Assembly (NCBI GenBank): GCA_902586195.1
Contig: CACIGF010000001.1
Location: 186,001-250,000 of the forward strand
Reading direction: 5' to 3'
From: an uncultured beta proteobacterium
Lineage (GTDB): Bacteria; Pseudomonadota; Gammaproteobacteria; Burkholderiales; Burkholderiaceae_A
Length of the DNA stretch: 64,000 bases
Part shown: in pieces, positions 1 through 64,000 of the stretch
Layout of the letters: each line of letters starts with the position of its first letter
Numbering within the stretch: position 1 is the stretch's first letter
Program-made: the position numbers and the translations under genes
Notes under the pieces: model-generated
Told to the model about the DNA's origin: nothing
The model's database searches: none
Seen by the model: only the letters and a program-made list of their open reading frames with translations

Positions 1-809
1 TGTCCAAGAACTACACTTAATTCAACTGAAGCTTCCGAAACAGCTTTTTCAAGGTCTTCAGACCATTGTTTATCAGATAATTCATTTCCATCTCCAGTAG
101 CCACTCTATTTCTCAAGAGGTCACGGATTGGTTTTAATGTAGAGTAAGGATACACAAGATCAATTGCATTTTTTTTCTCGCCTTCTCCAACATCGAACCT
201 ACAAAGAACTACGAGATCATTTTCGTCTGCAATCTGCGCGAACTGCGGGTTAATCTCTGAACTCGCTATCTCAGTTTCAAGTTCTATCAGTGGAGCCCAT
301 GCCTCTTTTAAGGATTCGAAGAAAACTTCGATGATGAGCTTAATTATTCTATTTTCTGTTGGGGTAAACAGCCTTGTTGGAGGCAGAGTACCTGTCTGTT
401 GTGTGGATCCAAAGCCCCCAAAAAAGACATCAAGAGACTGGAATATTATGTCAGGATCAATCACCACTAGCGAGTGGCCCCTCAGTGGATTTAACCTGAT
501 CATATTTACGGCTAATGGAGCAGTTTTACCTTTCAGGTAGTCTCCGTATTTAATTATTTCGACTTTATTTGGGTTACATTTTGGGGTTGACCTCAGAACT
601 TCAACAAGACCTAACCTAAAAAGCCTAATAAATCGCTCATTGATCATTTCAACGGAACTTAAATTTACCCCGAGTGTTGAGTCTTCGCTTGCTAAGTCAT
701 GTTTTTTAACTTTAGTTCGAGTATTATATCCTGTGTCTACAGGTATAGTGCCGTCCGCAACTCCTTCAGACAATGCCTTTAATTCGTCTTCTGAAAGTAA
801 ATCTGACAT
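1..809 (-). CDS. fliM: FliM flagellar motor switch protein (partial)
   Basis: FliM is the C-ring switch protein that receives CheY-P and, with FliG and FliN, sets rotation direction. The reading frame starts at ATG 809 behind a GGAAAGG ribosome binding site and stays open to the window edge, giving about 269 residues; the C-terminal SpoA/FliN-like domain lies outside. The N-terminus (LSEDELKALSEG, residues 5-16) resembles the CheY-P-binding EIDAL segment. The middle part, including LRSTPKCNPNKVEIIKYGDYL-like and VVIDPDIIFQSLDVFFGGFG-like stretches, matches the FliM core. It is the last visible gene of fliK-fliL-fliM and begins 27 bases after fliL. The family call is secure; truncation is only due to the window edge. 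Confidence 0.93.
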   Translation of the reverse strand, partial: MSDLLSEDELKALSEGVADGTIPVDTGYNTRTKVKKHDLASEDSTLGVNLSSVEMINERFIRLFRLGLVEVLRSTPKCNPNKVEIIKYGDYLKGKTAPLAVNMIRLNPLRGHSLVVIDPDIIFQSLDVFFGGFGSTQQTGTLPPTRLFTPTENRIIKLIIEVFFESLKEAWAPLIELETEIASSEINPQFAQIADENDLVVLCRFDVGEGEKKNAIDLVYPYSTLKPIRDLLRNRVATGDGNELSDKQWSEDLEKAVSEASVELSVVLG

Positions 810-836
810 TCTTACCTTTCCTATTTCTTCGCGTTT

Positions 837-1481
837 CTATTGGACTACGAATTCTGTAAAATACACTTCATCAATCCCGCCGAAGTCTTCGTACCTTTCG
901 AGAAGCGCGTTCATAGTAATGCGAATTTTCTCAGCTAGTTCGACACGAAATTCGGGTTTTTTTAAGTCGTCTTCAGTATGTTGTCTCATTACATCTAACG
1001 AGGCAGATCTGAGGGCAAACTCGTGTTTTTCAACATTGATGATTACTTGTTCATCATATTGGGTCATTATAGCTACGGTCGCTGACATTACTTTTCTCGA
1101 ATTTGCTACATTAGAAACAAATGGTTTTGCAAGCTCGTAATATCTATGTTCAAATCTGGTTTGCTGGGATGCGTCTTTTACTACTTTCTCCGGAGGGGTT
1201 GGAGCTTTCTTCTCAAATTCTCCGGTCGGCAGACCTTGCTCATCTAATATTTCAACTGTCTCACCAGGTTGAGGTTCAGGAACAGTTGCTGCCTCTGCCT
1301 CTGCTTGTTCAATTACGTCTTGAGCGACATCCTCTGGATCTTCACTAAAGAATCCAACAGCGAATAAAGTAATTAACACTGTCGCTACGAGTGTAATAAG
1401 AGCCCCAACAACTATAAGCACAATCAACAAGATGGGACTTTTCTTCTTAGGTTGTTCTTCTGTCGTTTCTTCTTCAGCCAT
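837..1481 (-). CDS. fliL: FliL flagellar basal-body associated protein
   Basis: FliL is a single-pass inner-membrane protein that surrounds the stator and supports torque generation. The 214-residue product has a charged N-terminus, one transmembrane helix (about residues 17-44), a long acidic Pro/Glu-rich linker (about 48-105) and the periplasmic FliL domain, ending DEVYFTEFVVQ, close to the usual FliL ending (V..v.ft.fviQ). It lies between fliK and fliM in the expected order and is probably cotranscribed from the sigma-54 element upstream of fliK. The linker is longer than in many FliL proteins. Confidence 0.9.
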   Translation of the reverse strand: MAEEETTEEQPKKKSPILLIVLIVVGALITLVATVLITLFAVGFFSEDPEDVAQDVIEQAEAEAATVPEPQPGETVEILDEQGLPTGEFEKKAPTPPEKVVKDASQQTRFEHRYYELAKPFVSNVANSRKVMSATVAIMTQYDEQVIINVEKHEFALRSASLDVMRQHTEDDLKKPEFRVELAEKIRITMNALLERYEDFGGIDEVYFTEFVVQ

Positions 1482-1502
1482 TTTTTTTCCTTTAAATTTT
1501 AG

Positions 1503-3011
1503 CTAAACCAATACATTTAATTCGTGTGCAGAGATGATAAAATGTTCTGAACTGATTTTAGGTCCAGAGAGTAGTGTATCTCTCGTACTATTCTGCTCAA
1601 CAATTTCATAATTTTTTCTATTTGTCGGTTTTTCGTCTTTTCCATCTTGTTTTTTATGATTAATATCTAGGTTAGCAACGTCTATGCCAGATTTTTCTAG
1701 GGAATCTCTGAGTCTGGGTAGCCCATCTTGCAAAAGTTCACGCGTTAATAACTGATTGACATTAAAAGAAGCTTCCAGTTGTTTTCCTTTTAGTGTAAGT
1801 TCAATCTCAATACTACCGAGTGTTTTCGGTTTTAGAGAAAGGTTTATTTTCCATTCTCCTCTCTTAATTTGTTGAATAATCCGTTTTGCGACATTTTCTG
1901 CCAACTTTTCGGATAGTTTCAAGTACTGTTCGTAGCGTTTGAGGTCAACAGAATCCGATCCATTGTCCTTGCTACTGTTTTGGTTTTGGGAGCTTAGATC
2001 ATTACTTAAGTGTGTCGCAGATATTCCTTCAGAGGAGAGACTCGAATTAACATTATTGTTTGTAGTGTCAACTTGGCTCGGGGTATTTACATGGTAATTC
2101 GTAGCGACTTTCACTGACCGTATTAAAATACGCATATCATTTTCTAGGTCAACATCATGCTCTCTGTCTTTACTTTCTTCCTTAGTTATTTTCGAACCAA
2201 AGTTTTTCACTAGTTTTTCTCGTAATTTTTCAAAATCTAATTCATCTTGTCCCTCTGATTCCAAATGTTTCTCTTTTTCAAATGCAAACCACTTTTCGCT
2301 ACTCTTCTCTTTTAAAGGCAATTCAGTTCGTAGAGATAACTTGGGACTATTCTCTAAGATGTTTCGTTTAAGATAACCGGTTTTGATTTCTGATTTTTCT
2401 GACGATTCATCAGTTTGAAATTGGCCCTTTATTTTAGTCAAGGGAGTCGGTTGAATGTGAGATTTTTCCTGTCGATCGACTGCATTAGAAATAGCTATAT
2501 TTCTTATCGAAGCTAAAAGCTGCATCTTTGAGAAATTTTTACTCTTGCTGTTATTTTTGAAGAGTAATTCAATTGCCTTTTGATTAAGCCCCATTTTTTT
2601 TGCATATGACAAAATCTGTGCTTCATTTATTTTTTGGTTGTTATCCGTAATAATCTGCGTGTTTAAGCCAATATCCATCGTGTCTAAATCAATTTTACTC
2701 CCTAACTCCATAATAGGAAGAACCTCAAACTCCTCTGATAGTTGTTCATCAGGGTTAGAAACATTTGCATTCGAGGTTTCTCTTAAATTCATAAAATCTT
2801 CCAGATTTTTTATTTCATCAACTTTGGTAAACTCAGGGTTGCCAGACTCGGCAATTAATTTCCCTTTATGCATTAAAAGTTTTAACTGGTGTAATATTTG
2901 CTCGAAGTTCTTTTTGTTATTAAAATCTCCTTTTTTAACTTTAAAATCGTCTAATTTATCTTTATTTTCACTAATTACATTAGAGTTGATTATCTTTATT
3001 TCATTTGTCAT
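1503..3011 (-). CDS. fliK: FliK flagellar hook-length control protein
   Basis: FliK is the exported molecular ruler that fixes hook length and switches export specificity through FlhB. The product is 502 residues: a long, poorly conserved, Ser/Asn/Lys-rich N-terminal ruler and a C-terminal Flg_hook domain (about residues 365-455) with the diagnostic pattern LSLKPKTLGSIEIELTLKGKQL and GLPRLRDSLEKSGIDV. I prefer ATG 3011; an in-frame TTG two codons earlier (3017) is possible. A sigma-54 -24/-12 element ends about 40 bases upstream. It is first in fliK-fliL-fliM and divergent from flhA. The low conservation of the N-terminal part is normal for FliK. Confidence 0.88.
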   Translation of the reverse strand: MTNEIKIINSNVISENKDKLDDFKVKKGDFNNKKNFEQILHQLKLLMHKGKLIAESGNPEFTKVDEIKNLEDFMNLRETSNANVSNPDEQLSEEFEVLPIMELGSKIDLDTMDIGLNTQIITDNNQKINEAQILSYAKKMGLNQKAIELLFKNNSKSKNFSKMQLLASIRNIAISNAVDRQEKSHIQPTPLTKIKGQFQTDESSEKSEIKTGYLKRNILENSPKLSLRTELPLKEKSSEKWFAFEKEKHLESEGQDELDFEKLREKLVKNFGSKITKEESKDREHDVDLENDMRILIRSVKVATNYHVNTPSQVDTTNNNVNSSLSSEGISATHLSNDLSSQNQNSSKDNGSDSVDLKRYEQYLKLSEKLAENVAKRIIQQIKRGEWKINLSLKPKTLGSIEIELTLKGKQLEASFNVNQLLTRELLQDGLPRLRDSLEKSGIDVANLDINHKKQDGKDEKPTNRKNYEIVEQNSTRDTLLSGPKISSEHFIISAHELNVLV

Positions 3012-3050
3012 GATCAATTTCCAGAAAAGATTTTATGTTTCTATATTTTT

Positions 3051-3067
3051 AGCAAGCATTAGGCCAT
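3051..3067 (-). promoter_or_regulatory. Sigma-54 promoter for fliK-fliL-fliM
   Basis: Read on the minus strand, TGGCCTAATGCTTGCT has GG at 3065-3064, ten bases, then GC at 3053-3052, which fits the RpoN -24/-12 consensus TGGCAC-N5-TTGC. It lies about 40 bases before the fliK start, so transcription would begin near 3040. It is an inverted copy of the element at 3103-3119. Activation would need an enhancer-binding protein such as FleQ/FlrC, which is not visible here. Confidence 0.72.
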
Positions 3068-3102
3068 AAAGCTAAGTTCAATAAAAAGTTTTTGTAAACA
3101 TC

Positions 3103-3119
3103 ATGGCCTAATTGTTGCT
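3103..3119 (+). promoter_or_regulatory. Sigma-54 promoter for flhA operon
   Basis: TGGCCTAATTGTTGCT has GG at 3105-3106, exactly ten bases, then GC at 3117-3118, matching the RpoN consensus with TGGC and TTGCT both present. It sits about 70 bases upstream of the flhA ATG. With the element at 3051-3067 it forms a perfect 10-base inverted repeat (ATTAGGCCAT / ATGGCCTAAT). It probably drives flhA-flhF-flhG-fliA. Confidence 0.75.
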
Positions 3120-3187
3120 TTAGTAAAGGTAAGATTAAAACAGATTATTTGATATCTTTTAAATAATTGATATATATAGACATTTTT

Positions 3188-5305
3188 ATGGCAACTACGA
3201 CAGTTAATAACTACATAGAGAACGTAAGAACATATTTCTCAAATTTTAAGTTTTCTAGTTTGGGAATACCAGGTCTTGTTCTGCTGATTTTGGCAATGTT
3301 AGTTATCCCTTTACCTCCAATATTATTGGACATTTTATTTACATTTAATATTCTGGTTGGGCTCGTGGTGATAATGATTGCAATAGGAACCAAACGACCT
3401 CTGGATTTCTCCTCGTTTCCTGCAGTGCTTTTGTTAGCCACAATGTTGCGTTTAGCTTTGAATGTTGCCTCCACCAGAGTCGTTCTGGTCAATGGGCACA
3501 CGGGAACAGGTGCTGCTGGTCAAGTAATTGAATCTTTTGGAGAGTTTGTTGTCGGAGGAAATTACGTAGTCGGGGCGATAGTCTTTGGTATTTTGATACT
3601 GATCAATTTTCTGGTTATTACTAAAGGCGCTGGTCGTGTATCTGAGGTGACTGCAAGGTTTACACTAGACGCAATGCCCGGAAAGCAGATGGCTATAGAT
3701 GCAGATTTAAACTCTGGCAACATCGACAATGATGAGGCAAAAAAGCGGCGTGAAGAACTATCTCAGGAATCCGATTTCTTTGGCTCAATGGATGGTGCCT
3801 CAAAGTTCGTACGCGGTGATGCAATTGCGGGCTTACTCATACTCTTAATTAATTTGTTAGGGGGGTTGATAATAGGGCTTGCCCAGCATGATTTATCGTT
3901 TTCTGAAGCTGGCAGGTTATATTCTCTGTTAACTATAGGGGATGGTTTGGTTGCTCAGATTCCTGCTTTGTTCCTATCGCTCGCGACAGCGATAGTTGTT
4001 ACTAGAGTTACAACTTCTGAGTCTATGACTGAGCAAACAAAAAATCAACTCTCTAATCCATCAGCCCTATTTATTGCTGCTAGCATTTTAATAGCACTGG
4101 GTGCGATTCCTGGGATGCCAACTCAAATTTTTATGACAATGGGGATTTTATCGGCAGGGCTCGGATTTTTCTTGTTGCAAAAAAATGTTGAAGAGGCAAA
4201 AGACGAATCCTCGGAAAAATCGGATTCGGATGATGAGCCAAAGGAACTGGATTGGGACGACGTTGATCAAGTAGACCTAATAGGTCTTGAAATCGGGTAC
4301 GGTCTTATCCCATTGGTAAACCCAGAAAGTGGCGGTCAACTTATGGCGCGGGTTAAAGGTATTAGAAAAAAACTTTCAGCTGAATTAGGTTTTCTTGTGC
4401 AACCTGTAAGGATTAGAGATGCTTTAAATCTTGAGCCTGACCATTACCATATTGTACTAAATGGAGTTACTCGAGCTAGAGGAGAGGTGCGTGTTGGTAA
4501 AGACTTGGCTATTAGCCCCGGGAAAGTATATGGGGAGCTTGAAGGGGAAAAAACCTCTGATCCGGCCTTTGGTTTAGAGGCCGTTTGGATAGAGTCATCA
4601 CAAGCCGATAATGCTCGAACATTAGGCTATACAGTTGTGGACTCGAGTACAACTATAGCGACGCACCTAAATAAGGTCTTACGAGAGAATGCTTCAGAGT
4701 TGCTCGGTAGGGATGAGACCCAACAACTTTTAGATAAACTGGCAAAAAAGACTCCGAAACTAGTTGAAGATCTAGTTCCTGGAAAGATTCCACTGGGTAC
4801 GGTTACTAAGGTTTTACAAAATCTTCTAAACGAATCAGTGGTAATAAAAGATATGAGAACGATTATCGAGACGTTATCAGATGAATGTGGCAAGACCCAA
4901 GATCCTGAAATTTTAACTTCTTTGGTTCGTCCAAAATTGGGCAGAATGATAATACAAAATATAGTCGATGCAGATTCAACCCTGGAGGTTATGACATTAG
5001 ATCCGGAACTGGAGCAGATATTACATAATGTTATTCAACAAAATCAGGGCAATCAGGAGATTATTTTAGAGCCTGGTTTGTCGGAGGCTCTATTTAAAGC
5101 CATTAAAGACAATACGCAAGAAATAGAAGAAATGGGCCAACCTGCTGTTTTGGTGGTTTCACCGGGGGTTAGGCCATGGCTTTCAAAAACACTCAAGCAC
5201 CGGACGCCTGACCTTACCGTACTTTCATATGTAGAGATACCTGAGGATCAGGCTGTAAAAGTAATAAAAACTGTTGCAATCAATCTAAAGGGTGAGACCA
5301 AATAA
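3188..5305 (+). CDS. flhA: FlhA flagellar type III export gate protein
   Basis: FlhA is the large membrane component of the flagellar type III secretion gate; its cytosolic ring docks chaperone-substrate complexes. The product is about 705 residues, normal for the family. The N-terminal half has about eight transmembrane helices and the FHIPEP signature (FPAVLLLATMLRLALNVASTRVVL-like) with the conserved cytoplasmic loop (FTLDAMPGKQMAIDADLN). The C-terminal half is the soluble domain, ending PEDQAVKVIKTV. I chose ATG 3188; the longer frame would need TTG 3167, and neither has a clear Shine-Dalgarno. It is first in flhA-flhF-flhG-fliA behind a sigma-54 promoter. Confidence 0.95.
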   Translation: MATTTVNNYIENVRTYFSNFKFSSLGIPGLVLLILAMLVIPLPPILLDILFTFNILVGLVVIMIAIGTKRPLDFSSFPAVLLLATMLRLALNVASTRVVLVNGHTGTGAAGQVIESFGEFVVGGNYVVGAIVFGILILINFLVITKGAGRVSEVTARFTLDAMPGKQMAIDADLNSGNIDNDEAKKRREELSQESDFFGSMDGASKFVRGDAIAGLLILLINLLGGLIIGLAQHDLSFSEAGRLYSLLTIGDGLVAQIPALFLSLATAIVVTRVTTSESMTEQTKNQLSNPSALFIAASILIALGAIPGMPTQIFMTMGILSAGLGFFLLQKNVEEAKDESSEKSDSDDEPKELDWDDVDQVDLIGLEIGYGLIPLVNPESGGQLMARVKGIRKKLSAELGFLVQPVRIRDALNLEPDHYHIVLNGVTRARGEVRVGKDLAISPGKVYGELEGEKTSDPAFGLEAVWIESSQADNARTLGYTVVDSSTTIATHLNKVLRENASELLGRDETQQLLDKLAKKTPKLVEDLVPGKIPLGTVTKVLQNLLNESVVIKDMRTIIETLSDECGKTQDPEILTSLVRPKLGRMIIQNIVDADSTLEVMTLDPELEQILHNVIQQNQGNQEIILEPGLSEALFKAIKDNTQEIEEMGQPAVLVVSPGVRPWLSKTLKHRTPDLTVLSYVEIPEDQAVKVIKTVAINLKGETK

Positions 5306-5322
5306 TTTTAGAGGAATGACAT

Positions 5323-6825
5323 ATGGAACTGAAAAGAATATTAGCTAACGATCTAAGAGCTGCGACAGAAAAAGCAATTAGAATCTATGGTCCGAATACT
5401 CTAGTTGTATCCAGTGAGCGAATAAGTGGCGGAGTTGAGGTGATTGTTGCAACCGATTTTTCCCAGAGTGCTGATTTGGCTAACCCAACTGTTAGTTCTG
5501 CAGCTCAACAAAATACACGACCTTCGTCAGATAAATCTCTTGCAGATGAACTAGCTAAAGATTCTTTTGATGAGATACTCTATGGTTCGATTGGGAAAAC
5601 AAGGCATGGTAATTCAAAAGTAGAGAAAGGTATACAAGTCCCCGGTGTTTCTCAATACGTAAAGAAAAGTGAATTTAGTGACTTAAATAAACCTGAAGCT
5701 TGTAATGATGGAATAAAAGCTGGTAGGGAGCCAACCTTAGGTCGGAAAACTTTTCAAGATTCAAAAACATCGTCTAAAGAGAGCAATTTGGAGAGCTTTA
5801 ATGAATGGGAGATGGAGGAATCGTCAAGGGAAGTAATAAAAAATGACATGCCACTAGTAGAAAAGAAGCAATTTAGTCCCGAGGAACTAAGAGCTAAAGA
5901 ACTTGTGGACATAGTTTTGCAGGAGATGGCGGAGATGAAAAAAGAATTTAAGCTTGCAAAAAAAATGCTTCATAACGAACAGAATAGTTTCACGGAAGAA
6001 ATAAGCGATTTTATTGAAATTGTGAAGTCAGAGAACCTGCCTGTCAGTCTTCAGACATTATTGTTAGATGACATTTCTAAATTTGGAAGTATGAGAAAGG
6101 CGTTTGAAAATATTTTTAGTCAGCTAATTGAATCAACTAAGCATGTGAAAATTTTTGATGTAAGTGAATTAAAAGGGACAAATATTTTTGTTGGACCCTC
6201 TGGATCGGGAAAGACCTCTATGATCATGAAAACCATTCATAATTTATTACAAGAAAATTTGTTGCCTGATGATATTGCAATTATCAGCTACAAACAGAAT
6301 ACAGTCGGTTCATGGACTCAACTTCAATTATTTGGGTCAAGTTTGGGAATAGATGTTTTCAAGGTCAAAAGCCAAGAGACTTTGCAGACCTTAAATGCAG
6401 AATTATCAGATAAAAAGTTGGTTTTTATAGACATGTCTAGTGCTAAACTAAAGAATGACTTGGACGATCTTATGACTATTGTTCCTGCCTCTTTAGTGCA
6501 CGCAGTAATACCGACAGATGCCTCAGTTGCGCTTGCGAAAAGATGGTTTGACGACCTAGAAATTAAGTGGGATAGTATTTTCCTCTCGAAGTACGACGAG
6601 GCAATATCTCCATGGGGGTTACTGCAAGCATCGCTGAATTCAAAAATACAGATTTCATCGTTGGTCTCATCTGGTTCAAATGTAGAAGACTATGAAGTAT
6701 TCAAAATAGAGAACCTCGTTGAGAAATGCACTGGAAAAATCAAGGAACGAGTTAAATCTAGTTCAAATTATGTCGGCCCGGTCAAACTCGATCGGGAAAA
6801 TCATATAAGAACAAAAGGTTATTGA
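5323..6825 (+). CDS. flhF: FlhF-like flagellar placement protein with degenerate GTPase
   Basis: FlhF is an SRP-type GTPase that sets the site and number of polar flagella, usually with FlhG. The 500-residue protein has the FlhF start (MELKRILANDLRAATEKAIRIYGPNTLVVSSER), a long variable B domain (about 75-190) and an NG domain. Walker A is present (GPSGSGKT, 291-298). The other motifs are altered: the DTxRxGAxEQL region reads SYKQNTVGSWTQLQ, the G3 DTAG motif is DMSS (370-373), and G4 TKLDE is SKYDE (422-426). ATG 5323 follows AGAGGA. Position between flhA and flhG supports identity; GTP hydrolysis is doubtful. Confidence 0.88.
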   Translation: MELKRILANDLRAATEKAIRIYGPNTLVVSSERISGGVEVIVATDFSQSADLANPTVSSAAQQNTRPSSDKSLADELAKDSFDEILYGSIGKTRHGNSKVEKGIQVPGVSQYVKKSEFSDLNKPEACNDGIKAGREPTLGRKTFQDSKTSSKESNLESFNEWEMEESSREVIKNDMPLVEKKQFSPEELRAKELVDIVLQEMAEMKKEFKLAKKMLHNEQNSFTEEISDFIEIVKSENLPVSLQTLLLDDISKFGSMRKAFENIFSQLIESTKHVKIFDVSELKGTNIFVGPSGSGKTSMIMKTIHNLLQENLLPDDIAIISYKQNTVGSWTQLQLFGSSLGIDVFKVKSQETLQTLNAELSDKKLVFIDMSSAKLKNDLDDLMTIVPASLVHAVIPTDASVALAKRWFDDLEIKWDSIFLSKYDEAISPWGLLQASLNSKIQISSLVSSGSNVEDYEVFKIENLVEKCTGKIKERVKSSSNYVGPVKLDRENHIRTKGY

Positions 6826-6826
6826 A

Positions 6827-7636
6827 ATGGTAAGACAGCCCGAAGTTATTGGTATAGCGAGTGGCAAGGGAGGAGTCGGTAAGACTAGTCTTTCTGTGAA
6901 TATAGCAAGGCAAATGGCTGAAAATGGAAAAAAGGTTTTTTTATTTGACGGAGACATGGGCTTAGCAAACGCACAGATTGCTCTTGGAGTTAAGGCCAAG
7001 GAAAATATTAGCCATGTGATTTTGGGAGAGAAAAATATTAACGAAATTGTAATCCAAGTGTCTCAAGGGTTTTCGTTAATTCCCGGGGCTTCTGGGGTAC
7101 AGCAAATGGCGGCACTCAATAATATTGAGATGGCTGGAATAGTAAGTATATTTAGTGAGATAAAAGCAGAGATTGATTTTTTTATTATCGATTTAGCTGC
7201 TGGTATTTCTCCCACAGTCTTGACTCTACTAGACGCGTGTCACAAAAGAGTGATAGTCGTGGCTGATGAACCTTCCTCAATTGCCGATGCCTATGGCCTC
7301 ATCAAAGTGGTTTGCCAACGAAGCAAAAGAGATGACATTTTTATGGTTGAAAATAGATTTAGAGGACAATCTAGTGAAAAGGATGCTTCAAATCTTTTTA
7401 AACTCATAAATCAAGTTTGTATCAAGTTTCTTGATAGATCTATAAAAAACCTTGGAACAGTCTCTGAAGATGAGTTTTTTTCAATGGCTCTCAAGGACAA
7501 TAAGGCTTTATTAGATTATGCTCCCACAAGTATTGGGTTAAAGGATATAGATGGTATAGTTCAGGAAATTTTCGCGCTCGATCCTGTTCAGGATATGAAT
7601 GGTGGTCTAGAGTTTTTTATAGATAGAAAACAGTAA
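6827..7636 (+). CDS. flhG: FlhG/FleN MinD-like flagellar number ATPase
   Basis: FlhG is a MinD/ParA-type ATPase that limits flagellar number and acts on FlhF and, in polar flagellates, on the master regulator. The 269-residue product has the deviant Walker A KGGVGKT (residues 14-20), the following FLFDGDMGLANAQ motif (Asp41) and Walker B-like FFIIDLAAGIS, all intact. Start ATG 6827 follows the flhF stop by one base, so translation is probably coupled. Unlike its partner FlhF, it shows no loss of nucleotide-binding residues. The C-terminal membrane-targeting helix typical of MinD is not obvious. Confidence 0.92.
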   Translation: MVRQPEVIGIASGKGGVGKTSLSVNIARQMAENGKKVFLFDGDMGLANAQIALGVKAKENISHVILGEKNINEIVIQVSQGFSLIPGASGVQQMAALNNIEMAGIVSIFSEIKAEIDFFIIDLAAGISPTVLTLLDACHKRVIVVADEPSSIADAYGLIKVVCQRSKRDDIFMVENRFRGQSSEKDASNLFKLINQVCIKFLDRSIKNLGTVSEDEFFSMALKDNKALLDYAPTSIGLKDIDGIVQEIFALDPVQDMNGGLEFFIDRKQ

Positions 7637-7657
7637 GGTTAGCATTGAGGAAAGTAA

Positions 7658-8380
7658 ATGAATAACGTTATTCAAAACCCTTATAAAGATGATACGCAGA
7701 GTCGAGAATCTCTTATTACTAATCACATGGATCTTGTCAAGAGAGTGGCGTTACATTTAAAAGCGAGATTGAGTCCATTTATGGATCTTAATGAATTGAT
7801 TCAGGTTGGAATGATTGGGTTAATTGAGGCTGCAAAGTCGTTTGATCCCACAAAAGGTATTGAATTTGAACACTTTGCCCACAGAAGAGTAAAGGGCTCG
7901 ATAATCGATGAGGTTCGCAAGTTGTCTTATCTACCTCGGTCGGCTGTGGCTATAAACAAACAACATAACGAAAGTGCGAGAGCCCTGTCAGCATCTCTCG
8001 GGAGAGCCCCCTCGCAAGCAGAGCTAGCGGCTGCTATGGGCAAGGAAATAGAGAGTTTTCATAAAGAAAGGGGTCAGGCTGCTAGGTTTGAGACCATTCA
8101 CCTCGAGGATCTGTCAGAACATGTTCTGAATATTCCAGATGAAAAGGCAAAGCAACCCGATACAATTGCAGAGGATTCTGAATTTATGGAGGCCGTCGTA
8201 AATGCTATTGATGAGCTTCCGAATAGAGACAAACTTGTCATGTCGCTGTATTACCAAGAAGAACTTAATCTTAAGGAGATAGGGGAGATACTTGGGGTCA
8301 GTGAATCGAGAGTAAGTCAAATTTTAAGCCAAAATGTTAAAAAACTAAGGGGCATACTGTTTGAGGAAGAAACAGATTAG
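7658..8380 (+). CDS. fliA: FliA sigma-28 flagellar RNA polymerase sigma factor
   Basis: FliA directs RNA polymerase to late flagellar and chemotaxis promoters. The product is 240 residues, the usual length, with sigma region 2 (DLVKRVALHLKARLSPFMDLNELIQVGMIGLIEAAKSFDP and FEHFAHRRVKGSIIDEVRK), region 3 and region 4 (LPNRDKLVMSLYYQEELNLKEIGEILGVSESRVSQI). It follows flhG with a GAGGAAAG ribosome binding site, in the standard flhF-flhG-fliA order. FliA-like promoters seen at 9110-9136 and 10133-10159 are likely targets. The anti-sigma factor FlgM is not in this window. Confidence 0.96.
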   Translation: MNNVIQNPYKDDTQSRESLITNHMDLVKRVALHLKARLSPFMDLNELIQVGMIGLIEAAKSFDPTKGIEFEHFAHRRVKGSIIDEVRKLSYLPRSAVAINKQHNESARALSASLGRAPSQAELAAAMGKEIESFHKERGQAARFETIHLEDLSEHVLNIPDEKAKQPDTIAEDSEFMEAVVNAIDELPNRDKLVMSLYYQEELNLKEIGEILGVSESRVSQILSQNVKKLRGILFEEETD

Positions 8381-8515
8381 TTATTTCTAATATGTTAAAA
8401 TTATCGGGGTGGTAAAGAAGTATCCAATTTATAACAAAATAGTTGGTTTGTTTAGGGATTATAGTTTTGGTTGGCAACAAAATTATTATTATTGGTAGAA
8501 GCGACGGAGGCTAAT

Positions 8516-9040
8516 TTGTTCGGAAAGGGTAGGAAGGTCCAGCAGGAAATGGATCAGGCAAAAGCAGATTTTGAAAAAGCCATGGATTCTAAAGAGGATT
8601 CAAAGCAGGGTAAAGCGTTTAGGGCAAAGATTGGGCTCAGAATTCGTTCCTCCATTGACAAGATTTTTATAGATGGGGCAGAAAAGTTTGCAAAATTCGC
8701 GGAGTTGAGATTGGCTGCGACAGCGACGGGCGAAGAAATACCTGAGCCACCGAAGTCAAATGCCTTTGTAAAAATCAAAAGCGTGAATGGGGAAATTTTC
8801 TCTTATTTTCCTGAGGACAAAGCTGAGGTTATTTTTCAACTCGGGGGTAAGTATCAAAATGTAGAGATTGATGCTAAGACTGCTATTAGAAGAGCGCAAA
8901 TCATAGCGAATCAGTATGCATATGAGCTTGATTTAGAAAATTCTTTGGTTGTGCTGCAGTTTTTAAGAGAGGAGCTTGAGGAATCTGGAGACCCCTTCAC
9001 GGATTCCGACTTGAACGAAGATGCTGAAGACATTTCCTAA
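8516..9040 (+). CDS. Uncharacterised protein downstream of fliA
   Basis: I do not recognise this 174-residue protein. It begins MFGKGRKVQQEMDQAKADFEKAM, has a charged helical N-terminal part, a central segment (AFVKIKSVNGEIFSYFPEDKAEVIFQLGGKY) that looks like a small beta domain, a helical C-terminal part and an acidic tail. There is no signal peptide or transmembrane helix. I place the start at TTG 8516 because GGAGG lies five bases before it; an in-frame TTG at 8471 would add 15 residues but has no such site. The flanking genes are flagellar, so a motility role is possible but not shown. Confidence 0.7.
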   Translation: MFGKGRKVQQEMDQAKADFEKAMDSKEDSKQGKAFRAKIGLRIRSSIDKIFIDGAEKFAKFAELRLAATATGEEIPEPPKSNAFVKIKSVNGEIFSYFPEDKAEVIFQLGGKYQNVEIDAKTAIRRAQIIANQYAYELDLENSLVVLQFLREELEESGDPFTDSDLNEDAEDIS

Positions 9041-9109
9041 GAAAAATCTTAATTCTGAACTCTTCAGCTATTTTGTAATTTGTCCTGTGCATTTTGAAAT
9101 TCAGTATAC

Positions 9110-9136
9110 TAAAGAAGACTGTTAATTTGTCGACTA
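9110..9136 (+). promoter_or_regulatory. FliA (sigma-28)-like promoter for the 9170 gene
   Basis: TAAA at 9110-9113, fifteen bases, then GTCGACTA at 9129-9136 resembles the TAAA-N15-GCCGATAA promoter. Aligned with the element before fliS it shares TAAAGAA and TGTCGA at identical spacing. The start codon is 34 bases downstream. Confidence 0.5.
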
Positions 9137-9169
9137 ACAAGCTAGTGAATTGGTTCTAAGGAGGCATTA

Positions 9170-10114
9170 ATGGCGACTTTGTTGCTTTTTGTTCTTTTAT
9201 TTTTTAGTGCGGCTTTACTCGTAATGGTGGTTTATACCATTGATAGATTGAATAGCGTCGAAAAGATAACTTCAGTATTGAATTCAGTAATTGCTCCCTC
9301 CCCGTCTATGGGAGCATATGAATCGCAAGCAATGTTTGAAGGCTTGTCTGGCATGACTCTGTGGGAAGCGATGAGCGGTTCTCCTGTTGAGGGTTGGGAG
9401 GAAGAGAACCTGGAACCGATGAGACCGAGGTATCGAATTGTTTTGCAAAAGCATCTAGAAGCAATTTTTGATGAAGGTTTACTCGATGGACATCAGGAGA
9501 CGTATAAACATTTGCCTTCTAATACAATGCTGGTTTCAATGTTACGGGGCTCTGTAGAATCTTGGATTCCACAAAATTATGCAAGTGGGGTTTACCAGAT
9601 TGGACTTGAGTGGTCCAAGCAAGATCTTAGTGAGGCTAAAAGATTGAGAGAAAAACTAGATCTGATTGCGGATGAGATGTTTTCTGCCTGTGAGATAGAA
9701 TTAAAGAATCCCCTTTCGAAAACCCTACTACCAGAATCAGAAGAAGAATTACTTAAAAACCCTGATTTTCAATCAGAAAATGGTAACGATGATGAGGAAG
9801 GAACTCTTGAATTACCCCACGCTGCTCCTGCAAAAGAGAATACTGGGAATTTTCAGGAGGATAGTCAGGGAAAGGTAGGTTTGGAAAAAACTCAATCAAC
9901 TGAAGTCGAAGGAACCGAAGAGCCCAATATTGCCATTAAACCCTCCCCAGCCCTAAAGGCTAAATCTGAATCAAATGATGAGAATGCCGTTACTGGCTCA
10001 GAAAAGAAAACTGCGATTGAGAACGTTACTGAGGGTAGTTCCAGTTCTGATAAAGAGGGTAAAAAGGAAGATTCTACAGGAAGTGGTGTCTCGGCCGTTG
10101 CGGAACCTGCATAA
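9170..10114 (+). CDS. Uncharacterised membrane-anchored protein, possible FliA target
   Basis: I do not recognise this 314-residue protein. Residues 1-24 form a hydrophobic helix that could be an uncleaved membrane anchor. A compact domain follows (about 45-185, including SGMTLWEAMSGSPVEGW and YRIVLQKHLEAIFDEGLLDG), then a long, highly acidic, Ser/Glu/Lys-rich tail (about 185-314) that looks disordered. ATG 9170 has a strong AAGGAGG ribosome binding site. Upstream lies a FliA-like promoter at 9110-9136. It sits between fliA and fliS. A cytoplasmic or periplasmic domain tethered to the inner membrane and used in motility is an inference only. Confidence 0.75.
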   Translation: MATLLLFVLLFFSAALLVMVVYTIDRLNSVEKITSVLNSVIAPSPSMGAYESQAMFEGLSGMTLWEAMSGSPVEGWEEENLEPMRPRYRIVLQKHLEAIFDEGLLDGHQETYKHLPSNTMLVSMLRGSVESWIPQNYASGVYQIGLEWSKQDLSEAKRLREKLDLIADEMFSACEIELKNPLSKTLLPESEEELLKNPDFQSENGNDDEEGTLELPHAAPAKENTGNFQEDSQGKVGLEKTQSTEVEGTEEPNIAIKPSPALKAKSESNDENAVTGSEKKTAIENVTEGSSSSDKEGKKEDSTGSGVSAVAEPA

Positions 10115-10132
10115 TTAATTTAGATAATTTAT

Positions 10133-10159
10133 TAAAGAAAAGTTTTAACATGTCGATTC
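10133..10159 (+). promoter_or_regulatory. FliA (sigma-28)-like promoter for fliS
   Basis: TAAA at 10133-10136, fifteen bases, then GTCGATTC at 10152-10159 is close to TAAA-N15-GCCGATAA. It shares TAAAGAA and TGTCGA in register with the element at 9110-9136. fliS begins 40 bases downstream, and late export chaperones are usual FliA targets. Confidence 0.55.
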
Positions 10160-10198
10160 ACTTAATATTGATGATTAAGATATATTCAGGAGCAAATC

Positions 10199-10639
10199 AT
10201 GAGAGCACGTCAAAAAGCAATAGATAGTTACGGAGAAGTAAATGTTGTGTCAGGTGTTAACTCTGCTGATAATGTACAACTGATTCAGATGCTTTTTGAT
10301 GGATTAGTGGAAAGCTTAAAGGCCGCAGAAGGTCAGATAAAGCGAAACGAAATTAATGCGAAGGCTAAGAGTTTAGCTCGGGCTAGTAAGATTGTTTTGG
10401 GTCTACAAAATGCTTTGGATTTTGAGGAAGGCGGTGAAATTGCTACTAACTTGAATGAGCTTTACAGTTATGTAGTAAGACGACTTTTTCATGTAAATGC
10501 TCATAATGATATTGATGCACTGCTTGAAATTCATGGTTTAATGGAGGAGATAAGGCAAGCTTGGAAATCAGTTCCTTCTCTTATAGCTCCGAAGAAAGAT
10601 GTAAAAGTTGCTAATCAGACCGACAAAGTGGCTAATTGA
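10199..10639 (+). CDS. fliS: FliS flagellin export chaperone
   Basis: FliS binds flagellin in the cytoplasm, prevents early polymerisation and delivers it to FlhA. The 146-residue product has the four-helix FliS pattern: LIQMLFDGLVESLKAAEGQI, ASKIVLGLQNALDFEEGGEIATNLNELYSYVVRRL and GLMEEIRQAWKSV. ATG 10199 follows AGGAG. A FliA-like promoter lies upstream. Its usual neighbours fliD and the flagellin gene are absent here, so the late filament genes must be elsewhere. The C-terminal 20 residues are lysine-rich and variable. Confidence 0.9.
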   Translation: MRARQKAIDSYGEVNVVSGVNSADNVQLIQMLFDGLVESLKAAEGQIKRNEINAKAKSLARASKIVLGLQNALDFEEGGEIATNLNELYSYVVRRLFHVNAHNDIDALLEIHGLMEEIRQAWKSVPSLIAPKKDVKVANQTDKVAN

Positions 10640-11227
10640 AGCTAGCTTTTTTTTAATACTCAATTTTTGCACTACTCACTATTAATTTTTTCAAAACTCG
10701 ACTAAATAATTTGGCGTATTTTGAAGGAAGGCAATAAATTACAGTACGTTCGTGGCTGGCCCACTAAAAAACACATCTATTAGTAGAAAGTAAATATAGT
10801 TTCTACCACATAAAACCACAATAATATAAAGTCAGTTATCGAAAGATTTTGTGATCTTTACGTCAAGCACTTATTTTTTAATAAAAACCGAGCCCATGAA
10901 GTCAAGGTCAAATAAATTTATAACCTTGACTTAAATCCCTTACGTTATACTAACGTTGTTACAGAGGTTCTGGTTTAGTTATACCTAGTTAGAATTAAGA
11001 ATTATCGAATACAGATTATTCTCTTATATTCTGAATGGTTTGCTGATTTATTAAAAATATGTCTATGTTGTTTTTTGGAATATTGGAACATTCTATTAAG
11101 TTACATAGATCAAGTCTATTTAAAAAATTAAAAGCTTTATTTGACCTATAAAATTAGAAAAATAGAAGCCTGTTATAAACTGGACGCATATAATAAGCAT
11201 TGTTAAAGAGAGTTAAGGAGTGAATCG
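10640..11227. other. 588-base non-coding stretch between fliS and ridA
   Basis: No convincing gene was found on either strand. The stretch is very AT-rich. It holds the inverted repeat at 10899-10932, a small palindrome at 10942-10956, and a TATAAT box at 11189-11194 that may be the -10 of ridA, without a good -35. An sRNA or long leader is possible but unproven. Confidence 0.5.
10899..10956. repeat. Nested palindromes over a promoter-like sequence
   Basis: AAGTCAAGGT (10899-10908) and ACCTTGACTT (10923-10932) are perfect inverted arms 14 bases apart. The right arm contains TTGACT, like a -35 box. Just downstream ACGTTA-TAC-TAACGT (10942-10956) is a second palindrome covering TATACT (10946-10951), like a -10 box. 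The 14-base spacer is short for sigma-70. This looks like operator sites for a dimeric regulator, or a hairpin in RNA. Confidence 0.45.
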
Positions 11228-11632
11228 GTGAGCAATCGTAATTATATTCGAACAGAGAGGGCACCAAAAGCGATTGGCGCATATTCCCAGGCGGTTAGGT
11301 GTGGACAGACAGTATGGATTTCAGGACAAATTCCCCTAGATCCTGTATCGATGGAAGTTATTGGGAATTCAGATTCGGATGAAGGAGTAAGGTCACAAAT
11401 TGTGCAGGTTTTCGCAAACTTGAATTGTATTTGTGTAGATTCAGGTGGAAGTTTGAGAGAAATTGTAAAGTTAAATATATTTCTTACAGACATGTCCCAC
11501 TTTCATCTTGTCAATGAGGTCATGGAGGCTGTCTTTGAAAAGCCATATCCCGCTCGTGCTGCCGTTGGGGTTTTAAGTCTTCCGAAAAATGTTTGTATAG
11601 AAGCAGAGGCGATTATGGTTATTGAAAATTGA
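11228..11632 (+). CDS. ridA: RidA/YjgF family enamine/imine deaminase
   Basis: RidA hydrolyses reactive 2-aminoacrylate and related enamines formed by PLP enzymes such as threonine dehydratase. The 134-residue product matches the family: APKAIGAYSQAVRCGQTVWISGQIPLDP at the start, a central VFANLNCICVDSGGSLREIVKLNIFLTD, and YPARAAVGVLSLPKNVCIEAEAIMVIEN at the end, where the substrate-binding Arg and the Glu near the C-terminus are kept. GTG 11228 follows TAAGGAG with good spacing. It is monocistronic, following a long non-coding region. Confidence 0.93.
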   Translation: MSNRNYIRTERAPKAIGAYSQAVRCGQTVWISGQIPLDPVSMEVIGNSDSDEGVRSQIVQVFANLNCICVDSGGSLREIVKLNIFLTDMSHFHLVNEVMEAVFEKPYPARAAVGVLSLPKNVCIEAEAIMVIEN

Positions 11633-11873
11633 AGTATGATACTTTTTATTGGAGGTCAATTTTTGTTACTGAGAAACTTGACGATATACAGCTCAAATTT
11701 TCAAATTAAATTAATGATCAAGAATTGATTGCAAAGGTCATTTCTTTGGTTAATGTGCTTCGACGCGGATTCTCATTGAATTCCGGAATTTTACTTCTAT
11801 TTCTATGAATATCGGCATTACTATACTTATTACTCATTGGAAAATTAAAAGATTTTTATTAGATTGAACAAAG

Positions 11874-12797
11874 ATGACATTGACTGAACTTCGATACATT
11901 ATTGCTGTAGCTCAGGAAAAGCATTTTGGTAGGGCTGCCGAAGTATGTTTTGTCAGCCAGCCAACTTTATCCGTAAGTATAAAAAAACTTGAGGAAGAAT
12001 TAAATACAAGAATTTTTGAGAGAAAAAGTAATCAAATTGCATTAACTGCTGTTGGAGAAAGATTGGTCAAGCAAGCTCAGTTAATCGTAGAGGAATCAAA
12101 CAAGATGCGACTAATTGCAGATCAGGGAAGAGATCCTCTTCTTGGTCCTCTCCGCCTCGGTGTTATTTTTACGATTGGCCCTTATTTATTACCTAAAATC
12201 GTCAGAGTGATTTTTGATGCAGTACCCAATATGCCTTTGGTTCTAAATGAGGATTTTACAACTGCAATTCTAGAAAAACTTCATAATGGTTCTTTAGACG
12301 CTGGCATATTAGCAGAACCCTTTGATATGCATGGACTTAACTGTGTTAGTCTTTATGATGAAGATTTTGTAGTAGCTATTCCTCGAGATCATAAATTTTC
12401 TTCACGAAAGTATATTTCTAGTGAAGATCTCGCAAACGAAACAATGCTATTGTTGGGTGTTGGCCATTGTTTCAGAGACCAGGTTTTAGATGTTTGTCCA
12501 GAGGCTGCTAGATACTCTGTTAACGCTCAAGGTATTCAAAGAACCTTTGAAGGAAGTTCCTTAGAAACGATTAGATATATGGTTTCCTCGGGATTAGGTA
12601 TTACTTTGTTGCCTAGGATGGCTCTAGAAGCACTGACAAAGGATGAAACTATAAAACTACTCAAATTTAAAAATATTCCTCCTTCTAGGCGAGTTGTTTT
12701 AGTTTGGAGGAAGAGTTTTGCTAGATATGAAGCTGTAAAAAAAATTAAAGAACTTATAATGACAGTTGATCTTGCTGGTTGTAAAAAAATCATATAG
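11874..12797 (+). CDS. oxyR: OxyR-like LysR-type peroxide sensor
   Basis: A LysR-family regulator of 307 residues with an N-terminal winged helix-turn-helix (about 3-62: FGRAAEVCFVSQPTLSVSIKKLEEEL) and a substrate-type regulatory domain. Both OxyR redox cysteines are present in the right context, GHCFRDQVLDVC, at Cys199 and Cys208, the same numbers as in E. coli OxyR, so peroxide sensing by disulfide formation is expected. The GSSLETIRYMVSSGLGITLLP segment also fits OxyR. No catalase or peroxiredoxin gene lies next to it. cysM begins seven bases after its stop. Confidence 0.88.
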   Translation: MTLTELRYIIAVAQEKHFGRAAEVCFVSQPTLSVSIKKLEEELNTRIFERKSNQIALTAVGERLVKQAQLIVEESNKMRLIADQGRDPLLGPLRLGVIFTIGPYLLPKIVRVIFDAVPNMPLVLNEDFTTAILEKLHNGSLDAGILAEPFDMHGLNCVSLYDEDFVVAIPRDHKFSSRKYISSEDLANETMLLLGVGHCFRDQVLDVCPEAARYSVNAQGIQRTFEGSSLETIRYMVSSGLGITLLPRMALEALTKDETIKLLKFKNIPPSRRVVLVWRKSFARYEAVKKIKELIMTVDLAGCKKII

Positions 12798-12804
12798 GGT
12801 GCCT

Positions 12805-13704
12805 ATGTACGATACATTACTACAAGCAATTGGAAACACTCCATTAGTAAAATTATCCTCGATACCTGGAAAAACGAATAGCGAACGCAACAATGTTTTT
12901 TTGGCAAAATTGGAAGGTAATAATCCCGCGGGTTCAGTAAAAGACAGAGCGGCGGTTTCAATGATTCTTGGCGCGCAAAATAAGGGATTGGTAAAAAAAA
13001 ATTCTTTGCTTATAGAAGCGACGAGCGGCAATACTGGAATTGCTCTTGCTATGGCATCTCGAATTTTGGGTTATCGTATGAGGCTAATAATGCCTGAGAA
13101 TCTCTCAATTGAGCGAAGGCAAGTGATGCGAGCTTTCGGTGCAGAATTAATTTTGGTTTCTCAGAATGAAGGGATGGAGGGGGCTAGAGATTTAGCGTCA
13201 GAAATGGAGAAAAATGGAGAGGGAAAAGTTTTAAATCAATTTTCGAATGATGATAATTGGCTCGCGCACTACAACTTCACTGCAGAAGAGATCCTTAAGT
13301 CTACCGCAGGAAATGTTACACACTTCGTGTCCGCAATGGGAACAACAGGAACTATCACTGGAGTTTCCAGAAAACTTAAAGAAGTTAACAACAGTATTCA
13401 AATTGTAGGAGTCCAACCATGTGATGGGTCCCAAATACCCGGTATTCGAAAATGGATTGAACCATATATTCCTCCAATCCGAAAAAAGGCTAAAATCGAT
13501 CAGATCGAAGAGATTAGCCAGGAAGAGGCCGAAGAAATGGCTAGAAGACTTGCTCTAGAAGAAGGTATTTTTTGTGGTCCATCGGGGGCAGGAGCGCTGT
13601 GTGTCGCTTTAAGGATTGCGGAAGGTCTTAGAAATGCGTGCCTAGTTTTTATTGTTTGTGATCGAGGAGATAGGTATTTATCTCAAAATTTATTTCCTGA
13701 GTAA
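12805..13704 (+). CDS. cysM: Cysteine synthase B (CysM type)
   Basis: A PLP-dependent O-acetylserine sulfhydrylase of 299 residues that makes cysteine from O-acetylserine and sulfide or thiosulfate. It matches CysM more than CysK: KLEGNNPAGSVKDRAA with the PLP lysine at 46, EATSGNTGIALAMASRILGYRMRLIMPENLS, MGTTGTITGVSR and a CDRGDRYLS ending. The start is ATG 12805 with AGGG upstream; the longer frame reaches into oxyR and is not needed. It follows the oxyR-like gene by seven bases, so the two may be cotranscribed. Confidence 0.93.
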   Translation: MYDTLLQAIGNTPLVKLSSIPGKTNSERNNVFLAKLEGNNPAGSVKDRAAVSMILGAQNKGLVKKNSLLIEATSGNTGIALAMASRILGYRMRLIMPENLSIERRQVMRAFGAELILVSQNEGMEGARDLASEMEKNGEGKVLNQFSNDDNWLAHYNFTAEEILKSTAGNVTHFVSAMGTTGTITGVSRKLKEVNNSIQIVGVQPCDGSQIPGIRKWIEPYIPPIRKKAKIDQIEEISQEEAEEMARRLALEEGIFCGPSGAGALCVALRIAEGLRNACLVFIVCDRGDRYLSQNLFPE

Positions 13705-13724
13705 CTCACCTCTAAATTTTCGTG

Positions 13725-14456
13725 TTACGGGCTTGAGAACTCTCTTTCATCAAATAAAAAGCATTGCCCTTCCCATGCATTACCGTTAGTACTTTCCAAA
13801 TAATTGAGGATACCTCCATCCAGCTGGACTACGTCACTAATCCCATTTTCAATCATGAATAGCGTAGCCTTTTCACATCGTATCCCACCAGTACAGACAT
13901 TCACTAATTTATATCCCTTGAGAAACTTTCCTTGCTCTTTAATTTTCTGTGGGAATTCACTGAATTTTTCTAATTTTAAATTTATAGAGTCTTTAAAGTG
14001 GCCAAGCTGAAATTCAAATTCGTTGCGAGTATCGACAATTTTTATCGGCTTCCCAGCATCATCATACCCATCTAATATCCATTTTGCTAAGGTGCTTGCA
14101 TCAACAAAAGGAGCCCTTTCTTCTTCGGGTCGGATTTGAGGCTGATTCATTTTGATAATTTCTGATTTAATCTTCACTCTGAGTGTTTCGAAACCGATTT
14201 TTTCAGAATAACCAGTTTTTCCTTTAAGGTTTTTTAGCCCCGGTATAGCCTTACATGCTTCGAACATTTGCTCGACTGAAGATTTGTCGCCAGATAAGGC
14301 AATATTGATTCCTTCACTCGACAAAATTATTGTTCCAGTCACGGATAGTAGTTGCCCAATTTCGGCAAGTAATTGCCGGTGCTCCTCTAAATGATCAAGA
14401 GAAACGAATTTGTAACAACGTATATTTAAAAAGCTTCCTTTTGGTTTAGTTTCCAT
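13725..14456 (-). CDS. trhO: TrhO rhodanese-family tRNA hydroxylation protein
   Basis: TrhO (UPF0176/YceA) makes 5-hydroxyuridine at the tRNA wobble position with oxygen. The 243-residue product has the N-terminal alpha/beta domain (NIRCYKFVSLDHLEEHRQLLAEI, GTIILSSEGINIALSG) and a rhodanese domain (VDTRNEFEFQLGHFKDSINL) with the family's CTGGIRCEKA motif, cysteines at 188 and 194. ATG 14456 is preferred; in-frame starts upstream would overlap the neighbour. It begins one base after the stop of the 14458-15558 gene, so the two are probably one transcriptional unit read from the sigma-54-like promoter at 15594. Confidence 0.9.
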   Translation of the reverse strand: METKPKGSFLNIRCYKFVSLDHLEEHRQLLAEIGQLLSVTGTIILSSEGINIALSGDKSSVEQMFEACKAIPGLKNLKGKTGYSEKIGFETLRVKIKSEIIKMNQPQIRPEEERAPFVDASTLAKWILDGYDDAGKPIKIVDTRNEFEFQLGHFKDSINLKLEKFSEFPQKIKEQGKFLKGYKLVNVCTGGIRCEKATLFMIENGISDVVQLDGGILNYLESTNGNAWEGQCFLFDEREFSSP

Positions 14457-14457
14457 A

Positions 14458-15558
14458 TTATTTCTGTCTTCCATACCATCCGGCTCCCAAACTAATAACG
14501 CGGTCAAATCCAAATTTATCAACTATTTCCTCATCTGTATATGCTGGATTTGCTTCTTTTGCATTAGCAATCACTGCATTTCGCCATTGTTGAGGCGAAA
14601 GCTTTCCTAAATCTACTTTAATGGTGGGAGGCGTTTTCCATAGAGGTTTAAAATTCGTATCTGCTGGCGTGGGTCGATATTTTTCTGGTTCATTATTTAA
14701 AAGTTCAACTGCTTTGGTAGGAGTTGTTCCACCGAAAGATTTAAAACGTTTTAGAGTAAATAATTCTTCAGCCCTTAGAATAGCCATGTCTCTCACTAAA
14801 TTTTTTGCCTTAACTGGATCAACGACTCCTTGGTCATTTTCTTTTTCTACCATCTTTAAAGCTTCATAACTAGAAGTTCCGCGTGGAAAGTTTGTTAATC
14901 TAAGATCCTCTTTTTTAAGAGAATTCGTAGTTACCCCTTTCGTATTTTTTTGTAACTCTATCTCATATGCTTCAATTACGGTAGTTCCAGGTCGATATTT
15001 TGGAGCTGCAATGCTGGTAATACCTAGCTCTTTAAGGCGTGCTGAAGCAATCAAGGATTTTTCGAGCAAGCTAGTTTGAATTGAAACCTGTCTCTCCATG
15101 ACGGGGTTACCTTCTGCATCTAAAACAGGTACTTGTTTTGGTGTTCCAGTAGCGGCATCAAAGACTATTTTGCCATTCTGATCTAATTGATCCACAAGTT
15201 TGGGTACAAATTCATTTCTGGCAATCATGTGTCGCACGTCATACCAGCTGGTTATATCCTTTTTCACTGGTAAATTATTTTGTAGGATAAGGTTTCCTTC
15301 TGTGTCTCGAGCAAAGTCAACTTTTGTTTTTGGAAAACCGACTGGTCCACCATCAAAGTCCTCTTTTATGCCTTGCGATAAAAGAATTCGCTTTGCTTCT
15401 GCTTCTCTGAAGTCTATCTCCTGTCGTTCTTTTGAGGATATTTGAATCAATTGACCTTGAAAACCAGTTGAGAAGCTTTTATTGCCTCGGTTTCCCAGTC
15501 CGGTATTTTCAATGGTACCGGTAGCAAATGCGTCTGTTGTATTAATTGCTAAAGTCAT
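14458..15558 (-). CDS. Uncharacterised 366-residue protein with sigma-54 promoter
   Basis: I do not recognise this protein. It starts MTLAINTTDAFATGTIENTGLGN at ATG 15558; a longer frame runs into the divergent dehalogenase gene and is rejected. It is soluble, without signal peptide or membrane helix, with a Gly/Thr/Asn-rich beginning, a helical charged segment (about 38-60, SSKERQEIDFREAEAKRILL), proline-rich stretches, and a C-terminal part including LSPQQWRNAVIANAKEANPAYTDEEIVDKF. A strong RpoN -24/-12 element lies 36 bases upstream. trhO follows directly. Flagellar or other RpoN-controlled use is an inference from that promoter. Confidence 0.75.
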   Translation of the reverse strand: MTLAINTTDAFATGTIENTGLGNRGNKSFSTGFQGQLIQISSKERQEIDFREAEAKRILLSQGIKEDFDGGPVGFPKTKVDFARDTEGNLILQNNLPVKKDITSWYDVRHMIARNEFVPKLVDQLDQNGKIVFDAATGTPKQVPVLDAEGNPVMERQVSIQTSLLEKSLIASARLKELGITSIAAPKYRPGTTVIEAYEIELQKNTKGVTTNSLKKEDLRLTNFPRGTSSYEALKMVEKENDQGVVDPVKAKNLVRDMAILRAEELFTLKRFKSFGGTTPTKAVELLNNEPEKYRPTPADTNFKPLWKTPPTIKVDLGKLSPQQWRNAVIANAKEANPAYTDEEIVDKFGFDRVISLGAGWYGRQK

Positions 15559-15593
15559 AGTACGATCCAAATTATTAAAGTATATTTTTATAA

Positions 15594-15609
15594 GCAAAAC
15601 CGATGCCAA
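15594..15609 (-). promoter_or_regulatory. Sigma-54 promoter for the 366-residue protein and trhO
   Basis: On the minus strand TTGGCATCGGTTTTGCTT has GG at 15607-15606, exactly ten bases, then GC at 15595-15594. It keeps TTGGCA and TTGCT of the RpoN consensus. Transcription would start near 15582, about 24 bases before the ATG at 15558. Confidence 0.68.
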
Positions 15610-15630
15610 TAACCTTTTCAGGAAGAATAC

Positions 15631-16302
15631 ATGTTTAAAGCAATATTGTTCGATGTCTATGGGACTTTGCTTGATGTTCACTCTATACAAATAGCTTTAG
15701 AAAAGCACTTCCCTGGTAAGGGGATCGAAGCTGCCAAATTACTGAGAGACAAGCAAATTGAGTACACAAGGCTTTATGCCTTGCGCCCACTAGAAATACC
15801 TTATAAAAACTTTATGAGTCTTACGCAATCTGCACTCGAGTATACCATTAAGACTTTTGGTAAGAATAATCAGAACATACCCGTTGCTGATATCATGTCC
15901 AGTTATCAAAAGTTGAATACATTTCCAGAGGCTGTCCAGGTGCTCGATTATATAAAATCAAAGAATTACAACATGGCCGTTTTATCGAATGGTGATAGTG
16001 AAATGCTTAAGGAAGTTTTTGAAAACTCTGGCCTTAAGGATAAATTCGATACCAGTCTTTCTGCAGATTCTGTCAAGTCATTTAAAATAGAGTCCAAAGT
16101 TTACAAGTTAGCCAGTGATTTCTTCGAATGTAAACCTGATGAGTGCCTACTGGTTTCAGCGAATTATTGGGATATTATTGGCGCAGGCTGGAATGGTATA
16201 AAAACTTTTTGGATAAATAGGATGGGTGTGCCACGAGATCCGTTAGGTTACGCGCCAAATTTTGAAGGAAAATCCTTAGAGGGATTACAGCGGATTCTGT
16301 GA
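15631..16302 (+). CDS. Haloacid dehalogenase, type II (HAD superfamily)
   Basis: A 223-residue HAD hydrolase of the L-2-haloacid dehalogenase type, which displaces halide from short 2-haloacids through an aspartyl ester. Motif I is FDVYGTLLDV with the nucleophile at Asp8, motif II is AVLSNGD, motif III has the lysine in SFKIESKVYKLA, and the last motif reads VSANYWDIIGAGWNGIKTFWINR, very close to the dehalogenase VSSNAWDATGA form. ATG 15631 follows AGGAAGA. True substrate cannot be told from sequence; some relatives act on phosphate esters or have lost dehalogenase activity. It is divergent from the 14458-15558 gene. Confidence 0.82.
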   Translation: MFKAILFDVYGTLLDVHSIQIALEKHFPGKGIEAAKLLRDKQIEYTRLYALRPLEIPYKNFMSLTQSALEYTIKTFGKNNQNIPVADIMSSYQKLNTFPEAVQVLDYIKSKNYNMAVLSNGDSEMLKEVFENSGLKDKFDTSLSADSVKSFKIESKVYKLASDFFECKPDECLLVSANYWDIIGAGWNGIKTFWINRMGVPRDPLGYAPNFEGKSLEGLQRIL

Positions 16303-16313
16303 TCTATATGGTC

Positions 16314-16628
16314 CTATTCAACAATTTTAATCTTTATTTTGCTGTACCACGATGCTAATGTAGCGATCTCATCGTTTGTAAGCTGTCCCGCAATGATTGA
16401 CATAATTTGATGTTGCCTCTCTCCGGCCTTGTATTTCTCTAACTGCTCCTTGAGGTAACTTTCAGGTTGTCCTGCCAGATGAGGTACTCCCGCTCCTTTG
16501 GAAATACCTTGCAAACCGTGACAAGTAGCACATTTCACATTGATGATTTTTTCGGTTGAATCAGAGTAGCATGGTTTGCAAGATACTAAGATTAACCCAA
16601 AGATAATAGAAAATGTAAGTCTTATCAT
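16314..16628 (-). CDS. Small c-type cytochrome, probable lipoprotein
   Basis: A 104-residue cytochrome c of class I. The heme motif is CATCH (Cys33, Cys36, His37), and Met76 in the HQIMSIIAGQL segment is the likely sixth ligand. The N-terminus has a hydrophobic stretch ending in a lipobox-like LVSC (Cys17), so it is probably lipid-anchored in the periplasm; ordinary signal peptidase cleavage is the alternative. It lies downstream of the PQQ-type dehydrogenase on the same strand, separated by a hairpin terminator, and could accept electrons from it. That pairing is an inference. Confidence 0.83.
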   Translation of the reverse strand: MIRLTFSIIFGLILVSCKPCYSDSTEKIINVKCATCHGLQGISKGAGVPHLAGQPESYLKEQLEKYKAGERQHQIMSIIAGQLTNDEIATLASWYSKIKIKIVE

Positions 16629-16640
16629 TTTAACTCCAGA

Positions 16641-16676
16641 AAAAAAATGCCGGGCAGCTAGTTAAACCCGGCATTT
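16641..16676 (-). terminator. Intrinsic terminator after the sugar dehydrogenase gene
   Basis: AAATGCCGGG (16645-16654) and CCCGGCATTT (16667-16676) form a perfect 10-base stem with a 12-base loop. On the minus strand it is followed by a run of seven T (16647-16641, partly in the stem). It ends the dehydrogenase transcript, possibly with read-through into the cytochrome gene. Confidence 0.8.
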
Positions 16677-16695
16677 CCTCGCAAATAAGCAGTCT

Positions 16696-17979
16696 TTACT
16701 TAATGCTTGCAACCTCTTCACTACTGTATGAAATTCTGTAAATTGCACCAGCATAGTCGTCCGATACAAGTAAAGAGCCATCTTTCAGTATTGCGACATC
16801 CACTGGCCTACCTTTATATGTACCAGTATTTTTGTCTAACCAGCCTGAGGCAAAAACTTCCATCTTTCCGGCTTTACCATTTTTAATTGGCACAAACTGA
16901 ACTTCAGCACCGCTTGCCTCGGTACGATTCCAAGACCCGTGTGAAGCAACAAAGACTCCGTTCTTGTACTTATCTGGGAAGTTGGTTTTGGTACCAAATA
17001 TCATTCCATTTTGTGCCTGATGGGCAGGAAAATAAGCTTGAGGAAATATTGCACCTTTTGGCTTTTTCATGTCCTTAAGGTCAGGGGCGGCTGATGAACC
17101 GGCTACTTTGAACTTTCCATTCCAGTAAGGGAACCCAAAGTGTTGCCCAGCCTTGGTTGATTTATTCAATTCACCTGGAGGGATATCGTTTCCGAGTCCG
17201 TCGACCTGATGGTCAGTCCACCAAAGATTTCCTTCAGGACTAAAATTAAGCCCAACTGGATTTCTTGCACCCATGGCATAAACCTCTCGCTTACTACCGT
17301 CAAACGCATTCATACGAACGATTCCACCGATTCCTACTTTATTGTAGAGATCAATTTTATCCTTTGGTTGAACGTTGAAGGGCTGACCCAAAGTAATATA
17401 GAGCATCCCATCTGGACCAATTTCACACGCCCGAGCACCGTGGTTGAACGACTCTTCTTCAACAGGAATCAATCCGCCCTGCGCGACAACTTCTATTACA
17501 GCTACGTCAGGACCTTCGTAGAAAAACTCTGCAGCTGGGAAATTTAGGACCCTATTGTGTTCAGCAACCACTAGGAATCCATCTTTAGTCCAACACACCG
17601 CATTAGGGTTAGAGAACTTTAGAGATGGGGCGAAAGATTTTACCTCATCAGCTACCTTGTCATTATTCCTATCAGTGATTGCCCAAACGGTAGTTTTTCT
17701 CGTTCCCGCAAAAAGCATATTTGTTGATGGGGCGACAGCCATGTGCCTGACATCAGGAGCTACAGCATATAAATCGATTTTGAAGCCAGGAGGTAAAGTG
17801 ATAGTTTCTAAATTTTTTCTTAATGCATCAGCGTTTTTTCCTTCCTGAGACACAAGCGGAATATTTAAGTCCGTGGTTGCTACCTTCATTTGCTTCAAAG
17901 TTGACAGATTGTCTGGGGCAGCAGAAACGTTCACCGAAACCGCTAAACCAGCTAAACCAAGCGTTAATCTCTTAAACAT
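16696..17979 (-). CDS. PQQ-type sugar/sorbosone dehydrogenase, secreted
   Basis: A 427-residue soluble beta-propeller of the glucose/sorbosone dehydrogenase family, which usually oxidises sugars in the periplasm with PQQ. A Sec signal peptide covers residues 1-21 (cleavage near VSA-AP). Family blocks are clear: LPPGFKIDLYAVAPDVRHMAVAP, NPNAVCWTKDGFLVVAEHNRVL, YAMGARNPVGLNFSPEGNLWWTDHQVD, VASHGSWNR and GRPVDVAILKDGSLLVSDDYAGAIYRI. ATG 17979 has AAGGAG upstream. A terminator follows. The actual sugar, and whether PQQ is bound, cannot be decided; no pqq genes are here. Confidence 0.87.
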   Translation of the reverse strand: MFKRLTLGLAGLAVSVNVSAAPDNLSTLKQMKVATTDLNIPLVSQEGKNADALRKNLETITLPPGFKIDLYAVAPDVRHMAVAPSTNMLFAGTRKTTVWAITDRNNDKVADEVKSFAPSLKFSNPNAVCWTKDGFLVVAEHNRVLNFPAAEFFYEGPDVAVIEVVAQGGLIPVEEESFNHGARACEIGPDGMLYITLGQPFNVQPKDKIDLYNKVGIGGIVRMNAFDGSKREVYAMGARNPVGLNFSPEGNLWWTDHQVDGLGNDIPPGELNKSTKAGQHFGFPYWNGKFKVAGSSAAPDLKDMKKPKGAIFPQAYFPAHQAQNGMIFGTKTNFPDKYKNGVFVASHGSWNRTEASGAEVQFVPIKNGKAGKMEVFASGWLDKNTGTYKGRPVDVAILKDGSLLVSDDYAGAIYRISYSSEEVASIK

Positions 17980-18220
17980 TTATTTCTCCTTAAACTAGCT
18001 GTAAAAAAAAAGATTGCTTTAAGATGATACCACCCTGAGATTGGCTGGATACTAGGGTTTTTCTTCAATTTTTCGGATTAATTAAACACATGAGCGTTTC
18101 TTTTATCCTTTTTCTACGACCAAAACCAATTCCAAACCAATTCGATACTCCTTATTGATATCGTATTTAAAATTATTTATTGGGCAGCCAATATTTTTTG
18201 CGCTTTGCAACAATCTTTGA

Positions 18221-18910
18221 TCATAACTTCCAGTCAACCGGATTAAGCCCCTTTTCTCTCAACATTATATTCACTTTAGAAAATGGTTTTGAGCCGAAAA
18301 ATCCTTGGTTTGCCGAAAAGGGTGAAGGGTGCGCGCTTTTGATAACAGAGTTACATTGCAGATTTATTGAGGCGACTTTTTCTTGCGCTTTCTTACCCCA
18401 CAAAACAAATACTACCTTTTCGTTTTCAGACAATAATTCTAAAATTTTGTTGGTGAATCTCTCCCATCCACGATTGTAGTGGGATCCGGGTTTATGAGCT
18501 TCAACAGTGAGAACCGAGTTAAGTAACAAAACACCATTTTTTCCCCAACCCGTTAAATTGCCATGTATCGGTTCTTCAATTCCCAAATCTGATTTTAACT
18601 CTTTAAAGATATTTCTGAGTGAAGGTGGCTTTGCAACACCATGCTCAACGGAAAAGCTCAAACCATTAGCTTGCCCCTCTCCATGGTAAGGATCTTGACC
18701 TACTATCACTACTTTTACTTTGTGAAAATCTGTCAGGTTTAAAGCATTAAAAATTTTTTTGCCAGATGGATAAATGATTTTCTTTTTTGCCTTTTCCTCG
18801 CGCAGAAATACACTCAAATTCTTCATGTAGTCTTTTTCGAACTCGGGGTGCAATTTTTCTTTCCATGTATTTTGTAAACCAACATCTCTATTGTTTTTGA
18901 AGTGCTTCAT
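18221..18910 (-). CDS. ung: Uracil-DNA glycosylase (family 1)
   Basis: Ung removes uracil from DNA to start base-excision repair. The product is 229 residues, the usual length. The catalytic water-activating motif GQDPYHG is at 71-77 (Asp73), the uracil-stacking and binding parts LSFSVEH and LLLNSVLTVEAHKPGSH follow, and the C-terminal HPSPFSANQGFFG (His194) inserts into the minor groove. ATG 18910 is used. It stands alone, next to tRNA-Arg on the same strand. Confidence 0.97.
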   Translation of the reverse strand: MKHFKNNRDVGLQNTWKEKLHPEFEKDYMKNLSVFLREEKAKKKIIYPSGKKIFNALNLTDFHKVKVVIVGQDPYHGEGQANGLSFSVEHGVAKPPSLRNIFKELKSDLGIEEPIHGNLTGWGKNGVLLLNSVLTVEAHKPGSHYNRGWERFTNKILELLSENEKVVFVLWGKKAQEKVASINLQCNSVIKSAHPSPFSANQGFFGSKPFSKVNIMLREKGLNPVDWKL

Positions 18911-18986
18911 TCTATTTTTTTAGCAAATATCGTGGCGCTAATTTTTTAGTTGTTTTAAAAGGCTGTTATTTTATCCAAGGTTAGAG

Positions 18987-19058
18987 CCCCACCTGCAGGA
19001 ATCGAACCTGCACTTGCCCCTTAGGAGGGGGCCGTAATATCCATTTTACTAAGGTGGG
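18987..19058 (-). tRNA. tRNA-Arg (anticodon CCU)
   Basis: On the minus strand the sequence folds as a 72-base tRNA: acceptor CCCACCT pairs with AGGTGGG, the anticodon stem GCCCC/GGGGC encloses CTCCTAA, giving anticodon CCU for AGG codons, and the T arm is GCAGG-TTCGATT-CCTGC. The discriminator is G. The 3' CCA is not encoded. Confidence 0.95.
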
Positions 19059-19281
19059 TTGATCTCAAAATAAAAAAAACGAATATATCGAATACTGATT
19101 GATAATCTTTAAGGTTAACCAAATCTAAGCTAAACCCGGAGCGGATTACCTTTATATAAAAACTATACAACTTTTACGAAAAAAAAAATATGTTAACTGG
19201 GATGTTCAAAATGGTTAAAGATTGAAATTTAAGAGTCTGAGGGGGAAAACTATGATTGGTCCTACGCGGATAAAGTCAGAC

Positions 19282-19539
19282 TTACAGTTTTGTCGGTCTA
19301 CAGAGATGGAGCTTTTTCCCGTTTTGTTCGAATTTTTTTCTTGACCACTCTTTGCAATCTTTTTGCTTTTCGAAACAGTACCCTATATGAGTGTTGTTGT
19401 CAGTTTTCGCACACCAGAAAAAATTGATAGTGTTGTTAGCTTGACTGTTCTCCTTCAATTTTTCCTTACTATACAGTGGAATCTGGAATGTGAACAGAAT
19501 CGCAAAGAGTGTTATAAAAATTGCGTTAGTGTTTTTCAT
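19282..19539 (-). CDS. Small secreted cysteine-containing protein
   Basis: An 85-residue frame with a typical signal peptide (residues 1-23, hydrophobic core ending PLYSKEK) and a short, basic mature part with four cysteines, in WCAKTDNN, GYCFEKQKDCKEW and LHLCRP, which could make two disulfides. I do not recognise the family. The ribosome binding site is poor. It is divergent from dusA, 22 bases away. The signal peptide plus even cysteine pairing makes a real gene plausible, but not certain. Confidence 0.5.
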   Translation of the reverse strand: MKNTNAIFITLFAILFTFQIPLYSKEKLKENSQANNTINFFWCAKTDNNTHIGYCFEKQKDCKEWSRKKFEQNGKKLHLCRPTKL

Positions 19540-19561
19540 AGGTCTACTGTAACATTTTCTT

Positions 19562-20527
19562 ATGAGATTTAGCCAAAGAGTTTGTGTGGCACCGATGATG
19601 GATATAACAGACAGGCATTGTCGTTTTTTTTATCGTTTACTAGGCCCTGATATATTTTTGTTTACAGAAATGTTGCACAGTTCGGCTATCGTCAATGGGG
19701 ATTTCAGCAAATTACTTGATTTCGACAAATCGGAGCACCCAGTAGGACTACAACTCGGTGGTAGTGAGCCAAAAGTTCTAAATCAGGCAACAAAAATTGC
19801 TTCGAAATTTGCTTACGACGAAGTTAATTTGAACTGCGGGTGCCCTAGCTCGAGGGTATTAGCAGGCAATTTTGGAGTTGCGTTGATGAGAACGCCCGCA
19901 GTAGTTGCTGATTGCATAAAGGCGATGAAAGATGGTTCAGATGTGAGGGTAAGCATAAAGCACCGCATTGGCATTGATGATAACAAGGATTATGAGTTTG
20001 TTCGCGATTTCGTAGGAAAAGTTCGGGATGCTGGATGTACCTTATTTTATGTCCATTCGAGGTGTGCAATGTCAAATTTATCTCCCAAGAAAAATAGAAA
20101 AATACCTTCCATTGATATGCTTAAGGTAAGACTTTTAAAGCGGGATTTTCCCGATTGTCAATTTGTAGCTAATGGGGAACTTGACAGTGTGGCGAAATGC
20201 ATATCTATTCTGGAGAGAAGTAAAGATTTAGACTTACCGGGGGCGGATGGAGTTATGTTAGGAAGAGCTATATGGAAATTTCCCGCATTGTTAACAGAGC
20301 TTCAAAAAGCATTTTACCCAGAAAAAAATATTCACTCGCTTCGAGATGTCGTAGAAGGTCTCGACTATTATTATGATTTGCAAAAAAACCGAGGCATAGA
20401 CACTCGCAGGGTTATTCGGGGCTGGGCAAATCTCTTTAATAGACAAAAAGGAGCAAAAAAGTGGCGAATAATGCTTGGTGAAGGATTGAAGCCCATGGAA
20501 ATTTATCAAATGATTTTTTGTTCATGA
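19562..20527 (+). CDS. dusA: tRNA-dihydrouridine synthase A
   Basis: DusA is a flavoenzyme that reduces uridines 20 and 20a in the D-loop of tRNA. The 321-residue product starts with the family block VAPMMDITDRHCRFFYRLL and LFTEMLHSSAI, has the catalytic cysteine in NLNCGCPSSRV (Cys94), the HRIGIDD motif and the FMN-phosphate-binding GADGVMLGRAIWKFP. The DusA subgroup is indicated by LSPKKNRKIPSIDM, close to the E. coli LSPKENREIPPLDY. The 3' end overlaps the tail of the DUF2069 gene by 22 bases, on opposite strands. Confidence 0.93.
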   Translation: MRFSQRVCVAPMMDITDRHCRFFYRLLGPDIFLFTEMLHSSAIVNGDFSKLLDFDKSEHPVGLQLGGSEPKVLNQATKIASKFAYDEVNLNCGCPSSRVLAGNFGVALMRTPAVVADCIKAMKDGSDVRVSIKHRIGIDDNKDYEFVRDFVGKVRDAGCTLFYVHSRCAMSNLSPKKNRKIPSIDMLKVRLLKRDFPDCQFVANGELDSVAKCISILERSKDLDLPGADGVMLGRAIWKFPALLTELQKAFYPEKNIHSLRDVVEGLDYYYDLQKNRGIDTRRVIRGWANLFNRQKGAKKWRIMLGEGLKPMEIYQMIFCS

Positions 20528-20904
20528 AGTGTGCTAAGCCTTATTTTTCGAACTGCCGCCATTGCTGAAATTAATGTCGTAACGGCTAGGCCGAGCCATA
20601 TACAGCTCCAGATGAAGTTTTCGGCGGGGTCTGAGGTTACTCTTACTATCCCCTCAGTTATAAAAAACCATATTATTAAAGTTAGCCACTGAAGTGAACG
20701 CAACTGCCCTTGGAATAATCCAGGAAGAAGAGGAATCAGTGGCAAAACTTTTAACCAAAGTAGTGAGCCATCCCGCAATGGGTAAAGTTTAACTTCCCAA
20801 AGAAAACCAAACAAAATCATTAATGTAACGCTCAGTAGACAAAACCTAGCCCAAATACACGTGGAAAAATGAAGTTTACGAGAGTTTGCTTGCAATTTTT
20901 GCAA
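20506..20904 (-). CDS. DUF2069 family membrane protein
   Basis: A 132-residue inner-membrane protein with about four hydrophobic helices. The segment LYPLRDGSLLWLKVLPLIPLLPGLFQGQLRSLQWLTLIIWFFITEGIVR matches, in pieces, what I remember of DUF2069 proteins, which are often encoded next to wrbA in betaproteobacteria. The function is unknown. The start at 20904 overlaps the end of wrbA by 29 bases, suggesting coupled translation; a later start is possible. The 3' end overlaps dusA tail to tail. Confidence 0.82.
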   Translation of the reverse strand: MQKLQANSRKLHFSTCIWARFCLLSVTLMILFGFLWEVKLYPLRDGSLLWLKVLPLIPLLPGLFQGQLRSLQWLTLIIWFFITEGIVRVTSDPAENFIWSCIWLGLAVTTLISAMAAVRKIRLSTLHEQKII

Positions 20905-21463
20905 CCCTAGCTCCCATCGCGAATCCTAAGTTTTTCTCTTCGTTAGACAAAACCGATTCTTTTTTTTCATTAGATACGTGTGATGCACCATATGGTGTTC
21001 CTCCGGACTTTGTCTCGGATAAACACGGTTCGGAATAAGGTATTCCAGACAAAAGCATACCATGATGGAACATGGGTAGCATCATACTTAATAGTGTTGT
21101 TTCTTGACCCCCATGGAGACTACTAGTACTTGTGAAAACTGCGCCTGGTTTTCCTATCAATTCTCCAGAAATCCAGATATCGAGAGTTTGATCAATGAAA
21201 TATTTGAGCTCCGCCGCCATATTTCCAAATCGAGTGGGAGATCCCAGTATCAGTCCATGACAATCTGTTATATCTCTCTTCGTTATTACTTGAATATTTT
21301 CATATTTTTCGAGCATCCTTAGCTGTTGTGTCTGTTTAAGCTCATCTACTCTGCGTAGCTTAGCTTTTACATTGTTTACCGAATCGATGCCTTTACAGAC
21401 TTCCTCCGCTAGTTGCAGGGTGCCACCTTTTTTAGAGTAAATAAGTACAACAATATTAAGCAT
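20876..21463 (-). CDS. wrbA: WrbA NAD(P)H:quinone oxidoreductase
   Basis: WrbA is a flavodoxin-like FMN enzyme that reduces quinones by two electrons and limits redox cycling. The 195-residue product has the N-terminal FMN-phosphate loop (VLIYSKKGGTLQLAEEV, S-x-x-G-x-T pattern kept), the SPTRFGNMAAELKYFIDQT motif of WrbA, and FTSTSSLHGGQETTLLSMMLPMFHHGMLLSGIPYSEP. It heads a two-gene unit with the DUF2069 gene. Confidence 0.93.
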   Translation of the reverse strand: MLNIVVLIYSKKGGTLQLAEEVCKGIDSVNNVKAKLRRVDELKQTQQLRMLEKYENIQVITKRDITDCHGLILGSPTRFGNMAAELKYFIDQTLDIWISGELIGKPGAVFTSTSSLHGGQETTLLSMMLPMFHHGMLLSGIPYSEPCLSETKSGGTPYGASHVSNEKKESVLSNEEKNLGFAMGARVAKIASKLS

Positions 21464-21553
21464 AGTTGATAAAAATACATCTTTGCAATTGGAGTGTTGG
21501 TCTTGCTAGGTTAGAATAAACTCTAATCTATCGAAAAAACAAGAGGATTCGAT

Positions 21554-22039
21554 ATGAAAGTGTCTAATATCTTGGATTTGCAAAAAAATTTGTTAATTAC
21601 TTTGCCTCCTAATAGTCTTTTGTCCGATGCTGTCATTTTAATGGCGGAAAAAGACATTGGTTCGGTAGTTATAGTCGAAAAGGAAAACGCCCTAGTTGGA
21701 ATGTTGACTTTTAGGGAAGTTCTCAGAGTTTTAGCCAAAAGACAGATTGAAAATCGCTCGGGGGCAACCCCTACCATGTCTGAAATTAAGGTAAACGAAG
21801 TAATGAATTCACAGCCGACAGTTACAGATAAAGATATGCAAATTGATGCACTTCGAAGGCTAATGAATGAATGTGGAGAAAGATATCTGCCTTGCGTTGA
21901 AGGAAATAAAGTTCTGGGGGTGGTTTCATTTCATGACGTTGCGAGGGCTATGTTAAGAGCCTCTGATTTTGAGAATAAAATGTTAAAAGCCTACATACAA
22001 GATTGGCCAGAAGATGCGCCTTCCGAAGATAAGAAGTAA
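21554..22039 (+). CDS. CBS-domain pair protein
   Basis: A 161-residue cytoplasmic protein made of two CBS domains. The first covers about 5-62 (LPPNSLLSDAVILMAEKDIGSVVIVEKENALVGMLTFREVLRVLA), the second about 78-138 (VNEVMNSQPTVTDKDMQIDALRRLMNECGERYLPCVEGNKVLGVVSFHDVARAML). Such pairs bind adenine nucleotides or nucleosides and act as energy sensors. No catalytic domain is attached, and the partner is unknown. ATG 21554 follows AGAGGA. It lies 12 bases upstream of surE and may be cotranscribed with surE-pcm-nlpD. Confidence 0.88.
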   Translation: MKVSNILDLQKNLLITLPPNSLLSDAVILMAEKDIGSVVIVEKENALVGMLTFREVLRVLAKRQIENRSGATPTMSEIKVNEVMNSQPTVTDKDMQIDALRRLMNECGERYLPCVEGNKVLGVVSFHDVARAMLRASDFENKMLKAYIQDWPEDAPSEDKK

Positions 22040-22051
22040 GTTTGATAGGTA

Positions 22052-22801
22052 ATGAATATTTTAGTCACTAATGATGATGGTTATAATTCTCCTGGCCTAG
22101 CCAATCTTGCAGTTAGTATGCGTGGTTTTGGAGACGTGGATGTTATAGCCCCAAAAGATGATAGGAGCGGTTCTAGTTGTAGCATCACTCTTGATAGGCC
22201 GTTACGAGTTGGAAAGGCGGAAAGTGGTTTCCTTTTTGTGAATGGCACACCCGTAGATTGCGTCAACTTAGGAGTAACAGCTCTCTTAGAGAACAAGCCT
22301 TCTTTAATTGTCTCGGGCATAAATAATGGTAGAAATATTGGAGAAGACGTGCATTACTCAGGCACGGTAGGAGCTGCCACGGAAGGTTTTCTTCACGGGA
22401 TCACATCCTTTGCTTTTTCCCTGGACTCTTTTAGTTTTGATAATTTGCAGACTGCAAATTTTGTTGCAAAAAAAATAGTCGAGGCCTATTTAAAAGATCC
22501 TTTCTCGGAACCTACGCTTTTAAATGTCAATATACCAAATGTCAGACTCTCAGAGATAATGGGAATTGTTGCGTGTCGGCCAGGAGGAAGAGCTGCGTCT
22601 AAGCCCGCTGTAAAGACGGTTTCGCCAAAAGGGGAGGAATGTTACTGGGTTGGAGCTAGTGGTGATTTTTATGATATTGGAGAGGGGACAGATTTCAAAG
22701 CACTTTCAGAAAATATGGTTTCCGTAACAAGTTTGTCCACGGGAATGAATGAGAAAAAATCTGTGGAGAAAATAGGATCTTGGGTACAAAAGATAAATTA
22801 G
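22052..22801 (+). CDS. surE: SurE 5'/3'-nucleotidase, stationary-phase survival
   Basis: SurE is a metal-dependent phosphatase that acts on nucleoside monophosphates. The 249-residue product starts with the SurE motif NILVTNDDGYNSPGL, metal ligands Asp8 and Asp9, then APKDDRSGSSCSITLDRPLRV, VNGTPVDCVNLGV and SGINNGRNIGEDVHYSGTVGAATEG, all matching the family. It forms the surE-pcm-nlpD unit, with pcm starting 35 bases after its stop. Confidence 0.96.
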   Translation: MNILVTNDDGYNSPGLANLAVSMRGFGDVDVIAPKDDRSGSSCSITLDRPLRVGKAESGFLFVNGTPVDCVNLGVTALLENKPSLIVSGINNGRNIGEDVHYSGTVGAATEGFLHGITSFAFSLDSFSFDNLQTANFVAKKIVEAYLKDPFSEPTLLNVNIPNVRLSEIMGIVACRPGGRAASKPAVKTVSPKGEECYWVGASGDFYDIGEGTDFKALSENMVSVTSLSTGMNEKKSVEKIGSWVQKIN

Positions 22802-22836
22802 GACGTTTCTCAGTCGGAAAAGGTGATGTTAAGTTG

Positions 22837-23583
22837 ATGCCACGGTGGGGTGCTCGAGCTCTCTTTGAGCCGGAGACAAAAATAAAAAAAACCTCCTCTA
22901 ATCCGGGTTTGGCTAGCTTAACACTGCGAAAAAAATTAACCGATAGGTTAAGAAAAAGAGGAATAGTCGATGAAACCGTCCTCAATGCGATAAGCGTAGT
23001 GGAGCGACATCAATTTGTCGACTCAGCATTAGCAAGCATGGCATACGAGGACTTAGCATTGCCAATTGGCTTTAAACAAACAATTTCTCAACCTTTTGTC
23101 GTAGCCAGAACAATCAGCATTGTGAGAGAGCTACTTTCCAACAATATGTCTGAGGATGAGTTAGCTCAATTAAATATCTTGGAGGTTGGTTGCGGTAGCG
23201 GTTACCAGGCAGCAGTTCTATCAGAGTGTTTTGGAAAAGTTACGAGTGTAGAACGGATTCACCCGCTCTATGAAAAAGCATTGAAGAATTGTGAAGAGTA
23301 CATTTCAAAACAGAAACTAAAATTATATTTTTATGACGGAAAATCTGGCTTTAACGATGGAGCACCATATGATGCAATCTTTTTTTCAGCATCGTTAGAG
23401 AAATTTCCTGATGAATTGATAGACCAGGTAAAGAATAGCGGTGTTGTATTGGCTCCTACTGGTGTCAACACGCAGTATTTGCTTGCCGGAATTAAAGATT
23501 TGTCATTAAGTAAGTCATTTTCAATAAGCAGTTACGATGTGGTATCTTATGTTCCTCTAAGAGAAGGTTTGGATAGACTGTAG
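22837..23583 (+). CDS. pcm: Protein-L-isoaspartate O-methyltransferase
   Basis: Pcm repairs isoaspartyl residues in aged proteins with S-adenosylmethionine. It is about 248 residues from ATG 22837; an in-frame TTG at 22780 would overlap surE and add 19 residues. The family core is clear: FVDSALASMAYEDLALPIGFKQTISQPFVVARTI with the catalytic TISQP segment, then the SAM-binding LEVGCGSGYQAAVLSE and VERIHPLYEKA. An N-terminal extension before the core is common in betaproteobacteria. It precedes nlpD by two bases. Confidence 0.93.
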   Translation: MPRWGARALFEPETKIKKTSSNPGLASLTLRKKLTDRLRKRGIVDETVLNAISVVERHQFVDSALASMAYEDLALPIGFKQTISQPFVVARTISIVRELLSNNMSEDELAQLNILEVGCGSGYQAAVLSECFGKVTSVERIHPLYEKALKNCEEYISKQKLKLYFYDGKSGFNDGAPYDAIFFSASLEKFPDELIDQVKNSGVVLAPTGVNTQYLLAGIKDLSLSKSFSISSYDVVSYVPLREGLDRL

Positions 23584-23585
23584 AT

Positions 23586-24419
23586 ATGAAAAGCAAGTTT
23601 TTCAGTTTTATTTTGATTTCTATTATTACTTTTGTAATGGTTGGGTGCACTGTGCCACGGCCTGCGCCCGTTGAGACGCGAACTGTTGAAATGGAAAGGA
23701 AACCAGTCGAGGCATATTTTAAAAGAAATAAGAATTTGGTTGACGGCGCATTCTATACGGTTCGCAAAGGAGATACACTCTATGGCATCGCTCTGGCTTT
23801 TGGCCAGAATTGGCGTGATATTGCTTCTTGGAATAACTTAAGTGATCCCGACAAAATTAAAATAGGTGAAAAGCTTAGGGTTGTTCCAAAAGATATTGGA
23901 AACGCAGCCGTATCCATACCCTTAAAATCAGCTGCTATAGAAACACCTAATGGAAAATCTACTTTGGGTGAGTCAGAGGAAGCCGGGAATGAACGAGGTC
24001 TTGATGACGCATTATCGGACGATAGCATAGGTCGTGATGAGAGGTTGGTTACTTCGCTAGGGTGGGTCTGGCCGGCAAATGGTCAAATTACGGAACGGTT
24101 CTCAGATTCCAATAGCAAAGGGATTTCTATTGCTGGAGCGGCAGGAGAAGCAATCTTCGCAGTAAGCGATGGTAAGGTTGTCTACAGTGGAAATGGTTTA
24201 CGAGGTTATGGAAATTTGGTAATCATAAAACACCCCAATGAATTCATTACAGCTTATGCCCATAATAAGAGCATTTTTGTTAAAGAGGGTGAGGCCGTTA
24301 ATAAAGGTCAAAAAATTGCTGAAATGGGAATGTCTGAAACAGATTCTCCCAAACTTTTGTTTGAGGTAAGGAAGGGAGGAAAGCCCTTGGACCCTCTTCT
24401 TTACTTACCAAATCGGTAA
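23586..24419 (+). CDS. nlpD: NlpD-like lipoprotein, amidase activator
   Basis: NlpD is an outer-membrane lipoprotein that activates the amidase AmiC at the division site. The 277-residue product has a lipoprotein signal with lipobox MVGC (Cys21), a LysM peptidoglycan-binding domain (about 57-100, FYTVRKGDTLYGIALAFGQNWRDIASWNNL) and a C-terminal LytM/M23 domain (about 160-277). The zinc ligands are missing: GISIAG replaces the catalytic-type H/D site and LLFEVRKGG the HFE form, as in known non-catalytic NlpD proteins. No rpoS gene follows, although nlpD-rpoS is a common order. Confidence 0.92.
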   Translation: MKSKFFSFILISIITFVMVGCTVPRPAPVETRTVEMERKPVEAYFKRNKNLVDGAFYTVRKGDTLYGIALAFGQNWRDIASWNNLSDPDKIKIGEKLRVVPKDIGNAAVSIPLKSAAIETPNGKSTLGESEEAGNERGLDDALSDDSIGRDERLVTSLGWVWPANGQITERFSDSNSKGISIAGAAGEAIFAVSDGKVVYSGNGLRGYGNLVIIKHPNEFITAYAHNKSIFVKEGEAVNKGQKIAEMGMSETDSPKLLFEVRKGGKPLDPLLYLPNR

Positions 24420-24475
24420 CTGAGTTTTCAATCTAATCAAAATAAGCAGGGAATGTTCTTTGCTTAATTTTTCTC

Positions 24476-24509
24476 AAAAAAACTGGCTGACATTTATGTC
24501 AGCCAGTTT
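24476..24509 (-). terminator. Intrinsic terminator after the BI-1 family gene
   Basis: AAACTGGCTGACAT (24480-24493) and ATGTCAGCCAGTTT (24496-24509) form a 14-base perfect stem. On the minus strand seven T follow (24482-24476), so it ends the leftward BI-1 gene. On the plus strand it has no T run, though the hairpin could still shield the nlpD transcript end. Confidence 0.82.
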
Positions 24510-24544
24510 CGGACAAACGCAGTTTATCAGCAGATAATTTTAAA

Positions 24545-25243
24545 TTATTCTCTGTCTCCGCCAAAAAAAGCCATAAGTAAGAATAAAAGATTGCTGAAAA
24601 TGTTGTAAACACTCAGGTAAACAGCAAGCGTAGCGCTTACGTAGTTAGTTTCACCACCGTTTACAATTCGTTGTAAATCATATAGCAAGAACAACGAAAA
24701 GACGATGGTTGCAAGCAATGATATGGTGAGCATTAACGCGGGCATTTGTAGCCAAATGTTCGCAACTGAGGCGACTATAAGTAGTATCATCCCTATGAAA
24801 AGAAACTTACCCATCGGAGCCAAATCCCTTTTTATTGTCGTGGATAGCACAGACATGCCAAAAAATATGCTCCCTGTTCCTACAGCTGCAAGCCCGATTA
24901 ACTGAGCCCCATTTTGCATTCCTAGAGCGAATCCTAGTAGTCTAGAAAGCATTAGCCCCATAAAAAAGGTGAAGCCTAATAAAAGATAGACCCCGATCTG
25001 ACTGTTTTTAAATTTCTCGATAGCATAAAAAAACCCGAATGCTATCCCTAAAAAAAGCAACATACTAATTAAAGGACTACCCGCAAATAAAGAAAACCCA
25101 CTCTTAATTCCTAGCCATGCTCCGGCAACAGTCGGTATCATTGAAGCAGATAGCAACATGTAAGTGTTCTTTAACACTTTGTTTTTAACCGCGACTGTTT
25201 GCGCATCTCCAGTCGTTCTTAGTTGACTCATGTCAGGTATCAT
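24545..25243 (-). CDS. Bax inhibitor-1 (BI-1/YccA) family membrane protein
   Basis: A 232-residue inner-membrane protein with about seven transmembrane helices and the BI-1/UPF0005 ending YDLQRIVNGGETNYVSATLAVYLSVYNIFSNLLFLL. In E. coli YccA binds FtsH and modulates its proteolysis; related YbhL is less known. ATG 25243 has a near-perfect GGAAGGAG site. ftsH and hflKC are also in this window but not adjacent. A terminator follows. I leave the symbol open between yccA and ybhL types. Confidence 0.87.
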   Translation of the reverse strand: MIPDMSQLRTTGDAQTVAVKNKVLKNTYMLLSASMIPTVAGAWLGIKSGFSLFAGSPLISMLLFLGIAFGFFYAIEKFKNSQIGVYLLLGFTFFMGLMLSRLLGFALGMQNGAQLIGLAAVGTGSIFFGMSVLSTTIKRDLAPMGKFLFIGMILLIVASVANIWLQMPALMLTISLLATIVFSLFLLYDLQRIVNGGETNYVSATLAVYLSVYNIFSNLLFLLMAFFGGDRE

Positions 25244-25397
25244 TTAACACTCCTTCCAAAAATTTATAAAATATTGACCCGCCTAATTTTCAAAGGTTTC
25301 CTAATAACCGTATCTTTACATTATAATTTGTTGTCTGTAAAGGTTTTACAGAACTTAGAGGCTAATTATGAGGGATTTTTATTAAGGAATGGATTTT

Positions 25398-25817
25398 ATG
25401 AGTGTCGAAAAAACGTTGTCGATTATCAAGCCAGATGCGGTAAAGAAAAATGTTATTGGAGAAATTTATACAAGGTTTGAAAAAAAAGGGCTGAAAATAG
25501 TTGCTGCAAAAATGCTGTCTTTAACCACTAAAGATGCAGAATCCTTTTATAGAGAACATAAAGAGAGGCCATTTTTCAATGACCTTGTTAAGTTTATGAC
25601 GTCAGGTCCCGTAATGGTGCAGGTCTTAGAGGGGGACAACGCAGTTTTGGAAAATCGGAACTTAATGGGTGCGACCGATCCTAGGGAGGCCGAGATAGGC
25701 ACTATTCGAGCGGATTTTGCTGATAGTATCGATGCTAATGCAGTCCACGGTTCTGATTCCATTGAAACGGCGAGGCAAGAAATCAACTTTTTTTTCCCCG
25801 GTTTCGGTAATATTTAA
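25398..25817 (+). CDS. ndk: Nucleoside diphosphate kinase
   Basis: Ndk transfers the gamma-phosphate between nucleoside triphosphates and diphosphates through a phosphohistidine. The 139-residue product begins [21 protein letters not shown] and has the active-site motif NAVHGSDS with His117. I take ATG 25398 with AAGGA eight bases before it; an in-frame ATG at 25389 overlaps that site. It is first in the long conserved cluster ndk-rlmN-ispG-hisS-yfgM-bamB-der. Confidence 0.97.
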
Positions 25818-25841
25818 GGATTTAGAGGAGGGTATCCGGGA

Positions 25842-26921
25842 ATGAATTTGTTGAACCTTACGAGATCAGAGCTAGAACGACTATGTACAGAAAATGGTCA
25901 ACCCAAGTTTAGGGCCCTTCAACTAACAAAATGGATTCACAAAAAGGGAGTTCAAGATTTTGCCAAAATGACAGATATTCAAGGTGCTTTTCGTGATTAC
26001 CTCGGTCGTAAGCTAAATGTTCATGTTCCTAAAATAATACAGTCGACGAAATCGGCTGATGGGTCAGAAAAGTGGCTGTTTAAATTAGAGAGCGGAGAGG
26101 TGGTCGAGTCAGTTCTAATACCAGAAAACGGTAGAATTACGGCTTGCGTGTCGTCTCAAGTCGGATGTGCAGTTGATTGTTCTTTTTGTGCTACAGGTCA
26201 CCAGGGATTTTCTAGAAATTTAAGTTTGGGGGAAATGTTAGGCCAAGTCTGGGCCATAAATTACATGGCAAATGTTGGTAGAGTCACAAACGTTGTGCTT
26301 ATGGGAATGGGAGAGCCATTGCTTAATTATTCAAATTTAAAGGAATTTTTGAAATATCTCCTTTTGGATGAAGCTTATGGGTTATCTCGCCGGAAAGTTA
26401 CAGTTTCAACCTCTGGAATAGTCCCGTTTATTGACAGGTTGAGAGTCGATTGTCCAGTTTCCCTGGCCGTTTCTCTTCACGCAGCTAGCAACGAATTGCG
26501 AAATAAGTTGGTACCAATTAACAGAAAATATCCTCTAGAACAGCTTATGAGAGCATGCAGAGATTATCAGGATAGCGCCCCTAGAAAATTTATAACCTTT
26601 GAGGTAGTCCTTCTTGATGGAGTCAACGACTCATTGAACGACGCTTTGGCAATATCCCGTTTAATAGAAGATTATGGTGTTAATGCGAAATTCAACCTAA
26701 TTCCTTACAATGCTTTTGGCGGAGGAACTTTTAAAAAACCGGTCGCTGAAAAAATAAAAGGTTTTCAAATTAAACTTCAAGAGTCTGGTCATGTTGCTAC
26801 GGTCAGGAAAACACGTGGGGACGATGTTGAGGGAGCGTGTGGCCAGCTATCCGGAATAGTTAATAATAGGATTTCAAGAGTTGGATCGCGAGAAAAAGCA
26901 GAAATTGCGGGGTTATTTTGA
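25842..26921 (+). CDS. rlmN: RlmN 23S rRNA/tRNA adenine-C2 methyltransferase
   Basis: RlmN is a radical-SAM enzyme that methylates C2 of A2503 in 23S rRNA and A37 in some tRNAs. The product is 359 residues. The iron-sulfur cluster motif is Cys109, Cys113, Cys116 in [17 protein letters not shown], followed by the SAM-binding [13 protein letters not shown], and the C-terminal catalytic cysteine sits in [10 protein letters not shown]. The stop overlaps the TTG start of ispG, indicating coupled translation. Confidence 0.96.
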
Positions 26922-28171
26922 ACTCTTCGATTAATCGGAAAAGGAGTGAAGTCCAGATTGTATGGCGGGACAATAAGGTAAGTTTAGGAGGAGGAAGTCC
27001 TGTAGTTGTCCAAAGTATGACTAATACTGATACGGCTGACATCATAAAAACGTCAATTCAAATTAAAGATTTGTCTGATGCAGGGTCCGAATTAGTTAGA
27101 ATCACTGTCAATAGCAAAGAAGCAGCAAGAGCAGTGCCTGACATAAGGAATCAGCTTGATAAAATGAATTGCAAGACGCCTTTGATTGGGGACTTTCATT
27201 TTAATGGTCATAAACTCTTGAGAGAGTTTCCAGCGTGTGCAGAATCTTTATCGAAATTTAGAATTAATCCTGGGAATGTGGGTAGGGGAGAAAAAAAAGA
27301 CACTCATTTTGCGGAAATGATTGAAATAGCCTTGCGTCTTGGGAAACCTATACGAATTGGGGTGAACTGGGGTAGCTTGGACCAGGAATTATTGGCAAAA
27401 CGTATGGATGACAATGCTTCACTTCGTAATCCAAAAACGTCCGACGCTGTCATGAAAGATACGCTTGTTGAATCAGCGCTGGGAAGTGCGAAAAGGGCTA
27501 TAGAATTAGGAATGGGGAAGGACAAAATAGTAGTTTCTGCAAAAGTGTCGAAGTTACCAGACTTGCTGGAAGTTTACAAAGACCTTTATTCGATGTCGGA
27601 TTTCCCTTTGCACCTTGGTTTAACCGAAGCAGGGCTAGGTATTAAGGGAATAGTTTCATCTGCAGCCGCGATATCGATTTTGTTGAACAGCGGTATTGGA
27701 GATACAATTCGAGTTTCTTTAACCCCGCAACCAGGGGGAGATAGGCGGGAGGAAGTCTACGTTTCCCAACAGATTTTACAGTCGCTCGGAGTTAGAGCTT
27801 TTTCGCCAGAGGTTATTGCTTGCCCTGGTTGTGGAAGAACTACTTCAACTTTTTTTCAAGAATTGGCACAGAATATTCAATCTCATGTTCGAGATTGTAT
27901 GAGCGAGTGGTCGGTTAAGTACCCAGGTTGTGAAAATTTAAATATTGCGGTGATGGGCTGCGTGGTTAATGGGCCCGGAGAGAGTGAGCAAGCTGATATA
28001 GGAATCAGTTTGCCCGGAAATGGCGAAAACCCGGTTGCACCTGTATTTATTGATGGTAAGCGAGGGCCAACCCTCAAGGGTGAGAATATCATAAAAGACT
28101 TTAAAGAGATCATTGGCCAATATGTGAAACAACGCTATGGGAATTCTAGTCCCAACGCAAGAAAGGGATAA
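26918..28171 (+). CDS. ispG: IspG (GcpE) HMBPP synthase
   Basis: IspG is the 4Fe-4S enzyme that converts MEcPP to HMBPP in the non-mevalonate isoprenoid pathway. The 417-residue product is the longer form found in betaproteobacteria rather than the E. coli form of about 372. The cluster ligands are in [10 protein letters not shown] and [11 protein letters not shown]. The start is TTG 26918, which overlaps the rlmN stop TGA; the next family block ([25 protein letters not shown]) supports a start this far upstream. Confidence 0.95.
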
Positions 28172-28177
28172 TTTTAG

Positions 28178-29482
28178 TTGGAAAAAATTTCTGCCATCAG
28201 GGGGATGAATGATTTATTGCCTGAAAAGTCGCGGGTTTGGAGAAATTTGGAAAAAAAAATTGCAACTGTTTTTAGTAACTATGGTTTTGATGAGATTCGA
28301 ACGCCAATTTTGGAAAGAACGGAGTTGTTCTTGAGAGGTTTGGGAGAAGTTACTGACATCGTAGAGAAGGAGATGTATTCCTTCGAAGATCGCTTAAATG
28401 GTAAAACTTACAGTCTAAGACCGGAAAATACAGCAGCTGTGGTTAGGGCATCAGTGCAGCATAGTTTAACTTACAATGAGCCGAGAAAACTTTGGTACTA
28501 CGGTCCTATGTTTCGCCATGAGAGGCCCCAGGCTGGAAGGTATAGGCAGTTTTTCCAATTTGGAGTGGAGATGTTGGGATATGATAGTTTTGAAAGTGAG
28601 GTAGAGTTGATATTGATGTGTAACGCTGTATGGCGTTCCATTGGTTTAGATGGTAACCTACAGCCAGAGCTTAAGTTAAATTCTATAGGTACTTCCGAGG
28701 AACGGTCTTCTTATGTTCAGGCATTAGGAGAATTTTTCCAAAAGCACATTGGAATTTTAGATGACGATAATCTAAAAAGATTGAAAAGAAACCCTCTTCG
28801 AATTTTGGACTCAAAGAGTGATAGCTTAGTAAATTTAAAGAATGAGGCGCCTAAAATTACAGATTTTTTGGGAAATGTATCTAAAGCCCATTTTGAAAAT
28901 TTGTTGTCAGTATTGGACGACCATCGGATCAGTTATGAAGTAGATCTCAAACTTGTTAGAGGACTTGATTACTACAATTCAACGGTTTTCGAATGGAAGG
29001 TAAGTGGTTTAGGAGCTCAGGACACTGTTTGCGGAGGAGGTCGATACGACGCACTAGTCGCATTATTGGGGGGGGCTCATACAGGAGCCTGCGGTTTCGC
29101 GATTGGCATGGAAAGACTGGTGGAATTATTTGAGGCCAATTCTCGTGAGCAGGAAAAAACACTTATTGATTTGTATTTTGCTCATACAGGTAGAGATGGA
29201 AAGTTAATAGCCATAAAACTTGCAGAAAAAGTCAGAAAAGCAGGCATTTCGGTAAAAGTTGATTTAACCGATGCGAGCCTAAAAACACAAGTGAAAAGGG
29301 CTTTTAGAAATAATGCTGAATTTCTTGCTATTTTTGGGGAAGAAGAAATCAAGACAGGAAACGTAAGTGTGAGATGGTTGATTAGGGAGGAAGGTGAGAA
29401 TCACCAAAGGAAGGTTCCCTATGCTGAGATGGTAGAGTTTGTGCGTAAAATTAAAAATAAAAGTGGGAACGGATCGCAATGA
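28178..29482 (+). CDS. hisS: Histidyl-tRNA synthetase
   Basis: HisS is a class II aminoacyl-tRNA synthetase. The 434-residue product begins at TTG 28178, needed to keep the first block ISAIRGMNDLLPEKS. Class II motif 2 appears as YYGPMFRHERPQAGRYRQFFQFGVE, the histidine-specific LVRGLDYYNSTVFEW and GGGRYDALV are intact, and the anticodon-binding domain ends the protein. The stop overlaps yfgM by four bases. It should not be confused with the HisZ paralogue at 36527. Confidence 0.97.
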   Translation: MEKISAIRGMNDLLPEKSRVWRNLEKKIATVFSNYGFDEIRTPILERTELFLRGLGEVTDIVEKEMYSFEDRLNGKTYSLRPENTAAVVRASVQHSLTYNEPRKLWYYGPMFRHERPQAGRYRQFFQFGVEMLGYDSFESEVELILMCNAVWRSIGLDGNLQPELKLNSIGTSEERSSYVQALGEFFQKHIGILDDDNLKRLKRNPLRILDSKSDSLVNLKNEAPKITDFLGNVSKAHFENLLSVLDDHRISYEVDLKLVRGLDYYNSTVFEWKVSGLGAQDTVCGGGRYDALVALLGGAHTGACGFAIGMERLVELFEANSREQEKTLIDLYFAHTGRDGKLIAIKLAEKVRKAGISVKVDLTDASLKTQVKRAFRNNAEFLAIFGEEEIKTGNVSVRWLIREEGENHQRKVPYAEMVEFVRKIKNKSGNGSQ

Positions 29483-30138
29483 GAGATGATTTAGAACAAC
29501 AAGAACAGATGCAAAATTTAAAGGCATTTTGGAAAGCGAACGGGAAATGGATAACCTCTAGCCTACTTATTTTGTTTTTGATCGTGGGCTCTATAAACGG
29601 ATGGAAATTGTGGAATAACTACAACAAAGAAAAAGCTTCTAAGATTCTAACTAACTTAGATAAAAACATAGAGGCGCAGAATACAGATATCGCCCTTCGT
29701 TTATATCAAGAAATATCCGAAGATTATCCTAATACCCTTCAGGCTGGTCTTGCTGGTCTTTTAATCGCAAAATCATTAATTTCTGATGGCCAGCGAGACA
29801 AAGCTGCGTCAATTCTAGGTGAACTCATTAAAAACCCAGAAGTTAAGTGGTTAGCAATAATTCGGTTGAGCAACATTTTGCTTGACTTAAATCGACCGGG
29901 AGAAGTAATTGAAATTATTCCCCAAATCATCCCTGATCATTGGGTTGGAATTGTTGTCGATAGGAGGGGTGATGCTTTTGCGATACTGGGGGATTTTGAA
30001 TCTGCTAAAAGAGACTGGTTAAGAGCGCTGAGCTTTTATAATGAGAATCCTAGTAATCGGGATATAACCAGATTTATCAGTAGGAAATTAGCTACGATAG
30101 ATGCTTCCATCAGGGAACTGAAAGCAAAAGAAGAATAA
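29479..30138 (+). CDS. yfgM: YfgM-like ancillary SecYEG/periplasmic chaperone protein
   Basis: A 219-residue inner-membrane protein with one helix (about residues 25-45, WITSSLLILFLIVGSINGWKLW) and a periplasmic TPR-like domain, fitting the YfgM/TPR_21 family, which contacts SecYEG and periplasmic chaperones such as PpiD. The gene overlaps the hisS stop by four bases (ATGA) and lies just before bamB, the same order as in other beta- and gammaproteobacteria. Conservation of individual residues is low, so the call rests partly on context. Confidence 0.88.
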   Translation: MRDDLEQQEQMQNLKAFWKANGKWITSSLLILFLIVGSINGWKLWNNYNKEKASKILTNLDKNIEAQNTDIALRLYQEISEDYPNTLQAGLAGLLIAKSLISDGQRDKAASILGELIKNPEVKWLAIIRLSNILLDLNRPGEVIEIIPQIIPDHWVGIVVDRRGDAFAILGDFESAKRDWLRALSFYNENPSNRDITRFISRKLATIDASIRELKAKEE

Positions 30139-30142
30139 ATAC

Positions 30143-31330
30143 GTGTTGAAATATTTTTGGTTAATCAATATTTTTTTTATAGTGAGTGGTTGCTCTTTTT
30201 TCGGCAAAGAGAGAATTAAACCAAGCTCACTACTACCATTTGAAGAAACAGTTTTTGTCGAAAAAGCATGGGCTTTCGAGGATAAAAATCGACTAAACGC
30301 AGGGGATATTTCCCTGGCAACGGTTCCATCAGTTTTGGGTGACAATGTAATTATTCCTGCTAGAAACGGAGTAGTTACGATTCTGAAACTAGCCACCGGT
30401 CAAATTGAACAGAGAATTGACTTAGGGCTCCAATCATTGTCTCAGATAGGGGTAGAGGTAGACGAGGAAACCTATAACTTTGCTTTTGTTTCTGCTGATG
30501 GAAGGTTGATGTTTTTTAACTCCGAAAACAAAGTTGTTTGGTCTACTCAACTAAACGGAATTGTAAGGATGGCTCCAAAAATAGGAGAATTAGGAGTGAT
30601 TGTCAGGCAGGAGGATAACAAAGTTCTCGCTTATGATAAGGCGGGAGGTAAATTGCTTTGGAGTATTTCTAAAAGAAATATGCCTTTAATTTTGCATGCG
30701 CAGTCTGATATGAGATTTGTAGGAGAAGAGAGTACAGGATTGACAACAGTCAAAAAAAATCTTGCTGTCAATTTGGCTGGAGGTGAACTTATTTTGCTGA
30801 ATTCGAAAACTGGTTCCGTTTTGTGGGAAAAAAGATTAGCGTTCCCAAAAGGTCAAAATGAGGTTGAAAGGATTGTTGATTTATTGGGCGCGCCTTTTTT
30901 GGATAACCACGAAATTTGTACTAGTGTGTATCAGACAAAATTAGTATGTGTAGACAAAGGAACGGGCGATGTTGAATGGGAAAATCCTGAAAAAATATTA
31001 ACCCCAGGATTTTTTAAATTTCCGCTTGTCGCAACCGTTGGGTTGAAAGATCAAGTTAAGTTATTTAACAGAGAAGAAAACGTTGAGGTCTGGCGAAACG
31101 AAGAATTAGGTTATCGTGACCTATCGAAACCGATTATTTGGGATGATTCTGTTTGGACTATTGATTCGTTTGGTATTTTGCACGGACTTTCTATACTGGA
31201 TGGGAATACGATAAGTAGGTATGATCTGAATCGGAAATCAGATATCGTCAGTATGATAGTGACGATTTCTGGTTTATTGGTAACTGATGCGGAGGGGTAC
31301 ACAATACTACTAAAAAAACGCGAGTCTTAA
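30143..31330 (+). CDS. bamB: BamB outer-membrane assembly lipoprotein
   Basis: BamB is an eight-bladed beta-propeller lipoprotein of the BAM complex. The 395-residue product starts at GTG 30143, with a lipoprotein signal ending SGC (Cys17), and repeated PQQ-like blade motifs such as ILKLATGQIEQRIDLG, YDKAGGKLLWSISKR, LLNSKTGSVLWEKRLAFP, CVDKGTGDVEWENPEK and GLSILDGNTISRYDL. It is followed immediately by der, with no gap. Length and context match the family. Confidence 0.93.
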   Translation: MLKYFWLINIFFIVSGCSFFGKERIKPSSLLPFEETVFVEKAWAFEDKNRLNAGDISLATVPSVLGDNVIIPARNGVVTILKLATGQIEQRIDLGLQSLSQIGVEVDEETYNFAFVSADGRLMFFNSENKVVWSTQLNGIVRMAPKIGELGVIVRQEDNKVLAYDKAGGKLLWSISKRNMPLILHAQSDMRFVGEESTGLTTVKKNLAVNLAGGELILLNSKTGSVLWEKRLAFPKGQNEVERIVDLLGAPFLDNHEICTSVYQTKLVCVDKGTGDVEWENPEKILTPGFFKFPLVATVGLKDQVKLFNREENVEVWRNEELGYRDLSKPIIWDDSVWTIDSFGILHGLSILDGNTISRYDLNRKSDIVSMIVTISGLLVTDAEGYTILLKKRES

Positions 31331-32680
31331 ATGTTACCTGTAGTTCCAATTATAGGCAGACCGAACGTCGGGAAGTCAACCCTTTTTAATCGCCTCACAA
31401 AATCACGCGACGCTCTGGTTTACGATAAACCTGGGGTTACACGAGACCGGAAATATGGGAGATGCACTCTAAATGACGTTGATTTTTTTGTAATTGACAC
31501 TGCCGGTATCTTAGGTCAAATTTCAAGTGATTTAGAGAAAAAGATTGATTTGCAAATCCAACAAGCAATGTTTCAAGGGGACTGTGTGATTTTTTTGGTA
31601 GATGGAAGAGCTGGACTTTGCTCCTCAGACATTGAGATAGCTAGAGAACTTCGGAAAATAGACAAAATGGTTTTAGTTGCCGTAAACAAATTAGAGGGGA
31701 TGACTGATGCAGTCCATTTGGCCGAGTTTCATGAACTTGGATTTGAGCGGTTGGTTGCTATTTCCTCCTCCCATGGTGATGGTATTGGTGAGTTGTTGAG
31801 AGAAATAAAAAAGAGTTTGTGCATAAAATTATCAACAAATAAATTGAGTAAGGATGAACAGGGAAAAGGCGTAGATAGAATTTCTCTCGCAGTTATTGGT
31901 AGGCCTAATGTTGGAAAATCAACAACTATAAATAAATTGGTTGGAGAAGAGAGGGTTGTTACTTGTGATATGCCCGGAACTACTCGAGATACTGTAAGAA
32001 TTCCTTTTTCCTGGAACAGTGGGAATTATACTCTGGTCGATACAGCGGGAATTAGAAAAAAAACAAAAATATCAGATTTGTTAGAAAGGTTTGTAGTTAT
32101 TAAAACCCTTGAAATTATCAAACAATCTAACGTCGTAATCCTTGTTTTGGATGGTTCTCAAGGTATTACCGATCAAGATCTACACATCGCCTCCTTGGTT
32201 CAATCGTCTGGTTGTGCGCTAGTAGTTGGTGTTAATAAGTGGGATAAAATTAACATTCATGACAAGTCGATATTTAAGATGAGTATCGACAGGAAACTGA
32301 GATTTCTGCATTGGGCTAGAATACATTTTTTTTCTGCTATTAAGGGCTTTGGCATTAAAGAGTTAATGGCGTCTGTTCGAAATGCTTACGATGCTGCTTT
32401 GACAGAAATTTCTACTAGCATGTTGAACTCTACTTTGCGTCAACTCACTTTAAGACATCCTCCACCTTTTAAGAGCGGCTTTAGGCCGAAATTGAGATAT
32501 GCCCACCAAGGGGGAAGAAATCCGCCAGTTATTGTTATTCATGGTAGTGGTCTCAAGCATCTAAATAAAGATTATGTTAAATATCTTGAAAATGGATTTA
32601 GGCGAGAATGTAAAATGTTCGGAACGCCATTGCGAGTTTCCTTGCGAAATTCGACGAATCCGTATTTAAAATCCAAATAA
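31331..32680 (+). CDS. der: Der (EngA) double-GTPase for 50S assembly
   Basis: Der has two tandem GTPase domains and a KH-like C-terminal domain and is essential for 50S ribosome maturation. The 449-residue product has the first P-loop GRPNVGKS at 9-16 with switch element DTAGILGQ, and a second GRPNVGKSTTINKLVGEERV with DTAGIRKK. NKWD provides the second G4. The C-terminal KH part includes HPPPFKSGFRPKLRYAHQGGRNPPVIVIHG. ATG 31331 follows the bamB stop directly. Confidence 0.97.
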   Translation: MLPVVPIIGRPNVGKSTLFNRLTKSRDALVYDKPGVTRDRKYGRCTLNDVDFFVIDTAGILGQISSDLEKKIDLQIQQAMFQGDCVIFLVDGRAGLCSSDIEIARELRKIDKMVLVAVNKLEGMTDAVHLAEFHELGFERLVAISSSHGDGIGELLREIKKSLCIKLSTNKLSKDEQGKGVDRISLAVIGRPNVGKSTTINKLVGEERVVTCDMPGTTRDTVRIPFSWNSGNYTLVDTAGIRKKTKISDLLERFVVIKTLEIIKQSNVVILVLDGSQGITDQDLHIASLVQSSGCALVVGVNKWDKINIHDKSIFKMSIDRKLRFLHWARIHFFSAIKGFGIKELMASVRNAYDAALTEISTSMLNSTLRQLTLRHPPPFKSGFRPKLRYAHQGGRNPPVIVIHGSGLKHLNKDYVKYLENGFRRECKMFGTPLRVSLRNSTNPYLKSK

Positions 32681-32716
32681 AAGTCAGATATGCGAGAATT
32701 TGTTTTACACTAAGGC

Positions 32717-32956
32717 ATGGAAAAGAAAGAAACAAAACAAGCGAAATTACAAAGCCTACAAGATCCTTTTCTAAACACCTTACGAAAGGAAAAGGTGCAA
32801 GTTTCTGTTTTTTTGGTCAATGGAATAAAGTTGCAGGGTCAGGTAGAGTCTTTTGATCAATATGTAATCCTCCTTAAGAGCGGTGTTGTTCAACTGGTCT
32901 ATAAACATGCAATCTCCACAATTGTTCCGGCAAAGTCTATTGTTATTGATGAATAG
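32717..32956 (+). CDS. hfq: Hfq RNA chaperone
   Basis: Hfq is the hexameric Sm-like protein that pairs small RNAs with mRNAs. The 79-residue product has Sm1 ([40 protein letters not shown]) and Sm2 with the classic [11 protein letters not shown]. The disordered C-terminal tail is nearly absent, typical of betaproteobacterial Hfq. It is followed by hflX as in most relatives. Confidence 0.97.
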
Positions 32957-33063
32957 AAGTCAAAACCCAAATTTGTATTCCCTCAACATAGGGTGGGCCT
33001 CTGAGTAACGCCCCCTCACAAGATCAAAACCTCACTATAGAGCGGGCAGATGGAAGAAGTAGA

Positions 33064-34233
33064 GTGGGTCTGGTTAGTATCTTGGAGGTTAATGATGATC
33101 GACCCACAGACAACCAGGAGTTGATTTCTTTGGCCCATTCAGCAGGCTGCCTCGTGGAATTTTTGTTTGAATCAAAAAAAAATAGAGTTCATTCGTCCCT
33201 TTTCCTGTCCAAGGGGAAGGCCAACGAGCTTCAAATGCATTGTAAAAAGAGTTGTGTGGAACTGGTTATATTTTCTGAGCCTTTAAGTCCAATACAGCAG
33301 CGAAACCTAACTTTATTTTTGAAGTGTAGAGTAATAGATAGAGTTGCCTTAATTTTGGATATTTTTGCGAACCGAGCAAGAACTAAAGAAGGAAAACTTC
33401 AAGTTGAGATGGCTCAATTAAAATATCTGTCCACTAGATTGGTTCGTGGTTGGTCTCACCTTGAGAGACAGAGGGGCGGAATCGGCCTTCGCGGGCCAGG
33501 GGAAACCCAGTTGGAAACCGATAGACGTTTGATTGCTAAAAGAGTTAGAAGGTTAAATGATCAATTGATGCGATTTTCGGACCAGTGTAGAAACAGAAGA
33601 AAATCAAGAAAGAAGAGGGGTGCCTATAACGTTTCACTTGTTGGGTACACCAATTCTGGAAAGTCAACATTGTTCAATGTGTTTACAAAAGCGGATGTGT
33701 ATGCTGCAAATCAATTATTTGCAACGCTTGATACGACCACAAGAAGAGTTTTTTTAGAGGGTCAAAACTATATTGTTCTTTCTGATACTGTAGGGTTTAT
33801 AAAAGATTTACCGCACACCTTAATCGAGTCATTTAAAGCAACACTTTCCGAGGCTGTAAATGCTGATTTATTGATTCACGTGATCGATAGGAGCGACTGT
33901 TTATGGGAGCAGAAATTCCGAGATGTTATTGAGGTTTTGGAAGAGGTTGGAACCGAAAACATACCAATGATAAATATGTTTAATAAAATTGATCTAATTG
34001 GAGGCGAACCGGGTGTAAGGCGTGATCAATATGGTAGGATACAAGATGTTTATGCGAGTGCAGAAACAAAGGATGGTTTAGATCTTTTAAAAAAGGCCAT
34101 TAGCGAACAAAAAGTTTTGCGGGGAAAGTGTTATGATCGGGCGGATGGCCTGACTAAGTGTGATTCTCAAAGTGCGGAAGGGGATGATGATTTTGAGGAG
34201 AACTATTATCCAAAACGAGAGTCATTATTTTAG
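33064..34233 (+). CDS. hflX: HflX ribosome-splitting GTPase
   Basis: HflX is a GTPase that splits stalled or heat-damaged 70S ribosomes. The 389-residue product has the HflX N-terminal domain (FLSKGKANELQ, IFANRARTKEGKLQVEMAQLKYLSTRLVRGWSHLERQRGGIGLRGPGETQLETDRR) and a G domain with P-loop GYTNSGKST, SDTVGF and NKID. GTG 33064 follows GGAAGA; the open frame continues upstream to 32992 but lacks a standard start. It lies between hfq and hflK. Confidence 0.95.
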   Translation: MGLVSILEVNDDRPTDNQELISLAHSAGCLVEFLFESKKNRVHSSLFLSKGKANELQMHCKKSCVELVIFSEPLSPIQQRNLTLFLKCRVIDRVALILDIFANRARTKEGKLQVEMAQLKYLSTRLVRGWSHLERQRGGIGLRGPGETQLETDRRLIAKRVRRLNDQLMRFSDQCRNRRKSRKKRGAYNVSLVGYTNSGKSTLFNVFTKADVYAANQLFATLDTTTRRVFLEGQNYIVLSDTVGFIKDLPHTLIESFKATLSEAVNADLLIHVIDRSDCLWEQKFRDVIEVLEEVGTENIPMINMFNKIDLIGGEPGVRRDQYGRIQDVYASAETKDGLDLLKKAISEQKVLRGKCYDRADGLTKCDSQSAEGDDDFEENYYPKRESLF

Positions 34234-34280
34234 TTAAGACATAGCTATTGTTGGAAAATATTTTATGAGCTTGGAGGTTT

Positions 34281-35603
34281 ATGGGAATTGAAGACCCTAA
34301 GTGGGGAAAAACATCTGATGATCGTACTGAGGAAAAAGGCGATAATGTGAACGGTGGGAGCAAGCCCCCTCCTAGGAGGCCCTCTCGTGGAGGAGGTGAT
34401 GAACCCCCAGACCTTGAAGAAGTTTGGCGTGATTTTAACAAAAAACTTGGGTCGTTATTCGGGAGTTCCAGAAAGTCTAAGAGCAATGGCAATTGGAATC
34501 CTAACACCGGAGGTCCTTCAGGTGGATTGCCACCATTCAACTTTGACAAAAAATTTGCAGTCGGCGGAATAGTTGGTTTTATTTTTCTCTGGTTAGCGTC
34601 GGGCTTCTACATTGTTGAAGAGGGGAATACCGCCTTAGTTTTACGTTTTGGAGAGTACAAATATTCTGCCAACGCTGGCTTTAACTGGAGAGTGCCTTAT
34701 CCAGTTGATTCTCATGAAAATGTAAATTTTGCTCAATTGAGGCAAACCACAGTGGGTGTTAGAAATAACCAGGCTCAAACTTCTGCCAGAGATTCTCTTA
34801 TGCTGACAAGTGATGAAAATATTGTAGACGTTCAGTTTGCTGTGCAGTACAGAATAGGAAATCCTGAGGCGTACGTATTTAACAATGCTAGGCCTGATGA
34901 TATTGTCAGACAAGGTGCTGAAACAGCTATGAGAGAGGTTGTCGGTCGAAGCATTGCCGACCAGGTGCTTTATGAAAACAAAGAGGCTATAAGCAGAGAG
35001 GCGCTGAACATCACCCAAAAAATAGCCGATCGCTACGAATCGGGTATTACCATTGTAAATCTTACTATCCAAAATGTTCAGCCACCAGAGGAGGTTCAGG
35101 CTGCCTTTAGCGACGCGATAAAAGCGGCTCAGGATGCGGAAAAAACAAAAAATGAAGGCCAAGCTTATGCCAACGATGTTATTCCGAGGGCGAGGGGTTC
35201 AGCTTTTCGACTGGTTGAAGAGGCTCAAGGTTACCAGGAAAGGGTAATTGCTACTGCAGAGGGAGATAGTGAAAGATTTAAAAAGCTGGTCAAAGAATAC
35301 AAAAGCGCCCCAAGAGTTACTAGAGAGAGGCTTTATCTCGAGTCTATGCAAGAAGTGTTATCAAACGTTAGTAAAGTTATGGTTGAGAATAAATCTGGTA
35401 GCAATTTGTTGTATCTTCCACTCGATAAGTTGATAAGGGAGCAAGGTGCGGGCGGAGGTACCTCGCGCCTCAATAATTCAAATCAACAGACCAATCAGGG
35501 TACGGCTAATTCACCAGGGCAGAATATTGGTTCCACTGTACGGAATATTGTTGGTGAGGGTAGGAATGGTGCTCTGAATAATTTAAGAGACAGGCTTAGA
35601 TAG
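34281..35603 (+). CDS. hflK: HflK, SPFH regulator of FtsH
   Basis: HflK and HflC form a large membrane cage around the FtsH protease and modulate degradation of membrane proteins. The 440-residue product has a Gly/Pro-rich cytoplasmic N-terminus, one transmembrane helix (about 93-112), an SPFH/band 7 domain (YIVEEGNTALVLRFGEYKYSANAGFNWRVPYPV) and a coiled coil (AFSDAIKAAQDAEKTKNEGQAYANDVIPRARG). ATG 34281 has GGAGG. It is 19 bases upstream of hflC. FtsH itself is at 60492. Confidence 0.95.
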   Translation: MGIEDPKWGKTSDDRTEEKGDNVNGGSKPPPRRPSRGGGDEPPDLEEVWRDFNKKLGSLFGSSRKSKSNGNWNPNTGGPSGGLPPFNFDKKFAVGGIVGFIFLWLASGFYIVEEGNTALVLRFGEYKYSANAGFNWRVPYPVDSHENVNFAQLRQTTVGVRNNQAQTSARDSLMLTSDENIVDVQFAVQYRIGNPEAYVFNNARPDDIVRQGAETAMREVVGRSIADQVLYENKEAISREALNITQKIADRYESGITIVNLTIQNVQPPEEVQAAFSDAIKAAQDAEKTKNEGQAYANDVIPRARGSAFRLVEEAQGYQERVIATAEGDSERFKKLVKEYKSAPRVTRERLYLESMQEVLSNVSKVMVENKSGSNLLYLPLDKLIREQGAGGGTSRLNNSNQQTNQGTANSPGQNIGSTVRNIVGEGRNGALNNLRDRLR

Positions 35604-35622
35604 GTGAGGTGATTCCCATATT

Positions 35623-36498
35623 ATGAACAAAATTATTACTATTGCAGTTTTTTTACTAGGAACGGTCTGGTTGATTTCATCCTGCCTTTTCATTGTTGAT
35701 CAAAGACAGTTTGCACTGGTTTTCGCACTTGGGGAGATTAAAAAAGTAATTAATGAGCCGGGGCTATATTTTAAATTGCCCCAACCATTACAAAATATTA
35801 TCTATCTTGAAAAAAGAACCCTAACTATTGATACCCCTGATGCTGATAGGTTTATAACCAAAGAGAAGCAAAATGTTGTTGTCGACACTTACGTAAAATG
35901 GCGTATCGATGATGCGAAGCTTTTTTACACTAGTGTTGCGGGAAGAGTTGCGAGCGCGAATGATAGAATTTCCCGAGCATTGCGTGATGGGTTAAATAAT
36001 GAGATTGCTACCAGGACAGTTAACGATGTTATCTCTGGTGAACGTGAGGAAGTAATGGAAAGCGTTACGCGAAGAGTTGCTGAGGACGCAACCCAAATCG
36101 GTGTAAGAATCGTGGACGTCAGGCTCAGAAAAGTTGAATTTGCAGATGAAATTCGGGACTCGGTTTTCAGGAGGATGGAATCCGAACGAAAGGCAATAGC
36201 GAGTGAAAGGAGATCGGAAGGTGCTGCTGAGGCTGAAAAAATCAGAGCTAACGCTGACCGACAGAGGGTCGGACTTCTCGCGCAAGCATACAAGCAGGCT
36301 CAGGATATCAAAGGAATAGGTGACGCTAAAGCAGCATCGGCATATGCAGATGCGTTTGGTGAGGATCCTGAGTTTGCTGAGTTCTACAGGAGTCTTAAAG
36401 CTTACAGAGAAAGCTTTAAAAGTGGCTCAGATTTAATTATTACCGATCCAAATTCTGATTTTTTCCAATTTTTCAAGTCTAATAAGGGTGGAAATTAG
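35623..36498 (+). CDS. hflC: HflC, SPFH regulator of FtsH
   Basis: HflC is the partner of HflK in the FtsH-associated membrane complex. The 291-residue product has one N-terminal membrane helix (residues 5-24) and an SPFH domain starting VDQRQFALVFALGEIKKVINEPGLYFKLP, with the conserved TKEKQNVVVDTYVKWRIDD and the later ERKAIASERRSEGAAEAEKIRANADRQR coiled segment. Length and order (hflK-hflC-hisZ/purA) match betaproteobacteria. Confidence 0.96.
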   Translation: MNKIITIAVFLLGTVWLISSCLFIVDQRQFALVFALGEIKKVINEPGLYFKLPQPLQNIIYLEKRTLTIDTPDADRFITKEKQNVVVDTYVKWRIDDAKLFYTSVAGRVASANDRISRALRDGLNNEIATRTVNDVISGEREEVMESVTRRVAEDATQIGVRIVDVRLRKVEFADEIRDSVFRRMESERKAIASERRSEGAAEAEKIRANADRQRVGLLAQAYKQAQDIKGIGDAKAASAYADAFGEDPEFAEFYRSLKAYRESFKSGSDLIITDPNSDFFQFFKSNKGGN

Positions 36499-36520
36499 AA
36501 ATCTAGGGGAAAGTACGTAA

Positions 36521-38869
<2,349 letters not shown>

Positions 38870-38908
38870 CGCACTTTTGCAAAAAGGAAGGCTTGGATTT
38901 TTTAAATG

Positions 38909-38992
38909 TGCCCAGAAGAGGACTCGAACCTCCATGGTGTTTCCACCACTAGGACCTGAACCTAGCGCGTCTACCAGTTTCGCCATCTGGGC
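38909..38992 (-). tRNA. tRNA-Leu (anticodon CAG)
   Basis: On the minus strand an 84-base tRNA with the long variable arm of tRNA-Leu: acceptor GCCCAGA pairs with TCTGGGC, the anticodon stem CTAGG/CCTAG encloses TTCAGGT, giving anticodon CAG for CUG codons, and the T-loop TTCGAGT is present. Discriminator A, as needed by LeuRS. Confidence 0.95.
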
Positions 38993-39028
38993 GGTTTTGA
39001 GTTAACACAATAGATTGGAAATCGCACT

Positions 39029-41053
39029 TTGTCAAAAAATAAAATTAAGGAAATCATTGGGGTTGTTCTAGGTCACAGTGACGGATACGGATTTCTGCGT
39101 CCTGACATTGGAAAAGAGGATTTTTATCTATCTCCAACTGAAATGTTAAAAGTGATGCACGGGGATAAGGTTGTCGTAAAAATCTATCCGGGGAGGGAAA
39201 AGCAACGGACTGATGCAGTCATTGTAGAAGTAGTGAAAAGGGCTCAGCGGGATCTTGTTGGCAGGTTAGTGTTTGAAAACGGGTTGTATTTAGTAGTACC
39301 AGAGGAAAAGAGAATCAATCACGATATCGTGGTTTCAAAGAACAATTTACAAACTGCAAAAATAGGGCAGATTGTTGTTGTCGCTCTCATTGATCAGCCT
39401 ACCAGGGTAACTCCACCTATTGGAAAAATTATCGAAGTAGTTGGTGACGGCGACATGCCAGGTATTGAAAACGAAATCGCTTTGAGAAAATTTAAAATTC
39501 CACATCATTTTCCTGATGAGATTTTACGAATGACTGAAGCAGACATGACGAAATTCTATGCTGCAAAAGGCAACAAGAAACGGATTGATTTGACCGAGAT
39601 TGATTTTTTTACTGTTGATGGTTTGGATGCCAAAGATTATGATGACGCAATTTATGTAGAGCGGCACAATCAAGATAGTTGGAGAGCCTTAGTAGCAATT
39701 GCCGATGTTAGTAGTTATGTGCATTCTGGCGATCCAATTGATCAGGAAGCATTTTTACGAGGTACTTCGGTTTATTTTCCTAGATCGGTGGTTCCAATGT
39801 TACCTGAATTTCTCTCAAATAATTTGTGCTCGTTGATACCGGACATGGACAGAATGGTATTAGTTTGCGATATGGTTGTGAGTGTGGATGGGGATATTTT
39901 AGCTTACCAGTTTTATGAAGCAACTATCCGCTCACGAGCTCGTTTTACATATGAAGACTTTTGGGAAATCATTAAGGATGATGATATAGATAAGTTTAAA
40001 AATTTTAGTAATAAACTTTTAATAGAGGCCATCTTTGCCGCTAATAATTTATTTAAAGCATTGCACAGCAACCGAAAAAAACGAGGAGCGTTAGATTTTG
40101 AAACTGTTGAAACATCAATTCAACTTAATGATGAAGGTAGAATTCAAAGGATAATTCCAGTGACACGTACTAATGCTCATAAAATAATAGAGGAATGTAT
40201 GATTGCGGCCAACATTTGCGCCGCCCATTTCATTTCTGACAATGAAAAAGAATGTCTATACAGAGTTCATAAGGACCCTGAAGAAGAAAAGCTTGAAAAT
40301 TTAAAAGTGTATCTCAAATTACAAGGTATTTCTTTCGCAGACTCAGGACCTCCATCGCCGGAAGATTATAGTGCCCTTTTGGATCAGATAAAGTCCCGTT
40401 CAGACTCTGAAGTTTTACAAAATCTCATATTGAGGAGTATGAAACAAGCCTGCTATTCTCCAAAGAATACAGGGCACTTTGCATTGGCCTTAAAAAAATA
40501 TACACACTTTACGTCCCCTATACGAAGATATCCTGACCTTTTGGTTCATCGAGTTATTAAGGAAATTTTGTATAAAAAAAGCTTTGACCCGCATGCTAGT
40601 TTTAAAATGAGAGATGATAGTATAGAGGTATGGGAAGTGTTAGGAGAGCAAGCGTCACTCGCTGAGAGGAGAGCAGAGGAGGCTACGCGTGATGTGATCT
40701 CATTGTTGAAATGTCAATTTATGCAGGCACGAATAGGAGAACAGATGCGCGGAATCATTACAAATGTAGTTCCTTTTGGTTTGTTTGTTACCTTGGACAA
40801 TCTTTTTGTAGAAGGGTTAATTCACGTTTCTGAACTTGGTCAGGAGTTCTTCCAATACATTGCTAATTCGCATGAACTGAGAGGAGAGAGGACAGGAAAA
40901 CGATTTAAATTGTACGACCGCGTGTTGATACAATTGATGCGAGTAGATATTCCTAGCAGGAAGATACAATTTGCTCTTCTTAATCAAAGGGATCGAAGGG
41001 CGGTCAAAAGTGTTACCCTAAAAAGAAAGAAAAGAGTCCCTAAAGATTCGTAG
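39029..41053 (+). CDS. rnr: RNase R, short form without N-terminal HTH
   Basis: RNase R is a 3'-5' exoribonuclease that degrades structured RNA. The product from TTG 39029 is 674 residues against about 813 in E. coli. It begins directly in the first cold-shock domain (GVVLGHSDGYGFLRPD), then has the second CSD, the RNB domain (DGLDAKDYDDAIYVE with the catalytic aspartates, RGTSVYFPRSVVPMLPE, HFTSPIRRYPDLLVHR) and the S1 domain (GIITNVVPFGLFVTLDNLFVEGLIHVSEL). The usual N-terminal helix-turn-helix and the long lysine-rich tail are missing. The upstream space holds tRNA-Leu, so no longer start exists. Confidence 0.93.
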   Translation: MSKNKIKEIIGVVLGHSDGYGFLRPDIGKEDFYLSPTEMLKVMHGDKVVVKIYPGREKQRTDAVIVEVVKRAQRDLVGRLVFENGLYLVVPEEKRINHDIVVSKNNLQTAKIGQIVVVALIDQPTRVTPPIGKIIEVVGDGDMPGIENEIALRKFKIPHHFPDEILRMTEADMTKFYAAKGNKKRIDLTEIDFFTVDGLDAKDYDDAIYVERHNQDSWRALVAIADVSSYVHSGDPIDQEAFLRGTSVYFPRSVVPMLPEFLSNNLCSLIPDMDRMVLVCDMVVSVDGDILAYQFYEATIRSRARFTYEDFWEIIKDDDIDKFKNFSNKLLIEAIFAANNLFKALHSNRKKRGALDFETVETSIQLNDEGRIQRIIPVTRTNAHKIIEECMIAANICAAHFISDNEKECLYRVHKDPEEEKLENLKVYLKLQGISFADSGPPSPEDYSALLDQIKSRSDSEVLQNLILRSMKQACYSPKNTGHFALALKKYTHFTSPIRRYPDLLVHRVIKEILYKKSFDPHASFKMRDDSIEVWEVLGEQASLAERRAEEATRDVISLLKCQFMQARIGEQMRGIITNVVPFGLFVTLDNLFVEGLIHVSELGQEFFQYIANSHELRGERTGKRFKLYDRVLIQLMRVDIPSRKIQFALLNQRDRRAVKSVTLKRKKRVPKDS

Positions 41054-41116
41054 ACTATTTTATGTAACCATAATTTGATTAACTTTTTGTCTAAACTAAG
41101 GAACTCTGGAAGACAA

Positions 41117-41863
41117 ATGATTTTAGCCGGTTATCATGCGATCGTAACAAGATTCAAAATTGCTCCAGAATCTATTTCTAAACTTTTTGTTGTTGATAAA
41201 AGGAAAGATTTTAAAGCGAAAAACTTATTTCAGATCGCAAAAAAAAATAATGTGCAGGTAATCAGAGTATCTTCATTAGAACTGGCTAGACTAACAAAGA
41301 ATAAAAAAAATAATATTTGTGCAGCATTTGTTAAGCAGCTTACAAAACCTACTTGTTTGGAAGAGCTCTTTGATTTTTTTGAGATACAAGGAAGCACTAA
41401 TCCCCCAATAATTTTTTTGGATGGGGTCACTGACCCGCGAAACTTAGGTGCTATATTTAGGAATGTTGATGCAACGGGATTTGGGAATATTGTTGTCCCT
41501 ATGGATAATTCGGCGCCTATATCTGATCTTGTAATCAATACAGCGTGTGGTGCTGTTGATACGGTAAACTACATCCCCGTTAAGAATATTGCGCGGGCAC
41601 TTGAGTTTGTGCAAGACAAAGGGTACCTCGTTTACGGACTTGACGGAGAAGCCGGTAAGAGCATTTTCTCCACAAATTTTTCACTGCCATTGGCTCTAGT
41701 TTTTGGCGATGAGGGAAAAGGGTTGCGGAAGTTGACAAAAGATTATTGTAATGAATTGGTAAGTATTCCTATGTTGGGCAAGTTAGAAAGCTTAAATGTA
41801 TCAGTTGCTTGTGGCATAACACTATTTGAGGTTCTCAGACAATCACAAGAGAGCAGTAAATGA
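41117..41863 (+). CDS. rlmB: RlmB-type 23S rRNA 2'-O-methyltransferase
   Basis: A SpoU-class (SPOUT) methyltransferase, most like RlmB, which methylates G2251 of 23S rRNA. From ATG 41117 the product is 248 residues and starts MILAGYHAIVTRF, matching the family's iyGfHaV opening; GGAAG precedes it. The knot motifs are intact: IIFLDGVTDPRNLGAIFRNVDATGFGNIVVP, LALVFGDEGKGLRKL and LESLNVSVACGITLFEVLRQ. It follows rnr, the same order as in E. coli. The upstream TTG at 41075 is less likely. Confidence 0.93.
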   Translation: MILAGYHAIVTRFKIAPESISKLFVVDKRKDFKAKNLFQIAKKNNVQVIRVSSLELARLTKNKKNNICAAFVKQLTKPTCLEELFDFFEIQGSTNPPIIFLDGVTDPRNLGAIFRNVDATGFGNIVVPMDNSAPISDLVINTACGAVDTVNYIPVKNIARALEFVQDKGYLVYGLDGEAGKSIFSTNFSLPLALVFGDEGKGLRKLTKDYCNELVSIPMLGKLESLNVSVACGITLFEVLRQSQESSK

Positions 41864-41870
41864 TAAGTTT

Positions 41871-42911
41871 TTAGAAGCCAGGCCTGTTTTTTAATGCTTC
41901 AGCAAGTTCTAAAACAGCAGCAGCATACTTATAACTTCGATTGTATTTAGTGACAGCAAAAAAGTTTTTTGTAGCAAGCCAATAAATAATCTTGTCATTT
42001 CTTAATTTTAGATCAACCAGGCTGACATCCAGGTATGCCGGAATTTTATTAAAAGGGTCTTTAAAACCACCTTTCTGCAAATCATTATATTTGTATTCTG
42101 CCTGGAGCTCATATGTAAAGAACTGCTTTGCATTTGACCCTGGCTCTTGTATAGCAACACTGTGAGTCGGAATATTTCTGTCCCAGCCATGTTTATGAAG
42201 GTAATTTGCCACTGACCCTATTGCATCTTTCGGACTGCTCAATAAATTCGTTTTACCATTTTGGTCAAAATCAATAGCAAAAGTTCTCCAACTACTAGGC
42301 ATAAATTGAGGGATCCCAAGTGCACCAGCATACGAACCTTTTATTTTGTTAATCTGAAGCCCCTGATTTAAGCAAAGTAATATAAAAGCCTCCAACTCTT
42401 CCCGGAAAAAGTTTTCCCGACCACTACTTTCAAAAGCTAGGGTTGCGAGTGTATCGAAAACAGGAAACTTTCCTTGATTCTTCCCATATTTAGTTTCAAT
42501 ACCAATAATTGCTGCAATGACCTCCGGTGGAACTCCATAATTCTTTTGGGCTTTTTCCAAACTCACTATGTGAGTTGAAATAAATCTCTTACCTTTGTCG
42601 ATATTATCTTTATTTACAAATAGCTTCCGGTAATGGTCCCATGTTATGGTTTGTGACTTATTAGTTTTTGAAGGCCTAATTAAACTAAGAGGCTTCTGTT
42701 GCAACCTAACTTTTGTAAAAATTTTTTCGAGATATGACCTATCAAAACTATATTTAGCGCTCAAGGAAGAAATAAAATCCCGCATATTTTCTTGTGCCTG
42801 CGGACTAAATTGAGTGTGATGTCCCCAGCATATCGAAATACTGCTCAGAAACAAGAATACTCCGAAACACTGATTCAGATTTTTCCATCGATGTTTAAAA
42901 TTAAACCACAT
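41871..42911 (-). CDS. mltB: MltB-like lytic murein transglycosylase B
   Basis: A family 3 lytic transglycosylase that cleaves peptidoglycan to 1,6-anhydromuropeptides. The 346-residue product has a signal sequence (about 10-35, hydrophobic [17 protein letters not shown]), which may be lipid-anchored or cleaved, then the SLT domain with catalytic glutamate in [15 protein letters not shown], the [15 protein letters not shown] motif and the [15 protein letters not shown] segment. ATG 42911 avoids overlap with rpsP; the frame is open further upstream. It converges with rlmB. Confidence 0.88.
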
Positions 42912-42981
42912 AGAAATAAACTCAAAATTCACTTGTCTACAGTTTAACATGAAGGTATACTTTGATATTTTTAAGGGCAAT

Positions 42982-43266
42982 ATGGTTGTCATTCGTCTAA
43001 CTAGAGGAGGGTCTCACAAGAGGCCTTTTTATCATATCGTAGCGACTGAATCCCGCTTTAAGAGGGATGGACGTTTCATAGAGCGATTGGGTTTTTATAA
43101 CCCAATAGAGAGTGCGTCGGGAATTGATTTACGAGTAATTTCAGATAGAATTGATTACTGGGTGAGCAAAGGAGCAAAAGTTAGTAACGCGGTTTCCCGA
43201 CTTGTAAAAATGAATGCAAAAAACAACGCAAACAAAGCTAAACAGCAGGCTGGCGAGCAAAAATAA
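42982..43266 (+). CDS. rpsP: Ribosomal protein bS16
   Basis: bS16 binds 16S rRNA early in 30S assembly. The 94-residue product starts [41 protein letters not shown], matching the family exactly in layout. ATG 42982 follows AAGGG; the longer frame is rejected. It is first in rpsP-rimM-trmD-rplS. The C-terminus is Lys/Asn/Gln-rich. Confidence 0.96.
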
Positions 43267-43330
43267 ACACAGTCGAAAAGCGAGAAATAGTAAAAACTTA
43301 TTTTCCCAGCGAAGATTGTTAAATCTTGGC

Positions 43331-43891
43331 ATGACTCGCGGTTTAACGAAAACTATACAATTCTTTGAGCGAGTTAACCTTTGCGAATCCGTGGTTCAGG
43401 TAGGAACGGTAACCGGCTTTAGGGGGATTCGGGGAGACATATACGTTAAGGCTACGACTCCAGTGTGGGAGCTTTTTAGCTCGCGGGACGAAAGCCCAGG
43501 CATATTCGATCGACTTGCGGTTTTTTTTCGGTTAGAGAATAAATTTTTTGAAACAGTTGTTTCAAGAGCTAAAAGTGGTTGTGAAGGCTTTTATTTTTCG
43601 CTCGAGGGTTTAAATACTAGAACTGAGGTTGTAAGTTTGCGTTTTTCGGAGGTGCTGATTTACAAGGACTCGGTTCCCGGGATACTAATTTCACAAATTG
43701 AATCATATGTCGGATTCATTGTATTGAATATTGAGGGCAAACAGTTAGGAACCATACTCGAGATTGGAGGGACTAAACATCAGACCTACTTAAAAACATC
43801 GACAACCATTATTCCAAATGTTTCAGATATTGTTGTCGAAGTAAAAAAAGATTCCAAAACAGTTGTAGTTGATTGGTCCGATAGTTGGTGA
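43331..43891 (+). CDS. rimM: RimM 30S maturation factor
   Basis: RimM binds uS19 and helps mature the 30S head. The product is about 186 residues from ATG 43331. It keeps the RimM start VVQVGTVTGFRGIRGDIYVKATT and the PRC-barrel part (YVGFIVLNIEGKQLGTILEIGGTKHQTYLK, IIPNVSDIVVEV), but conservation is modest. The start codon is uncertain since no good ribosome binding site is seen; the frame also runs into rpsP. It overlaps or lies next to trmD at its end in the usual operon order. Confidence 0.87.
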   Translation: MTRGLTKTIQFFERVNLCESVVQVGTVTGFRGIRGDIYVKATTPVWELFSSRDESPGIFDRLAVFFRLENKFFETVVSRAKSGCEGFYFSLEGLNTRTEVVSLRFSEVLIYKDSVPGILISQIESYVGFIVLNIEGKQLGTILEIGGTKHQTYLKTSTTIIPNVSDIVVEVKKDSKTVVVDWSDSW

Positions 43892-43901
43892 GTTTGACAG
43901 C

Positions 43902-44675
43902 ATGAAATTCAGTATCATTACGCTTTTTCCACAATTGTTTGATGCTTTTTCTAATGTCGGTGTAATAGGACGGGCAATAGGGAAAGGTATCGCTGAAATA
44001 GAGTGCATAAATCCGCGAGATTTTGCGGAGAATTCTTACGGATGCATTGACAAAAGACCTTTTGGGGGAGGACCTGGCATGATTATGATGGCAGAGCCAC
44101 TAAAAAAGAGTATCATAGCAATCTCAAATAAGCATTTGAAATGTAATCTCGTGGTAATCAACTTCTCGCCTTGTGGTCAAAAACTAGACCAGACTCTAAT
44201 CGAGGAGTTCATCTCTAATCGGAGTGAGAAAGATCGCCGACATTGCTTGATTTGTGGAAGATATGAGGGGATAGATGAACGATTTATTGAAAAATATGTC
44301 GATTTATCAATAAGTTTGGGGGATTTTATTGTATCTGGGGGTGAAATAGCTGCTTTTGTTTTTCTAGATTCTTTGATAAGGCGGTTACCAGGTGTCTTGG
44401 GTAACAAAGAATCAGGAACACATGATTCTTTCATGGACGGAATGTTACAATACCCGCACTACACAAAACCTAACGTTTTTGAATCAATGGAGGTGCCCGC
44501 CATTTTGAAATCTGGCGATCATAGAGCGATACATCTGTGGAGAAGGGAAAAAGCTATAGATAAGACGATACTGTCTCGTCCGGACTTAATCCGAAAGTAT
44601 ATAGATTTGGGATATTTTTCTGATGCGGAGCTTGCTTACATCAACAAGAGGAGTGACTGGTTAACTAGAAAGTAA
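43902..44675 (+). CDS. trmD: TrmD tRNA (guanine-37-N1) methyltransferase
   Basis: TrmD methylates N1 of G37 in tRNAs reading CNN codons and prevents frameshifting. The 257-residue product begins MKFSIITLFPQLFDAFSNVGVIGRAI and has the knotted SAM site: FGGGPGMIMMAEPL, LICGRYEGIDERFIEKYVD and SLGDFIVSGGEIAAFVFLDSLIRRLPGVLGN. ATG 43902 is right for the family; the longer frame would overlap rimM. The fourth gene, rplS, follows by 19 bases. Confidence 0.97.
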   Translation: MKFSIITLFPQLFDAFSNVGVIGRAIGKGIAEIECINPRDFAENSYGCIDKRPFGGGPGMIMMAEPLKKSIIAISNKHLKCNLVVINFSPCGQKLDQTLIEEFISNRSEKDRRHCLICGRYEGIDERFIEKYVDLSISLGDFIVSGGEIAAFVFLDSLIRRLPGVLGNKESGTHDSFMDGMLQYPHYTKPNVFESMEVPAILKSGDHRAIHLWRREKAIDKTILSRPDLIRKYIDLGYFSDAELAYINKRSDWLTRK

Positions 44676-44694
44676 CTTTTTGGAAAGGTAATTT

Positions 44695-45072
44695 ATGAAT
44701 GTTATTGAAGAATTTGAGAATAGAGAGATGGCGAAACGTGAGGTTCAATTTCCTGAATTTTCCTCAGGTGACACTGTGAAGGTCAGCGTCAATGTTATTG
44801 AGGGCGAACGAAAACGTGTGCAGGCTTTTGAAGGAGTTGTTCTGGGAAGACGTAACAGAGGATTGAATTCGTCGTTTATAGTTAGGAAGATTTCTTCCGG
44901 AATCGGAGTCGAAAGGACTTTTCAACTTTTCTCTCCCTTGATTTCGAAGATCGAAGTCATCCGAAGGGGGGATGTGCGTCGATCCAAATTATTTTACTTG
45001 CGAGAAAGATCAGGAAAGTCGGCAAGGATCAAAGAAAAATTACCTGGAAAATTAAAAGGCAAAAGTGATTAG
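44695..45072 (+). CDS. rplS: Ribosomal protein bL19
   Basis: bL19 sits at the subunit interface of the 50S. The 125-residue product has [58 protein letters not shown] and the betaproteobacterial-type end [20 protein letters not shown] 44695 follows GGAAAGG. It ends the rpsP operon. Confidence 0.97.
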
Positions 45073-45141
45073 AATGGGTTTGACACCAAAAAATAAAGGG
45101 CTTGTCTCATCCTATGCTGATGTTTTTTCAACAACTACCTT

Positions 45142-46221
45142 ATGTTATTGAGTAGCCTTTTTATTACTTTTTTACTAGAGTATTTTCTTACTCCAGCGGA
45201 GGACTCTTTTGACAAATATCTTAGCCTTGTAATCAATTGGGTTAGAACCAGGTTGGATATCGATGACAAAAAAATCGCACTAATTAGTTGGTTGGTATTG
45301 GTTTTGGGAAGTTCATTAGCTCTTTGGGCTTTGTGGGAACTTATTCTCTTTATACATCCTATATTAGCATTTGTTTTCCTAGTAATTTTCCTTTACATGA
45401 ATTTAGGATTCAAGCGATTCATTAATGTTTTTCTTAAAATTCATAGCCACCTAAAGAACGAGGAAATTGAACAGGCTAGGTTGGAAATAAATGATTGGTC
45501 GTCTACGGTTAAATCCAATCAAGTAGTGATAGAGTCTATCGAAAATGGTGACCCTCGGCAGATCGCAAGGGAAGCTACTAAGTTGTTAGTGTTATCCATG
45601 CATAGAAATCTTTTCGCACCAATATTTTGGTTGGTTGTGCTTCCTGGACCTGTCGGTATCCTTTTGTATAGGACATCTTTGTTTGTTCAGCGTGAATGGA
45701 ATCAAAACAGGGAGTCCGTGGACAATTCCGATTTTAAAAATGATTCGGTCCAAATTTCAATGGACAACGATGATAAACATACTGAGGAAAAAATAGAAAG
45801 TAGAAAAATCGAACAGTTCGATAAATATGCAGAAATTGCAAGTCAAGGTTTTTTTTGGTTTGATTGGTTACCTGCTAGATTTACAGCTTTGGTTTTCGCT
45901 ATCGTAGGGAACTTTGAAGATGCTTTTGCCCAGGGAAGAAAGCAGGCTACTGAGGTAACCTACAAGTCTGCGTCGGATTCTGACCAATTAATTCTCGCCG
46001 TGGGTGAAGGGGCAATGATGTTGTCCTTGACTATTCCAACCGCTGTTTCTGGAACGCAGCAATTAGATAATATGGATGATTTGTCCAGTAGACCCGAACT
46101 TTTAGAACCAGATATTAATTCCATGAAATTTGCGATTGGCTTGATGTGGCGGAGTTTGATTCTTTGTATGGTTATTTTTACGCTTGTTAGCTTTGGTTAT
46201 TTTCTACGTTTTTTTTATTAA
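45142..46221 (+). CDS. CobD/CbiB-like membrane protein
   Basis: A 359-residue inner-membrane protein with several hydrophobic helices, resembling the CobD/CbiB family (AmpE-like) found near rplS-rsgA in betaproteobacteria. True CbiB makes the aminopropanol linkage of cobalamin, but no other cobalamin gene is present, and these relatives are of unknown function. Visible pieces include the DPRQIAREATKLLVLSMHRNLFAPIFWLVVLPGPVGILLYR region and FFWFDWLPARFTALVFAIVGNFEDAF, the latter close to CbiB signatures. The 3' end overlaps rsgA tail to tail by 35 bases. Confidence 0.82.
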   Translation: MLLSSLFITFLLEYFLTPAEDSFDKYLSLVINWVRTRLDIDDKKIALISWLVLVLGSSLALWALWELILFIHPILAFVFLVIFLYMNLGFKRFINVFLKIHSHLKNEEIEQARLEINDWSSTVKSNQVVIESIENGDPRQIAREATKLLVLSMHRNLFAPIFWLVVLPGPVGILLYRTSLFVQREWNQNRESVDNSDFKNDSVQISMDNDDKHTEEKIESRKIEQFDKYAEIASQGFFWFDWLPARFTALVFAIVGNFEDAFAQGRKQATEVTYKSASDSDQLILAVGEGAMMLSLTIPTAVSGTQQLDNMDDLSSRPELLEPDINSMKFAIGLMWRSLILCMVIFTLVSFGYFLRFFY

Positions 46222-47203
46222 TGGCATACATTAACTTCTTCCATAACATTAGTCGACTGGACATATGCTGGAAATCTTCACTGTCTTTTCTTAAACTAAC
46301 TAAGAATCTTCGGATTCCACAATCAGGTTCATCATCATGTCTGCAGTTTTTAAACTTGCAAAAAAAGTATCGCTGATTTATTTCCTCCCACTCACTAAAA
46401 TACTTAATTAAGTCGCCGTTCTTCAGGTCATCTAATCCAAAGGAATCAATGCCTGGTGTATCCATGACGAATATCTTCTTTTTATCATCACCACATATTT
46501 TGTATTCAAAGGACTTAGATTCTCTGGTTGTATGTCTTCCTCTTTTGTGACGAGTTGATACTATCCCAGTTTTCTGCGTAGCAGAAGGAATCAATTTATT
46601 AATTAAAGAACTTTTACCTACACCCGATTGGCCAATAAAGCAAATAGATACTTCACTGTTTTCACTGGTTAAAGCAATTTCTTGTATCTTTAAGCTTAGT
46701 TTATTTATCAGAATATCGTCGTGAAGCGACACCTGAATAATTTTTAATTTTTTTCTATCGTTAGTTTCGCCAGAAATTTCAAAAGGAACCAAAGCCTTTA
46801 CTTTTTTCTTAAATGATTCATTGACGTTAGAGTGATCAACTTTATTCATTATTATCGTAAATGGAATATTTTCATTTCGAGCCCGAATGGCCATTTTGGC
46901 AGAATTCATAAGGTTAAATGAAGGAAAGTTCGTTACAACCAAAAAAAGATGATCGAGGTTGGCAACAATATTTTTTTCAATCTTCTCTGACCTAGATAGT
47001 AAATTTTTACGAGGTAAGATTTTTATCTGTTGTTTTCCAGGTTTAAAGGCTATCTCGATTGAATCGTTTAAAACTATAGACGATAATATACTTACCGGAA
47101 CAAAATAAGAAGATGTTAGAGGTGGTTCCAGTATTATGCTTCTTTGTGATTTACTTAAAACTCTGTGTTTGGTTATAGACAACCTTTTTCCTATATTATT
47201 CAT
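46187..47203 (-). CDS. rsgA: RsgA ribosome small-subunit GTPase
   Basis: RsgA is a circularly permuted GTPase that checks late 30S assembly. The 338-residue product has an N-terminal OB-like domain, G4 motif IIMNKVDH before the P-loop GQSGVGKSSLINKLI, G3 DTPGIDSFGL and the zinc-binding C-terminal CKFKNCRHDDEPDC. ATG 47203 is preferred; the longer frame crosses the orn start. It is divergent from orn with only 19 bases between. Confidence 0.93.
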   Translation of the reverse strand: MNNIGKRLSITKHRVLSKSQRSIILEPPLTSSYFVPVSILSSIVLNDSIEIAFKPGKQQIKILPRKNLLSRSEKIEKNIVANLDHLFLVVTNFPSFNLMNSAKMAIRARNENIPFTIIMNKVDHSNVNESFKKKVKALVPFEISGETNDRKKLKIIQVSLHDDILINKLSLKIQEIALTSENSEVSICFIGQSGVGKSSLINKLIPSATQKTGIVSTRHKRGRHTTRESKSFEYKICGDDKKKIFVMDTPGIDSFGLDDLKNGDLIKYFSEWEEINQRYFFCKFKNCRHDDEPDCGIRRFLVSLRKDSEDFQHMSSRLMLWKKLMYAINKKNVENNQS

Positions 47204-47222
47204 GTAAAGTGTACAAGAATTT

Positions 47223-47819
47223 ATGAGCATTTCTAAAAAAAATTCCGAAGATAAGGGTGTTGATCGAGAACATCCTTATTTAAATCACAAGGATAATCTA
47301 GTTTGGTTAGATATGGAGATGAGTGGATTGGATCCAAATACATGCCGAATCCTCGAAATAGCCATCATTGTTACAGACAGAGATCTAAATCCTTTGCACG
47401 AGGGTATTGAGTTTGTTCTAAAGCAATCCGATTATTTTTTAAACAAAATGGATGATTGGAATAAGACAACACATAAAAAAAGCGGACTAATTGACAAAGT
47501 TAAAATTTCATCTTTGGACGAACAAGTAGTCGAGGGAAAGATTCTGGACTATTTGTGTCAATTTGTACCAGCAAGAACTTCACCGCTTTGTGGGAATTCA
47601 ATTCACCAGGATAGAAGATTCTTACGTCTTTATATGCCTAGATTAGATGCTTACTTTAGCTACCGAAATGTTGACGTAAGTACAGTTAAGGAATTATGTA
47701 AGCGATGGAGTCCTCAGGTTGCAAAAACTTTTTCAAAAAAAGGCGCTCATACTGCGATGGCAGATACTTTAGAATCTATCACTGAGCTTAAGTTTTATCG
47801 AAAAAATTTTTTTCGATAG
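47223..47819 (+). CDS. orn: Oligoribonuclease
   Basis: Orn is the DEDDh exonuclease that turns dinucleotides, including pGpG from cyclic-di-GMP, into mononucleotides. The 198-residue product has the first DE pair in NLVWLDMEMSGLDP, CGNSIHQDRRFLRLYMPRLDAYFSYRNVDVSTVKEL and the final His/Asp in KKGAHTAMADTLESI. It is about 15-20 residues longer at the N-terminus than typical, with a charged, unconserved start. Essential in most gamma/betaproteobacteria. Confidence 0.95.
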   Translation: MSISKKNSEDKGVDREHPYLNHKDNLVWLDMEMSGLDPNTCRILEIAIIVTDRDLNPLHEGIEFVLKQSDYFLNKMDDWNKTTHKKSGLIDKVKISSLDEQVVEGKILDYLCQFVPARTSPLCGNSIHQDRRFLRLYMPRLDAYFSYRNVDVSTVKELCKRWSPQVAKTFSKKGAHTAMADTLESITELKFYRKNFFR

Positions 47820-47820
47820 A

Positions 47821-49611
47821 TCAGTTTCTTAAGTACATCGTAAAGGCCTCCCTATTTTTTGAGTCACTTTTTCTGTATGTATCTGATAATTTAATCCATG
47901 TTTCCTGTTCAACTGGGGCATACGTGGAGTTTCCACGGACTAGCAAATATCTGCATAATTTTTTATTTAGATTTCTATTAAAGGGAACTATTTTGGTTTC
48001 ACTATGTGCTGCCACTATGGCTATTAGCTTTTTATCATCTCTATGTATGCAAATTGTTTCCATAGTAAAAGATTCAAGTAAGGCTTGAATGTTCTGATAC
48101 CCTCTGTTGATATTTAGAGCAGGACCCCAAAGCGTAATAAGTAATGCCCATGTAAGTCCGAGTCCGCCTGCACTTAAAACTACTGGTCTCCAAATGTTTG
48201 GGTGAATAAATTTTAGTCTCCACAGTATTAAATATATCCAAAAGAGAGAGATAATTACTCCTAAGATTAAATCATTAGTATTAACGACTTTTGAAATTCC
48301 CGGTGCAGCTCTTGTAATATTAGCAAACACTTCCACTGGAAGACCCGAGTGCAAGGCGATCCAATAAAACCAAACTACGAATCCTAGAAAGGTGAAGAGT
48401 GATAATGCAAACCAATCAAGCAAGTCGGCGACTATTTTTGGTAGGAACAAAAGCCCAAATGCAGCCATTACTGTTAATGGCACTATGGGAACAAATTTCT
48501 GTCCGTCATTGGTTAGCAAACCCATTAATGGAAAAAAAGATTGGGTTACTAAAAGGATTCCGAGAAATTTTAAGTGAGGCTGGTTAAACTTCTCTACTTT
48601 AACAAAATTATATAACATAACAAGACATATCGGCCACAATGGCCACCATGTCCAAAGCCAATTTTTAACAACATAAAATGGTCGAACCTCAAATAAACCC
48701 AGCTGTCCGCTGATCCAAAGGTAAAAATTTTGAGATTCATCACTCCAGCTAGCTAGGAGTACAAATAATATTGTAGAGGTTAAAAAATAAAAGGTTAGCC
48801 GTAAGAATTTTTTTTTCACCAATGTCCATGGATAAACAAATGAGAATATAAATATCGCTGCTAATAAAAGTGACAGGGCGACGTGTAAACTTGTGCCAAA
48901 GAATAATCCGACTAGGCCGATACTAAAAATTACTGCGGATTCTTTCGGTTTTTCTGGGCTCTGACATATGGCAAAAAAACAGATAGCCTGAAAAAGGAAG
49001 GAAAAACCTTCACTACCAACTTCGTGCCATTGAGAGACTAATCCTAGGCATGATAGTGTAAGCAGAACCGCACACGTTCCCAGATTATTACCGAAAGTTG
49101 ATGCATCGGGACCAATACCAAGAGGGTCAGAAGGCCTCGATTCTCGGCGTAATCCAAGTATTTTAGTCCCCAGCCAAAGGAAAATTAATGCAACCAAAAC
49201 ACATAAAACCTGCAAGATTCTTCCAAAATCGTCAATGTATTCTAGTGGCAGTGAGTCACCGAATATAAGCAAATAAGCTTGTTTTGATGCACTAATTATG
49301 TATGTAGAGATAAAGAAAAATAATGGAGCTTCATTTTCTAGTTTTACTCCGTATAGGTTCGGAAAAAAACAAGCTAGCGGAGAGTTTTGCTCAAAAGCAC
49401 TCAAGCAAAATTTTATCAGAGCGGTACCCGTTGTATCCGGACCTGTCCAGGGGCTCCTATCAACTATTCCGAATGCCAAGATCCCAACTATGATTATTGA
49501 CAAAAACGTGAAAGGCACCGCTTCAGCTGCTGAAGCAACTAAACCAGGTGGTTGTTTAGCTCCCCCCGGAAAAGATAAAAGCTTTTCGATTTTTTTATTT
49601 CGTTCAACCAC
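47821..49611 (-). CDS. Multi-spanning membrane glycosyltransferase (ArnT/PMT-like)
   Basis: A 596-residue inner-membrane protein with about 11-13 transmembrane helices, resembling GT-C glycosyltransferases of the ArnT/dolichyl-phosphate-mannose family. The first loop has the acidic DRSPWTGPDTTGTALI stretch expected of the catalytic loop and ENEAPLFFFIS after it. Substrate is unknown; a sugar transfer to lipid A or another envelope glycan is an inference. Start is GTG 49611, without a clear Shine-Dalgarno, 29 bases after rpmE on the same strand. Comparable genes occur beside rpmE in other betaproteobacteria as I recall. Confidence 0.78.
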   Translation of the reverse strand: MVERNKKIEKLLSFPGGAKQPPGLVASAAEAVPFTFLSIIIVGILAFGIVDRSPWTGPDTTGTALIKFCLSAFEQNSPLACFFPNLYGVKLENEAPLFFFISTYIISASKQAYLLIFGDSLPLEYIDDFGRILQVLCVLVALIFLWLGTKILGLRRESRPSDPLGIGPDASTFGNNLGTCAVLLTLSCLGLVSQWHEVGSEGFSFLFQAICFFAICQSPEKPKESAVIFSIGLVGLFFGTSLHVALSLLLAAIFIFSFVYPWTLVKKKFLRLTFYFLTSTILFVLLASWSDESQNFYLWISGQLGLFEVRPFYVVKNWLWTWWPLWPICLVMLYNFVKVEKFNQPHLKFLGILLVTQSFFPLMGLLTNDGQKFVPIVPLTVMAAFGLLFLPKIVADLLDWFALSLFTFLGFVVWFYWIALHSGLPVEVFANITRAAPGISKVVNTNDLILGVIISLFWIYLILWRLKFIHPNIWRPVVLSAGGLGLTWALLITLWGPALNINRGYQNIQALLESFTMETICIHRDDKKLIAIVAAHSETKIVPFNRNLNKKLCRYLLVRGNSTYAPVEQETWIKLSDTYRKSDSKNREAFTMYLRN

Positions 49612-49640
49612 CGAACGAATACCGGAAACGTTTTTTGATT

Positions 49641-49913
49641 CTATTCTGTGGTTTGGGACCTAGTACCCCGTTTTTTACCAAATTTTTGCCTAAATTTCTC
49701 AACTCTACCGGCAGTGTCAACCATTTTCTGGGTACCTGTGTAAAACGGGTGGGATTCTGAGCTAGTATCTAATTTGTACAGGGGGTATTCATTACCATCT
49801 TCCCACTTGGTAGTATCCTTTGTTTTTACTGTCGATCTTGTTAAAAAACGGTAGTCGTTGGATACGTCTAAGAACACTACCTGTCGGTAATTCGGGTGCC
49901 CATCTTTTTTCAT
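49641..49913 (-). CDS. rpmE2: Ribosomal protein bL31, type B
   Basis: bL31 bridges the two ribosomal subunits. The 90-residue product, [19 protein letters not shown] onward with [31 protein letters not shown], lacks the four zinc cysteines and is the type B (C-minus) form, longer than type A. It lies 31 bases downstream of rho. With no type A copy here, this may be the main bL31. Confidence 0.95.
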
Positions 49914-49944
49914 AAGAAATCCTAAACCTTCTAATTAACTTAAC

Positions 49945-51207
49945 TTAGCCGCCTTTTTTCATTAGATCAAAAAATTCAGCGTTATTCTTAGTTTGTCTTA
50001 TCTTGTCCAAGAGAAACTCAATTGCCTGTGATTCATCCATGTCATGTAAGAGTTTACGTAGGATCCAGATCTTTTGCAATAAATCAGGTTTGATAAGTAA
50101 TTCTTCCTTCCTGGTTCCCGAACGATTAATGTTTATGGAAGGATAAACCCTTTTCTCGGCCAACCTTCTCTCAAGGTGAACCTCCATATTACCTGTTCCC
50201 TTAAATTCTTCATATATTACTTCATCCATTCTGCTACCTGTCTCAATAAGCGCTGTGGCTATAATTGTAAGAGAACCGCCTTCCTCAACATTTCTTGCTG
50301 CCCCAAAAAATCTTTTTGGCCTATGAAGGGCATTTGCATCAACTCCTCCTGTAAGTACCTTCCCGGAAGTTGGGACAACAGTGTTGTAAGCCCTTGCCAA
50401 TCTTGTTATTGAATCCAATAAAATTACGACATCTTTCTTGTGCTCAACCAAACGTTTTGCCTTTTCGATGACCATTTCAGCAACCTGAACGTGTCTTGCA
50501 GCAGGCTCGTCAAAAGTGGATGCAACGACTTCCCCTCTAACTGACCTCTGCATTTCAGTGACTTCCTCGGGCCGTTCGTCAATAAGCAAAACTATAAGTT
50601 TAATCTCTGGATGATTTGCAGTGATTGAGTGAGCTATGTGTTGCATCATCACAGTTTTACCACTTTTCGGTGAGGCTACGAGCAAACCCCTCTGACCTTT
50701 ACCTATAGGAGCCACCATGTCTATAATTCGTCCAGTAATATTTTCTTCGCCTCTCATCTCCCTCTCCAACCTTATGGGATCATTGGGAAAGAGCGGTGTA
50801 AGATTTTCGAATAAAATCTTATTTTTCGATGCATCTGGTGATTGAGAATTGATTTGGTCGACTTTCACAAGAGCGAAATATCGTTCCCCATCCTTTGGGG
50901 TTCTAACTTCCCCCTCAATTGCGTCCCCGGTATGCAAATTAAATCTCCTTATCTGAGAAGGAGATAAATAAATATCATCAGTACTTGCCATATAGGACGC
51001 TTCGGGAGATCTCAAGAAACCGAAACCATCAGGTAAAACTTCAAGGACACCGTCGCCAAATATTTGCTCGCCTCCCTTTGCCTTTCGTTTTAAAATTGTG
51101 AACATCAATTCTTGCTTCCGTAGGCGACTGGCTGTCTCTATGTCAAGAGATCTGGCTAATTCCACTAACTTCGTGACGGGCAATGCTTTTAATTCAGATA
51201 AATACAT
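49945..51207 (-). CDS. rho: Transcription termination factor Rho
   Basis: Rho is the hexameric RNA helicase that ends transcription at unstructured C-rich sites. The 420-residue product has the N-terminal helical domain ([19 protein letters not shown]), the RNA-binding cold-shock domain ([41 protein letters not shown]) and the ATPase domain with Walker A in [16 protein letters not shown] and Walker [17 protein letters not shown]. Its signatures are beta-type. It is in trxA-rho-rpmE on the minus strand. Confidence 0.98.
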
Positions 51208-51240
51208 ATTTAGCGGCGGTTATTATGGATGATAAAAATT

Positions 51241-51567
51241 TTAAGTGTTGCTATCAATCCATGCACTTAGTTGCGATTTCGCGGCAGCTCCAACTTTTTG
51301 AGAGACTACTGCGCCATTTTTAAACAAAAGTAATGTTGGTATTCCTCTAACACTAAATTTCGTGGGTGTTTCAGGACTTTCGTCAATATTCAGCTTGCAA
51401 ATCTTTATTTTGCCTTCATATTCGCTGGCCAACTCTTCAATAATTGGTGAAATAGACTTACAAGGCCCACACCACTCAGCCCAGAAATCGACTATGACTG
51501 GTACCGAGCATTTTAAAACTTCGGTATCAAAACTTTCATCTGATATATTCGTTACCAATTCTGTCAT
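51241..51567 (-). CDS. trxA: Thioredoxin
   Basis: Thioredoxin reduces protein disulfides in the cytoplasm. The 108-residue product has the active site WCGPC at 32-36 within [24 protein letters not shown], the cis-proline in [12 protein letters not shown] and normal length. It is upstream of rho, as in many proteobacteria. Confidence 0.97.
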
Positions 51568-51682
51568 TATAGTAATAAGGGAAATTTGAGGTTAACTAAC
51601 GAACGCGAGGTCAATTGCGATAAGGCTGTAGCGATATTTGTGTTATGTAGTTATTGTTACAAACTATTTTATTAATTTCAAC

Positions 51683-51704
51683 AAAAAAAAAAAAAAAAAA
51701 AAAA
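51683..51704. repeat. 22-base poly-A homopolymer
   Basis: Twenty-two consecutive A on the plus strand between trxA and the SRP RNA. The RNA starts about 25 bases later, so the tract falls at or just upstream of where its -35 box should be. Length variation could change promoter strength, and the exact count may also be a sequencing error. Confidence 0.9.
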
Positions 51705-51728
51705 GAAATCAATTGGTAAACTTATGTA

Positions 51729-51819
51729 GCGGGCTTATTACATTACTTGAAATGTCAATCTGGTCAGGTCGGAAACGGAGCAGCCAAGGCACTTGATAGT
51801 AAGTGTAAGTGTAGCCCGC
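51729..51819 (+). ncRNA. ffs: Signal recognition particle RNA (4.5S)
   Basis: The SRP core is clear: GGTCAGGTC, a tetraloop, then GGAGCAGCCAAGGCA. The ends pair perfectly (GCGGGCT at 51729-51735 with AGCCCGC at 51813-51819), and the intervening arms TATTACATTACTTG and AAGTGTAAGTGTA also pair, giving an RNA of about 91 bases. The apical loop is GAAA closed by G-C instead of the usual GGAA closed by C-G; both are GNRA. It lies directly before dnaX, a common position. It carries the Ffh protein. Confidence 0.9.
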
Positions 51820-51843
51820 GCGATTAATCAAAGGAGAGCAAAA

Positions 51844-53469
51844 ATTTCATATACGGCGTTAGCTCGTTCATTGCGCCCAAACAAATTTGCATCGGTAATT
51901 GGGCAGGAATTAGTTGTGAGGGCCCTTACCTACTCAGTAAGGTTGGGGAATTTGCACCATGCTTATTTGTTAACCGGAGGAAGGGGTGTCGGAAAAACAA
52001 CCTTAGCGAGGTTGATAGCAAAGGCGTTGAACTGCGAACGTCCTGAAAATGGTGATTGCTGCGGCACATGTGACAGTTGTAAAAACATTGAGGAAGGTTC
52101 TTTTTTAGATGTTATCGAGCTGGATGCTGCTTCACACAGAGGAGTCGAAGAAATCCAGACGTTCTTTGAGCAACTCCGTTATCCGCCATCATTAGGAAAA
52201 ATGAAAGTAATAATAATTGACGAAGTACACATGTTAAGTAGTCATGCTTTCAATTCGATGTTGAAGACGCTTGAGGAACCTCCTAATTACGTTGTTTTCG
52301 TCTTAGCAACCACGGAACTCAACAAGGTGCCACTAACGGTGGTATCGCGGTGTGTAAAATTTAGTTTGCAAAATATCCCGACCAGTAAAGTTCACGACTA
52401 CTTAGTTGCCGTTTTTGAAAAAAAAAATATCAAGTTTGATGATGATGCACTTGAGCCAATAGCTTCCGCTGCTTTTGGCAGTTTGCGAGATGCGCTATCT
52501 ATTTCTGAGCAGGTTATTGCTGTATCAGGGGATAACTCTATTGCACTGTCAACAGTTTTTGAGATTTTAGGTTTGATATCGAGTGAAACTTTAGAAAGTC
52601 TAGTCGCGGCTATTGTAAAAAATGATGTAGCGGAAGCTTTAAAAATCTCCAATGATGCCCTGAGCAAAGGAGCTTCTGCTGAAACAATTCTTGATCAACT
52701 AGCGACTGTTTTCCATGAAATCTGCCGAACAAAGATTTTAAAATCTGTTGGAAAGGGACAAGAAGGGAACGTTGTTATAGCAGACGAGATGCCTGTTACA
52801 GAAACAGACGCTAACTTGTTTTATCAGATATGTCTATTAGGAAAGAGGGATTTGCATTTAGCTCCAAATGAGTTAGTGGGTTTACAAATGACGATTCTTC
52901 GGATTTTAGCCTTTCTTCCTGAGAGCCTTCTTTTTCAAAAAAAAAAGTCGATAGAGACAAAATCCCATGACTATATAATATCAGGTGAACAGGACGTTGG
53001 ATTTACTCATAGCTCTGCATCGGGGGATGAAAAATGTATCTCTGTTAATGTGAGTAGTGCTTTGGGAAAGCTATTTAGGAAACTAGATACCACCACATGG
53101 CCTCATTTTGTGAAAAAATTAGGGGGCAATGGACTAGTAAAGCAGTTTTTATCGCAATCAGAATTAGTGAGCGTTAAGTACTCAAAACCTAGTTCTGTAT
53201 GCCTTATAAAAATTGACTCGTCATTTCTCATGGATTCGGATTTAGTGGAAAAAGTTAATTTCTATGTTTCGGATAAAATAGGTGAACCAGTCGAATTTAA
53301 AACAGAATTTTTTGACAAAGTCGAGTCATCTCTTTTGATGATTGAAAAAGGTGAAAAGGAAAATTCAATCAATGAAGCCTATGCAATAATTTCAAAATCC
53401 GACGTAGTAAACGCTTTTATCAGGCGATTTGATGGAAAGGTGTTGAGAGATTCGATAAAAATTGATTAA
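51844..53469 (+). CDS. dnaX: DnaX, DNA polymerase III tau (and gamma) subunit
   Basis: DnaX is the clamp-loader ATPase. The 541-residue product has Walker A GGRGVGKT (45-52), a zinc module (CERPENGDCCGTCDSC), VIIIDEVHML, and sensor 1 LATTELNKVPLTVVSRC, then domain III and, after about residue 375, a short tau-like C-terminal domain. The start is unusual: the family opening SYxxLARxxRP begins right after ATT 51844, which lies seven bases after AAGGAG. No ATG, GTG or TTG fits; the only in-frame TTG upstream (51793) is inside the SRP RNA. I annotate an AUU start. An A10-G run is at 52937. Confidence 0.92.
   Translation: MSYTALARSLRPNKFASVIGQELVVRALTYSVRLGNLHHAYLLTGGRGVGKTTLARLIAKALNCERPENGDCCGTCDSCKNIEEGSFLDVIELDAASHRGVEEIQTFFEQLRYPPSLGKMKVIIIDEVHMLSSHAFNSMLKTLEEPPNYVVFVLATTELNKVPLTVVSRCVKFSLQNIPTSKVHDYLVAVFEKKNIKFDDDALEPIASAAFGSLRDALSISEQVIAVSGDNSIALSTVFEILGLISSETLESLVAAIVKNDVAEALKISNDALSKGASAETILDQLATVFHEICRTKILKSVGKGQEGNVVIADEMPVTETDANLFYQICLLGKRDLHLAPNELVGLQMTILRILAFLPESLLFQKKKSIETKSHDYIISGEQDVGFTHSSASGDEKCISVNVSSALGKLFRKLDTTTWPHFVKKLGGNGLVKQFLSQSELVSVKYSKPSSVCLIKIDSSFLMDSDLVEKVNFYVSDKIGEPVEFKTEFFDKVESSLLMIEKGEKENSINEAYAIISKSDVVNAFIRRFDGKVLRDSIKID
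52937..52947 (+). other. A10-G slippery tract in dnaX (possible gamma-producing site)
   Basis: Ten A then G (frame CAA AAA AAA AAG, codons 365-368). Slipping by -1 reads about seven further codons to TGA; slipping by +1 meets TAG almost at once. Either yields about 370-376 residues, domains I-III, the size of the gamma subunit core. No clear downstream hairpin was found. Confidence 0.5.
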
Positions 53470-53483
53470 TTAAGGAGATAATT

Positions 53484-53807
53484 TTGATAAAAGGTAAATT
53501 AGGAAACATGATGAAGCAGGCTCAAAAAATGCAGCAAGATTTAAAGAAAATACAAGATGAGCTTGCTACGTTAGAGGTAGTTGGGGAAGCATCGGGAGGA
53601 AAAGTTAAGGTTATTTTGACGTGTAACAATATAATGGAAAAAGTTTATATTGATCCTTCTATGTTTACGGGACAGGAAGACGATCTGGAGCTTTTACAAG
53701 ACTTGTTAAAGCTTGCAATAAATGATGGTCTCCATAAAGCAAAGCAGTTATCTGATAGTAGAATGGGATCAGTTACCTCTGGTATTTCGCTTCCCCCAGG
53801 TTTTTAG
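53484..53807 (+). CDS. ybaB: YbaB/EbfC nucleoid-associated protein
   Basis: A 107-residue member of the YbaB/EbfC family, dimeric DNA-binding proteins of the nucleoid. It matches the family: GNMMKQAQKMQQDLKKIQDELATLEVVGEASGGKVKVILTCNNIMEKVYIDPS and HKAKQLSDSRMGSVTSGISLPPGF. TTG 53484 follows AAGGAG. It lies in the usual dnaX-ybaB-recR order. Confidence 0.95.
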   Translation: MIKGKLGNMMKQAQKMQQDLKKIQDELATLEVVGEASGGKVKVILTCNNIMEKVYIDPSMFTGQEDDLELLQDLLKLAINDGLHKAKQLSDSRMGSVTSGISLPPGF

Positions 53808-53819
53808 ACTTAACTGATT

Positions 53820-54443
53820 ATGAGTAGTCGTGATAATCACCGGGACAGTTTTAAGGAGTTAGTAGAAGCTTTAACAAAATTACCTGGAGTAGGTCCAAAA
53901 ACTGCGCAAAGATACGCTTTTCATTTATTACACGTGGATAGAGGTATTGCTCAGGACCTATCAGATTCAATCATTAATGCCTTGATAAAAATCAGTAATT
54001 GTCATAAATGTAATACCCTATGTGAAGGTGAGATGTGCAAAATTTGTACAGACGGGGATCGGGATCCCACAAAATTATGCATAGTCGAGTCCCCTTCCGA
54101 TTTATTGGCGGTAGAGCAATCTCACGCATTTGACGGTCTATATTTCGTTTTGATGGGAAAAGTTTCTTTTATCGACGGGGTCGGCCCTAAAGATTTAGGC
54201 TTTGAACGACTTTTCTTCAGAGCAGAGGAAGAAGAGGTAAAGGAAATTATTATTGCGACAAACTTTACGGCTGAGGGTGAGGCGACCGCTCAGGCTATCG
54301 AGTCTCTTTTTAAACAACATTCAAAGACAAAGGAAAAAAAGCTTGCTCGTTTAGCTCGAGGCGTTCCGTATGGCGCGGAACTTGAATATACTGATCTCGG
54401 AACAATCGCGCAGGCTTTCAGAGAGAGAAAGCAGGAAGGTTAA
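53820..54443 (+). CDS. recR: RecR recombination mediator
   Basis: RecR, with RecO and RecF, loads RecA on gapped DNA. The 207-residue product has a helix-hairpin-helix (LVEALTKLPGVGPKTAQRYAFHLL), a four-cysteine zinc finger (CHKCNTLCEGEMCKIC), a Toprim domain (LCIVESPSDLLAVEQS, IIIATNFTAEGEATAQ) and the C-terminal LARGVPYGAELEYTDLGTIAQAF. Family call is secure. It follows ybaB by 12 bases. Confidence 0.97.
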   Translation: MSSRDNHRDSFKELVEALTKLPGVGPKTAQRYAFHLLHVDRGIAQDLSDSIINALIKISNCHKCNTLCEGEMCKICTDGDRDPTKLCIVESPSDLLAVEQSHAFDGLYFVLMGKVSFIDGVGPKDLGFERLFFRAEEEEVKEIIIATNFTAEGEATAQAIESLFKQHSKTKEKKLARLARGVPYGAELEYTDLGTIAQAFRERKQEG

Positions 54444-54445
54444 AT

Positions 54446-54826
54446 ATGGATACAATTTCATTTTGGTGTTTTTTTACAGCCGGAATCTTGCCCATAATTT
54501 GCGCGGGAATCTCAAAATCAAAAAAAAACTACGATAACGAAAATCCGAGGAAATGGCTCGCCATTCAAACTGGTTTTAGGGAGCGAGCAAATTCAGCTCA
54601 GCAGAATAGCTGGGAATCATTTATCTGGTTTTCTGCCTCGTTGACCCTCGCTTTAATTTTTTCTCTTGACAACATAGATTTTGTTAATCTTATGTCTGTG
54701 CTTTATATTTTTCTGAGAGTTTTTTACGTTTTATTTTACATTTTTGGTTTTTCAAACTTGAGGACGATTTCATGGCTCTGCGCCCATGGGTGCGTTTTTG
54801 GGATTCTGTTTTCTGCTCTCAATTAA
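54446..54826 (+). CDS. MAPEG family membrane protein
   Basis: A 126-residue protein with four membrane helices, resembling the MAPEG/YecN family. It carries the FRERANSAQQNSWESFIWFSASLTLA segment that matches MAPEG motif 1 (RAxNAxEN-like, here RANSAQQNSWE), which binds glutathione in eicosanoid enzymes. Bacterial members mostly lack a known role. It starts two bases after recR and ends 38 bases before carA. Confidence 0.85.
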   Translation: MDTISFWCFFTAGILPIICAGISKSKKNYDNENPRKWLAIQTGFRERANSAQQNSWESFIWFSASLTLALIFSLDNIDFVNLMSVLYIFLRVFYVLFYIFGFSNLRTISWLCAHGCVFGILFSALN

Positions 54827-54864
54827 ATAGTCGTAAATATTGGAAATTAGACGGAGATGATTTA

Positions 54865-56049
54865 TTGGATATAGATAAGCTACTCGATTTTTTAGGAAAA
54901 GGCCGTAAGAAGGCAGCGTTGATATTAGAAGACGGTATGCGCTTCGACGGTAATTCAATTGGCGTGGATGGATTTTCGATTGGAGAGGTAGTTTTTAACA
55001 CCTCAATTACCGGGTACCAAGAAATATTAAGTGATCCAAGTTACTGTAATCAGTTAGTGACGCTGACCTACCCGCATATTGGGAATGTCGGATGCAATTC
55101 TGTGGACATGGAATCATTTAAAACTCACCTATCGGGATTAATAATAAAGCAGATATCCGCGGCATATCATAATCATAGAGCAGAGGAGTCATTACAAAAT
55201 TTTCTTATAAAAAATAGGATTGTAGGGATTGAAAATATTGATACAAGGAAATTAACCTTGCATCTGAGGAAAAATGGAGCAAAGAATGGAATAATCGTCG
55301 TAGAATCTGGTGACATTGATTTTGAGTCACAAGATGTAGAGAAGTTTGCTCAAGAGCGTTTAAGTTCCTTTCCTGGCATAACCGGAAAAAGCCTGATTGA
55401 ACAAGTATCTGGACTGAAAGAGGAGGATTGTTTCCAGGAGTTTGTTCCAAATCTTAAGAGGAAAAAAGAGGGATGTGTCGTGCTTGTTTACGACCTAGGA
55501 GTTAAACGAAATATAGTTAAGACCTTAATAGGACTGGGTTGCAACGTTAAAATTGTGGGTTCGGGCACGAAATTTGCCGATATTAAAACCCTAGGAGCTT
55601 CCGGGATTGTCTTTTCAAATGGGCCCGGAGACCCAGAACCATGCACTGAGGCAATAAAGTTCGCACAATTGGCGATAAAGGACAGAATGCCTTGTTTAGG
55701 GATTTGCTTAGGGCATCAAATCATCTCGTTAGCCTTAGGAGGAAAAACAGTCAAAATGTCCGTAGGACATCACGGGGCAAATCATCCTGTAGTAAACTTG
55801 AGGTCTGGCAAAATATTTATCACATCTCAGAATCACGGTTTTGTTGTTGATGAACAGCAGTTCGAAGAAATAGCGGAAATAACACATCGTTCTCTATTTG
55901 ATGGAACCATTCAGGGTTATCGGCTCAAAAAGTTGCCAGTTTTTGCTTTTCAAGGTCACCCCGAGGGATGTCCTGGTCCGCAGGATATTGAAGAGATTTT
56001 TGAAGATTTTTTAACTTCAATTGAGCAAAAGGTAGAGATTTTAAAGTGA
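54865..56049 (+). CDS. carA: Carbamoyl-phosphate synthase small subunit
   Basis: CarA is the glutaminase subunit that feeds ammonia to CarB for arginine and pyrimidine synthesis. The product is about 394 residues. The N-terminal domain starts ALILEDGMRFDGNSIG and the class I amidotransferase has the catalytic cysteine in CLGICLGHQ and the SQNHGF and GHPEGCPGP parts. The start is uncertain: TTG 54865 follows GGAG by eight bases, while TTG 54919 is nearer the usual family start. The longest frame overlaps the MAPEG gene. Confidence 0.93.
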   Translation: MDIDKLLDFLGKGRKKAALILEDGMRFDGNSIGVDGFSIGEVVFNTSITGYQEILSDPSYCNQLVTLTYPHIGNVGCNSVDMESFKTHLSGLIIKQISAAYHNHRAEESLQNFLIKNRIVGIENIDTRKLTLHLRKNGAKNGIIVVESGDIDFESQDVEKFAQERLSSFPGITGKSLIEQVSGLKEEDCFQEFVPNLKRKKEGCVVLVYDLGVKRNIVKTLIGLGCNVKIVGSGTKFADIKTLGASGIVFSNGPGDPEPCTEAIKFAQLAIKDRMPCLGICLGHQIISLALGGKTVKMSVGHHGANHPVVNLRSGKIFITSQNHGFVVDEQQFEEIAEITHRSLFDGTIQGYRLKKLPVFAFQGHPEGCPGPQDIEEIFEDFLTSIEQKVEILK

Positions 56050-56079
56050 CCTGTTTGCCATTTTAAAGAAAGAGAGTTC

Positions 56080-59000
56080 ATGCCTCGGAGAGAAGATATT
56101 GAGAAAATTTTAATCGTTGGCGCCGGCCCGATTGTCATAGGGCAGGCTTGCGAATTTGATTATTCTGGTGTTCAAGCCTGTAAAGCTCTCAAGGAAGAAG
56201 GTTATAAAGTTGTTCTAGTAAACAGCAATCCTGCTACGATTATGACAGATCCAGATATGGCAGATTCAGTTTATATCGAACCATTGAATACCATGGTGTT
56301 AAATCGAATATTTGAGTGTGAGAAACCGGACGCTATGTTAGCAACTATGGGTGGTCAAACTGCATTGAATTTGGCGTTAAAATGTTCTGAGACTGGTTCT
56401 CTCGAGAAGCATGGCGTAGAGTTAATTGGGGCAAAGAAAACTTCGATTCAGATTGCCGAAGACAGAAGTCTGTTTAAAATAGCGATGAATGAGCTGGGAC
56501 TTGAAACTGCTAAATCCGGACTAGCTCATTCACTAGAAGAGGCAGTCGAGGTACGCGAGTCAATCGCGAAGGTGACCAATGGAACTGGTTTTCCGGTCAT
56601 AATCCGACCAAGTTTCACATTGGGTGGGACTGGAGGAGGGATTGCCTTCAATGCTCAAGAATTTGATTCCATTTGTAGACGAGGCCTAGAAGTTTCTCCA
56701 GCAAAACAGTTGTTGATCGAAGAATCTTTAATTGGTTGGAAAGAATTTGAGATGGAGGTTGTCAGGGATAAAAATGATAATTGTATTATCGTTTGCTCAA
56801 TAGAAAATCTTGACCCAATGGGAGTACACACGGGTGATTCAATTACTGTTGCGCCTGCCCAGACGCTATCTGATAAAGAATTTCAAATTATGAGAAGTTC
56901 CTCAATAAACATATTGCGCAAAGTAGGTGTAGACACAGGCGGTTCAAATGTGCAATTTGCTGTAAACCCTTTTGATGGAAGAATGGTAGTGGTTGAAATG
57001 AATCCAAGAGTATCCAGGTCATCAGCGCTAGCATCTAAAGCCACTGGTTTTCCAATTGCAAAAGTTGCCGCAAAGCTAGCCGTGGGATATTGTCTAGACG
57101 AGCTTGCGAATGAGGTTACGGGCGGAAATATTCCGGCCTCATTTGAGCCGACTATTGATTACGTCGTTACAAAAATCCCTAGGTTTGCATTTGAAAAATT
57201 TCCGTTAGCGGAAGATAAGTTGACCACACAAATGAAATCAGTAGGGGAAGTGATGGCTATAGGAAGGACTTTTCAGGAATCATTTCAAAAAGCTTTGCGT
57301 GGACTGGAAACTGGCATAAATGGCTTAGAAGAACTAGGCCTGCAACAGGACGATTTAAAAAACCAATTAACACAGCCCAGTTCAACTCGTATTCTTGCTG
57401 TAGGAAATGCTTTTAGGGAAAACGTAACGGTCGAAGACGTATATATCGCAACAAAGATAGATAAATGGTTTTTAAATCAAATAAGAGAACTGATTTATAT
57501 TGAGCAAAATTTAAAAAAATTGGTAATATCCGACATTGATAGACCCATCATGACTGCATTGAAGCAAAGGGGCTTCTCCGATAGTCGACTGGCAAACCTT
57601 CTCGATGTTTCCGAAGCACAAGTTCGTAAAGTAAGGCATTCACTCGAAGTAAGGCCTGTATTTAAAAGAGTTGATACTTGCGCCGGGGAATTTGATTCGA
57701 CAACCTCATATTTCTATTCAACATATGAAGAAGAAGACGAGTCGCATCCCAGCAAAAATAAAAAAGTACTAATTTTAGGCGGAGGACCCAATAGGATTGG
57801 TCAGGGTATTGAGTTTGATTATTGTTGTGTTCATGCGGTTTTTGCGCTCAGGGCACTCGGGTTTGAAACCATCATGGTTAATTGTAACCCAGAGACAGTT
57901 TCGACGGATTACGATACTTCTGATAGGCTTTATTTTGAATCTTTAACGTTGGAAGATGTTCTTGAAATAATCCATAGAGAAAAGCCGCTGGGAGTGATTG
58001 TGCAATTCGGAGGCCAAACTCCTTTAAAGTTGGCTAAGGATTTAGAGGCCTCTGGAGTAAATATTCTAGGCACGAAACCAGAATTTATCGATTTAGCGGA
58101 GGATAGAGAACGTTTTCAAAATCTCTTAAAAAAGCTAGATCTGTTGCAGCCCCCTAATAGAATTGCGAGAACAGAGGAGGAAGCAACAATGTTTGCTAGA
58201 GAGCTTGGTTTTCCTCTCTTGGTTCGTCCAAGCTACGTATTGGGGGGAAGGGCGATGGAAATTGTTCAGGATGAAAAAGACCTTAAACAGTATTTTTCAG
58301 AGGCCGTAAAAGTTTCAAATGAATCGCCTGTCCTTCTGGATTGTTTTTTAAATGATGCTATCGAAGTGGATGTAGATTGTCTGTTTGACGGGAAAGATTT
58401 ATTTATCGGAGGAATTATGGAACATATTGAACGAGCTGGGGTTCATTCAGGTGACTCAGCGTGTTGCATTCCTCCATTTTCCCTAGACAAAAAGATTATT
58501 TCTCAAATTGAGCAACAAACCTCTATATTGGCACAGGCGCTTCAAGTTAGAGGCCTTATGAATATTCAGTTTGCTGTGCAAAATGGAGACGTATATGTTC
58601 TGGAAGTTAATCCCCGAGCTTCGAGGACAATTCCTTTCGTATCCAAAGCAATCGGCATGCCGTTGGCCAAGTTAGCCACTAAAATCATGTTGGACGTATC
58701 GTTGGATGCGCAAAATGTATCTGAAAATCGAGAATCTAAGTACTACGCTGTAAAAGAGGCTGTGTTCCCATTTTCTAAATTTATAGGAGTGGATACTATT
58801 TTGGGTCCAGAAATGAAATCAACTGGTGAAGTAATGGGAATTGGGAAAACATTCAGCGAAGCTTTCATAAAATCACAGTTAGCGGCAGGTATTCGTTTTC
58901 CAACAAAAATACCAGGAAAGCTTGCATTTATCAGTGTTCGTGATCATGATAAACCCGCCGTAGTAGATTTAGCAAGAAAACTGCAGATGTTGGGATTCGA

Positions 59001-59310
59001 TCTGGTTGCTACAAAAGGAACTGCTGAATATATTGGAAGTAGAGGTATTAAGGTGGAAACGGTAAAAAAGGTTACCGAAGGACGACCTCATATAGTTGAT
59101 AGGATAAAAAACGGACAAATTTCTTTTATCTTAAATACTGTGGAGGAAAGAAAGAGCGCGATAAAAGATTCGAGATCTATTCGCACCAGTGCTTTGAGTG
59201 AGAGTGTAACCACTTACACAACCCTTGCAGGCGCTAAAGCTGCAGTTGATGGGTTATCTTCGCTTGCGGCATCCAAGGTTGAAGTTTATGATTTAAAGTC
59301 ACTACACTGA
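56080..59310 (+). CDS. carB: Carbamoyl-phosphate synthase large subunit
   Basis: CarB joins bicarbonate, ammonia and two ATP into carbamoyl phosphate. The 1,076-residue product shows both ATP-grasp halves: [25 protein letters not shown] at the start and [25 protein letters not shown] in the middle, with [13 protein letters not shown] and [14 protein letters not shown], and a C-terminal MGS-like regulatory domain ([22 protein letters not shown]) that binds allosteric effectors. ATG 56080 follows AGAGAG. It is a complete copy in the carAB-greA unit. Confidence 0.98.
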
Positions 59311-59317
59311 GAGCAAA

Positions 59318-59797
59318 ATGAATAGAACGCCTTTAACTAGCAACGGTTTTGATCAATTGAAGGAGGAGTTACATTTACTAAAGACTCAAGAGAGGCCGGC
59401 AGTTATTCAGTTAATAGCCGAGGCTAGAGCGCATGGCGATTTGTCCGAAAATGCTGAATATGATGCTGCCAAGGAAAAGCAATCTATGTTGGAGGGGCGG
59501 ATACAAGATTTAGAAAACAAAATATCTACAGCTGAGATCATTAATCCAACTGAATTGCAAAGGGATGGAAGGGTTGTTTTCGGTGTTATCGTAACCTTCA
59601 TTGATTTGAATACTGATGAGCAGTTCAAATACCAGATTGTAGGGGAGGATGAGGCCAATATACGCGAAGGGAAAATTTCTTATGTTAGTCCAATCGCTAG
59701 GGCATTAATCGGGAAAATAGAAGACGACATTACGGAATTCGATATTCCGTCAGGAAAAAGAGAAGTCCAGATTGTAAAAGTAGAATACGAAGTATAG
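59318..59797 (+). CDS. greA: GreA transcript cleavage factor
   Basis: GreA enters the secondary channel of backtracked RNA polymerase and induces transcript cleavage. The 159-residue product has the coiled coil with the catalytic tip (ARAHGDLSENAEYDAAKEKQ, acidic residues D and E) and the FKBP-like C-terminal domain ending in SPIARALIGK. Eight bases after carB, as in many proteobacteria. Confidence 0.97.
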   Translation: MNRTPLTSNGFDQLKEELHLLKTQERPAVIQLIAEARAHGDLSENAEYDAAKEKQSMLEGRIQDLENKISTAEIINPTELQRDGRVVFGVIVTFIDLNTDEQFKYQIVGEDEANIREGKISYVSPIARALIGKIEDDITEFDIPSGKREVQIVKVEYEV

Positions 59798-59809
59798 ATC
59801 ACCAAAAAA

Positions 59810-60421
59810 ATGGTGAAAAAAAAATGGTTGAACGAGTTTTTATCTGATAAGTATGTTAAAGATGCTAACCGAGAGGGGTTTCGGTCTAGAGCAGCCTTTA
59901 AATTGTTGGAAATTGATGAGGAGTTTGGTCTCTTTAATAATTGTTCAAGCGTACTTGATCTTGGTTGCGCGCCTGGTAGTTGGTTGCAAGTGGCTAAAAG
60001 AAAGACGAAGTCAAAAAGAACCGTTATTATAGGCGTTGATATACTTCGTTATAAATTGATTCAAGGGGTAACTCAAATTGAGGGGGATTTTCAGGATGAA
60101 TCCGCTCGCAAGAAAATACTTACAGCATTTAATGGCAGAAAAATCGACTTAATTTTATCTGATATGGCTCCAAATCTATCTGGAATTAAAGTTGTTGACG
60201 GGGAAAACATTTCCAACCTGGTTAACCTTGTTCTAGATTTCAGTCTAGAGAACTTGCATAAAAATGGTTGTGTTGTTGTGAAAGCTTTTGAAACTGGCAC
60301 TGGAAGCCGTGAATTTCGCAAAAAATTGGCTAACTACTTCGAAAAAGTATGGCTAAGGAAGCCATTGGCTTCCAAAAAAGTGTCCTCGGAGCAATTTCTT
60401 ATAGCAAAAACACTAAAATAA
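59810..60421 (+). CDS. rlmE: RlmE (FtsJ/RrmJ) 23S rRNA 2'-O-ribose methyltransferase
   Basis: RlmE methylates the 2'-O of U2552 in 23S rRNA during 50S assembly. The 203-residue product has FRSRAAFKLLEIDEEFGLF with the KDKE-type catalytic lysine, the SAM motif VLDLGCAPGSWLQVAKRK, LILSDMAPNLSG (catalytic Asp) and VVKAFETG. ATG 59810 is chosen. ftsH follows, in the common order. The small yhbY gene often found before rlmE is not present. Confidence 0.97.
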   Translation: MVKKKWLNEFLSDKYVKDANREGFRSRAAFKLLEIDEEFGLFNNCSSVLDLGCAPGSWLQVAKRKTKSKRTVIIGVDILRYKLIQGVTQIEGDFQDESARKKILTAFNGRKIDLILSDMAPNLSGIKVVDGENISNLVNLVLDFSLENLHKNGCVVVKAFETGTGSREFRKKLANYFEKVWLRKPLASKKVSSEQFLIAKTLK

Positions 60422-60491
60422 TAGTGTATTTAAAAACTTATTTGGAATATAGTTATCCAATCGAGCATTACTAACGAACTCGGGGTGTGAC

Positions 60492-62414
60492 TTGAATAAT
60501 ACTGTATCAAAAGTAGCAATATGGATGGTAATTGCCTTAATTCTCTTTTCTATATTTCGGCAATTTGACGGCAACAGGGGAATGAGTCGGGAGATTTCCT
60601 ATTCCCAATTTATGGAAGAAGCAAGACAAGGGGCTATTAAGTCGGCCGTTGTCGACGGTAGAACGGTTAGGGCCATGACCACTGATGATAGGCAACTTGT
60701 TGTAAATGCCCCACAAGATTTGTGGATGGTCTCCGATCTCATGAAATACGGGGTAATAGTATCAGCCAAACCTGAGGAGCAACCATCGTTGCTAATGAGC
60801 ATTTTTGTTTCATGGTTTCCAATGCTACTTTTAATAGCGGTATGGATTTTCTTTATGAGGCAAATGCAAGGTGGTGGTCGAGGAGGTGCTTTCTCATTTG
60901 GCAAGTCAAAGGCTCGCATGATTGATGAGAACAACAACGTAATTACCTTCTCGGATGTTGCTGGTTGTGATGAGGCCAAAGAAGATGTTACAGAATTGGT
61001 TGATTTTTTGCGCGATCCAACTAAATTTCAAAAGCTTGGAGGCAGAATACCTCGAGGGGTTTTAATGGTAGGCTCTCCTGGCACTGGAAAAACGCTACTT
61101 GCGAAAGCAATTGCCGGTGAAGCGAAAGTACCTTTTTTCTCTATTTCGGGCTCTGATTTTGTTGAAATGTTTGTTGGTGTCGGAGCGGCTCGAGTACGGG
61201 ACATGTTTGAGAACGCCAAAAAGCACTCGCCTTGCATTATTTTCATTGATGAGATAGACGCCGTTGGAAGGCAAAGAGGTGCCGGACTCGGCGGAGGAAA
61301 TGATGAGCGTGAGCAAACCCTAAATCAAATGTTAGTTGAGATGGATGGATTTGAAACCAACCAAGGAATTATTGTGATAGCTGCCACGAACAGGCCTGAC
61401 GTGCTAGATCCGGCTCTTTTAAGACCGGGCAGGTTTGATCGGCAAGTCGTTGTCCCACTTCCAGACGTTCGAGGAAGGGAGCAAATTCTCAAAGTTCACA
61501 TGAGAAAAGTTCCCGTTGCATCAGACGTCAAAGCAGATATATTGGCCAGGGGAACGCCCGGAATGTCAGGGGCAGACTTAGCTAACATCGTTAACGAGGC
61601 CGCTCTCTTTGCTGCGCGACGTAGCGGAAGAACGGTTGAAATGGATGATTTCGAAAAGGCTAAAGATAAGATTTTAATGGGTTCTGAGAGAAAATCTATA
61701 GTTATGCCTGAAGAAGAAAGGAAAAATACTGCTTATCACGAATCCGGTCATGCCATAGTTGCAAAAATGCTCCCTAAGACTGATCCAGTGCACAAGGTTA
61801 CTATCATTCCGAGGGGAAGGGCTCTTGGAGTTACTATGCAATTACCTGAGGGGGACAGATATAGCATGGACAAGGAACGGATTTTGAATACTATTGCAGT
61901 GTTATTTGGTGGGAGGATCGCTGAAGAAATCTTTATGGACCAAATGACAACCGGAGCCTCAAACGATTTTGAGAGGGCTACCCAGCTTGCTCGTGATATG
62001 GTTACTAGATACGGGATGAGTGATGCTTTGGGACCGATGGTATATGCGGAAAACGAAGGCGAAGTATTTCTTGGTAGAAGCATTACGAAAACTACTCATG
62101 TGTCTGAGTCAACTATGCAAAAAGTGGACTCTGAAATACGTAGGATTATTGACGAGCAGTATAAGGTAGCAAGAGACATCATAGAAAAAAATTCGGATAA
62201 GATGCATGCGATGGCAAAAGCCCTTTTAGAGTGGGAAACTATCGATGCTGAACAAATCGATGATATTGCTAAAGGAAAAGAGCCTAGGCCGCCGAAAGAC
62301 ACACTCAAGTCTGGTCCCGAAAACGACGGTGGGAACAGTCCAAACTCGGGAGGAGGCTCAAATGCCAAAAGCGGCAATCAAACTCCACCGGATGCTGTTA
62401 CAGCCACCAACTGA
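60492..62414 (+). CDS. ftsH: FtsH membrane AAA+ zinc protease
   Basis: FtsH degrades misfolded membrane proteins and some regulators, gated by HflKC. The 640-residue product starts at TTG 60492 ([26 protein letters not shown]), has two membrane helices (about 8-24 and 101-122), Walker A GSPGTGKT at 194-201 (Ser where Pro is usual), Walker [10 protein letters not shown], the [24 protein letters not shown] and the zinc motif HESGH at 416-420. The C-terminus is a disordered Gly/Asn tail. folP follows after a hairpin. Confidence 0.97.
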
Positions 62415-62445
62415 TTCAAAGTCTTTTTTTCAATTTATAATACGA

Positions 62446-62472
62446 GTGGGATGCTTGTAAACAGCATCCCAC
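62446..62472. terminator. Hairpin between ftsH and folP
   Basis: GTGGGATGCT (62446-62455) and AGCATCCCAC (62463-62472) form a perfect 10-base stem with a 7-base loop. Only AAATATTT follows, so as a terminator it is weak; it may reduce read-through from ftsH to folP or protect the 3' end. Confidence 0.55.
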
Positions 62473-62501
62473 AAATATTTGGATGACCGGGAGACAATTA
62501 G

Positions 62502-63398
62502 TTGACAATAACCCCCTCGAAGAATCATATTTTTAATTGCGGTAGATTTAATCTTTCTTTAGAAAGTCCCCTGATAATGGGGATTTTAAACTTAACCCCC
62601 GACTCGTTTTCTGATGGAGGAACGTTGGGGACTCCTGATCTGGCTATGAAGAGGGCGGAAAGCATGATCTCTGATGGAGCCGATATAATCGATCTTGGGG
62701 GAGAGAGTACTAGGCCTGGAGCAGAAAAAATTCCACTGGAAGAAGAGTGGAGACGAGTAGAAGAAGTTTTGACAAAAATTCTGAAGTTAGAGATCCCCGT
62801 TTCTATAGATACTATGAAGCCAGAGATTATGATCAGGGCTGCAGAAATGGGGGTGGATATAATAAATGACGTCTCTGGATTTAGGTCAAAAGAGGCTCTT
62901 GGTTTTGTAAAAGCAATGAAAAAAACGCGGATTGGTTTTTGTATCATGCACATGCAGGGTGATCCACAAACTATGCAGGACAGTCCGCGGTACGGTGATG
63001 TTGTTTCTGAAGTTGAATTTTTTTTGCAAGGAAAGATGAATGAATTTCGGAAATACGGAATTTCAGATGATAGGATTTTAATCGATCCAGGTTTTGGGTT
63101 CGGAAAGACTTCACAACATAATCTTTCACTTTTAAAAGAAATATCAAGGTTAAGTAAAAGTTGCCCTGTACTAGTTGGATTGTCAAGAAAAAGAATAATT
63201 TCAGAACTTTCTAAACGCAAAAGTGAACCGTCCGATAGACTGGGAGGTAGCTTGGCAACGGCTATTTGGAGTGCAATGCAGGGTGCTTCTGTACTTAGAG
63301 TACATGATGTCAAGGAAACAAAAGAGATGATCACCGTCTATAAAGCTTTGGGAGGAGACGACATATTTTCTGGCAAGGGTAATGAAAAACGGTCTTGA
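62502..63398 (+). CDS. folP: Dihydropteroate synthase
   Basis: FolP joins p-aminobenzoate to the pterin pyrophosphate in folate synthesis and is the sulfonamide target. The 298-residue product has IMGILNLTPDSFSDGG, ADIIDLGGESTRPGA, VSIDTMKPE, DPGFGFGK and VLVGLSRKRII, all standard. TTG 62502 follows GGGAGA. It overlaps the glmM start by 17 bases, in the conserved ftsH-folP-glmM order. Confidence 0.97.
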   Translation: MTITPSKNHIFNCGRFNLSLESPLIMGILNLTPDSFSDGGTLGTPDLAMKRAESMISDGADIIDLGGESTRPGAEKIPLEEEWRRVEEVLTKILKLEIPVSIDTMKPEIMIRAAEMGVDIINDVSGFRSKEALGFVKAMKKTRIGFCIMHMQGDPQTMQDSPRYGDVVSEVEFFLQGKMNEFRKYGISDDRILIDPGFGFGKTSQHNLSLLKEISRLSKSCPVLVGLSRKRIISELSKRKSEPSDRLGGSLATAIWSAMQGASVLRVHDVKETKEMITVYKALGGDDIFSGKGNEKRS

Positions 63399-64000
63399 AT
63401 TTGGTACTGATGGAATCCGTGGTTCTGTCTCTGAAAAGGAAATTTCTCCGGAGTTTGCGCTCAAACTTGGAATAGCCACTGGGGTTACTCTAAAAACTAG
63501 CAGAGAAACAGTTGACGTAGTAATTGGGCAGGATACAAGGTCATCTGGGGATATGTTAGCAAGCGCTTTTTCTAGCGGGCTTAATCAGGCTGGAGTTAAT
63601 GTATTCAACGTCGGAATAATGCCAAGCCCTGCTGTGGCATTTCTTACAAAATCAATTGGTGCCAACGTTGGAGTTGTGGTGAGCGCATCCCACAATATGT
63701 TTCGAGATAATGGGTTTAAATTTTTTAGCGGTTCAGGAAAAAAAATTCCAGAATTAATGGAAAGGAAAATTCAAGAAAGTTTGAAGTTAAAATATGTCAT
63801 CGACCCCTGTAAATTGGGGACGCAAAAAAAAATACAAGATGCTGACGGTAGATACATTGAATTTTGTAAATCTTGTTTTCCAAGAAATTTATCCCTTAAG
63901 GGCAAGAAAATCGTTTTAGATGCTGCGAATGGAGCTGCATCATTTTGTGCGGGAAAGATTCTAAGCGAACTCGGAGCTGAAGTTATTGAAATAGGTAACA
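63382..64000 (+). CDS. glmM: Phosphoglucosamine mutase (partial)
   Basis: GlmM turns glucosamine-6-phosphate into glucosamine-1-phosphate for UDP-GlcNAc and peptidoglycan. The first 206 residues are here: LEFGTDGIRGSVSEKEISPEFALKLG, the active phosphoserine in SASHNMFRDNGFKFF (Ser103) and the start of domain 2. ATG 63382 follows AAGGGT and overlaps folP by 17 bases. The rest is cut by the window edge. Confidence 0.95.
   Translation, partial: MKNGLEFGTDGIRGSVSEKEISPEFALKLGIATGVTLKTSRETVDVVIGQDTRSSGDMLASAFSSGLNQAGVNVFNVGIMPSPAVAFLTKSIGANVGVVVSASHNMFRDNGFKFFSGSGKKIPELMERKIQESLKLKYVIDPCKLGTQKKIQDADGRYIEFCKSCFPRNLSLKGKKIVLDAANGAASFCAGKILSELGAEVIEIGN

Follow-up and report, generated by a model that had tools for sequence, protein, structure and literature searches.

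Among the closest systems described so far is infC, the gene of initiation factor IF3, which starts at AUU, AUC or AUA (AUH) and is autoregulated. In E. coli, an AUU start limits the chromosomal gene pcnB (Binns and Masters 2002, in the account given by PMC13009471). Four non-canonical start sites have been mapped in S. aureus, where AUH codons with an extended Shine-Dalgarno sequence, located by ribosome profiling, are used by cvfC1 (AUU), ccpN (AUA) and citZ (AUA), two of them conserved, and where AUU/AUA starts yield about 10% of AUG in poor medium (PMC13009471). IF3 represses near-cognate starts of the AUU/AUA type, and for the stress sigma factor gene sigR of Streptomyces, which starts at GUC (GTC) and has a misleading canonical codon upstream, this repression was demonstrated (PMC5472188).

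The dnaX gene considered here resembles infC in that an AUH codon follows a Shine-Dalgarno sequence and is conserved in the lineage, and in this genus infC, too, has AUA or AUC as its start codon (AUA by the exclusion test described below). Unlike IF3, DnaX is no translation factor and hence has no feedback on its own start, and control of dnaX by IF3 is putative. The codon is the same as in pcnB, while gene and lineage differ, and a misleading canonical codon upstream is found as in sigR. In contrast to the S. aureus sites, the Shine-Dalgarno sequence is an ordinary one and the start is predicted from sequence. A near-cognate start is thus of a known kind; for AUU on dnaX in this clade, no earlier report was found in the open literature searched.

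Initiation site of dnaX

The window, that is, the whole stretch of 64,000 nucleotides that was analysed, comes from an uncultured beta proteobacterium. It was compared with a set of 61 genomes, of which eight belong to the same genus; in this set, G000 is the window genome, G001 is SGYQ01000001 (Burkholderiaceae MED-G174) and G006 is JAOINB010000004 (Betaproteobacteria AH-736-P17). The features of the locus, in window positions, are the following.

51727..51824, + strand: bacterial small SRP (4.5S) RNA, immediately 5' of dnaX (Rfam RF00169, 60.5 bits)
51793..51795, + strand: TTG that was rejected as a start; it lies within the SRP RNA, and in G006 a stop codon separates this position from dnaX
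51831..51836, + strand: Shine-Dalgarno AAGGAG, seen in the sequence, with counterparts in all six clade members
51844..51846, + strand: very probable AUU initiation codon of dnaX (exclusion in G006, G005 and G002; ATT/ATC kept in the clade; NCBIfam position 1)
51844..53469, + strand: dnaX, DNA polymerase III tau, 541 aa (TIGR02397; Pfam DNA_pol3_delta2 and DNA_pol3_gamma3)
52937..52947, + strand: A10G run, codons 364-367, predicted tau/gamma slippage or -1 frameshift site, containing A_AAA_AAG

The product scores 386.9 bits with TIGR02397, against a cut-off of 250, and carries PF13177 (DNA_pol3_delta2) and PF12169 (DNA_pol3_gamma3). ATT 51844-51846 is a near-cognate codon, one position off AUG, and lies 7 nt 3' of AAGGAG, which is a working Shine-Dalgarno distance. 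The frame around it reads ...NQRRAK-I-SYTALARSLRPNKF; the next codon, TCA (S), opens the conserved SYTALARSLRP, and the stretch directly 3' of the ATT, TCATATACGGCG, is the beginning of the DnaX opening SYTALARSLRPNKF. In the NCBIfam models PRK14949, PRK14957 and PRK14955, position 1 aligns with the ATT residue, and other models begin one residue after it. An earlier note on this DNA had proposed a start at this codon, one codon before SYTALARSLRP and seven bases past AAGGAG, and both its coordinates and its reasoning were found to be right.

From the upstream stop to the motif, the window contains a single in-frame ATG, GTG or TTG, namely TTG 51793. Initiation there would give the longest canonical ORF, with a 17-residue extension, and both a TTG and an ATG are also present at the corresponding place in SGYQ01000001. 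However, this TTG lies within the SRP RNA, a matching codon is absent from G005 and G002, and in G006 a stop codon and an indel separate its position from the ATT. The stop codon refutes the TTG 51793 start for the clade, and we consider it highly improbable. The indel, of 1 nt in the leader between the SRP RNA and the ATT (G006 compared with G000), occurs between close relatives and thus indicates that this leader is not coding in the dnaX frame.

Another option is a start further downstream, at the next in-frame TTG, which falls inside SLRP, or later, the conserved opening then being untranslated. The SLRP TTG is found in G000, G001 and G003, but G006 has TTA in its place, and G005 and G002 likewise lack a TTG there. 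It is also not preceded by a Shine-Dalgarno sequence, and its use would remove SYTALARS, the opening of the family, whose protein sequence is conserved. This start is just as improbable as the one at TTG 51793.

It could also be argued that a sequencing or assembly error masks an ATG, since the genome is a draft and the start is near homopolymers. However, five genomes that were assembled separately share the identical codon and a sixth has ATC, which refutes an error at this position and leaves it a negligible probability.

In three of the six clade genomes (G006, G005 and G002), a stop codon precedes the dnaX ATT/ATC by 5-19 codons, and no in-frame ATG, GTG or TTG is present from this stop to the ALAR motif. 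With canonical starts excluded in these three relatives, AUU/AUC conserved, the Shine-Dalgarno spacing kept and the family models in agreement, we assign AUU 51844 as the dnaX start codon with high confidence. The earlier note had thus been correct that no normal start is available nearby, that TTG 51793 should be dismissed and that the downstream TTG would cost the conserved opening; confirmation of the sequence and a check of the codon in relatives, both of which it had suggested, showed ATT in four further assemblies and ATC in one more.

Conservation and history of the codon

The dnaX start column contains ATT in G000, G001, G006, G003 and G002, and ATC in G005, and in all six genomes the codon is located 4-8 nt after a Shine-Dalgarno sequence. 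In G004, dnaX has an ATG and a different, longer N-terminus, while a full dnaX match was not found in G007. In the sister genera, the dnaX start is ATG or GTG and lies about 20 codons farther upstream, and more distant families of the order have ATG exactly in the start column, with MSYxxLARKWRP (MSYRALARKWRP, MSYLVLARKWRP, MSYQVLARKWRP). In a tree of DnaX, GlnS and IF3, the six AUU/AUC genomes are recovered as a single clade with a support of 0.982, whose sister group is G004 plus G007, and DnaX identity among the six falls as low as 42%. On these comparisons, dnaX of a small-genome Burkholderiaceae clade almost certainly begins at the very rare AUU or AUC.

The simplest history would be that AUH initiation of dnaX arose once and then persisted. 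The weak codon would have been fixed in the ancestor of the six-genome clade, as the N-terminal extension of the sister genera was lost, and would since have been retained as AUU or AUC. It is important to note that third-position G amounts to 18% in the window genome and that four deep lineages all without AUG are expected by chance in about 45% of cases, so that the conservation of AUH is by itself no proof of selection for weakness. The neutral-drift test on the third base of the start codon was not significant.

Leader and A run of dnaX

The SRP RNA is found upstream of dnaX in 18 of the 19 relatives searched. A terminator scan between the two genes found none in the window, where they are probably transcribed together. 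Such cotranscription is not general, since G002 has a terminator-like hairpin in the interval. The fold of the dnaX leader is unremarkable (z -0.94). A run of 22 A is present at window 51683-51704, ending 22 nt 5' of the SRP RNA, and close relatives have an A-rich stretch at the matching place.

Within dnaX, the A10 at 52937-52946 is located just past domain III, and both other frames stop within 8 codons. A run of A10-A14 at dnaX codons 364-393 is present in all six clade genomes. The run in the window resembles the Thermus dnaX slippage site, in this case from sequence alone, and satisfies the Thermus-type criterion of at least 9 A with nearby stops in both other frames; it also contains the E. 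coli frameshift heptamer A_AAA_AAG (PMC5009743). From these two similarities, both gamma and tau are probably made from dnaX.

In G005, the reading frame of dnaX (1501-3100 of its locus) changes past an A14 run; since the downstream part is in another frame, tau in this genome would need slippage, unless the assembly is wrong. The sole plausible ATG of rpiA (G000:C1:256668) is out of frame with the gene across an A11 run identical in G000, G006 and G001, and rpiA expression seems to require slippage on that run. The rpiA gene of G005 has an in-frame ATG and a shorter A run.

Other near-cognate starts and a possible role of IF3

Stop-to-stop ORFs of the window genome were surveyed against G001, G002 and G008 for homology upstream of the first canonical codon, and this exclusion survey was followed by an orthologue comparison for the flagged genes. 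Among 396 genes for which distant homologues were available, 16 were flagged, but many of these have ATG or TTG as their true start. Besides dnaX, the genes without a canonical start by the exclusion test are rsfS and rfbD (both AUU), infC and a glcD-like gene (both AUA), an mbhDE-like gene (AUC) and glnS, which makes seven out of roughly 400 surveyed. By comparison, E. coli has two named AUU cases and S. aureus the four mapped sites, fewer in both species (PMC13009471).

The start of rsfS (G000:C1:138749-139081) is ATT where G002, G007 and G027 have TTG and farther relatives ATG, and the column is CTG in G008 and G010; this variation would fit a preference for weak starts in the gene of the ribosome silencing factor. 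The mbhDE-like antiporter gene (G000:C2:33591-34142) has ATC in G000, G001 and G006, ATA in G005 and G007 and ATT in G002, about 7 nt past a Shine-Dalgarno sequence; in G002, G005 and G007, a stop precedes the codon at a distance of a few codons. For glnS (G000:C1:316005-317195), no canonical in-frame start was found; five genomes of the genus read CTG in the start column, while G000 and G006 have CTT there, or would use the ATA that follows. The rfbD start is ATT in three genomes and ATG in four, and for the glcD-like gene three genomes have ATA, others TTG or ATG. The domains found in these near-cognate-start genes are RsfS, MbhD/MbhE, RmlD and FAD_binding_4.

The control genome G008 gave no flags, compared to six in 142 shared pairs. 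Since polA among these six is an alignment artefact and rpiA a frameshift, and since rsfS of G008 has a CUG start that fell below the flag threshold, the control is small and not clean, and the excess of near-cognate starts in the clade is suggestive only. What we claim from these sequences is that such starts recur in the clade, and nothing beyond recurrence. The earlier note called AUU starts very rare and named infC and pcnB; their confinement to such cases does not hold, given several other genes of this clade.

As to what permits these starts, an altered initiator tRNA was considered as the cause and rejected, as its sequence is normal, with the GGG/CCC anticodon stem retained in G001-G006. 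In IF3, R131K is shared by the whole genus, and M135I (GREMAH to GREIAH) is found exactly in the AUU/AUC-dnaX clade. As a candidate cause, M135I tracks the clade, but the correlation comes from a single clade and is given no weight here, and because K131 and I135 occur in Firmicutes IF3 too, it is only a lead; a paper on IF3 M135I was not found in the literature searched.

These data bear on a scenario in which AUU is indeed the start but discrimination is relaxed throughout the clade by an altered IF3 or ribosome, such that the codon on dnaX is tolerated drift and not regulation. The six further genes and the two IF3 substitutions are in its favour. Nevertheless, the initiator tRNA is normal, a usable canonical start is present in nearly all of the 396 surveyed genes, infC itself retains a non-AUG start and the IF3 residues are shared with Firmicutes, so we find the scenario rather unlikely, if a serious one.

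The likeliest role of the codon is instead that of a weak, IF3-discriminated start that probably throttles dnaX. The ordinary initiator fMet-tRNA would read AUU 51844, guided by the normal Shine-Dalgarno sequence, and the product would be the 541-aa tau with fMet as its first residue. The weak AUU would lower DnaX synthesis from the message directly 3' of the SRP RNA gene and would render it sensitive to IF3. A response of DnaX output to IF3, as suggested in the earlier note, is plausible because discrimination by IF3 is known (PMC5472188). The sequences themselves show the codon, its spacing and conservation, the lack of other usable starts and a normal initiator tRNA; the cotranscription, the reduced yield, the IF3 sensitivity and the adaptive reason are steps that we infer. 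Taken as a whole, the explanation comprising the AUU start, a single origin in the clade, a lowered DnaX yield and IF3 sensitivity appears quite likely to us.

One can speculate further that dnaX, rsfS, rfbD, mbhDE, the glcD-like gene, glnS and infC may constitute a standing set of IF3-responsive near-cognate genes, together with IF3 R131K and M135I. This is a tentative proposal, which we would not expect to hold in full; if true, replication, ribosome silencing and glutaminyl-tRNA supply would be tied to the level of an initiation factor.

Finally, annotation normally proceeds from ATG, GTG and TTG only, and pipelines will therefore misplace the dnaX start in these genomes. A conserved AUU/AUC on the essential clamp loader gene, beside other near-cognate starts, constitutes a natural test system for the question of whether IF3-discriminated codons serve bacteria as a gene set or are isolated curiosities.
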